This document shows positions 1-32,659 of a stretch of 32,659 bases of DNA, piece after piece. The DNA is from Sphingomonadales bacterium (GTDB taxonomy: Bacteria; Pseudomonadota; Alphaproteobacteria; Sphingomonadales; Sphingomonadaceae), in assembly GCA_027486895.1 (NCBI GenBank), contig JAIXOE010000061.1:1-32659 (forward strand), written 5' to 3'. The position numbers were made by a program, and so were the translations under genes. Position 1 is the stretch's first letter. The number at the start of each line of letters is the position of its first letter. The notes below the pieces were generated by a model. It saw only the letters and a list, made by a program, of their open reading frames with translations, was not told where the DNA came from and did not search any database.

Positions 1-98
1 GCCGCAGCGAGGCCGCCCGGGCCGGAGCCAACGACGAGGACATCCGTCTGGCGGATTACATCAATCTGGCGAGCAGGTTCAAGGATGGAGGTACTCAT
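1..98 (-). CDS. FAD-dependent oxidoreductase, N-terminal fragment (runs off the window)
   Basis: Only the first 32 codons are present. They contain an N-terminal beta strand followed by VLVVGSGPGGLAA, a GxGxxG dinucleotide-binding motif of the kind that binds the ADP part of FAD at the start of flavoprotein oxidoreductases. Its ATG overlaps the TGA of betA (ATGA, 4-base overlap), so it is very probably co-transcribed and translationally coupled with the choline operon. The sequence available cannot tell which flavoprotein subfamily it is; a dehydrogenase acting in betaine or methylamine catabolism is a guess from position only. Confidence 0.75.
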   Translation of the reverse strand, partial: MSTSILEPARQIDVIRQTDVLVVGSGPGGLAA

Positions 99-1762
99 CG
101 CTGCGCCGTTTCCCAATTTGGCGCGACGTGGAATGGCGCGTTGGAGGGGGCGAGCATCGGCTTTCCAAGAATATGGTCCGCCCCCTTTTCCCCGATCATG
201 ATCGTCGGCGCGTTAAGGTTGCCGGTTGTGATCGATGGCATTACGCCGCTGTCAATCACGCGCAGGCCCTGAACGCCGATGACACGGAGTTCTGGGTCGA
301 CCACAGCCATTGGGTCCTGCGGGCTCCCCATCTTGCAGGTGCAACTGGGATGGAGAGCGCTTTCGACATGTTCGGCAATGAACGCGTCGATCTGTTCATC
401 GGTCACGCAGTCCGCGCCGGGCTGAATTTCGCGGCCACGGAATGGCGCGAAAGCGGGCTGCTGGAAAATCTCCCGCGTTAGGCGGACGCAGGCGCGCATG
501 TCCGCCCAATCATCGGGGTGGCTCATATAGTTGAACAGGATCTTGGGCTTGTCGTGCGGGTCGGCGCTTTTGAGCGTTACTGTGCCTCGGCTTTTCGAAC
601 GCATGGGCCCAACATGGGCTTGATAGCCGTGCTCGGTGGCTAGCGAGGACCCATCGTAATTGATGGCCATCGGGAAGAAGTGATATTGGATATCGGGATA
701 TTTAATCCCTGCGCGGCTACGTATGAAGCCGCAGCTCTCAAACTGGTTGGACGCGCCTACGCCTTTCCGCCCAAACAGCCATTGCGCGCCGACCATAGCC
801 TTACCGAGCAAGTTCGCCTTGCCATAGAGCGTGATGGGTTGGGTGCAGGCCATTTGGAAATAGAATTCCAGATGATCCTGCAGGTTTGCGCCGACGCCCC
901 GGCGGTCTGCGCGCACTTCAATCCCATGCTCTTTCAACTCCTCTGCCGGGCCGATGCCCGAAAGCTTGAGAAGCTGAACCGAATTGATTGGGCCGCCGGA
1001 CAGAACGACTTCGCGTGCAGCACGCAGCTGGTGTAGCTTGCCCGCTTGTTCATATTCAACGCCGACAGCGCGCGTGCCCTCAAACAGGACGCGCGTCGCC
1101 AGAGCCTGCTCGATGACTTTCAGATTGGGCCGCTTGCGCGCTTCGTAAAGATAGGCTTTGGCAGCCGAACAGCGGGTGCCGTTCCGCACGGTCATGTCCA
1201 TCCGGCCGAAGCCTTCTTGGGCATAACCATTATAGTCTTCGGTTAAGCCATAGCCCGCCTGCTGCGCGGCATCGAGCCAAGCGTGATGCAGCGGGTTGTC
1301 GAGCGGGCCGTAGCTGGTCGACAGCGGGCCATCGCCGCCGCGATATTCATTGCCGCCTTCGGCGCGGCCTTCGGCGCGTTTGAAATAAGGTAGCACATCG
1401 GCATAGCCCCAGCCGGTGGCGCCTTCATCTTCTTTCCAGCGTTCAAAATCGAGCGCATTGCCGCGGACATAGACCAGCCCGTTGATCGACGAAGATCCGC
1501 CCAGTCCCTTACCGCGCGGGCAGTTCAGGCGGCGACCATTCAGATGCGGCTCAGGCTCGCTTTCATAGCCCCAGTTCCACCTTTTTGTGTTCATGGGATA
1601 GGCAAGCGCTGCGGGCATCTGAATGAATATCGACCGATCACTGCCGCCATATTCGAGCAACACCACCTTGTGCTTGCCGTCCGCGCTCAGCCGGTCGGCC
1701 AGCACGCACCCGGCCGATCCCGCCCCGACGATGATGTAATCGGCCGCCTCAATAAGGGGCAT
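95..1762 (-). CDS. betA: Choline dehydrogenase (GMC oxidoreductase)
   Basis: Oxidises choline to betaine aldehyde with FAD, usually at the inner membrane passing electrons to the respiratory chain. The 555-residue product matches the usual BetA length (about 550-560). It has the N-terminal FAD motif VGAGSAG, the GMC signature region around GKGLGGSSSINGLVYVRG, and the C-terminal active-site block HPSCTCKMG plus the GNLNAPT segment that supplies the second His/Asn-type catalytic position. The ATG at 1762 is preferred over an in-frame start 21 bases upstream because the family begins just before the DYIIVGAG strand. It overlaps the end of the betI-betB fusion by 14 bases, pointing to coupled translation. 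Substrate specificity for choline is inferred mainly from the neighbouring betaine-aldehyde dehydrogenase and BetI domain. Confidence 0.93.
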   Translation of the reverse strand: MPLIEAADYIIVGAGSAGCVLADRLSADGKHKVVLLEYGGSDRSIFIQMPAALAYPMNTKRWNWGYESEPEPHLNGRRLNCPRGKGLGGSSSINGLVYVRGNALDFERWKEDEGATGWGYADVLPYFKRAEGRAEGGNEYRGGDGPLSTSYGPLDNPLHHAWLDAAQQAGYGLTEDYNGYAQEGFGRMDMTVRNGTRCSAAKAYLYEARKRPNLKVIEQALATRVLFEGTRAVGVEYEQAGKLHQLRAAREVVLSGGPINSVQLLKLSGIGPAEELKEHGIEVRADRRGVGANLQDHLEFYFQMACTQPITLYGKANLLGKAMVGAQWLFGRKGVGASNQFESCGFIRSRAGIKYPDIQYHFFPMAINYDGSSLATEHGYQAHVGPMRSKSRGTVTLKSADPHDKPKILFNYMSHPDDWADMRACVRLTREIFQQPAFAPFRGREIQPGADCVTDEQIDAFIAEHVESALHPSCTCKMGSPQDPMAVVDPELRVIGVQGLRVIDSGVMPSITTGNLNAPTIMIGEKGADHILGKPMLAPSNAPFHVAPNWETAQR

Positions 1763-3746
1763 CGATCTTCTCCATCGCGACATAGACGCTCTTCAACTGG
1801 GTATAGTGCTCAATCGCCGCGCGCCCGTTTTCGCGCCCGAGACCGGATTGCTTGTTGCCGCCAAACGGCATTTCAATCGGCGTGATATTATAGGTGTTGA
1901 TCCAGCAGGTGCCCGCCTCCAGCGCGGCAATGACGCGGTGGGCCCGCGTCAGGTTGTTGGTGAAGATGCCCGCAGCGAGACCGAAGCTGGTGTTGTTGGC
2001 CCGGGCGACGACCTCTGCTTCATCCTCAAAGTCGAGCACAGCCATGACAGGGCCGAAAATCTCTTCGCGGACAATAGCCATATCGTCGGTGCAGCCAGTG
2101 AAGATGGTTGGTTCGACGAACGACCCTTTTGCCAGTTCGCTGGTCGTCACACGCTTGCCGCCGGTCAGCAAATTTGCACCTTGTTGTTGGCCAAGCGCGA
2201 TATAGCCCAGCACCTTTTCCATATGTGCTGCCGAAATCAGCGCGCCCATTTGAGTGGCAGGGTTAAGTGGATCGCCGATAACCATCGCTTCGGTGCGTGC
2301 CTTGAGCTTGGCGAGAAAGGCATCCCGGACCTTCTTATGGACAAATACGCGCGTCCCGTTCGTACAAACCTCGCCCGCCGAATAGAAATTGGCGAGCAGC
2401 GCGCCTGAAACGGCTTCATCCAGATCGGCATCCTCAAACACGATCAGCGCGGATTTGCCTCCAAGTTCAAACGTTACATATTTGAGGGTGCCTGCCGCAT
2501 CGACCATGACTTTCTTGCCGGTGCCGACTTCCCCTGTGAGCGAAACCTTGGCGATGTCGGGGTGGAGGCTCAGCAACCGGCCAGTGTCAGCCTTGCCCTG
2601 CACGACTTGAAACAGACCATCGGGCAGACCCGCATCGCGATAGGTCTTTTCCAGCTCAATTGCGGTCAGTGGGGTCAGTTCGGCGGGCTTGAAGATCATA
2701 GCGTTGCCGCAAGCCAGCGCGGGCGCGGATTTCCAGCAGGCAATCTGGATGGGGTAGTTCCACGCGCCAATCCCTGCGACGACGCCCAAAGGCTCGCGCC
2801 GGGAATAGCCGAACGCACCCGTGCCAAGATCATGGTGTTCGCCGGCAATCGTGCGGGCGAGCCCGGCATAATATTCAATGCAATCCGCACCCGACAGTAC
2901 GTCTACGGCGATGGTTTCTTGAATGGGCTTTCCGGTATCCTGCGCTTCAAGTCGCGCGATCGTCTCATTACGCTCAACAAGCAGGGCGGAGGCGCGGTGA
3001 AGGATGCGCCCGCGTTCGACACCGGGTGTTTTCGCCCAAAGCTTTTGCGCCTCGGCGGCACGGGCTACGGCCTTGTTGACCTCTGCCTGCCCGTCGATAC
3101 GGATTGTGGCGAGCAAGGCCCCTGTTGCCGGATTGAGCGTCTCAAAACTGGCAACGGCGGGAGAGGGCGCGGCACCCTTCAGATTGCGCGCGATGAAGTC
3201 AAAGATCAGGTCACGCGCCAGACCATTTTGCAGTGCTGATCCGCCGTTCATCGCTGCGCGCAGCCAGACGCCATCGACCATCGCGGCGATGGTGTCCGCC
3301 ATGGGGGATACGTCCTGTGCGTCGACCAGCTGGCGCAAATCAAATTTGAGGTTGGATAACATGCGCTTTTGATGTGCGCGCTGCACGCGGGCAAGTTGCG
3401 GCACATGAAGCGCCTGTCCCCAGAAAGACAACCAAACCCGGGCCGTTTCCTCGGAAAAATCGTTATGTCCCAGATGAGAGTCAACGAGCGCCTGTATGCG
3501 CGCGCGGGGCCCGGCGGCGAACCGGAGACGCGCCGTTGCCTGATTGTTCAACTGACGCACTACGGCGCGGAAGGCGGCTTCAAGAAGGGCCTCTTTGCTA
3601 CTGAAATAATGAACAATCAGCGCTGCCGATACATCTGCTTGCTGCGCAACTTTGTTAAACGTGAATTCAACTATCCCATTTTCAGCTAAAACGTGGATTG
3701 CTGAAGCAATAATATGTTGGTGGCGATCAGCTCTAATTGTAGTCAT
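1749..3746 (-). CDS. betI-betB: Fused BetI repressor - betaine-aldehyde dehydrogenase (BetI-BetB)
   Basis: One uninterrupted 665-residue frame. Residues 1-190 are a TetR/BetI repressor: helix-turn-helix around 30-50 (NKVAQQADVS...IVHYF) and BetI-specific stretches VWLSFWGQALH (104-114), RMLSNL (128-133) and MVDGVWLRAAMNG (156-168). A short Ala/Pro linker (about 191-199) leads straight into an aldehyde dehydrogenase from FETLNPATG (201-209) to the C-terminus. The catalytic set is intact: Asn330 (GAWNYP), Lys353 (FKPAE), Glu427 (FELGGKS), Cys461 (GEVCTNGTR). This domain would oxidise betaine aldehyde to glycine betaine with NAD(P)+. BetI and BetB are normally separate proteins of about 195 and 490 residues. 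Here roughly the first 22 residues of BetB are missing and no ATG or GTG lies near the junction. The ATG at 3746 is chosen over a TTG at 3761 because predicted transcription begins at about 3746. It is first in the operon, with betA overlapping its end. Confidence 0.93.
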   Translation of the reverse strand: MTTIRADRHQHIIASAIHVLAENGIVEFTFNKVAQQADVSAALIVHYFSSKEALLEAAFRAVVRQLNNQATARLRFAAGPRARIQALVDSHLGHNDFSEETARVWLSFWGQALHVPQLARVQRAHQKRMLSNLKFDLRQLVDAQDVSPMADTIAAMVDGVWLRAAMNGGSALQNGLARDLIFDFIARNLKGAAPSPAVASFETLNPATGALLATIRIDGQAEVNKAVARAAEAQKLWAKTPGVERGRILHRASALLVERNETIARLEAQDTGKPIQETIAVDVLSGADCIEYYAGLARTIAGEHHDLGTGAFGYSRREPLGVVAGIGAWNYPIQIACWKSAPALACGNAMIFKPAELTPLTAIELEKTYRDAGLPDGLFQVVQGKADTGRLLSLHPDIAKVSLTGEVGTGKKVMVDAAGTLKYVTFELGGKSALIVFEDADLDEAVSGALLANFYSAGEVCTNGTRVFVHKKVRDAFLAKLKARTEAMVIGDPLNPATQMGALISAAHMEKVLGYIALGQQQGANLLTGGKRVTTSELAKGSFVEPTIFTGCTDDMAIVREEIFGPVMAVLDFEDEAEVVARANNTSFGLAAGIFTNNLTRAHRVIAALEAGTCWINTYNITPIEMPFGGNKQSGLGRENGRAAIEHYTQLKSVYVAMEKIDAPY

Positions 3747-3751
3747 AACAG

Positions 3752-3780
3752 AGCATAACAAATATTGAACGCTTATTCAA
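3752..3780 (-). promoter_or_regulatory. Promoter of the bet operon with overlapping BetI-like operator
   Basis: On the minus strand TTGAAT (3780-3775) and TATGCT (3757-3752) are separated by 17 bases, each matching four of six consensus positions. The predicted start point is at about 3745-3746, which is the ATG itself, and no Shine-Dalgarno sequence is visible, so a leaderless mRNA is likely. The dyad TTGAA-N6-TTCAA (3765-3780) covers the -35 element and spacer. It resembles, from memory, the BetI sites of E. coli and Vibrio, which share a CGTTCAAT half. Repression by the fusion protein is inferred. Confidence 0.6.
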
Positions 3781-4017
3781 CTGCGCCCAGCAAAGAGTGT
3801 CGTTCACCTTCACTCCGGTAAGCTACAGAATGATCCACTTCAACCGGCCTTCAGGGAGCCGCTGAACACTTGTGCTATTTCGATCTGTTGCGAAATGCAA
3901 AACGGAGAAGCTGGTACCAAAGTGGTCTCGGGTAACGCATCATCCGCTTAAATCGGTGCCGCGTTTGTCGCGTTGGGACAACGGCGGTCCGGTAGTAAAC
4001 GCTTATTATTGCCGCCA

Positions 4018-5193
4018 TCATGCTGCCTCCCGTTTTTCTGAAATCGCATTTGCATATGTCCGAAACAGATCAGCAAAATGATCGTCGAGCGTTCGCGCCG
4101 TCGCCGCTGCACGATTGGCAGCCAACCGGAGTTGATGTTGATCGCGATCCAAAAGGCGTGCCACCGCTAGAGCGGCGTCATGGGCGTTACCTGGCGTATA
4201 AGTTTCGCTAAAATCGGGATAGGCTATATCTGCGACTGCGCCTGCGTTTGGCAGTATCAGCGGCAGCCCAGAAGCCAAAGCCTCGGATGCAACAAGACCA
4301 AATGTCTCAGCAGACGAACCATGGACCAAAGCATCGCAACTGGCCATTATCGTCGCCAGTGCCGTTCGGTTTCGGACTGGTTCAAGTAACTGGATATGCG
4401 GGTTGCCGTTTACGTGCTCAATGATCGACGCTTGCTGGTGACCATTGCCGATCAACACTAAGCCCACCGGCCGTTTTGCTGCAACGCGCGCAACCGCGTC
4501 AATAACGCAGGGCCAGCGTTTCTCGGGCGTATGGCGACCAATGCCTAACAAAAGCGTTGCCGTATCGGGTAAGTTACAACGGGCCAACAAATCCCTACGA
4601 ACGGACATATGTCTTCTTGCCGGCGAAAAGACGCCAGCATCTACTCCCATGGGGATGTTGACAGCACCAAAGATGCCGCCGCTGGCAAGCCTTTTCTGTA
4701 GGCTGGGCGATGCACAAACGGTGTAGTCAAAACTGTTGCACATGCGCCTGAGATAACGCCAGAACCACTCGAACTGCCGATCAATGGCATCGTGTGAGGC
4801 GACGCCGTCGAACCAGCGATATGCCCATGCCGACAACGGGTCATGATGCATAAATATCGACCGGAGTGCATGGCCGTGCCAGCTTCGAGCAATCCACGCG
4901 CCGCGCCAGGGTGAAGATGCCTCAAGGACATCGGGTTGCACCGTGTCCAATATTGCGTGCACTGGTGCGGCGTCCCAGAACATGCCGTATTTTTTATCGA
5001 ATGGCAGTGCCGGCGCTTTTACATAGATTATCCTGCCGCTGTTTTCATGCTCGACAATTTCGTCGCGGTTACCTGGCGCGATTACCGTAATCTCATGTCC
5101 CAGTCGTGCACCGATTGCGAGTTTTGCATGAATATATGTCCGAACACCGCCGCCCTCGGGTGCGTAAAACTCGCAGACATCGACGATCTTCAC
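4018..5193 (-). CDS. Glycosyltransferase family 4 (GT-B fold)
   Basis: A 391-residue retaining-type glycosyltransferase of the GT4 superfamily. The N-terminal domain opens with MKIVDVCEFYAPEGGGVRTY, the glycine-rich acceptor-side loop typical of GT4 enzymes. The C-terminal domain carries the donor-binding features: GIGRHTPEKRW (phosphate-binding Arg/Lys) and SSAETFGLVASEAL, the EX7E-type motif that holds the nucleotide sugar. No signal peptide or membrane segment is seen, so it should be cytoplasmic or peripheral at the inner membrane. It is the last gene of a four-gene set with a 4-base ATGA overlap with the DUF2141 gene. Donor and acceptor cannot be read from sequence; a lipid or lipid-linked acceptor is plausible given the membrane protein in the same operon. 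Confidence 0.88.
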   Translation of the reverse strand: MKIVDVCEFYAPEGGGVRTYIHAKLAIGARLGHEITVIAPGNRDEIVEHENSGRIIYVKAPALPFDKKYGMFWDAAPVHAILDTVQPDVLEASSPWRGAWIARSWHGHALRSIFMHHDPLSAWAYRWFDGVASHDAIDRQFEWFWRYLRRMCNSFDYTVCASPSLQKRLASGGIFGAVNIPMGVDAGVFSPARRHMSVRRDLLARCNLPDTATLLLGIGRHTPEKRWPCVIDAVARVAAKRPVGLVLIGNGHQQASIIEHVNGNPHIQLLEPVRNRTALATIMASCDALVHGSSAETFGLVASEALASGLPLILPNAGAVADIAYPDFSETYTPGNAHDAALAVARLLDRDQHQLRLAANRAAATARTLDDHFADLFRTYANAISEKREAA

Positions 5194-5735
5194 GGCTGGC
5201 CTCCAGCGGTTTGACTTTTGATTGGGCCAACACCAATTCCTTGGCGATAATTCAGGACTATCGAGATTGACCGCACACCGGATCCCAAAGCCAGGCCAGC
5301 CGCCTTTGCGGCGGGCTTGCGCAAACCCAGCTTAGGATTATTCGCAAACCCAACACCGTCACCGGACAAGCCGAATTTGCCATTTCCGTCGCGATCGTGA
5401 AGTAACACCAAAGCATAGCGGCCGGGGCCGGGCGCGCGAATACATATGGAAACTGACGCGCTCTTGGGCGTTTCCATCGGCACGCGACGAAACGGTTTTC
5501 CCGCCGCAATTAATGCCTTGTCACTTTCGAGAAAGTCCGCGTCATTTTCAGGGTATAATTCGAGAATGAGTTTACCGCGGCGATCCTTCAAACCGAGGAC
5601 GTTCACGTTCACCGCTGGCCCAGACTCCGCAGCCCGACAATCTGCACCGCTTCGTCCGCGTTCTGCTTTAGGAGGCACAGCGGCGTAAGCCGTCATGGAC
5701 AAGGCAAGCGTTGTGACTGCCAATATATATTTCAT
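5190..5735 (-). CDS. Secreted DUF2141 domain protein
   Basis: A 181-residue protein with a clear signal peptide (MKYILAVTTLALSMTAYAA, cleavage near residue 18-19). The mature part has the DUF2141 pattern: a strand beginning VNVNVLGLKDRRGKLILELY, then PGRYALVLLHDRDGNGKF and a GVGFANNP segment. DUF2141 proteins are small periplasmic or outer-membrane-associated beta-rich domains of unknown function. The DRDGNGKF stretch looks like a calcium-loop-type acidic turn, which is only an observation. It overlaps the genes on both sides by 4 bases, so it belongs to the glycosyltransferase operon and probably acts on, or helps export, whatever that operon makes. Confidence 0.85.
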   Translation of the reverse strand: MKYILAVTTLALSMTAYAAVPPKAERGRSGADCRAAESGPAVNVNVLGLKDRRGKLILELYPENDADFLESDKALIAAGKPFRRVPMETPKSASVSICIRAPGPGRYALVLLHDRDGNGKFGLSGDGVGFANNPKLGLRKPAAKAAGLALGSGVRSISIVLNYRQGIGVGPIKSQTAGGQP

Positions 5736-6667
5736 GACGTTACCGCCTTTTTAGGAAATATGTCCCTGACGGGGGACAACAAAGCCACAGCGCCCAATAT
5801 TACCGCCACGAAGATATGCAGCGCCAACATTGTGGACGCAGTTAGCGTAATTAGCGTTGAAACTGCGCTGTCTTGGCCGACCAAGAACACAGCAACAACC
5901 GCGAAAAGGGCTTCCTTGTTGGGTAGAAACGGTAACCGGCCGACCAACAACCGGATCATCGACAACACCAACCAAAATCCGAAATGTGGTCCGGGCAATA
6001 TTATGAACCATAATAATGCACAAAGTAGCACGCCTGCCGTCAGCCGGAGAATGTGAACCCCAAAAATCCACCGTAATTGTGTGCGCTCAAGCGTAAAAAC
6101 GCGGCGTGAAAACAACAATATGAGGAATGACATCATCAGCATCACGGCCGCAAAAATGACCGATGCATGCGTGTATTGGCCAAGATGTAGTTGCGATATA
6201 AATGGGTAGGTAAACATCAACAGGAGCAAGGCGACGAGATTAGCAGCTAAGGCTGAGAGAATGTTGACATCCTTAATCGCTCCAAAGGGCGCAGAGCTTA
6301 ACTCCGTACGTTTACGCGCCCATAGATAGAAATATACTTCGCCTGAATAGGATATGAGGACTTCATTGCCGATGCGTTTGGCAAGAAGGACAAGGAATCC
6401 AGATGCAGGCAACGCCCAAAGGCGTCGAAAAATAACCCAATCCGCAATGGGTAGCGCGAAGTATAATGCGAGCAACACGGGCAAAAACCACAAATTTTGC
6501 GGCAACGCGTTGTGCAACTGGTTGGTATCCATTTTGCCAAATTGAAGCGCCATGGCAACCAAAAGTGCGCCAGACAAAAACCGAGCAAACCATGTCGACC
6601 ATGGCCGCGGTTCAGGCTTTAATGTCGGTAGATCGAGATGCGCAAAGGGCGTGGCCGTCGAAGTCAC
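5732..6667 (-). CDS. Polytopic membrane protein, LPG-synthase/UPF0104 flippase-like
   Basis: About 311 residues, strongly hydrophobic, with seven or eight predicted membrane spans, for example around LSGALLVAMAL, WFLPVLLALYFALPI, AANLVALLLLMF, VMLMMSFLILLF and FVAVILGAVALL. The overall pattern and the RLPFLPNKEALFAV segment recall the membrane domain of lysylphosphatidylglycerol synthase and related UPF0104 lipid-flippase-type proteins; this is a weak fold-level resemblance. No aminoacyltransferase domain is attached. A GTG at 6667 is preferred as start because it makes a 4-base GTGA overlap with the upstream glycosyltransferase, matching the other junctions; a TTG at 6679 is the alternative. 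It probably moves or holds a glycolipid intermediate, inferred from context. Confidence 0.75.
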   Translation of the reverse strand: MTSTATPFAHLDLPTLKPEPRPWSTWFARFLSGALLVAMALQFGKMDTNQLHNALPQNLWFLPVLLALYFALPIADWVIFRRLWALPASGFLVLLAKRIGNEVLISYSGEVYFYLWARKRTELSSAPFGAIKDVNILSALAANLVALLLLMFTYPFISQLHLGQYTHASVIFAAVMLMMSFLILLFSRRVFTLERTQLRWIFGVHILRLTAGVLLCALLWFIILPGPHFGFWLVLSMIRLLVGRLPFLPNKEALFAVVAVFLVGQDSAVSTLITLTASTMLALHIFVAVILGAVALLSPVRDIFPKKAVTS

Positions 6668-7437
6668 GCGACAGACCAATCGCGTTCGCGAAGCACTGTG
6701 TCGCGCTGACCACGCGCATCAAATCGGTTCGCCAGAAATCGGTAAAAAAAGTCATGCTGCCGTGAACGCGGTGTCAAATGATAGGCAATGCGCTCCCGAA
6801 GTGTCCAGCGGACATTCCGACGATCCGCACGACGGTCAGATGTGATGCACCACAAATTATGATGATAGATTTGGCGCCCAAGTTTTAGAACGCGATGCAT
6901 CAATTCATGGTCTTTCAGTACATATGGCCACAACGCGGGGTCGTATCCTCCGGCAGCGCGTAGTGCCTCGGTACGAAACATTTGCGCTGCACCGCTGGTG
7001 TGATTTTGATGAGGCAATATTCGGGCGACCAGCAGCCGGTGCACCATGCTGCCGAGCCCTGCCAAAAATGGTTTGCGGCGCAAATAGGCGCATGCGGAAA
7101 CATATTCGGCGCCCATTGTGTCAAACAGCTGAGTCGCAGCAGAAAGATAATGCGGTGGATAATATGTATCGGCATCACAAATCGCCGTGAATTCGGAAGT
7201 GACTGCGGCGATCCCAGCTTGCAAAGCAAAAACCTGGCCAGGCCGGGGTTCGTGCAAGAAGGTTACTTTACCATCATAATCAGCGAGTTGGGCACGCGCT
7301 TTATCAATGCAGCCGTCGGTCGAACCATTATCAACGATGATCAGATCAAACGCGGACGTTTGCGCAACAATCGATTCTAACGTTTGCGGCAAAAATTCGA
7401 CTTCATTGTATACAGGTATGACAATGGACCAACGCAC
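6664..7437 (-). CDS. Glycosyltransferase family 2 (GT-A fold)
   Basis: A 257-residue inverting-type GT2 enzyme and the first gene of the four-gene operon. The N-terminus MRWSIVIPVYNE is the standard GT2 opening. IIVDNGSTDG supplies the first acidic nucleotide-binding site, and CDADTYYPP is the DXD metal-binding motif. The catalytic-side region around YVLKDHELMHR provides an ED/DHE-type acidic motif. There is no transmembrane segment, so it acts on the cytoplasmic face. Start codon is GTG, preceded by AGGGGG six bases upstream. The acceptor is unknown; together with the flippase-like protein and GT4 enzyme it may assemble a two-sugar lipid headgroup or similar. Confidence 0.88.
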   Translation of the reverse strand: MRWSIVIPVYNEVEFLPQTLESIVAQTSAFDLIIVDNGSTDGCIDKARAQLADYDGKVTFLHEPRPGQVFALQAGIAAVTSEFTAICDADTYYPPHYLSAATQLFDTMGAEYVSACAYLRRKPFLAGLGSMVHRLLVARILPHQNHTSGAAQMFRTEALRAAGGYDPALWPYVLKDHELMHRVLKLGRQIYHHNLWCITSDRRADRRNVRWTLRERIAYHLTPRSRQHDFFYRFLANRFDARGQRDTVLRERDWSVA

Positions 7438-7909
7438 AAAATACCCCCTGACAATTCACGGGCCGTCGCATTCATTTACCAAATCACGATGTCACAACCG
7501 CGTCAGATTTATGAAAAACAAACATTTATTCTGTCATAATTGCTGTTTCAGAACTCCGTCCTTCAGTTCCTAAGAAGCTGAGGTAATCTGCCTTGCGTGC
7601 GCCCGCGCTAGACAAGTTATGAATGTCCGCCTTTTGGGCCCATTAAACCTACAGAGGACGGTCTGCACCTGGCCCACGTGTGGCCGTCCTAAGATTAGGT
7701 CCAGTCGGCCTTGTGGTTTTTAGAAATGCTATAGTTTTGCGAGGCATCTTCCGTCGCCGTGCAGAATATCGATCTCACCCAATTGCGTGCCCTGTGATTG
7801 TCTACCCAGCATTTGGGCGGCATTTGACTGAGGCTATCGACCGGGTTTGTTTGGCGGTTGACCCGCAACATTCATGCCGTACGATTGTGAGGCACATCAA
7901 GGACAGATA
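7438..7909. other. Intergenic region between divergent operons, with an inverted repeat
   Basis: A 472-base gap without a convincing gene. It should contain the promoter of the leftward glycosyltransferase operon and that of the rightward hydrolase. The visible structure is a 7-bp inverted repeat AGGACGG/CCGTCCT (7655-7661 and 7684-7690) around a GC-rich loop containing CACGTG. A 76-codon GTG-initiated frame (7680-7910) ends in TAATG at the next gene, but its composition looks non-coding. Confidence 0.5.
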
Positions 7910-8764
7910 ATGAGCGCCTTTGACGACATCGCCTTTGCCGCAGCTGATCGGAGCTTGATGCTATACGCCCGCAGCTATCCCGGGCCCGAGCCGACCATAT
8001 TGATGCTGCATGGGCTGACGCGCAACGCTTCTGATTTTGATGGTTTGGCCGCGCACCTGCGCGGGCGCTTCAGGCTCGTGGTCCCAGATCAGCGCGGGCG
8101 GGGAAAATCTGATTGGGATTCGAATCCAGCCAATTATGCGCCAGCGACTTATTGCGCAGACATGCTGCACTTGATTGACGAACTTAAACTCGACCGGCCG
8201 ATCATCGTGGGAACATCGATGGGTGGCTTGATGGCGATGATCATGGCAACCATGCGCCCGAATGGTTTTCGAGCACTTGTTCTTAACGATGTCGGGCCGC
8301 AGATAGAGCAAGCAGGGCTTGATCGCATTGCATCCTATGTCGGGGCATCGGAAGTGATTGCAAATTGGGAAGATGCAGCGGCCTATTGCCGCCGGATAAA
8401 TGGCTATGCTTTCCCCGATTATGACGATCCACAATGGGACGCATTCGCACGGCGCGTGTTCCTCGAAAATGACGCCGGCGTGCCGGTACTCGCGCATGAC
8501 CCGGCAATTGCCGCTGGTTTGTCTGCCGCGTCTCCTACTGCCGTCCCGCCGGACATGTGGCCCATGTGGCAAGGTTTGACAGATGTGCCCATACTTGCGG
8601 TGCGCGGCGCACGATCGGATATTTTGAGCGCGCAGACGCTTCAGCGCATGACGGAAGGGCACCCGGCTATGAAGTCAGTTACGGTTTCGAATGTTGGCCA
8701 TGCGCCGATGCTCGATGAACCAGAGGCGCTGGCGGCCATAAACGCATTTCTGGCCACCCTGTAA
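7910..8764 (+). CDS. Alpha/beta-fold hydrolase
   Basis: A 284-residue serine hydrolase of the alpha/beta fold. Visible elements are the oxyanion loop LMLHGLTRN (around 31-39), the segment PDQRGRGKSDWD typical of epoxide-hydrolase and esterase relatives, the nucleophile elbow GTSMGG with Ser103, acid Asp237 (RGARSDILS) and His264 (VGHAPMLDEP). A Ser nucleophile argues for an esterase, lactonase or C-C hydrolase rather than a dehalogenase. The ATG at 7910 has AAGGA six bases upstream; an earlier in-frame ATG at 7874 lacks that support. The substrate cannot be named. A second alpha/beta hydrolase follows after 72 bases and may be co-transcribed. Confidence 0.88.
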   Translation: MSAFDDIAFAAADRSLMLYARSYPGPEPTILMLHGLTRNASDFDGLAAHLRGRFRLVVPDQRGRGKSDWDSNPANYAPATYCADMLHLIDELKLDRPIIVGTSMGGLMAMIMATMRPNGFRALVLNDVGPQIEQAGLDRIASYVGASEVIANWEDAAAYCRRINGYAFPDYDDPQWDAFARRVFLENDAGVPVLAHDPAIAAGLSAASPTAVPPDMWPMWQGLTDVPILAVRGARSDILSAQTLQRMTEGHPAMKSVTVSNVGHAPMLDEPEALAAINAFLATL

Positions 8765-8836
8765 TCCACCGCGCCTTGATGCCTGCGTGATTATGTGACA
8801 GGCGCTGCAGCTGGGACGCTTAGTGGGGGAAAGTAG

Positions 8837-9733
8837 ATGAGAGTTTTGCGCACGCCCGATGCGGCATTTGCGGACATAGCGGATTATCCGTTCGATCCGA
8901 AATATGTTGATATTCAAGATGCCGAAACGGCGACAAATTTACGCGTGCACTACATAGATGAAGGCCCGCGCGATGCGCCGGTTGTCCTGATGATGCATGG
9001 TGAGCCGAGCTGGTCCTATCTGTACCGCAACATGGTTGGGCCTGTTGTGGCCGCTGGTTTCCGTGTGGTCGCTCCGGACCTTATCGGTTTTGGCAAGTCG
9101 GACAAGCCAGCCGCACAATCAGATTACAGCTATGCACGCCATGTTGCGTGGATGCGCAGTTGGCTTGAGCAGCTTGACCTGCAACGTGTAACACTGGCTT
9201 GCCAAGATTGGGGGTCGCTCGTCGGGCTTCGGCTCGTTTCTGAAATGCCAGACCGGTTTGCTGGCGTGGCATTGTCCAATGGTGGCCTGCCTGAAGGCGG
9301 CGATGCGCCCCGTGCCTTTGCCATTTGGCGGGCCTTTTCCAAATGGAGCCCGGTGTTTCCAATCGGTAAAATCGTCAGTGCAGGAACGAAGCGCGGGCTC
9401 TCGCCGGCTGAAATCGCGGCCTATGATGCACCGTTTCCGGATTCATCGTTTAAAGCGGGGGCGCGTATTTTTCCGAGCTTTGTGCCTTTTGAAAACAATG
9501 TCGCTGTGCCGGACCAGAAACGCGCATGGGAAGTGTTCGATCGGTGGGAAAAGCCGTTCTTGTGCTGCTTTTCCGATCAGGACCGCATCACCCGTGGTGG
9601 CGAGAGTCGCTTCATTGGCCGAGTCCCCGGAACAGCAGGCCAAAACCATCGCAGCCTACATGGCGGGCATTTTATTCAGGAAGATGATCCCGACGGCTTT
9701 GTGGCCTGTATCTTGGAAGTTGCAGGCGCTTAA
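8837..9733 (+). CDS. dhmA: Haloalkane dehalogenase-like alpha/beta hydrolase (HLD-I type)
   Basis: A 298-residue protein with the features of subfamily I haloalkane dehalogenases, which hydrolyse carbon-halogen bonds through an Asp nucleophile. It has HGEPSWSYLYRNM (oxyanion region and one halide-side position), CQDWGS with nucleophile Asp124 and adjacent halide-binding Trp125 (the same numbers as DhlA), candidate cap Trp164/Trp170, acid Asp249 in FSDQD, and His278 in HGGHFIQED. Many sphingomonad genomes carry such genes without known halogenated substrates, so actual dehalogenase activity is plausible but not proven. No transposon or xenobiotic island is nearby. Its stop codon overlaps that of the convergent LacI gene. 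Confidence 0.85.
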   Translation: MRVLRTPDAAFADIADYPFDPKYVDIQDAETATNLRVHYIDEGPRDAPVVLMMHGEPSWSYLYRNMVGPVVAAGFRVVAPDLIGFGKSDKPAAQSDYSYARHVAWMRSWLEQLDLQRVTLACQDWGSLVGLRLVSEMPDRFAGVALSNGGLPEGGDAPRAFAIWRAFSKWSPVFPIGKIVSAGTKRGLSPAEIAAYDAPFPDSSFKAGARIFPSFVPFENNVAVPDQKRAWEVFDRWEKPFLCCFSDQDRITRGGESRFIGRVPGTAGQNHRSLHGGHFIQEDDPDGFVACILEVAGA

Positions 9734-9751
9734 GCGGTTCCGCGCTTAAGC
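9728..9751. terminator. Bidirectional hairpin at convergent gene ends
   Basis: A perfect 9-bp inverted repeat, GCTTAAGCG (9728-9736) and CGCTTAAGC (9743-9751), with a 6-base loop. It lies across the stop codons of dhmA and the LacI gene, which share the TTAA palindrome. It has no T-tract on either side, so it may block convergent transcripts or protect 3' ends rather than act as a classical intrinsic terminator. Confidence 0.45.
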
Positions 9752-10746
9752 AGCTTAACAGGCACAGGGGCGATGTTGGGGGCATCGCCCTTCAACACGG
9801 CAATCAACGCCTCCACCAGCATTTCGCCGGCCTGAACATAGTCCTGCTCAATCGTCGTGAGCGGCGGTTGGGCATATGCGCCCGTCGCAATCCCATCAAA
9901 TCCGATGACGCGCACGTCGGTGCCGACCGCGATATGGTTTTCATCAAGCGCGCGCATCGCACCGAGCGCAATGAAGTCATTGGCGCAAAAAAGGCCGTCA
10001 AAATCGACCTTGTCGCGGATTAGCGCGCTTACGGCTGCATAGCCTTGATCTTCGCGCACCGCGTTTTCAGGAAGCGGCGGGCAGATGGGCGGCATGCCCC
10101 TTTGCGCCATCGCCGCCATGTAGGTTGTGAGCCGATCCTGAAATGGGGGCTGTTCGCTGTTTGTTGGTCCGATATATGCGATTTTCTTACATCTGCTGGA
10201 CAGCAAATGTTCAATGGCAAGGTTGGCACCCTGCGCGTTGTCGCTTTTGATGGAAATCAGGTCTTCTTTGCTTGCGCCCCAGCAAATCATGGGCGTGTTG
10301 TGGCGCGCATATTCCCCAAAGAACTGCCAGCCTTCAATGTTCTGGCCGCTGCCAATTACAATCAAGCCATCGGCCTGTCTGCTACCGGTGTAGTTGGCGA
10401 AGAAGTTTGCTGGCGAATCCTGAAACGAAACGATGAGATTATAGCCGCGTTCCGAGGCCGACGCCGCGATGCAGCCCAACAGCGACAGATAAAATGGATT
10501 GATGTTCGCCTTATTCTCGCCGCGCCGGCACAGAATGACCAACGCAATGGAATAGGATTGCTGTGTGCGCAGGCGAAGGGCGTTATGGTCGACCGAGTAA
10601 TTGAGTTCGTTGGCAAGCGCGACAATGCGCGCCCGCGTCGTTTCATTTACCTTTTTGTCACCGCGCAACGCCCGCGAAACTGTTGGCTGTGACACCCCCA
10701 GCATCGCTGCGATTTGATGCGCTGTTATTCGCCCCTCTTTGCCCAT
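9730..10746 (-). CDS. LacI-family transcriptional regulator
   Basis: A 338-residue LacI/GalR regulator. The N-terminal helix-turn-helix is ITAHQIAAMLGVSQPTVSRALRG (residues 7-29), followed by the hinge-helix segment containing the NALRLRTQQS stretch. The remainder is a periplasmic-binding-protein-like effector domain with GLIVIGSG, NAQGANLAIEHLL, FCANDFIALGAMRAL and VIGFDGI, all standard for the family. The gene lies 31 bases downstream of alanine dehydrogenase on the same strand and may be expressed with it. No sugar-use genes are adjacent, so the effector and targets are unknown; members usually respond to sugars or nucleosides. Confidence 0.9.
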   Translation of the reverse strand: MGKEGRITAHQIAAMLGVSQPTVSRALRGDKKVNETTRARIVALANELNYSVDHNALRLRTQQSYSIALVILCRRGENKANINPFYLSLLGCIAASASERGYNLIVSFQDSPANFFANYTGSRQADGLIVIGSGQNIEGWQFFGEYARHNTPMICWGASKEDLISIKSDNAQGANLAIEHLLSSRCKKIAYIGPTNSEQPPFQDRLTTYMAAMAQRGMPPICPPLPENAVREDQGYAAVSALIRDKVDFDGLFCANDFIALGAMRALDENHIAVGTDVRVIGFDGIATGAYAQPPLTTIEQDYVQAGEMLVEALIAVLKGDAPNIAPVPVKLLKRGTA

Positions 10747-10777
10747 GCAGCGCCGTTAGCACTTGAACCTACGCAAG

Positions 10778-11905
10778 TCACGCGGCGAGCGCGGACTCCG
10801 GCGTGACAAAATCAAGGCCAAGGCTGTCAGCAACGGCCTGACTGGTCACTTTGCCCTGATGTACGTTCAAGCCAGCGATAAGGCCGCGACCCGTTTCCGT
10901 GCTGTCGTCGAGCGCTGCGATACCCTTGCTGGCAAGCGCCAGTCCATATGGCAAAGTCGCGTTGTTGAGTGCTGCCGCGCTGGTTTGCGGCACTGCACCC
11001 GGCATATTGGCGACGCAATAATGGATGATGCCATCTACGACATAGGTCGGTTCGGCATGCGTGGTCGCGTGGCTCGTTTCAAAGCAGCCGCCTTGGTCAA
11101 TGGCGACATCGACCAGGACTGAGCCCGGCTTCATGCGCTTCAACATTTCGCGGGTGACAAGCTTGGGTGCGCTTGCGCCGGGGATGAGGACAGCGCCAAT
11201 CACAGCGTCGGCGATGCTGATTTCATGGTCAATCGTTTCAAGCGTTGAATAGCGGGTACGCACGCGTCCGTTGAACAGTTCATCCAATTGCCGAAGACGC
11301 GGGATCGAGCGGTCAACGATGGTGACTTCGGCGCCTAGCCCTACGGCCATGCGCGCGGCATGGGTGCCGACAACGCCGCCGCCAAGCACGGTGACTCGCC
11401 CTGCAGGCACACCGGGAACGCCGCCAAGCAATATGCCAGCTCCGCCTTCGCTGCGGCGCATGGCTTCGCCTGCTGCTTCAATCGCCAAGCGGCCAGCGAC
11501 TTCGCTCATGGGCGCCAACAGGGGCAGGGTGCCCTTGTCATCCGTCACGGTTTCATACGCGATTGCGGTGCAACCGCTGGCGATAAGGCCTTTGGCCTGT
11601 TCAGGATCTGGTGCGAGGTGGAGATAGGTAAAGAGCAGCTGGCCAGGGCGAAGCAGGACCCATTCGCTTGGCTGTGGTTCCTTGACCTTGACGATCATGT
11701 CGCAGCCAGCGAAGATTTCTGCTGCGGTCGCGGCAATCTCTGCACCCGCTGCCCGATAGGCATCGTCGCTTGCCATGATGCCAGCGCCCGCGCCGGATTG
11801 AACAACGACCTGATGGCCATGCGCCACATATTCGCGCACTGCGCCGGGGGTTAAACCTACACGATATTCATGCACTTTGATTTCGCTAGGGACACCGACA
11901 CGCAT
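10778..11905 (-). CDS. ald: Alanine dehydrogenase
   Basis: A 375-residue NAD-dependent L-alanine dehydrogenase, which interconverts alanine and pyruvate plus ammonia. It starts MRVGVPSEIKVHEYRVGLTP, the family signature. KVKEP provides the pyruvate-binding Lys and YLHLA the catalytic His. The NAD-binding Rossmann core is VTVLGGGVVGTHAARMA, and DVAIDQGG contains the catalytic Asp. Length agrees with the usual 370-375. AAGGAG lies 7 bases before the ATG. It is divergent from an Lrp/AsnC gene, the normal arrangement for ald and its activator (AldR/Lrp type), so alanine-responsive control is likely. Confidence 0.96.
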   Translation of the reverse strand: MRVGVPSEIKVHEYRVGLTPGAVREYVAHGHQVVVQSGAGAGIMASDDAYRAAGAEIAATAAEIFAGCDMIVKVKEPQPSEWVLLRPGQLLFTYLHLAPDPEQAKGLIASGCTAIAYETVTDDKGTLPLLAPMSEVAGRLAIEAAGEAMRRSEGGAGILLGGVPGVPAGRVTVLGGGVVGTHAARMAVGLGAEVTIVDRSIPRLRQLDELFNGRVRTRYSTLETIDHEISIADAVIGAVLIPGASAPKLVTREMLKRMKPGSVLVDVAIDQGGCFETSHATTHAEPTYVVDGIIHYCVANMPGAVPQTSAAALNNATLPYGLALASKGIAALDDSTETGRGLIAGLNVHQGKVTSQAVADSLGLDFVTPESALAA

Positions 11906-12035
11906 AATCTCACTCCTTAAAAATTCTCTGCGTCGGAAATAGCATCTTCGAAATAACGATACTGTGCAAAGATTCGACTATTTGGTGCAATGGGCGCATA
12001 ATATCGTTGTTAGTGCCAGAAAAACCGGAGAATTT
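11906..12035. promoter_or_regulatory. Divergent ald / Lrp-type regulator control region
   Basis: The 130-base space between the two divergent starts. It contains a spaced inverted repeat AACGATA (11955-11961) and TATCGTT (12002-12008). Inside it, TGCAAA and TTTGGTGCA (about 11965-11990) are arranged as another imperfect dyad. Lrp-family proteins bind several degenerate dyads in phase, so this is a reasonable binding zone for the neighbouring regulator. The precise promoters could not be fixed by eye. Confidence 0.45.
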
Positions 12036-12503
12036 ATGCAGCTTGATCGGACGGACCGTAAATTATTGGGTGCGCTCGTGCAGAATGGACGGGCAACACA
12101 GGCAGAATTGGGCGAAGCGGCAGGATTATCACCCAGCGCGGCTGCACGTCGGCAGAAGGCATTGGAAGATGACGGTATCCTGCGCGGCTATCGTGCCGAT
12201 GTAAACCTGCGCAAGCTCGGACTTTCCGCGACGGTTATGGTGACCATCACGCTTGATAGCCAGAGCGAGGAGGCAATGGCTGCATTTGAAGCTGCCGTCG
12301 TAGGAAGCCCGTCAACAATCCGGTGCCATCTAATGAGCGGCCGGAACGATTATTTACTGGTGGTCCGCGCTGCCTCAATTGAGGATTATGAGACCATTCA
12401 CCGACAAGAGATTGCCAGATTGCCCCGGGTCGCGCGCATCGAAACCGCCTTTGCACTGCGCGAAGTCGTCAATCGCGCCGTACCGCCGCGGCTGTTTGAT
12501 TGA
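12036..12503 (+). CDS. Lrp/AsnC-family transcriptional regulator
   Basis: A 155-residue feast/famine regulator. The N-terminal helix-turn-helix (LDRTDRKLLGALVQNGRATQ through LGEAAGLSPSAAARRQKAL) is followed by the linker strand and an Lrp ligand-binding (RAM) domain, including VMVTITLDSQSEEAMAAFE and CHLMSGRNDYLLVVRAASIEDYE. The ATG at 12036 is preferred: GGAG sits 5 bases upstream and the product then has standard Lrp length; an upstream ATG at 11964 would add an atypical 24-residue extension. The divergent ald gene suggests it activates ald in response to alanine or another amino acid. A direct match to AldR cannot be claimed. Confidence 0.92.
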   Translation: MQLDRTDRKLLGALVQNGRATQAELGEAAGLSPSAAARRQKALEDDGILRGYRADVNLRKLGLSATVMVTITLDSQSEEAMAAFEAAVVGSPSTIRCHLMSGRNDYLLVVRAASIEDYETIHRQEIARLPRVARIETAFALREVVNRAVPPRLFD

Positions 12504-12603
12504 CTGTGTAACGGCTTACCCACTGGCAAGTTTCTAACGACCCAACGATATACGGAACTTGTCTGCCCCTCATCTGTTTGATCATCAGAAACGGAGACGG
12601 ATT

Positions 12604-12675
12604 ATGGGACGTACAGTTGGCATCAGCATCGGCGGTCTAATTTTGCTCGTGGTGGTCGTCGCGATCATTTTCTAA
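12604..12675 (+). CDS. Putative 23-residue membrane peptide
   Basis: ATG followed by 22 codons and TAA. The peptide has a short polar start (MGRTVGISIGG) and then a wholly aliphatic tail (LILLVVVVAIIF), enough for one membrane span. A GGAG-containing ribosome-binding site lies about 8 bases upstream (around 12593-12596). It stands alone in the gap after the Lrp gene. Chance hydrophobic ORFs of this size occur, so support rests on the ribosome site and the clean single-span composition. Function unknown. Confidence 0.45.
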   Translation: MGRTVGISIGGLILLVVVVAIIF

Positions 12676-12690
12676 AGCTTAATAGATACG

Positions 12691-12757
12691 GCTGCCTAGT
12701 TTGTGCGAAGCTAACCTGCGTTGCTCTCATTGATTAGCTTCGCACAAAGTGGGCAGC
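12691..12757. other. Long perfect hairpin in intergenic DNA
   Basis: A 15-bp perfect inverted repeat, TTTGTGCGAAGCTAA (12700-12714) and TTAGCTTCGCACAAA (12734-12748), with a 19-base loop. It is extended beyond a symmetric 3x3 internal loop by GCTGCC (12691-12696) pairing with GGCAGC (12752-12757). There is no T-tract, so it is not a simple terminator. It could be a structured small RNA, a palindromic mobile remnant or a protein-binding cruciform. A weaker imperfect hairpin follows at about 12787-12832 (GTCGTT...AACGAC enclosing CCGCTTCG/CGTAGCGG). Confidence 0.6.
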
Positions 12758-12932
12758 AATCTCTCGCGTTAATGCGATGACATGAGTCGTTGACTGAGCC
12801 GCTTCGCGCAGCGTAGCGGATGAACGACATCGACGCGTTGGGGTGCTCTAACTCGACTGCGGGCCACCCTTTTACATAGCTTTGTTCGGTGACACCGCGG
12901 CATCGTTTCCCGTAATGAACACCGTGCGCGAC

Positions 12933-12950
12933 TGTGACGGTTTTGTCACA
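12933..12950. promoter_or_regulatory. Dyad TGTGAC-N6-GTCACA upstream of the porin cluster
   Basis: A perfect 6-bp inverted repeat with a 6-base spacer. It resembles CRP/FNR- or GntR-type operators, although the TGTGA/TCACA halves are two bases further apart than in E. coli CRP sites. It lies 212 bases before the porin start. The cognate regulator is not in the window. Confidence 0.4.
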
Positions 12951-13010
12951 TTGCACAAAAAGGACAATGACATTGACACAAAATTGCTTGCCTGCCGCAA
13001 GTTTTGATGT

Positions 13011-13028
13011 TTGTGTGCACCTGCACAA
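13011..13028. promoter_or_regulatory. Second dyad (TTGTG..CA / TGCACAA) upstream of the porin cluster
   Basis: The 18-base stretch reads TTGTGTGCACCTGCACAA, a near-palindrome with outer TTGTG/CACAA arms and inner TGCA copies. It lies about 130 bases upstream of the porin ATG and is probably a regulator-binding site for the polyamine-like operon. It bears a slight likeness to NtrC half sites (TGCACC) but is not a convincing match. Confidence 0.35.
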
Positions 13029-13104
13029 TAAAGCGCGAACCAATTAAAAACGGTATCGCGCAGTCGTTTAGATTTAGCGGGATAGAACGGTATCTGCCGA
13101 AGGT

Positions 13105-13136
13105 AGCGCAATGCGCTCGCTTTTGGCGCAGTTTTT
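13105..13136 (+). promoter_or_regulatory. Possible attenuator in the porin leader
   Basis: Two mutually exclusive short stems are possible: AGCGC/GCGCT (13105-13109 with 13113-13117) and TGCGC/GCGCA (13112-13116 with 13126-13130). The second is followed by GTTTTT, the form of a weak intrinsic terminator, 25 bases before the porin ATG. Stems are only 5 bp, so this is tentative. Confidence 0.25.
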
Positions 13137-13161
13137 AGTGCACCTAAGAAGGGGTAATTTT

Positions 13162-13887
13162 ATGCGTAAATCCATTTTAAAGCTGGCAACGATGAGCGTC
13201 GCGATGAGCGCGATGGCCGTCTCAGTTCCTGCTTTCGCCCAAGATGAGGCGGCAGAAGAAGCCTCCGGACCTATCACAATCACGGGCGGTGCCGCCTTGG
13301 TTTCCGACTATCGCTTCCGCGGTGTTTCGCTCTCCGGCAAGGATTTTGCACTTCAGCCATATTTGACCGTAAAGCATGAGTCCGGCCTTTATGCTGGCGT
13401 GTGGGGTTCAAATCTTTCCGAAAATGCTGGTGATGATCTGGAAGTCGATTTGTATGCTGGTTTTTCGGGTGGTGAAGAACTGACATACGACATCGGTGCG
13501 ACCTATTATCTGTATCCCGGCGTCTCCAGCTTCAACTATCTTGAACTGACCGGTAAGCTTGGCTCGACAGTTGGCCCTGCAACGGTTGGCGTACAATTGA
13601 GCTACGTTCCAAGCCAGGACAACACTGGCAACACCGACAACGTCTATTTCGCCACAAATGCGTCTATCGCTTTGCCGGACTCACCAATTTCGATTGTTGG
13701 CTCAATGGGCATTGAAGATGGCGCGTTTACCGCTGGCAATGAAAAGCTCGATTGGACTCTTGGTCTGACGGCTAATGTTGCAGGCTTTACCGTTGGCGCT
13801 TCTTATGTAGATACCAACCGTCGTTCGGTATTTGCATTCAAAGACAGCTCGGCCGGCGTTGTATTTTCGCTCAGCTACGGCTTCTAA
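13162..13887 (+). CDS. TorF-family putative outer-membrane porin
   Basis: A 241-residue outer-membrane beta-barrel protein. It has a signal peptide (MRKSILKLATMSVAMSAMA...AFA, cleavage before QDEAAEE). A mature barrel follows that begins ITITGGAALVSDYRFRGVSLS, the hallmark opening of the TIGR02001/TorF group (DYRFRG), and ends in an aromatic residue (SLSYGF), the usual C-terminal signature for outer-membrane assembly. The ATG at 13162 has AAGAAGGGG 7 bases upstream. It is the first gene before two gamma-glutamyl-amine ligase-like genes, so uptake of polyamines or other small nitrogen compounds is a sensible inference. Homologues elsewhere sit near ammonium or nitrogen genes. Confidence 0.88.
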   Translation: MRKSILKLATMSVAMSAMAVSVPAFAQDEAAEEASGPITITGGAALVSDYRFRGVSLSGKDFALQPYLTVKHESGLYAGVWGSNLSENAGDDLEVDLYAGFSGGEELTYDIGATYYLYPGVSSFNYLELTGKLGSTVGPATVGVQLSYVPSQDNTGNTDNVYFATNASIALPDSPISIVGSMGIEDGAFTAGNEKLDWTLGLTANVAGFTVGASYVDTNRRSVFAFKDSSAGVVFSLSYGF

Positions 13888-13908
13888 GACTGTAAATTGA
13901 AGTCTATG

Positions 13909-13953
13909 ATGTGCGCGGGCTGGCTTGACCTTTTCAAGTCGGTCTGCGCACAT
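13909..13953 (+). promoter_or_regulatory. Hairpin covering the ribosome-binding region of the first GS-like gene
   Basis: ATGTGCGC (13909-13916) pairs with GCGCACAT (13946-13953), with an inner CTTGA/TCAAG stem (13924-13928 and 13934-13938). It is followed by a short TTTT and then the ATG at 13962. It may be a processing or partial-termination point between porin and enzyme genes, or hold back translation of the GS-like gene, whose Shine-Dalgarno sequence is otherwise not apparent. Confidence 0.5.
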
Positions 13954-13961
13954 ATCGTTTT

Positions 13962-15308
13962 ATGACTGTAAACCTCGCCAATTGGATAGCCGAGCATAAG
14001 ATCGATGAGGTCGAATGCATCGTTCCTGACATTAACGGTGTGCAGCGCGGCAAGGTATTGCCGGCCAAGAAATTCCTTTCATCCGTCCGTGACAAATCGC
14101 TCCGTATTCCTGGTAGCGTATTTATCTGTACGATTGATGGCCATTATCCCGAAGACATCGAAGACATTTGGGACAAGGATCCCGACAAAATCCTGATCGC
14201 TGATCCGGACACGATTTGTGTCGCGCCCGGTTTTAAATCGCCAACAGCATTTGTGATCGCCGACGTCCTGCACGGTAATGGGACTGAAGTGGAAATCGCG
14301 CCACGCACGATATTGAAGAAGATCCTCGGCCTTTACGCCAGTCGTGGGTGGAAGCCCATTATGGCGCCTGAGGTTGAATTCTATCTGGTAAGCCAGAATG
14401 TCGATCCTGACTTTCCGCTTGTGCCGCCAACGGGGTCGAGCGGACGGGCAGAAACCGCGAGCCAGCCTTATGGTCTCGAGGCGATGAACGAGTATGAAGA
14501 CATCATTGATCACATCTACGATGACTGTGAACTCATGGGTCTCGACATCGATACGATGATCCACGAAATGGGTGCTGCGCAGCTTGAGGTGAACTTTATC
14601 CACGGCGATCCGCTGAAGCTTGCTGATCAGGTATTTCTGTTCAAACGCGTTGTGCGGGCCGTGGCCAAACAGCATGGCGTTTATGCGACATTCATGGCCA
14701 ACCCTATGGCTGGCCAACCGGGCAGCGCGATGCATATTCACCAATCTGTGGTGGATGCCGAGACGGGTCGCAATCTGTTTTCGAACGCAAATGGCCGCGA
14801 CAGTGCGCTTTTCCGGAGTTACATCGCCGGGCTGGTGAAGTTCATGCCACAAGTGTCGCCGCTTTGGGCGCCCAACGTGAACAGCTTCCGCCGGATGCGC
14901 CCGGACAGTGCCGCGCCGATTAACGTCCAATGGGGCGAAGACAATCGGAGCTGCGGCTTCCGCGTGCCGATTTCCGACAAGGCCAATCGCCGCGTCGAAA
15001 ACCGCTTACCCGGGGCTGACTCTAACCCATATCTCGCCATGTCCGCATCTTTGGTCTGTGGCTATATCGGCATGGTAGAGCGCATGATTCCGGCAAAGGC
15101 CATCACTGGCAGCGCCTACAACCGCGCACGCACGCTGCCTCGCACTTTGGAAGCAGCACTAGACCGCTTCAGCGCCTGCAAACCCGTCCGCAACCTGATT
15201 GGCGAAGAGTTTTTCGACATCTTCTATGCAATTAAAGACTATGAATTGTTCAACTACCAATCGGTCGTATCTAGCTGGGAACGCGAGCATTTGTTGCTGA
15301 GAGTGTAA
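13962..15308 (+). CDS. puuA: Gamma-glutamyl-amine ligase (glutamine synthetase-like, PuuA type)
   Basis: A 448-residue member of the glutamine synthetase superfamily. It shows the GS catalytic core: EVEFYLV (metal Glu), the HEMGAAQLEVNF block with two further metal-ligand Glu, GSAMHIHQS (metal and substrate His), NSFRRMRP, and ENRLPGADSNPYLA. The N-terminal domain lacks the conserved DGSS latch that forms the ammonium site in true glutamine synthetase, consistent with an organic amine acceptor such as putrescine (ATP-dependent gamma-glutamylation). Its stop overlaps the ATG of the PuuB-like oxidase (TAATG), so the two steps are coupled. The exact amine is unproven; ethanolamine or spermidine are alternatives. 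Confidence 0.85.
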   Translation: MTVNLANWIAEHKIDEVECIVPDINGVQRGKVLPAKKFLSSVRDKSLRIPGSVFICTIDGHYPEDIEDIWDKDPDKILIADPDTICVAPGFKSPTAFVIADVLHGNGTEVEIAPRTILKKILGLYASRGWKPIMAPEVEFYLVSQNVDPDFPLVPPTGSSGRAETASQPYGLEAMNEYEDIIDHIYDDCELMGLDIDTMIHEMGAAQLEVNFIHGDPLKLADQVFLFKRVVRAVAKQHGVYATFMANPMAGQPGSAMHIHQSVVDAETGRNLFSNANGRDSALFRSYIAGLVKFMPQVSPLWAPNVNSFRRMRPDSAAPINVQWGEDNRSCGFRVPISDKANRRVENRLPGADSNPYLAMSASLVCGYIGMVERMIPAKAITGSAYNRARTLPRTLEAALDRFSACKPVRNLIGEEFFDIFYAIKDYELFNYQSVVSSWEREHLLLRV

Positions 15309-16579
15309 TGCCTGATCGGTTGAATGACAGCTATTATCGATCGGCTGCTAATGCGTGGGAAACGCAGCCTACACTGGACTCCGGTTTGGACTGCGACGTC
15401 GTTGTCATTGGCGGCGGCTTTACTGGATTGTCAGCCGCTTTAGCGTGCGCCGAAAAAGGCCTGTTTGTCATATTGCTTGAGGCCCAGACTATAGGTTTCG
15501 GCGCATCGGGCCGCAATGGCGGGCAGCTTATTCCGGGGCTTCGTTGGTCGATGCGTGAAATAGACGAGGAGTTTGGTCGCGAGCGGGCAAAAGCCATATT
15601 CGATTTGGCATGGGGCGCAGGTGCGCGCGTGCATGACCGTATCGTCAAGCATGATATCCAATGCGATCTGAAATCCGGCCATTTGGAAGCCGCCTACAAG
15701 CCGGGGCATTTCGAAGATATGCAGCGCGAGGCAGAATTCTTGTCACGCGAATTTGGCTGGGATTCAGTCGAAGTTGTCGCACCTGCCGACATAGGCAGAC
15801 ACATCAACGGAGGTGACTATCACGGCGGCCTTTATGAAACCAAAGGCGGGCATTTCCATCCGTTGAACTATGCGCTTGGACTAGCAAAAGCTGCGCTGGC
15901 GGCAGGTGTTTTGATATTCGAAAATACCGCTGCGCAAAGGCAGTTGGATAGAGGAACCTATGTCGAGATACAGGCCGGGGCAGGATCGCTGACTGCCAAT
16001 CAGATTATCATTGCGACTGATAACTGGACGGGCGATATCGCGCCGGAACTGAGCAGCTACACCGTCCCGATCATGAACTATAACATCGCGACGGCGCCGC
16101 TGCCCGATGCAGACCAGCTTTTGCCAAGCGATGCAGCGGTTGCGGACAGCAGGTTTGTTTTAAATTATTTCCGCTTAAGCGCTGACAAACGCCTGATTTT
16201 TGGTGGCGGTGAGAAATATGTCCAGAGGCCGCCGGCCGACATTGCGGGATTTGTCCGAAAGCATATGGCGGAGGTCTTTCCCTCGCTGGCCCGGACAACT
16301 ATCGATTATGCATGGGGTGGTGCAGTGGGTGTAACGATGAACCGGCTGCCGCATATGGGGCGCAAAGGGAATGTTTTTTATGCGCACGGCTTTTCAGGCC
16401 ACGGCGCATTGGTGACAACGGTTGCTGGCGAGTTGATGGCTGAGGCGGTGGTTGGCACGATGGAGCAGTTCGACGTCTTTGCCAGCCTGCCGCACAGCCG
16501 CTTTCCCGGTGGAAAATGGCTGGCCCGACCGCTCGCGACACTTGGACTGCTCTATTACGCGATGCGAGACCGGTTGTGA
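15308..16579 (+). CDS. puuB: FAD-dependent amine oxidase (gamma-glutamylputrescine oxidase-like)
   Basis: A 423-residue DAO/PuuB-type flavoprotein. The N-terminal dinucleotide-binding motif is DVVVIGGGFTGLSAAL, followed by LLEAQTIGFGASGRNGGQL, the second FAD-contact motif, which is highly typical of PuuB and glycine-oxidase relatives. Near the C-terminus, GVTMNRLPHMGR and FYAHGFSGHGALVTTVAGEL form the conserved FAD-binding end. It would oxidise the gamma-glutamylated amine made by the preceding ligase to an aldehyde, with release of hydrogen peroxide and an amine or ammonia. It begins on the A of the ligase stop codon. The product specificity is taken from the cluster. Confidence 0.88.
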   Translation: MPDRLNDSYYRSAANAWETQPTLDSGLDCDVVVIGGGFTGLSAALACAEKGLFVILLEAQTIGFGASGRNGGQLIPGLRWSMREIDEEFGRERAKAIFDLAWGAGARVHDRIVKHDIQCDLKSGHLEAAYKPGHFEDMQREAEFLSREFGWDSVEVVAPADIGRHINGGDYHGGLYETKGGHFHPLNYALGLAKAALAAGVLIFENTAAQRQLDRGTYVEIQAGAGSLTANQIIIATDNWTGDIAPELSSYTVPIMNYNIATAPLPDADQLLPSDAAVADSRFVLNYFRLSADKRLIFGGGEKYVQRPPADIAGFVRKHMAEVFPSLARTTIDYAWGGAVGVTMNRLPHMGRKGNVFYAHGFSGHGALVTTVAGELMAEAVVGTMEQFDVFASLPHSRFPGGKWLARPLATLGLLYYAMRDRL

Positions 16580-17922
16580 TTGCACGGGCCGCGATCGAGG
16601 TGATGCGCGCGCGTGAGGTCGCGCGGTTCATCGCAGCGAACCCTAAGTCGCATGCGCAGTCCAAAGCGTCGACAGGCTGGTTTCAGGGCGTTCCATTCCA
16701 CTGGATGCTGGATTGGTCGAGTCCGTTTCCCATCGTCGCCCAAAGCGCCAAGGGCGCAACGCTCACCAGCATCGACGGACAAGTGTTTGACGATTTTTGC
16801 CTTGGCGATACCGCCAGCATGTTTGGCCATTCGCCGCAGCCATTGGTCGATGCGCTAACCGAGCAGGCCGGGCAGGGGCTGAGCTATATGCTCCCCACGT
16901 CAAAGGGCGCTGATGTCGGCGATATGCTCGCTGCGATGTTCGGGCTGCCGCAATGGCAAGTCACGACCACGGCAAGCGAGGCAAACCGCGCCGTCATTCG
17001 CTGGTGTCGTGGGCTAACGGGGCGCGACAAGATTTTGATCTTCAATGGCTGTTATCATGGCGCGGTCGATGACGTTTTCGTTGACCTGCGCAATGGCCAA
17101 GCGGTCAACCGGCCAAGCCTGATCGGGCAGGTGCAGGATTTGCTGCCGACCACGGTTGCAATCGAGTTTAACGATGTTGACGCGTTGGCTGCCGCGTTGC
17201 GTGCCAGCGACATCGCGTGCGTGCTCGCTGAACCACTCATGACCAATATCGGTATGGTGCGAGACGCGCCGGGCTTTCTGGACACGTTGCGTCAGCTGTG
17301 TGACGAAACAGGAACGATCTTGGTACTTGATGAAACCCACACGATCTCGTCGGGCTATGGCGGGCACAGCAATGCACACGGGCCAAAGCCCGACATCATG
17401 GTCGTGGGCAAATCCATCGGCGGTGGCGTGCCGTGTGCGGTGTATGGTTTCACGGCCGAGATTGCGGAAAAGATGGCGGCACTGAACCAGTCGCGCCCGC
17501 CGGGCCATAGCGGCATTGGCACGACATTGTCTGCCAACGCGCTTGCTATCTCGGCTATGCACGCGATGTTGAGGCACGTCATTACGCGTGATGCCTATGC
17601 GCATATGCTATCGACGGCTAACCGGCTGGTATCGCAATTGACCGCCGTTATCACCGCGCATGACCTTGACTGGCACGTCAGTCACGTCGGTGCCCGCGTT
17701 GAAATGATCTGCTCTGCTGCGCCGCCGCTTAACGGAAGCGAAGCGCGTGCCGCAATGGACCATGCCTTGGAAAGTGCGGTTCATCTGTACCTGGCCAACC
17801 GCGGCATTTTGTTGGCGCCCTTTCATAATATGATGCTCGTCAGCCCCGTGACAGCGCCGGCGCAAGTCGACCGGTTGGCGTTTGAGTTGAACAATGCGCT
17901 GACTGAGCTACAAGCGTTTTGA
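16576..17922 (+). CDS. Class III PLP-dependent aminotransferase (glutamate-1-semialdehyde aminomutase-like)
   Basis: About 448 residues, fold-type I class III. Visible features are TTTASEANRAVIRWCRGLTG (start of the cofactor phosphate-binding region), NGCYHG (aromatic residue stacking on PLP), LVLDETHTISSGYGG (the Asp that contacts the PLP ring nitrogen, with DETH instead of the more common DEV), and VVGKSIGGGVP containing the Schiff-base Lys. A GTG at 16576 is chosen since it overlaps the oxidase stop (GTGA); an ATG at 16603 is also possible, and an ATG at 16516 would overlap the oxidase by 64 bases. In this cluster it likely transaminates a polyamine-derived amine or aldehyde such as putrescine or GABA. 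Substrate is inferred. Confidence 0.82.
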   Translation: MIARAAIEVMRAREVARFIAANPKSHAQSKASTGWFQGVPFHWMLDWSSPFPIVAQSAKGATLTSIDGQVFDDFCLGDTASMFGHSPQPLVDALTEQAGQGLSYMLPTSKGADVGDMLAAMFGLPQWQVTTTASEANRAVIRWCRGLTGRDKILIFNGCYHGAVDDVFVDLRNGQAVNRPSLIGQVQDLLPTTVAIEFNDVDALAAALRASDIACVLAEPLMTNIGMVRDAPGFLDTLRQLCDETGTILVLDETHTISSGYGGHSNAHGPKPDIMVVGKSIGGGVPCAVYGFTAEIAEKMAALNQSRPPGHSGIGTTLSANALAISAMHAMLRHVITRDAYAHMLSTANRLVSQLTAVITAHDLDWHVSHVGARVEMICSAAPPLNGSEARAAMDHALESAVHLYLANRGILLAPFHNMMLVSPVTAPAQVDRLAFELNNALTELQAF

Positions 17923-17945
17923 ACCAGTTAAGCGAAAGTGAAGTC

Positions 17946-19349
17946 ATGACAATCAAGCGGGCCAAGTCATCTGCGACCATCGCGGCACGAAACGAGGCTG
18001 AAGCCTTTTTCGCTGCGAACCCCGATATTGACTCCGTCGAGATGATTTACACTGATATGGGCGGCGTCCCGCGCGGCAAACGGCTTCGCCAGCATGAGGT
18101 GCTGTCCGTCTATGAAATTGGCCGCTTTTTCCCGGGCTCCATCACCGTGGTCGACATCACTGGACAAGATACGGTGGAGACAGGATTGGTCTGGGAGGAT
18201 GGCGACGCTGATCGGTCAATGAAACCAATTCCCGGCACACTTGTGCGGACTCCATGGGCAGGGGACAACGCCGCGCAATTCATGGTCGATTTTTATGAGT
18301 TGGATGGCCAGCCGCATGATCTGGACTCGCGGCATGTGCTGGGTCTGGTGGTTGATCGTTTTGCAGAAATGGGCCTGACCCCCGCATTGGCGGTTGAGCT
18401 TGAGTTTTACCTGCTGGACCCAAAGCGTGCGCGTGATGGTTCCATTCGCCCCGCGCGTCCTGATTACAACCATGAAACGCCGCAAATGGTTGAGGTCTAT
18501 GGCCTGCGTGAGCTGGATGATTTCCGGCCATTCTTTGATGAGCTCTATGAGACCTGCGATGTTCAGGGGCTGCCTCTCGAATCCGCCATTTCCGAATTCG
18601 CGCCGGGGCAGTGCGAACTGACATTGCGTTACAAGCCCGACGTATTGCGGGCGTGCGATGATGCGATCATGTATAAACGTGTAGTGAAGGCTGTGGCGCA
18701 AGCGCACGGTCTGGAAGCGACTTTCATGGCCAAACCGTTCGCTGAACAAGCAGGCTCAGGCATGCATATTCACGTGTCGATGAACGACAGCGACGGGAAG
18801 AACCTATTCGCTTCGGACGATCCCGAAGGCACCCCAATGTTGCGTCATGCCATTGGTGGCATGATATCAGCTGTGGGCGATTGTTTTGCGCTGTTTGCGC
18901 CGCATGCCAACAGCTACCGCCGGTTCAAAGCGAACAGCTATGCGCCGGTCGCGCCGACATGGGGCGTCAACAACCGTACGGTATCGTTTCGCATACCCGC
19001 AGGCCCGCCCTCCAGCCGCCATGTTGAACATCGCGCCTGTGGAGCTGACGCAAACCCCTATCTGGCCGTAGCAGGCGTGCTCGCTGGTATTCACCATGGC
19101 ATCATTAATGAGATAGATCCCGGCCCAGCCGTCGTTGGCAATGGTTATGACCGCGATAGCTCCGGCGATGATAAGCCACCAAGCAACTGGTTTGCAGCCG
19201 TTGACCGCTTCCATGGTTCAAAGCTGATGCGCGAATATCTGGGTGAACGGTTTGTCGATATGTTCACGATCGTCAAACGCGTCGAACAGGACCGTTATTT
19301 CGGTCAGGTGCCTTCAATCGATTATGATTGGTATCTGCGAAACGCCTAA
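17946..19349 (+). CDS. Second gamma-glutamyl-amine ligase (glutamine synthetase-like)
   Basis: A 467-residue GS-superfamily protein, clearly divergent from the one at 13962. The catalytic motifs are AVELEFYLLD, ISEFAPGQCELTL (the classical GQxE-type block), GSGMHIHVSM, NSYRRFKANSYAP and EHRACGADANPYLA. The N-terminal domain again lacks the DGSS ammonium-site latch. It follows the aminotransferase by 23 bases (ATG at 17946); a TTG at 17919 would overlap the previous stop. Two ligases in one cluster suggest different amines, for example a diamine and a monoamine or spermidine, as in pseudomonad PauA sets. No gene for the aldehyde dehydrogenase or gamma-glutamyl hydrolase steps lies nearby. Confidence 0.85.
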   Translation: MTIKRAKSSATIAARNEAEAFFAANPDIDSVEMIYTDMGGVPRGKRLRQHEVLSVYEIGRFFPGSITVVDITGQDTVETGLVWEDGDADRSMKPIPGTLVRTPWAGDNAAQFMVDFYELDGQPHDLDSRHVLGLVVDRFAEMGLTPALAVELEFYLLDPKRARDGSIRPARPDYNHETPQMVEVYGLRELDDFRPFFDELYETCDVQGLPLESAISEFAPGQCELTLRYKPDVLRACDDAIMYKRVVKAVAQAHGLEATFMAKPFAEQAGSGMHIHVSMNDSDGKNLFASDDPEGTPMLRHAIGGMISAVGDCFALFAPHANSYRRFKANSYAPVAPTWGVNNRTVSFRIPAGPPSSRHVEHRACGADANPYLAVAGVLAGIHHGIINEIDPGPAVVGNGYDRDSSGDDKPPSNWFAAVDRFHGSKLMREYLGERFVDMFTIVKRVEQDRYFGQVPSIDYDWYLRNA

Positions 19350-19693
19350 CTTACGGCCGGAAAGCGAGCGAGGACATTCTCCATGACGGCGGGGTTGAGC
19401 AGCGTGTCGAACTCGCATCCCACCATGGTGCCATCGTTCCAGACAATTTTGGCCTGAAGCGCGTTCAGCCCTGGCAACGTCAGCCAGACTCGCGTGCCTG
19501 CGCTCATACCGGTCAAAGCTTCGCACGCCACACCCGACAGCGACAGATCCCGGACGATAACCGAAAAACCTGGGGAACCCGATGGCCGCATCGATGCTGG
19601 GATTTTTAACCGGACGCGCGGCGCACTGCGGTCTTCCTGTGCGGCATCTTCATATCGTTGGTAAGATTTAATCTGCGACGCTGATTCAACCAT
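19346..19693 (-). CDS. PilZ-domain protein (cyclic-di-GMP binding)
   Basis: A 115-residue single-domain PilZ protein. The c-di-GMP ligands are present: RSAPR (RxxxR) near residues 22-26 and DLSLSG (D/NxSxxG) about 25 residues further on, then the beta-barrel strands including VWLTLPGLNALQAKIVWND. No other domain, signal peptide or membrane segment is visible. Such stand-alone PilZ proteins relay c-di-GMP levels to motility, polysaccharide or surface processes through protein contacts. It converges on the second GS-like gene, with a 4-base stop overlap. Its start lies about 138 bases from the SRP RNA, from which it is divergent. Confidence 0.88.
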   Translation of the reverse strand: MVESASQIKSYQRYEDAAQEDRSAPRVRLKIPASMRPSGSPGFSVIVRDLSLSGVACEALTGMSAGTRVWLTLPGLNALQAKIVWNDGTMVGCEFDTLLNPAVMENVLARFPAVS

Positions 19694-19795
19694 GGCATTT
19701 GTTTCCGCTGTGAATGCGCGAGTTTATGGAATTGCGGTAAATGAATGGTTCGCCGGCAGGGTAAACGCGCCTTAACACATTCGTTTTCGCCCCAC

Positions 19796-19824
19796 TTGCA
19801 TTTAGCCGATGTCGCGGCCATATG
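19796..19824 (+). promoter_or_regulatory. Promoter of the SRP RNA gene
   Basis: TTGCAT (19796-19801) and CATATG (19819-19824) with a 17-base spacer. The expected transcription start, about 7 bases downstream, falls at 19831, which is exactly where the closing helix of the RNA begins. Confidence 0.65.
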
Positions 19825-19830
19825 CGGCGT

Positions 19831-19919
19831 GGGAGTCGGATGGACGTGGCACTCGCCAACCTGGTCAGATCCTGACGGAAGCAGCCACAACGAATTCGCT
19901 GCGGGTCATCCGGCTCCTA
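19831..19919 (+). ncRNA. ffs: Signal recognition particle RNA (4.5S RNA, small bacterial type)
   Basis: Contains the highly conserved Ffh-binding apical hairpin, GGTCAGATCC-TGAC-GGAAGCAGCC (about 19863-19886), which matches the bacterial SRP RNA domain IV consensus. The ends pair as an 11-bp closing helix, GGAGTCGGATG (19832-19842) with CATCCGGCTCC (19907-19917), including one G-U pair. A short T-run follows (TACTTTT) and would complete an intrinsic terminator. It assembles with Ffh and targets membrane proteins to the inner membrane. Location directly upstream of dnaX is common in alphaproteobacteria. Ends are estimated from pairing. Confidence 0.93.
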
Positions 19920-19981
19920 CTTTTCCCCGTCTTTTGTTTTAGAAGACTTCGACAAAGGTCGGTGACCGTCCTAACGTAACG

Positions 19982-21760
19982 ATGATGCCCGATTCCAATC
20001 GCCCAGAATTCGCCGACCGCGACCCGGATATGCCCGATGACGCTTTGGGACTTGGCTTGGATTTGCCGCCCGTAGCGACGCAGACCATTGCCACCGCTAC
20101 CCCACCGCCTTCAACACCTGCGCCCGCAGCCGCTCCGGCGAATACCGGTGGCGCTGCTTATCGCGTACTTGCGCGCAAGTACCGACCACAGACCTTTGCT
20201 GAACTTATCGGTCAGGATGCGATGGTCCAAACGCTGGGCAATGCGATTAAACGCGATCGTCTGGCGCATGCGTTTTTGATGACTGGCGTGCGCGGCGTGG
20301 GGAAAACCTCGACTGCGCGTCTGATTGCCAAAGCGCTTAACTGCATTGGTGCAGATGGGCAGGGCGGCCCGACGATTGATCCCTGTGGCACCTGCGAGCC
20401 ATGCGTTGCCATTGCAGAGGGCCGCCACATTGATGTCATCGAAATGGATGCCGCAAGCCACACCGGCGTTGATGACGTCCGCGAGATTATTGAGGCTGTG
20501 CGCTATTCCGCTGTTTCAGCGCGCTACAAAATCTACATCATCGACGAAGTCCACATGCTGTCGAAAAACGCGTTCAACGCTTTGCTGAAGACACTTGAGG
20601 AACCGCCGGGCCACGTCAAATTCCTGTTTGCGACGACCGAAGTGAATAAGGTCCCGATTACCGTATTGTCGCGATGCCAAAGGTTCGACCTTAAGCGTAT
20701 TTCCACAGCAAAACTGGCGGACCATTTTGCCGACATTGCAGCCAAAGAACATGTTGAGGCTGAGGTTGAGGCGCTGACTTTGGTCGCCCAAGCGGCCGAG
20801 GGTTCGGTACGCGACGGCCTATCTATACTCGACCAAGCCATTGCGCATGCCGATATGGAAGGCGATGGCAAGGTTACCGCTGCACAAGTGCGCGACATGC
20901 TTGGCCTGTCGGATCGCGGCGCAATTCGCCGGTTGTTCGGCCTGATATTGGCCGGTGATGCACAGGACATGCTGGCAGAAGCGCGCGGTCAGTATAATTT
21001 GGGCGTAGAGCCGCTTGCGATGTTCGCTGGGCTCTTGTCCGAAGTGCACCGGCTGACACTCGCAAAAGTGGGCGCTCCGCGGGATGGCGCGTTGGATGCC
21101 GACGCTGCTGCCGTGGTTGAGGAGCATGCTGACCGCTTGTCGTTTCCGGTCCTGCACCGCCTGTGGCAGTTGCTATTGAAGGGACAGGAAGAAGTAGCGC
21201 GCGCATCTGTGCCGCTTGATGCCGCTGACATGGCGCTGTTGCGCGTTATCCATGCCGCAACACTGCCCGATCCCGGTGAACTTGCCAAGATGATTGGGCA
21301 GGGCAACTTTGCCGCACCGCCGCCGGCCTTGGCACCGACGGGACTCGATATCCCGCAGTCTGCGACAGTGCAGTCGTTAATGCCGACCGATTTCAACGCG
21401 CTTTTGGATCGTTTGGCGCGCGAGGGTTTTGTCAGTCTTGAAATGACCCTGCGTGATGTTGTCCGCCTTGTTGAATATGCACCGCCTGTGTTGGCATATC
21501 AGTTGGCAGGACCAGTCGCGCCGGATTTTGTTGCGGAGCTGCGCGATGCTCTTGCGAAGGTTACTGGCACCCGCTGGGACGTAGAAGAGCGGGCTGGTGA
21601 GGCTGCGCCAAGCTTGTTCGAGCAAGAGCAAGCGAAAGCCGACGCTGAAAAACGCATAATATTGGAGTCACCTCTGGTCAAAGCAGCGTTTGCTGCGTTT
21701 CCTGAGGCGGAGCTGCTCGACAGCGACGAGAATGACATTAAATGGAGTAAGTCCGCATGA
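19982..21760 (+). CDS. dnaX: DNA polymerase III subunit tau (clamp loader)
   Basis: 592 residues. After a Pro/Ala-rich, probably disordered N-terminal stretch of about 58 residues comes YRVLARKYRPQTFAELIGQD, the DnaX/RFC opening. Walker A is GVRGVGKTS (102-110), zinc ligands are Cys121/135/138/141, Walker B is DEVH (188-191) and SRC is the arginine-finger sensor motif (230-232). The C-terminal part carries the tau region that contacts polymerase and helicase. I saw no A6-G type slippery run, so a gamma form by frameshifting is not supported. ATG at 19982 or the adjacent ATG at 19985 both possible. The gene starts 63 bases after the SRP RNA and overlaps ybaB by 4 bases. Confidence 0.96.
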   Translation: MMPDSNRPEFADRDPDMPDDALGLGLDLPPVATQTIATATPPPSTPAPAAAPANTGGAAYRVLARKYRPQTFAELIGQDAMVQTLGNAIKRDRLAHAFLMTGVRGVGKTSTARLIAKALNCIGADGQGGPTIDPCGTCEPCVAIAEGRHIDVIEMDAASHTGVDDVREIIEAVRYSAVSARYKIYIIDEVHMLSKNAFNALLKTLEEPPGHVKFLFATTEVNKVPITVLSRCQRFDLKRISTAKLADHFADIAAKEHVEAEVEALTLVAQAAEGSVRDGLSILDQAIAHADMEGDGKVTAAQVRDMLGLSDRGAIRRLFGLILAGDAQDMLAEARGQYNLGVEPLAMFAGLLSEVHRLTLAKVGAPRDGALDADAAAVVEEHADRLSFPVLHRLWQLLLKGQEEVARASVPLDAADMALLRVIHAATLPDPGELAKMIGQGNFAAPPPALAPTGLDIPQSATVQSLMPTDFNALLDRLAREGFVSLEMTLRDVVRLVEYAPPVLAYQLAGPVAPDFVAELRDALAKVTGTRWDVEERAGEAAPSLFEQEQAKADAEKRIILESPLVKAAFAAFPEAELLDSDENDIKWSKSA

Positions 21761-22092
21761 AAAGCATGGAAGACATGATCAAGGCAGCGCAAGAGGCGGC
21801 CCAAAGTATTCAGCAGCAGATGGAGCAGGCGCAGGCAACCCTCGACACCATTCACGTCGAAGGCATGTCTGGCGGCGGATTAGTCAAAGTCCGCGCAACG
21901 GCAAAAGGCCGCATCTTGAACGTCGCCATCGATGACAGCCTGATTGTCCCTGCCGACAAAACGATGCTCGAAGATCTAATTACCGCAGCATTTAATGACG
22001 CGCGCGAAAAGGCGGACGCGGCGAGCAATGCCGAAATGGGCAAGATGTCCAGCGGCCTTCCTTTGCCTCCCGGGTTCAAACTGCCGTTTTAA
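21757..22092 (+). CDS. ybaB: YbaB/EbfC nucleoid-associated protein
   Basis: A 111-residue YbaB/EbfC protein: an N-terminal helix rich in Gln/Glu (MEDMIKAAQEAAQSIQQQMEQAQ), then the conserved strand region VEGMSGGGLVKVRATAKGRILNVAID and a final helix (LITAAFNDAREKADA). The family forms tweezer-like dimers that bind DNA without strong specificity. Start ATG overlaps the dnaX stop (ATGA), the usual dnaX-ybaB coupling. In many bacteria recR follows; here lon follows after a promoter gap, so recR has moved elsewhere or is not linked. Confidence 0.95.
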   Translation: MKSMEDMIKAAQEAAQSIQQQMEQAQATLDTIHVEGMSGGGLVKVRATAKGRILNVAIDDSLIVPADKTMLEDLITAAFNDAREKADAASNAEMGKMSSGLPLPPGFKLPF

Positions 22093-22168
22093 GCCTGCCA
22101 TTATTGGCTCCGTTTTAATTTAAACTCGTTTTTTCCCCAGCAAATTGCGCTTTTGGGGTCCAGATGCA

Positions 22169-22196
22169 TTGAAAGCCTGCACAGAGCGCTCATATT
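22169..22196 (+). promoter_or_regulatory. Predicted lon promoter
   Basis: TTGAAA (22169-22174) and CATATT (22191-22196) with a 16-base spacer, about 50 bases before the lon ATG. The -35 element fits both the housekeeping sigma factor and the TTGAAA form of heat-shock sigma-32 promoters. Lon is usually a heat-shock gene, but sequence alone does not decide between them. Confidence 0.5.
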
Positions 22197-22247
22197 GTTT
22201 GGGAACGGGCGTGCCGCATTCTTGCGCGACACCCACTTGGAGTATCT

Positions 22248-24647
22248 ATGGATCTGAACCTTCCTTTATTGCCACTGCGCGATATTGTTGTTTTCCCCGG
22301 TATGATTGTTCCCTTGTTTGTGGGTCGGGATAAGTCGGTTGTTGCGCTGGAAAAGGCGATGGCAGCGAACAAGGAAATCTTCCTCGTCGCGCAGCTTGAT
22401 CCTGCGGAGGACGATCCGGGCAAAGACGATTTGTACAATATCGGCGTGACCGCCACGATTATGCAGTTGCTGAAACTACCGGACGGTACCGTGCGTGTTC
22501 TGGTCGAAGGTAAACAGCGCGCGCAACTGCGTGATCTGCTTGAGCGCGGCAGCGAATATGTTGAAGCGGCGGTATCGCTTGTTGTCGAACAAAATGCAGA
22601 GGGTCCGGAAGCGACTGCGCTGATGCGTTCGGTTACCGACCAGTTTGAAAATTATTCTAAGCTCAACAAGAAAATGCCTGCTGAAACGGCTGTGCAGCTT
22701 TCGGAAATCGAAACGCCGTCGGCGCTTGCGGATGCGGTTGCCGCGAATATCCAGTTAAAAGTGTCGGATAAGCAGTCGCTTCTGGTTGAAGCGAACCCGC
22801 TTCGTCGGCTTGAAATGGCTTTTGCCTTCATGGAAGGCGAATTGGGCGTCCTGCAGGTCGAGAAGAAAATTCGTGGCCGCGTCAAACGCCAAATGGAAAA
22901 GACGCAGCGCGAATATTATCTGAACGAACAGATGAAGGCGATCCAGCGCGAGTTGGGCAATGACGACGGCGAAGGCGGCGACGAGGTTGCCGAGCTTCAG
23001 GCCAAAATCGACACGATGAAGCTTTCGAAAGAGGCAAAGGCGAAAGCCAATGCCGAATTGAAAAAGCTGCGTGGCATGGCACCCATGTCAGCAGAGGCGA
23101 CCGTCGTGCGCAACTATCTCGACACGCTGCTCGGCATTCCATGGGGCAAGAAGTCAAAGCTGAAACGCGACATTGCCAAGGCGCAGGAAGTTCTCGATGA
23201 GGACCATTTCGCTCTGGAAAAGGTCAAGGACCGGATTGTCGAGTATCTTGCGGTGCAGGCACGGACCAACAAGCTGAAGGGCCCAATCCTTTGCCTCGTC
23301 GGACCTCCGGGCGTTGGTAAGACGTCGCTCGGCAAATCGATTGCGAAGGCAACAGGTCGTGAGTTTATTCGTCAGTCGCTTGGCGGTGTGCGTGATGAAG
23401 CTGAGATTCGTGGCCACCGCCGGACCTATATCGGTTCGATGCCCGGTAAGGTCGCGGCTAACCTGAAAAAGGCAGGGACGATGAACCCGTTGTTCTTGCT
23501 CGACGAAATCGATAAGCTTGGCCAGGACTTCCGTGGTGATCCGGCGTCGGCATTGCTTGAGGTTCTAGACCCGGAACAGAACAGCAAGTTCAACGACCAT
23601 TATCTCGAGATTGATTTGGACTTGTCGGACGTGATGTTCGTGACAACGGCCAACAGCCTTAACCTGCCACAGGCGCTTTTGGACCGCATGGAAATCATCC
23701 GGTTGGAAGGCTACACCGAAGACGAGAAGCTGGAGATTGCGAAGCGGCATCTGTTCGACAAGCAAGTCGAAGCCCATGGGCTGAAGCCCGAAGAGTTCTC
23801 CGTCAGTGACGATGCCCTGCGCGATCTTATCCGTTATTACACGCGCGAAGCCGGTGTGCGTACATTGGAGCGTGAGGTGGCTAAGCTGGCACGCAAGGCA
23901 TTGCGTCGCATATTGGAAGGCAAAGCCACAAGCATTGCCATTACGCCGGAAAATCTCCCGGATTTCTCGGGCGTCCGCAAATATCGCCACGATATGGGTG
24001 AGGAAGAAAACCAGATTGGTGCGGTTACTGGGCTTGCGTGGACTGAGGTCGGCGGTGAACTGCTGACGATTGAGGCTGTGACGGTTCCCGGTAAGGGCCA
24101 GATCAAGACAACCGGTAAGCTGGGCGAAGTGATGAGCGAGTCCATTCAGGCCGCCTTGAGCTACGTGAAGGCACGCGCGCCGAGCTATGGCATCAAGCCC
24201 AGCCTGTTTGGACGTAAGGATGTCCACATCCACCTTCCCGAGGGCGCTGTGCCCAAGGATGGGCCATCAGCGGGTATCGGCATGGTGACATGTATCGTGT
24301 CCACTTTGACAGGTATCGCTGTGCATCGTGATGTCGCCATGACGGGTGAAGTTACCTTGCGCGGACGCGTGCTGCCGATTGGTGGACTGAAAGAGAAACT
24401 GCTCGCGGCTCTCCGGGGTGGCATCAAGACGGTGCTTATTCCGCAGGAGAACGAGAAAGACCTCGCCGATATTCCAGCCAACATAAAAGAAGGCTTGGAA
24501 ATCATCCCTGTCAGTCACGTCGATCAAGTGCTGGCGCGTGCGCTGGTATCGCCTCTGGTGGCCGTCGAATGGACTGAAGCCGATGAACTTGCTGCGGCCT
24601 TACCGCCTGCAGCAAGTGGCGAAAACGGGGCGTCCGTGACCCATTAA
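22248..24647 (+). CDS. lon: ATP-dependent Lon protease
   Basis: 799 residues with full LonA architecture: N-terminal substrate-binding domain (LPLLPLRDIVVFPGM onward), a coiled-coil middle (about 205-290), and the AAA+ module with Walker A GPPGVGKT (352-359), Walker B LFLLDEID (415-422) and conserved RGHRRTYIGSMPG. The C-terminal protease domain has catalytic Ser674 (PKDGPSAGIGM) and Lys715 (GGLKEKLLAA). It degrades damaged proteins and specific regulators in the cytoplasm. Followed by a HU gene, the same order as lon-hupB in enterobacteria. In alphaproteobacteria Lon targets include cell-cycle factors, relevant to the SOS-linked small protein nearby. Confidence 0.98.
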   Translation: MDLNLPLLPLRDIVVFPGMIVPLFVGRDKSVVALEKAMAANKEIFLVAQLDPAEDDPGKDDLYNIGVTATIMQLLKLPDGTVRVLVEGKQRAQLRDLLERGSEYVEAAVSLVVEQNAEGPEATALMRSVTDQFENYSKLNKKMPAETAVQLSEIETPSALADAVAANIQLKVSDKQSLLVEANPLRRLEMAFAFMEGELGVLQVEKKIRGRVKRQMEKTQREYYLNEQMKAIQRELGNDDGEGGDEVAELQAKIDTMKLSKEAKAKANAELKKLRGMAPMSAEATVVRNYLDTLLGIPWGKKSKLKRDIAKAQEVLDEDHFALEKVKDRIVEYLAVQARTNKLKGPILCLVGPPGVGKTSLGKSIAKATGREFIRQSLGGVRDEAEIRGHRRTYIGSMPGKVAANLKKAGTMNPLFLLDEIDKLGQDFRGDPASALLEVLDPEQNSKFNDHYLEIDLDLSDVMFVTTANSLNLPQALLDRMEIIRLEGYTEDEKLEIAKRHLFDKQVEAHGLKPEEFSVSDDALRDLIRYYTREAGVRTLEREVAKLARKALRRILEGKATSIAITPENLPDFSGVRKYRHDMGEEENQIGAVTGLAWTEVGGELLTIEAVTVPGKGQIKTTGKLGEVMSESIQAALSYVKARAPSYGIKPSLFGRKDVHIHLPEGAVPKDGPSAGIGMVTCIVSTLTGIAVHRDVAMTGEVTLRGRVLPIGGLKEKLLAALRGGIKTVLIPQENEKDLADIPANIKEGLEIIPVSHVDQVLARALVSPLVAVEWTEADELAAALPPAASGENGASVTH

Positions 24648-24718
24648 AGGGCGATACATCGCTTTCGGTTGTATGTTATCGGCAGAACGTGCAGTTTTTC
24701 ACAGAAAATGACGGTTTT

Positions 24719-24767
24719 GGGCGGATATTTCCTTTGACAGTGCCTGCAATGTCATCATTATCCGCCC
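24719..24767 (+). promoter_or_regulatory. HU gene promoter enclosed by an inverted repeat
   Basis: TTGACA (24734-24739) and CATTAT (24756-24761), 16 bases apart, form a good promoter. It is bracketed by a 9-bp inverted repeat, GGGCGGATA (24719-24727) and TATCCGCCC (24759-24767), so the right arm overlaps the -10 region. A second small hairpin, ACTCAAT/ATTGAGT (24784-24790 and 24801-24807), lies in the leader. The repeat may be an operator that represses when bound. Confidence 0.55.
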
Positions 24768-24840
24768 ACCGGTTCACGCCGCGACTCAATCAAGCAATAA
24801 ATTGAGTTTCATACAATATTTTGAGAGGGGGGTTCCCAAT

Positions 24841-25113
24841 ATGAACAAGCAAGATCTCGTCAATGCAGTTGCAGACGCTAGCGGCCTGACCAAGGCAGAC
24901 GCTGGTAAAGCCGTAGAAGCGACCTTTGAAGCAATCACAGGCGCGCTTAAGAGCGGCGGCGAAGTACGTCTCGTAGGTTTCGGCACTTTCGGCGTTGCAA
25001 AGCGTAAGGCTTCGACCGGACGCAACCCACGCACTGGCGAACCAATGACCATCAAAGCATCGACTCAGCCTAAGTTCAAGGCTGGCAAGGCGCTTAAGGA
25101 TGCCGTCAACTAA
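24841..25113 (+). CDS. hup: HU family DNA-binding protein
   Basis: A 90-residue HU protein: MNKQDLVNAVADASGLTKADAGKAVEA (dimerising helices) then GEVRLVGFGTFGVAKRKASTGRNPRTGEPM, the beta-arm region whose Arg/Pro tip inserts into the minor groove, ending FKAGKALKDAVN. Length and every conserved position match HU-beta type proteins. ATG at 24841 follows a GAGAGGGGGG purine run; an upstream in-frame ATG (24802) lies within the leader and is unlikely. It bends and compacts chromosomal DNA. A strong terminator follows. Confidence 0.97.
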   Translation: MNKQDLVNAVADASGLTKADAGKAVEATFEAITGALKSGGEVRLVGFGTFGVAKRKASTGRNPRTGEPMTIKASTQPKFKAGKALKDAVN

Positions 25114-25139
25114 GACAAACCAAATCTATTTGGTGAAAG

Positions 25140-25168
25140 GGGCGGGGCGAAAGCACCCGCCCTTTTTT
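25140..25168 (+). terminator. Rho-independent terminator after the HU gene
   Basis: GGGCGGG (25140-25146) pairs with CCCGCCC (25156-25162) across a 9-base loop containing GCGAAAGC, followed immediately by six T (25163-25168). A textbook intrinsic terminator 27 bases after the HU stop codon. Confidence 0.9.
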
Positions 25169-25225
25169 GTGTGCGACGGCAGCGTCAATGATCATTGCCA
25201 GCGGCGGAAAACATAATGCGCACAC

Positions 25226-25250
25226 AAAAACGCCGCCATGAAGGCGGCGT
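25226..25250 (-). terminator. Rho-independent terminator of the 79-residue small gene
   Basis: Read on the minus strand, ACGCCGCC, a five-base loop and GGCGGCGT form an 8-bp stem followed by TTTTT (A-run 25226-25230 on plus). It lies 46 bases beyond the stop of the minus-strand gene at 25296, showing that this gene is a separate transcription unit. Confidence 0.85.
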
Positions 25251-25295
25251 AATTATTAAGCCGATTTGCCCGGCGCGTTTGCGAAACAAAAGCTT

Positions 25296-25535
25296 TTAGG
25301 CGGCGAGGCGAATTTCACCAATGGCGCGGCCTGCGACCGGGAACGCGATAATGGTTGCCGGATTGCGACGACGCATTTCGCCGCACGTGATGCGACGTTC
25401 GCGTGCGACTTCGCCTGCAAATTCCATTTCGACGACTTCACGTATCCGTGGCATCGCGCTGCGCACAGTCAAAACAATTACGCTGGCAGACATACCAAGC
25501 GCGATTACAAAAAGAAGGGAAGCTACGAGGGTCAT
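25296..25535 (-). CDS. Small single-span membrane protein with an SOS box upstream
   Basis: 79 residues: an N-terminal hydrophobic span (VASLLFVIALGMSASVIVLTV, residues 4-24), then a basic/acidic cytoplasmic-type tail rich in Arg/Glu (MPRIREVVEMEFAGEVARER...GEMRRRNPATII). I do not recognise a named family. Support as a real gene: AAAGGA 9 bases before the ATG, its own intrinsic terminator and a promoter region with a perfect LexA-type site at 25616-25630. Size and topology recall the SOS-induced division inhibitors of Caulobacter (SidA, 29 residues; DidA, 71 residues), without claimed sequence homology. It lies downstream of lon and hup on the opposite strand. Confidence 0.7.
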   Translation of the reverse strand: MTLVASLLFVIALGMSASVIVLTVRSAMPRIREVVEMEFAGEVARERRITCGEMRRRNPATIIAFPVAGRAIGEIRLAA

Positions 25536-25615
25536 GGCAATGGTCCTTTCTGTCCCCCCGCCAACCTATTTAGCGGGGTTATGCTTGCTCGAATATGAAC
25601 AGCGTTTGAGCCGTT

Positions 25616-25642
25616 GTTCACTATATGTTCTTCTTTGTCAAG
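25616..25642 (-). promoter_or_regulatory. Alphaproteobacterial SOS (LexA) box with -35 element
   Basis: On the plus strand GTTC-ACTATAT-GTTC (25616-25630) matches exactly the alphaproteobacterial LexA site GTTC-N7-GTTC, here with an A/T-rich centre as in strong sites. On the minus strand a perfect TTGACA (-35; 25642-25637) precedes it by 6 bases, so LexA would sit over the spacer and -10 of a promoter directed at the 79-residue gene, whose ATG is 81 bases downstream. The -10 hexamer itself is poor. Confidence 0.7.
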
Positions 25643-25717
25643 CGTGATATCATTGGCAAAATGAGGTGGATCAACTTTGGGGATTACCTGTGGATAACTT
25701 TTCTAATCAGAAAAGGT

Positions 25718-26128
25718 TCAGCGGCCTTCGTTTTTTCCACGCCGCTCTGCGAACCATTGTTGCAATGCCTGTTGCGTACAGCCGGTAAATCCGTTCGAGC
25801 CGTTGACCGAGCAACTGTTGGGAAGAACTGCGCGGGCGTAGCCATCGAGGCTTTCTAATGCGGAGGTCCAGCTTCCGCCGCGGACGGGTGCTCCTTCTGT
25901 TTCACGCAAAGATTTGGGAACGCGATATCGTTCGCTTTCGGGTTGGGCGGCGCATACGACAATTTCGTCGCCAACGGCCTCTGGGCATTTGTCTTCGCCG
26001 AAAGTGACGAGAAACGAGATTCGTTCGGGAGGAGCAGACATTTGAGCATCACCCAGCGGGTTGTCTTGGGCAGACAGCGGACTGCACAACAGGCCAAGGG
26101 GCAATAACAAAGCGATGCGTTTTGACAT
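25718..26128 (-). CDS. Secreted conserved hypothetical protein
   Basis: 136 residues with a signal peptide (MSKRIALLLPLGLLCSPLSA, cleaved before QDN). The mature part has four Cys: one in FGEDKCPEAVGDEIVVCAAQ (two Cys spaced 12 apart), and two more in PNSCSVNGSNGFTGCTQQ, suggesting two disulphides in the periplasm. The segment ESERYRVPKSLRE is a pattern I associate with uncharacterised sphingomonad proteins, but I cannot assign a function. It lies divergent from rpsB and upstream of the small SOS-linked gene on the same strand, separated from that gene by 182 bases containing a new promoter. Confidence 0.72.
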   Translation of the reverse strand: MSKRIALLLPLGLLCSPLSAQDNPLGDAQMSAPPERISFLVTFGEDKCPEAVGDEIVVCAAQPESERYRVPKSLRETEGAPVRGGSWTSALESLDGYARAVLPNSCSVNGSNGFTGCTQQALQQWFAERRGKNEGR

Positions 26129-26233
26129 ATTTGCCCTTTATGCTGTTCTTATATGTGGGCTAGGCCGGGTTGCCTGAACGCTCTGTTAATATTGCGATCA
26201 CCCAACATTCAGCCGTCTGCGCGCGTTTGATGC

Positions 26234-26260
26234 TTGACGAATCTCCTCTGCGGCTATAAC
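26234..26260 (+). promoter_or_regulatory. Predicted rpsB promoter
   Basis: TTGACG (26234-26239) and TATAAC (26255-26260), 15 bases apart, are good matches at slightly short spacing. The roughly 100-base leader that would follow includes CTTTTAGGCAAAAG (about 26310-26323), a small stem that could take part in S2 feedback control; no known leader motif was recognised. Confidence 0.5.
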
Positions 26261-26367
26261 GGCCCGCTCATTCCACATGGGAAACGCACATACCGGTGCT
26301 GATCTTTGTCTTTTAGGCAAAAGTGACGTTCTAGTTTCCCAGAGGCTCAACCGGAAGGAGAAGTACC

Positions 26368-27180
26368 ATGGCGGCACCTGTCGTAACCATGCAGCAATTG
26401 CTTGAAGCTGGGGCCCATTTCGGCCACCAAACACACCGTTGGAACCCGCGTATGAAGCCGTATATCTTCGGCGCGCGTAACGGCATCCACATTCTCGACC
26501 TCTCGCAATCCGTGCCATTGTTCGCACGTGCGCTTGATTTCGTCGCCCAGAGCGTTTCGTCTGGCGGCAAGGTTCTGTTCGTTGGCACAAAGCGCCAGGC
26601 ACAGGGCCCAATCGCTGATGCAGCACGTGCATCGGGTCAGCATTTCGTCAACCATCGCTGGTTGGGCGGCATGCTCACCAACTGGAAGACCATTTCGAAC
26701 TCGATCAAGAAGTTGAAGACTCTTGAAGAGCAGCTTTCGGGCGACACGCACGGTTTCACGAAGAAGGAAATTCTTCAGATGACCCGTGAGCGCGACAAGC
26801 TTGAAATGAGCCTTGGCGGTATCCGTGATATGGGCGGCATTCCTGACGTCATGTTCGTCATCGACGCCAACAAGGAAGAACTCGCCATCAAGGAAGCCAA
26901 CGTACTTGGCATCCCTGTAATCGCGATCCTCGACTCAAACGTTTCGCCAGACGGCATTGCGTTCCCGGTTCCTGCAAATGATGACGCAGCACGCGCCATT
27001 CGCTTGTATTGCGACGCCATCGCCACTGCGGCTACCAAGGGCAACGTAAACGCTAAGGTTGCCAAGGGCATTGACCTTGGTGCCGAAGTAGAGCCAGCCG
27101 CTGAGCCAGCTTTGGCTGCTGTTGAAGAAGCACCTGTAGCTGAAGTCGCTGCAGCCGAAGCGCCTGCCGCAGAAGCTTAA
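26368..27180 (+). CDS. rpsB: 30S ribosomal protein S2
   Basis: 270 residues. Starts [49 protein letters not shown] (here HILDL), the invariant S2 N-terminus, with [22 protein letters not shown] and [17 protein letters not shown] following, then [18 protein letters not shown]. The C-terminus carries an Ala/Glu-rich tail of about 35 residues ([15 protein letters not shown]...), common in sphingomonads and probably disordered. AAGGAG lies 8 bases before the ATG. First gene of the rpsB-tsf-pyrH-frr run. Confidence 0.98.
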
Positions 27181-27193
27181 ATAAACCTTGTCA

Positions 27194-27306
27194 CCCCCCG
27201 ACTTGATCGGGGGGGCATGGTCTGGAACATCGGTTTAAACATCGTTCTTTGATCATAGATTTCCGCTTTCGCGGGAATGACAAAATTGGCGGCTAATAAA
27301 GCCGCC
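27194..27306. repeat. Palindromic intergenic repeats between rpsB and tsf
   Basis: Three stems in 113 bases. CCCCCCGA/TCGGGGGG (27194-27201 and 27207-27214) with loop CTTGA follows GTCA. The sequence around 27261-27283 (TTCCGCTTTCGCGGGAATGACA) is a one-base-deleted copy of the dispersed TTCCCGC...GCGGGAA / GTCATTCC palindrome seen across proteobacterial genomes. GGCGGC/GCCGCC (27289-27294 and 27301-27306) is the third. The first two together look like one composite REP-type element; the third may be an mRNA processing or partial-termination stem. Confidence 0.65.
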
Positions 27307-27329
27307 TCATTCATTCGAAAGGACACAAT

Positions 27330-28256
27330 ATGTCTGCAATTACAGCTTCAGCCGTCAAGGAACTGCGTGAGCTTTCCGGCGCCGGCATGATGGACGCCAA
27401 AAAGGCGCTTGAAGAAACCAATGGCGATATCGAAGCCGCTGTAGATTTGCTGCGTGCCAAGGGCCTCGCAACTGCTGCCAAGAAATCGAGCCGCACTGCG
27501 GCCGAAGGTCTTGTTGGCGTTGCGGTTGAAGGTACCAAGGGTACTGCAATCGAAGTAAACAGCCAGACCGACTTCGTTGCGAAGAACGAACAGTTCCAGG
27601 AATTCGTTGCTGCCGTCAGCAATGTTGCGTTGAGCCTGAGCGCAAACGACGCTGAAGCCGTTTTGGCTGCGCCTTATGGCGATGGCGAAACCGTTCAGGA
27701 TCGTTTGACCAACAACATCGCAACCATCGGTGAAAACCAGGTTATCCGCCGCGTTAAGTCGCTATCGGTCAGCAATGGTCGTGTTGTTTCGTACGTTCAC
27801 AACGCAGCTGCGCCTGGCATGGGTGGCATTGGTGTTCTGGTTGCGCTCGAAAGCGAAGCAGACGCCGCAAAACTCGACGAGTTGGGGAAGCATCTCGCGA
27901 TGCACATCGCTGCTGCATTCCCGCTTTCGCTGGACGAAACTGGTTTGGATGCTGAAACACTTGAGCGCGAGCGTGGTATTGCCCGTGAAAAGGCTTCCGA
28001 AAGCGGCAAGCCTGCTGATATCGTCGAAAAGATGGTTGAAGGCGCGGTTAAGAAGTTCGCCAAGGAAAATGCTTTGTTGAGCCAGCCATTTGTTATGGAC
28101 GGCAAGACACCGATTTCTGACGTCGTTGCTGCTGCTGGTAAAGAAGCCGGCAAGCCAATCGTGTTGAAGGACTATGTCCGCTTCCAGCTTGGTGAAGGCA
28201 TCGAAAAGGAAGTGTCTGACTTTGCAGCTGAAGTAGCTGCTGCGGTCGGCGCATAA
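27330..28256 (+). CDS. tsf: Elongation factor Ts
   Basis: 308 residues. The N-terminal UBA-like module [26 protein letters not shown] is invariant in EF-Ts. The core has [14 protein letters not shown], the motif that contacts EF-Tu and displaces magnesium, followed by two dimer-like subdomains ([14 protein letters not shown]...; [10 protein letters not shown]). It recharges EF-Tu by releasing GDP. AAAGGA lies 6 bases upstream of the ATG. Second gene after rpsB, as in most bacteria. Confidence 0.98.
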
Positions 28257-28264
28257 ATAATCTT

Positions 28265-28295
28265 GGCTTCCCCGTCGTCTGGCGGGGATAAAGCC
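28265..28295 (+). terminator. Hairpin between tsf and pyrH
   Basis: GGCTTCCCCG (28265-28274) pairs with CGGGG (28283-28287) and, across a 3-base bulge, AAGCC (28291-28295). There is no T-run, so it is more likely an mRNA-stabilising or read-through stem than a full terminator. Confidence 0.45.
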
Positions 28296-28358
28296 TTGGC
28301 GATGTGGCGCGCGGCTCCTATAGCTGGGCGCCATTATTGTATCGGGACGAGGGACATT

Positions 28359-29084
28359 ATGAGCGCGCACGGCTATCGCCGCATATTGCTGAAACTTTCA
28401 GGCGAAGTGCTGATGGGGGATCAGGCCTATGGCATTGACCCGGATACCGTCGCGCGCGTGGCTGAAGAAGTGAAGGCGGCGCAGGATACTGGCTTGCAAC
28501 TGTGCCTCGTTATCGGGGGAGGCAACATCTTCCGCGGTATGGCCGGTGCTGCCAAGGGTATGGATCGCGCACAAGCAGACTATATGGGCATGCTGGCAAC
28601 GGTTATGAACGCATTGGCCATGCAGAATGCACTCGAACAGCTTGGCGTACCTACACGCGTGCAGTCGGCCATCGAAATGGACAAAGTGTGCGAGCCGGTC
28701 ATTCGCCGCCGCGCAGAACGCCACCTTGAAAAAGGGCGGATCGTTATTTTTGCAGCAGGCGTTGGTGCGCCGTTCTTCACAACGGACAGTGGTGCAGCGT
28801 TACGTGCGGCGGAAATGCAGTGTGACGCCTTGTTTAAGGGCACTTCGGTTGACGGCGTATATGATGCCGATCCTAAGAAAGTTGCAACAGCAACGCGTTA
28901 TGAAACATTGAGTTACGACCGCGTGCTGGCAGATAATCTGAAGGTGATGGATGCCAGCGCCGTGTCGCTGTGTCGTGATAACAACATTCCAATCGTGGTG
29001 TTTTCGATCCGCGAGCAGGGCAATATTTTGAAAGTGCTGGACGGAAGTGGCACTTCTACTGTGGTAACAAGCGAAGGAAATTGA
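28359..29084 (+). CDS. pyrH: UMP kinase
   Basis: 241 residues, amino-acid-kinase fold, phosphorylating UMP to UDP. Key blocks: [13 protein letters not shown] (phosphate-binding start), [48 protein letters not shown] and GVYDADPKK. The ATG at 28359 has GAGGGA 5-10 bases upstream and gives the standard length; an earlier in-frame ATG at 28263 would add 32 residues derived from the intergenic hairpin. Followed closely by frr. Confidence 0.97.
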
Positions 29085-29087
29085 ACC

Positions 29088-29645
29088 ATGCCGCAATATG
29101 ACAAGACAGATGTCGAACGCCGCATGAAAGGCGCTGTTGATTCATTTAAGAGCGACCTTTCCGGTCTGCGTACGGGCCGTGCAAACGTGACCTTGCTCGA
29201 TCCTGTGGTCGTTGAAGTATATGGCTCACACATGCCGTTGAGCCAGGTTGCAACGGTCAGCGCGCCTGAGCCACGCTTGCTTTCAGTGCAGGTCTGGGAC
29301 CGTTCTAACGTGACTCCGGTCGAGAAGGCTATTCGTTCGGCAGGCCTTGGCCTCAACCCGATTACCGATGGCCAGACACTGCGTTTGCCTATTCCTGACT
29401 TGACCGAAGAGCGCCGCAAAGAGCTGGCTAAGCTTGCGGGCCAATATGCCGAGAAAGCGAAAATCGCGATCCGTAACGTGCGGCGCGATGCCAATGACGG
29501 GCTGAAGACCGACGAGAACAAGAAGGAAATCAGCGAAGACGACCGCAAGCGGCTTGAGACTGAAGTTCAGAAGATGACGGACGAGATGATCAAGGCCGTT
29601 GATGACGCCGCTGCGCACAAGGAAAAGGAAATCCTCAGCCAGTGA
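29088..29645 (+). CDS. frr: Ribosome recycling factor
   Basis: 185 residues, the standard length. Motifs along the tRNA-mimic helical bundle: [86 protein letters not shown]. Splits spent 70S ribosomes with EF-G. Starts 3 bases after pyrH stop. The downstream uppS is separated from it by palindromic elements. Confidence 0.98.
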
Positions 29646-29671
29646 TATTGGCGGCCCCCTTGATTTCAATT

Positions 29672-29751
29672 CCGTTCGTGTCGAGCCCAGTCGAGGCACC
29701 TATATTCGGGGCACGAACGCATCGTATCTCGACGAGGCTAGATACGAACGG
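29672..29751. repeat. Sphingomonad-type palindromic element between frr and uppS
   Basis: CCGTTCGTGTCGAGCCCAGT (from 29672) is the type of TTCGTGTCGAG...TCGAGGCAC palindrome that recurs between genes in sphingomonad genomes. Here CGTTCGTG (29673-29680) can pair with CACGAACG (29712-29719), or its longer form CCGTTCGT with ACGAACGG (29744-29751), and CGTATCT with AGATACG (29723-29729 and 29740-29746). Copy number in the rest of the genome cannot be judged. Confidence 0.65.
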
Positions 29752-29769
29752 GCTGGGTTTAGGTCAGTG

Positions 29770-30486
29770 ATGGTCGTCGCTGACGCTCAGGAGCGCATTG
29801 AAGCAGGCACCGGCAAGATCCCCCGGCATGTCGCCATCATTATGGATGGCAACGGGCGCTGGGCGAAAAAACGTATGTTGCCGCGCGCCATGGGCCATAA
29901 AAAAGGCGTTGAGACAGTTCGAAAAGTGGTTCGTGCAGCGGGCGAGTTGGGCTTGGAAACGCTCAGCCTCTACGCCTTTTCGAGCGAGAACTGGAAACGT
30001 CCGGAAGACGAAATTAGCGACCTGATGGGGTTGATGCGCGAATTCATCAAATCTGATCTCGATGAATTTGCTGCCAACAATGTTCGTTTAAAAATAATAG
30101 GAAATTACAAGGCATTAGCGCCCGATATTGTGGACATGCTTGAAGAATCCATCGCCCGGACGTCAAAGAATACGCGGACGACGCTGGCCGTCGCGTTAAA
30201 TTACGGATCGCAGGATGAGCTTGTTCGTGCGGCACGCTCGGCGGCTGCGCAGGGCGAGATTACGGCTGACGCCATAGAAGCCAATTTGGATACCGCCGGG
30301 CTGCCTCCGCTTGACCTTCTGATCCGGACGTCGGGCGAGCAACGGCTTTCGAACTTCATGCTGTGGCAAGCCGCTTATGCCGAATTCTGGTTTACTGACA
30401 CGCTGTGGCCCGATTTTAGCAAGGAAGAGCTTGCGCAAGCGTTGACAGAGTTTTCGACGCGTGAACGACGTTATGGTGGTCGATGA
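29770..30486 (+). CDS. uppS: Undecaprenyl diphosphate synthase (cis-prenyltransferase)
   Basis: 238 residues. [28 protein letters not shown] contains catalytic Asp26 and the phosphate-binding GNGRWA loop; [14 protein letters not shown] and [24 protein letters not shown] are the other signatures. Makes the C55 carrier precursor for peptidoglycan from FPP and IPP. The ATG at 29770 has an AGG a few bases upstream and gives family length; a start at 29599 would read through the repeat and the end of frr and is rejected. Overlaps cdsA by ATGA. Confidence 0.95.
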
Positions 30487-31220
30487 ACGATAAGGTCGTG
30501 CCGTTGATGAAGCCGCGTTCCGACTTGGGCGTGCGGACATTGTCGAGCGTTGCCATGATGTCGGTCGCCATCGGCGCAATCTGGCTCGGCGGTTATGCGT
30601 TTATGGCGCTAATCGTTCTGGTCGGATTGGGCGTATATTGGGAATTTGCAAAGCTGACGCTTGGCTTTGCCGGCAATCTACCTGCGCGCATCATGTGGCT
30701 TGTCGGCGGATTTTTGTACGTTGGACTGGCCTGTTTCACGTTGCTGCTGTTTAGCGCACCGTTTTTTGGAATGACGCCGACGATCATGCTCATCGCAGGC
30801 GTGATTGGAACCGATGTCGGGGCATATTTTGCCGGACGGACATTCGGCGGGCCAAAAATTGCGCCGCGGATCAGTCCATCGAAAACATGGTCCGGTTTGC
30901 TGGGTGGGATGGTTGGCGCAGGCCTGACTATGATTGCTATTCAGGCTGCGATTTACGCATTCAGGGGCGGCCATGCGGGCGATGGCGACGTTTATCTGGC
31001 GTACGGTTGGCAAAGGCTTGCCTTGACCGGCGCCGCACTTGCTGTGGTTGCGCAAATTGGCGATTTTTTCGAAAGCTGGATGAAGCGACGGGCAGGCGTA
31101 AAGGACTCGGGCGGACTTATCCCGGGACATGGCGGATTGTTTGATCGCACAGACGGTTTGATTGCCGTCGCATTTGTCGCCGGCCTGATAACTGTTTCGC
31201 AGAGCGTAATGGGCAGTTAG
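30483..31220 (+). CDS. cdsA: Phosphatidate cytidylyltransferase (CDP-diglyceride synthase)
   Basis: 245 residues, hydrophobic, about seven membrane spans. It carries the complete C-terminal family signature [20 protein letters not shown] followed by GLFDRTDG, whose acidic residues bind metal and [16 protein letters not shown] is the other conserved stretch. Makes CDP-diacylglycerol for phospholipid synthesis in the inner membrane. The ATG overlaps the uppS stop by 4 bases and dxr begins 2 bases after its end, so the three are one transcription unit. Confidence 0.96.
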
Positions 31221-31222
31221 CG

Positions 31223-32389
31223 ATGACACGCAGCATTTCGATATTCGGGGCCACTGGCTCTGTTGGCCTCTCCACCCTGGACCTCGTGCGGCAGCACCGC
31301 GACGCGTATCGCGTCGTTGCGTTGACCGCCAATGGCAACGCATCAGCAATCGCAAAGCTCGCCATTGAATTTGGCGCTGAACTCGCGGTTGTTGCCGATG
31401 AGGCTGCGTATCCGGAATTGAAAGAAGCTCTGGAAGGCACTGGTATTGAAGCGGCTGCAGGAGCGCAAGCGCTTGTCGAGGCTGCTCAGCGTGATGTCGA
31501 CTGGACTATGGCGTCTATTGTGGGATGCGCTGGACTGCCGCCAACCATGGCCGCGATACAGGCGGGTAAGACTGTCGCTCTTGCCAACAAGGAAGCGCTG
31601 GTTTCGGCAGGTGCGTTGATGATGGCCGCTGTGCGGCAATCGGGCGCTGCTTTACTGCCGGTCGACAGCGAGCATAATGCCATTTTTCAGTGCCTTGCAG
31701 GTGGCAAGCTGGAACATGTGCGTAAAATCACGCTGACCGCAAGTGGCGGCCCATTCCGGTCATTCTCACTTGACCAAATGCGCGGCGTCACACCGGCACA
31801 GGCAGTTGCGCATCCCAATTGGGACATGGGCGCAAAGATTAGCGTCGATTCTGCGACCATGATGAACAAGGGCCTTGAGCTGATTGAGGCATTTCATCTG
31901 TTTCCGGTTGGGCTCGATAAGCTCGACATTCTGGTGCATCCGCAATCGGTGATCCATTCTATGGTTGAGTATGCCGATTGTTCGACACTGGCGCAGCTTG
32001 GTTCGCCAGATATGCGCATACCAATCGCCAGCGCGCTGGCATGGCCCGAGCGTATCGCCACCAACTGCAAACCGCTGGACCTCGCGACCATCGGTCAACT
32101 GACGTTCGAGCAGCCCGACATTGTCCGCTTTCCTGCGCTTCGCTTGGCCCGTGCGGCCATAACCGAGGGTGGTGCAAAGCCGGCAATCCTGAATGCGGCC
32201 AATGAAGTGGCTGTCGAAGCGTTCTTAGGCGGTCGGATTGGCTTTCTGGACATCGCCAATTTGGTAGAGGCAACATTGACGGCCTATGTGCCGGCCGCAC
32301 CGATGAATTTGGACGATCTGTTCAGCATCGATGCAGATGCCCGCATCTATGCGCGGCGCGAACTGGAGAAATTGACGCGTGGTAACTGA
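31223..32389 (+). CDS. dxr: 1-deoxy-D-xylulose-5-phosphate reductoisomerase
   Basis: 388 residues, family-standard. NADPH site SIFGATGSVGLSTLDLV (3-19); LANKEALVSAG; PVDSEHNAIFQ with Asp and Glu metal ligands; MNKGLELIEA with the third Glu; HPQSVIHSMVEY containing the substrate-binding His. Converts DXP to MEP, the committed step of the MEP isoprenoid route, and therefore feeds the neighbouring uppS. Fosmidomycin target in other bacteria. Overlaps the GTG of rseP by 11 bases. Confidence 0.98.
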   Translation: MTRSISIFGATGSVGLSTLDLVRQHRDAYRVVALTANGNASAIAKLAIEFGAELAVVADEAAYPELKEALEGTGIEAAAGAQALVEAAQRDVDWTMASIVGCAGLPPTMAAIQAGKTVALANKEALVSAGALMMAAVRQSGAALLPVDSEHNAIFQCLAGGKLEHVRKITLTASGGPFRSFSLDQMRGVTPAQAVAHPNWDMGAKISVDSATMMNKGLELIEAFHLFPVGLDKLDILVHPQSVIHSMVEYADCSTLAQLGSPDMRIPIASALAWPERIATNCKPLDLATIGQLTFEQPDIVRFPALRLARAAITEGGAKPAILNAANEVAVEAFLGGRIGFLDIANLVEATLTAYVPAAPMNLDDLFSIDADARIYARRELEKLTRGN

Positions 32390-32659
32390 ATCCCCCAATA
32401 TCTTTTTGACCTTGATCGCGTTCATTGCGTTGATCGGGTCGCTCGTTGTTGTGCATGAGCTTGGACATTATTCTGTGGGTCGTTGGTTCGGTGTGAAGGC
32501 CGAAAAATTCTCGATTGGCTTTGGTCCGCAAATCTGGGGCAGGGTCGACAAGCGCGGCACGTTGTGGCGCATTGGATTGCTGCCACTGGGCGGATTTGTG
32601 CAGTTTGCTGGTGACATGAACCCATCGAGCCAGGCCGATGAAAGCTGGAAGCAACTGCC
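32379..32659 (+). CDS. rseP: RIP metalloprotease RseP / site-2 protease (5' part, runs off the window)
   Basis: The first 93 codons. An N-terminal span (IFLTLIAFIALIGSLVVV) carries the zinc-protease motif HELGH, followed by the AEKFSIGFGPQIWG stretch and LPLGGFVQFAGDMNP, all characteristic of the RseP/MmpA site-2 protease family (before the PDZ domain, which is beyond the end). Start is GTG at 32379, with GGAG about 10 bases upstream; there is no in-frame ATG before the membrane span. Cleaves anti-sigma factors or signal-peptide remnants inside the membrane. The dxr-rseP adjacency is standard and is normally followed by bamA. Confidence 0.95.
   Translation, partial: MVTESPNIFLTLIAFIALIGSLVVVHELGHYSVGRWFGVKAEKFSIGFGPQIWGRVDKRGTLWRIGLLPLGGFVQFAGDMNPSSQADESWKQL

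Follow-up and report, generated by a model that had tools for sequence, protein, structure and literature searches.

The bet operon of Escherichia coli has the gene order betI-betB-betA and is preceded by an ATTGAA/TTCAAT-type palindrome, and its BetI and BetB proteins are separate chains. Choline is the effector of characterized BetI proteins. PutA, the trifunctional proline utilization protein, uses a ribbon-helix-helix domain, switches to the membrane under the control of its flavin, and senses proline through flavin reduction. In Ruegeria pomeroyi, a two-BetI system has been described, in which BetI1 regulates betB via a palindrome (PMC12442346). Some enzymes, termed trigger enzymes, control transcription through an acquired DNA-binding domain (PMC3901225).

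Here we analyze a locus from a Sphingomonadales bacterium (the window, that is, the whole stretch of DNA analyzed, comprises 32,659 nucleotides) that has the domain families, gene order and kind of upstream palindrome of the E. coli operon, but in which BetI and BetB are one chain. The gene, betIB, is a single open frame at positions 1749 to 3746 of the minus strand, on which all features described here lie. It encodes 665 amino acids from ATG 3746, or 670 from the alternative start TTG 3761. The initial annotation had proposed a natural fusion of a BetI-type repressor with a betaine-aldehyde dehydrogenase in one frame, and the open reading frame, the Pfam and NCBIfam domain matches and the conservation of the arrangement bear this out. 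The choline dehydrogenase gene betA (95 to 1762; TIGR01810, 834.6 bits versus a cut-off of 732.1) overlaps the 3' end of betIB, and starts at ATG 1762, after GGAG, or at ATG 1783.

The BetI half contains a TetR_N helix-turn-helix at residues 12 to 58 (3573 to 3713; PF00440, 42.5 bits versus a cut-off of 24) and the BetI-type C-terminal domain TetR_C_6 at residues 80 to 189 (3180 to 3509; PF13977, 86 versus 27). The initial annotation had also noted the helix-turn-helix. This half passes the NCBIfam BetI equivalog model NF001978 (167.5 versus 118), and fails a second one, TIGR03384 (175.9 bits versus 201.3). At a threshold of 1e-15, the only BetI match in this genome is the betIB product itself, and therefore we found no other BetI able to regulate the operon. 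The palindrome described below is the candidate operator for the choline-responsive binding predicted for this half.

The Aldedh domain that Pfam places at residues 200 to 654 (1785 to 3149) is assigned to betaine-aldehyde dehydrogenase by NCBIfam and Foldseek. It passes the equivalog model NF009725 (762.1 bits versus 593), and because this match begins at model position 21 of 488, roughly 20 N-terminal residues of BetB are missing. TIGR01804 is narrowly failed (654.9 versus 668.6, with the match beginning at model position 14); a Komagataeibacter fusion that keeps the BetB N-terminus passes this model with 687.5. The loss of N-terminal residues and an outer strand, which the initial annotation attributed to the fusion event, is real in the sphingomonad fusions. 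However, it is not inherent to fusing, because the Komagataeibacter and G933 fusions retain the strand, behind a longer linker. The catalytic residues Asn330, Lys353, Glu427, Cys461 and Glu562 are all present, in agreement with the earlier assignment of the first four, and the five are kept in 25 of 25 aligned intact-type fusions; the codons of the catalytic Cys461 and the general base Glu427 are at 2364 to 2366 and 2466 to 2468. The best Foldseek match of the domain is the betaine-aldehyde dehydrogenase 6wsa (TM score 0.95 by target length), and other listed aldehyde dehydrogenases (ALDHs) of this genome are 34% to 36% identical to BetIB. This half is predicted to be an active dehydrogenase. 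Joining a dimeric TetR module to a tetrameric enzyme need not cause a clash, as two repressor dimers could fit one D2 tetramer. Purifying selection on both halves is supported by 12 related coding sequences, in which median pairwise dN/dS is 0.083 for the BetI half (56 of 66 pairs) and 0.030 for the BetB half (64 of 66 pairs).

Upstream of betIB, we found an operator-like palindrome of the ATTGAA-N6-TTCAAT type, GTTGAATAAGCGTTCAAT, at positions 3764 to 3781, with 11 of 12 half-site matches in a motif scan. The dyad previously noted at 3765 to 3780 is genuine, the minus strand reading TTGAATAAGCGTTCAA. Palindromes of this N6 form (18 bp) that score at least 11 of 12 occur in 19 of 24 fused upstream regions and in 6 of 34 upstream regions of separate betI genes, these being kindred rather than independent sequences. 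They also occur in all three degenerate fusions, and in none of 600 mononucleotide shuffles. Conversely, the N2 form (14 bp) scores at least 11 in 11 of the 34 separate and 1 of the 24 fused upstream regions, with the same kinship among sequences; the E. coli bet upstream region scores 11 in both forms. In three fused upstream regions (L113, L116 and L129), the best N6 match lies 135 to 150 bp upstream and is not the near-start palindrome, and L129 also fits the N2 form. The palindrome is retained even where the BetI sequence is only about 45% identical. The motif by itself does not prove a site, because the two other matches to the strict pattern in this genome both lie inside open reading frames, and a reversed control gave one match. 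Inspection by eye of 400 bp surrounding the beginning of this genome's BCCT transporter gene revealed no such palindrome. A possible promoter, also located by eye at 3752 to 3780, consists of TTGAAT (3775 to 3780), a 17-nucleotide spacer and TATGCT (3752 to 3757), and has 8 of 12 consensus bases; a promoter scanner made no call at the operator. If this candidate is correct, the palindrome and the -35 box would share bases, and the mRNA could lack a leader.

The fusion was found both within the family and in other alphaproteobacterial families. A BetI match at 1e-20 is present in 17 of 397 genomes of the family, spanning seven genera, and in all 17 BetB is in the same open reading frame. Intact fusions outside the family are those of Komagataeibacter saccharivorans, G933, G932 and G1037. 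In a scan of the phylum, no fusion was present among 40 genomes of other classes with a BetI match, and the listed frames are all shorter than 260 amino acids. This tally leaves out BetI matches in frames of 306 to 436 amino acids (G676, G659 and G778) and 307 to 391 amino acids (G1002 C12, G1020 and G1229), as well as two weak family matches with 33% identity (G521 and G082). Several long frames were rejected as fusions: BetI is at or towards the C-terminal end of the frame in G608 (663 amino acids), G1006 (674) and G1002 C61 (494), BetI and BetB are in different open reading frames in G582 (680), and BetI is on the opposite strand in G757 (641). In public records, the Komagataeibacter fusion is named only betB, and that of Methylobacterium nodulans only betI. 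Such single-half names are an annotation trap, hiding the other half of a fusion. Among the literature matches listed, none describes a BetI-BetB fusion, which does not prove that no description exists.

The fusion probably arose once, from betI and betB genes that were neighbors in a betI-betB-betA operon. In a BetI tree, 19 fusions, three degenerate fusions and one separate BetI (L092, on a long branch) form one clade (93/99, with a bootstrap of 93). This clade adjoins the BetI proteins of G608 and G738, in which separate betI, betB and betA genes lie in a row; in G738, 21 nucleotides separate the end of betI from betB. The G738 BetB is also the next relative in a second BetB tree, for which the distant ALDHs L064 to L067 were removed. 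For the fused BetB domains, strict monophyly is rejected (p-AU 0.0245), since a separate BetB, L140, nests inside the group. In the first BetB tree, whose outgroups were distant, the fusions and nine separate BetB proteins fell into an unresolved group, with three changes needed. The trees omit six of 25 intact fusions (the close kin L050, L051, L055, L061 and L062, and also L172), the separate BetI loci L074, L078, L079, L100, L103 and L107, and the duplicates L139 and L144.

Besides the palindrome, the Methylobacterium fusions provide a second new finding of this work, namely loss of catalytic residues in a fused dehydrogenase whose frame is kept. The fused ALDH of M. nodulans and of M. aquaticum has lost Asn, Lys and Cys of the catalytic set, and its frame is still open. 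The domain has a dN/dS of about 0.41, and its identity is 59%, versus 80% for the BetI part. A separate betB is located nearby in M. nodulans.

We consider it likely that BetIB is a single bifunctional autorepressor-enzyme of probable single origin that binds its own palindrome, represses betIB-betA and oxidizes betaine aldehyde. In this scheme, a dimer of the N-terminal BetI half would bind one 18-bp palindrome just 5' of betIB and repress the operon, choline would lift repression, and the C-terminal BetB half, on its short flexible linker, would oxidize the betaine aldehyde produced by BetA. Since repressor and enzyme are one chain, each enzyme subunit made would bring one repressor subunit, and negative autoregulation of the operon would operate with enzyme and repressor in constant proportion. 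DNA binding, choline response, autoregulation and any crosstalk between the halves are what we infer from these comparisons. Choline need not always act by release, because in E. coli the inducer is described as stimulating BetI-DNA complex formation (PMC12442346).

Properties of the junction bear on whether the product is one chain. The linker at residues 190 to 199 (3150 to 3179), about 10 residues between the BetI-type and Aldedh domains, is variable (median pairwise dN/dS 0.525 for codons 191 to 200, 32 of 66 pairs) and predicted to be disordered, with pLDDT below 50 at residues 191 to 197 of an AlphaFold2 monomer model (mean pLDDT 82.3, from an alignment of 10 fusions and nine more distantly related ALDHs). 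Such flexibility and variability could accommodate linker proteolysis, which, like an internal start, would yield two polypeptides after all. However, when codons 176 to 260 of the 12 related coding sequences were scanned for ATG, GTG and TTG, none of the 12 had an ATG there and no GTG or TTG was shared by all of them, in line with what the initial annotation had indicated for this gene; a restart at the junction was rejected on these grounds. The only such codon of betIB in this interval is TTG at codon 211, and translation from it would begin within the Aldedh domain. We regard two polypeptides as improbable. An assembly artefact or strain-level pseudogene is barely conceivable: one metagenome-assembled relative has an in-frame TGA within its fused frame, but of the 45 genomes of the genus, 10 (this one included) have the full-length frame, which excludes sequencing error, and the same architecture is under purifying selection across the family and beyond. 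Fused frames in two more genomes of the genus are truncated at contig ends, and the remaining 32 have only more distant dehydrogenases.

It is also conceivable, if quite improbable, that the BetI half is no longer a repressor and is retained as a dimerizing or solubility module for the enzyme. Its faster evolution relative to the BetB half and its score below the TIGR03384 cut-off would fit this idea, but the helix-turn-helix scores well above the TetR_N cut-off, and the palindrome persists at low BetI identity. A true trigger enzyme, in which the catalytic state of BetB (aldehyde or NAD(H) bound) alters DNA binding by the BetI half, is possible though on the unlikely side. Retention of the fusion across several alphaproteobacterial families is consistent with it, as are the Methylobacterium ALDHs, whose open but non-catalytic frames would be expected of a non-catalytic sensor, and the separate betB near the M. 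nodulans fusion. On the other hand, a variable linker that is predicted to be disordered does not favor rigid allostery, and the faster evolution of the Methylobacterium ALDH domain also fits decay. More speculatively, and in our view rather doubtfully, these observations could be combined as a TetR-based trigger enzyme with BetB aldehyde or NAD(H) occupancy gating BetI, a derived sensor state in Methylobacterium and a shift of operator. If so, the Methylobacterium dehydrogenase, having lost catalysis, would survive purely as the repressor's sensor, and the shift of the operator, from the 14-bp core found before many separate betI genes to one 18-bp palindrome, would belong to a change in mechanism.

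Under the reading we prefer, that of an autorepressor-enzyme, a TetR-family repressor joined to one of its operon's enzymes is a natural test of toxic-aldehyde control. BetIB makes it possible to ask whether control benefits from a fixed enzyme:repressor stoichiometry or from the enzyme itself acting as a direct sensor. A ready series exists for this, from separately encoded proteins, through catalytic fusions that have kept or lost the BetB N-terminal strand, to fusions whose dehydrogenase is dead. Like the two-BetI system of R. pomeroyi, betIB is an alphaproteobacterial variation of BetI control; unlike BetIB, the R. pomeroyi proteins are separate, and the word "fused" is absent from the main text of that report (PMC12442346). 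By its sequence, BetIB combines an enzyme and a DNA-binding domain in one chain, like trigger enzymes that have acquired such a domain, and would likewise join catalysis to transcription control. The trigger enzymes in the passages of PMC3901225 consulted here include no BetI or betaine-aldehyde dehydrogenase example, and differ from BetIB, in which the enzyme is joined to a one-component repressor that already comes with ligand sensing. BetIB is best read as analogous to PutA: both join the DNA-binding domain of a repressor to catabolic function encoded in the same operon, including an enzyme of the ALDH superfamily, although the DNA-binding domain of BetIB is of the TetR family and Pfam detects no flavin domain in it.

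The betIB gene (1749-3746, minus strand) is one open frame, 665 codons long, that starts with an ATG. Pfam assigns residues 12-58 to TetR_N, residues 80-189 to the BetI-type C-terminal domain TetR_C_6 and residues 200-654 to Aldedh, as expected from the initial annotation of both domains in one frame. Among NCBIfam models, NF001978 identifies the N-terminal part as BetI (167.5; cut-off, 118) and NF009725 the C-terminal part as betaine-aldehyde dehydrogenase (762 bits; cut-off, 593); TIGR03384 scores below its cut-off on the former part (175.9; cut-off, 201.3) and TIGR01804 slightly below on the latter (654.9; cut-off, 668.6). The dehydrogenase residues Asn330, Lys353, Glu427, Cys461 and Glu562 are kept, the first four being those already described as intact. 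The choline dehydrogenase gene betA (TIGR01810, 834.6 versus 732.1) overlaps and follows betIB, and its likeliest start is the ATG at 1762, preceded by GGAG within the end of betIB.

The junction had been claimed to lack a usable start, and this is borne out: codons 176-260 contain no ATG in any of the 12 related coding sequences, and no GTG or TTG common to all 12. Median pairwise dN/dS among 12 sequences (66 pairs; Nei-Gojobori method, pairs with dS under 2) is 0.083 for the BetI half (56 pairs used) and 0.030 for the BetB half (64 pairs); ten linker codons give 0.525 (32 pairs). The proposed loss of about the first 22 BetB residues also stands, in that three scanned sphingomonad fusions enter the model at position 21 or 22 of 488, and the alignment agrees that the first 20 or so residues are missing. 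Fusions from Komagataeibacter and genome G933 retain more of the BetB N-terminus (entry at 7 and 10), and in the alignment a longer linker precedes it. The AlphaFold model of betIB (19 rows) has a mean pLDDT of 82, with low values at the linker (191-197) and a weak BetI C-terminal region; among solved structures, it matches BADH 6wsa best (TM 0.95 by target length).

Within the genus, the distribution of betIB is patchy, because a full-length frame is present in only 10 of 45 genomes (window genome counted; relatives 88-94% identical) and was not found in 32; one further genome has the frame with an internal TGA, and in two more it is interrupted by contig ends. A relative in MAG JAJTEF010000046.1 (L011 / L048:3947-5653) ends early at an in-frame TGA, giving a 568-codon ORF, through either decay or MAG error.

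The BetI half matched at E <= 1e-20 in 17 of 397 genomes of the family, from 7 genera; all 17 matches (the window genome and 16 others) sit in open frames of 668-724 aa with BetB in the same ORF, and no separate BetI was found at this threshold among the 397 genomes. Named genomes with the fusion include Sphingorhabdus rigui, S. wooponensis and Chakrabartia godavariana. An order-wide scan at 1e-15 found BetI matches in 18 of 296 genomes: eight are the fused ones, eight belong to other families and have frames of 198-267 aa, and the remaining two (G521 and G082, same family as the window) are TetR matches, 33% identical. Both halves are held at 28 loci, some of which are second copies from one genome. 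A betA ORF adjoins the fusion, next in line, at 27 of these; only at L115:1757-3775 (G365) was none found beside it.

Across the class, BetI matched at 1e-15 in 43 of 385 genomes, with three fusions to an intact dehydrogenase (window genome, G933 and G932) when three frames of 306-436 aa are left out. One further fusion among the matches, in G844 (L123:6243-7739), lies immediately ahead of betA and joins BetI to a dehydrogenase that is cut short and matches poorly (Aldedh 67 bits, covering profile positions 26-195 only). Across the phylum, 82 of 329 genomes matched at 1e-20; five carry fusions (window genome, G094, G319, G933 and G1037), and none was found among the 40 matching genomes of other classes. 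Counted from the enzyme side, BetB matches at 1e-145 occur in 42 of 337 class genomes and are fused only in the window genome, a count that rests on inspecting the two further frames over 600 aa. Plasmid records of Komagataeibacter saccharivorans hold a 692-aa fusion, annotated merely as betB, followed by betA. The fusion is a minority form, yet conserved across several families.

In two Methylobacterium fusions, the dehydrogenase domain has lost its catalytic residues. Plasmid pMNOD01 of Methylobacterium nodulans (L131:3983-6016) encodes a 677-aa protein, annotated betI, with a 218-bit Aldedh domain; a relative from M. aquaticum (L134, pMaq22A_1p) is 63% identical. The M. nodulans active-site words are HWSAA, VLAAD and SSFAG versus AWNYP, IFKPA and EVCTN, losses in M. 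aquaticum are similar, and in this degenerate branch the general-base Glu position is a gap in one alignment and Asp in another. Between the two proteins, identity is 80% in the BetI part and 59% in the dehydrogenase part, with dN/dS of about 0.18 and about 0.41, respectively. A separate betB in M. nodulans adjoins its choline transporter genes. Judged from sequence, this domain looks like a dead enzyme held in frame, decaying or regulatory, and the two fusions are possibly natural pseudoenzyme sensors.

An operator-like palindrome, GTTGAATAAGCGTTCAAT, lies upstream of betIB (3764-3781). We scored the best match to ATTGAA-N6-TTCAAT (N6 form, out of 12) within 150 bp upstream of each gene. The sequences are related, which makes the counts non-independent. 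Of the 24 fused genes, 19 score 11 or 12, four score 10 and one scores 9; the three degenerate fusions score 11-12, the G1037 fusion (outside the 24) scores 11, and 6 of 34 separate betI upstream regions score 11. At three fused loci (L113, L116 and L129), the highest-scoring site is not the near-start palindrome but lies 135-150 bp upstream. None of 600 mononucleotide shuffles, performed for the N6 form only, reached 11, and 0.7% reached 10. The N2 form (ATTGAA-N2-TTCAAT) scores at least 11 in 11 of 34 separate versus 1 of 24 fused regions (L129). Several separate sites read ATTGATTGA..GTTCAAT, in which both spacings can be found; separate genes may therefore have two overlapping N6 sites where fused genes have just one. 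The strict pattern TTGAAY-N4-RTTCAA has three matches in the window's genome, the other two inside ORFs, and its reversed control has one. By eye, TTGAAT and TATGCT are spaced by 17 nt upstream of betIB; such a promoter, which the promoter scanner did not call, would put the operator on the -35 box and the transcript start near the ATG.

In the BetI-domain tree, one clade (93/99) unites the 19 fusions used, the three degenerate fusions and the long-branch separate BetI L092; the BetI domains of both Methylobacterium proteins fall within it. Beside it lies the BetI of G608 and G738, both with separate betI, betB and betA in a row. When the BetB tree includes distant outgroups, the fusions and nine separate BetBs form a partly unresolved group (91/90), and the fusion state needs three changes. 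When the tree is rooted on E. coli without those outgroups, the smallest group that contains every one of the 19 fusions comprises 20 rows. The additional row is the separate BetB L140 of G707, and the nearest relative outside the group is the separate BetB from G738. A test rejects a strictly monophyletic origin of the fused BetB domains (p-AU 0.0245). A single joining of adjacent genes, followed by one loss or transfer, accounts for both domains, and two events might also do so. In G738, betI ends 21 nt before betB, and therefore loss of the stop codon would suffice for fusion. The nested G707 BetB (L176:5406-6843) has no BetI and no N6 palindrome upstream; its BetI half was possibly lost.

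At 1e-15, the only BetI match in the window genome is betIB itself, with which the remaining ALDHs listed for this genome share 34-36% identity. In the simplest reading, the BetI half would sit at 3764-3781 and repress betIB-betA until choline comes, whereupon the fused enzyme would remove betaine aldehyde; the fusion would fix the enzyme:repressor ratio at 1:1. Characterised BetI proteins respond to choline, though not always by DNA release: according to passages of PMC12442346, inducer stimulates BetI-DNA complex formation in E. coli, and in Ruegeria, BetI1 targets are deregulated by choline.

The genome's one BCCT-type transporter match (L177; G000:C34:15000-26000) lies away from betIB, and no N6 palindrome was seen by eye near its start. 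The adjoining ORFs appear to encode sarcosine oxidase subunits, a setting which suggests that betaine is used as food. In the window, a run of two glutamine-synthetase-family genes and a class-III aminotransferase (13962-19349) looks like a polyamine catabolism cluster.

PMC7824335 tabulates bet gene clusters in many phototrophs, and in excerpts of it (12 of 16 places) "fused" is said of methyltransferase genes and one osmolyte. We did not find a BetI-BetB fusion described in the literature among the matches listed. In PutA, the enzyme half signals to the repressor half; by analogy, BetIB might signal likewise. Fusions of a repressor with an enzyme are already known as a kind.
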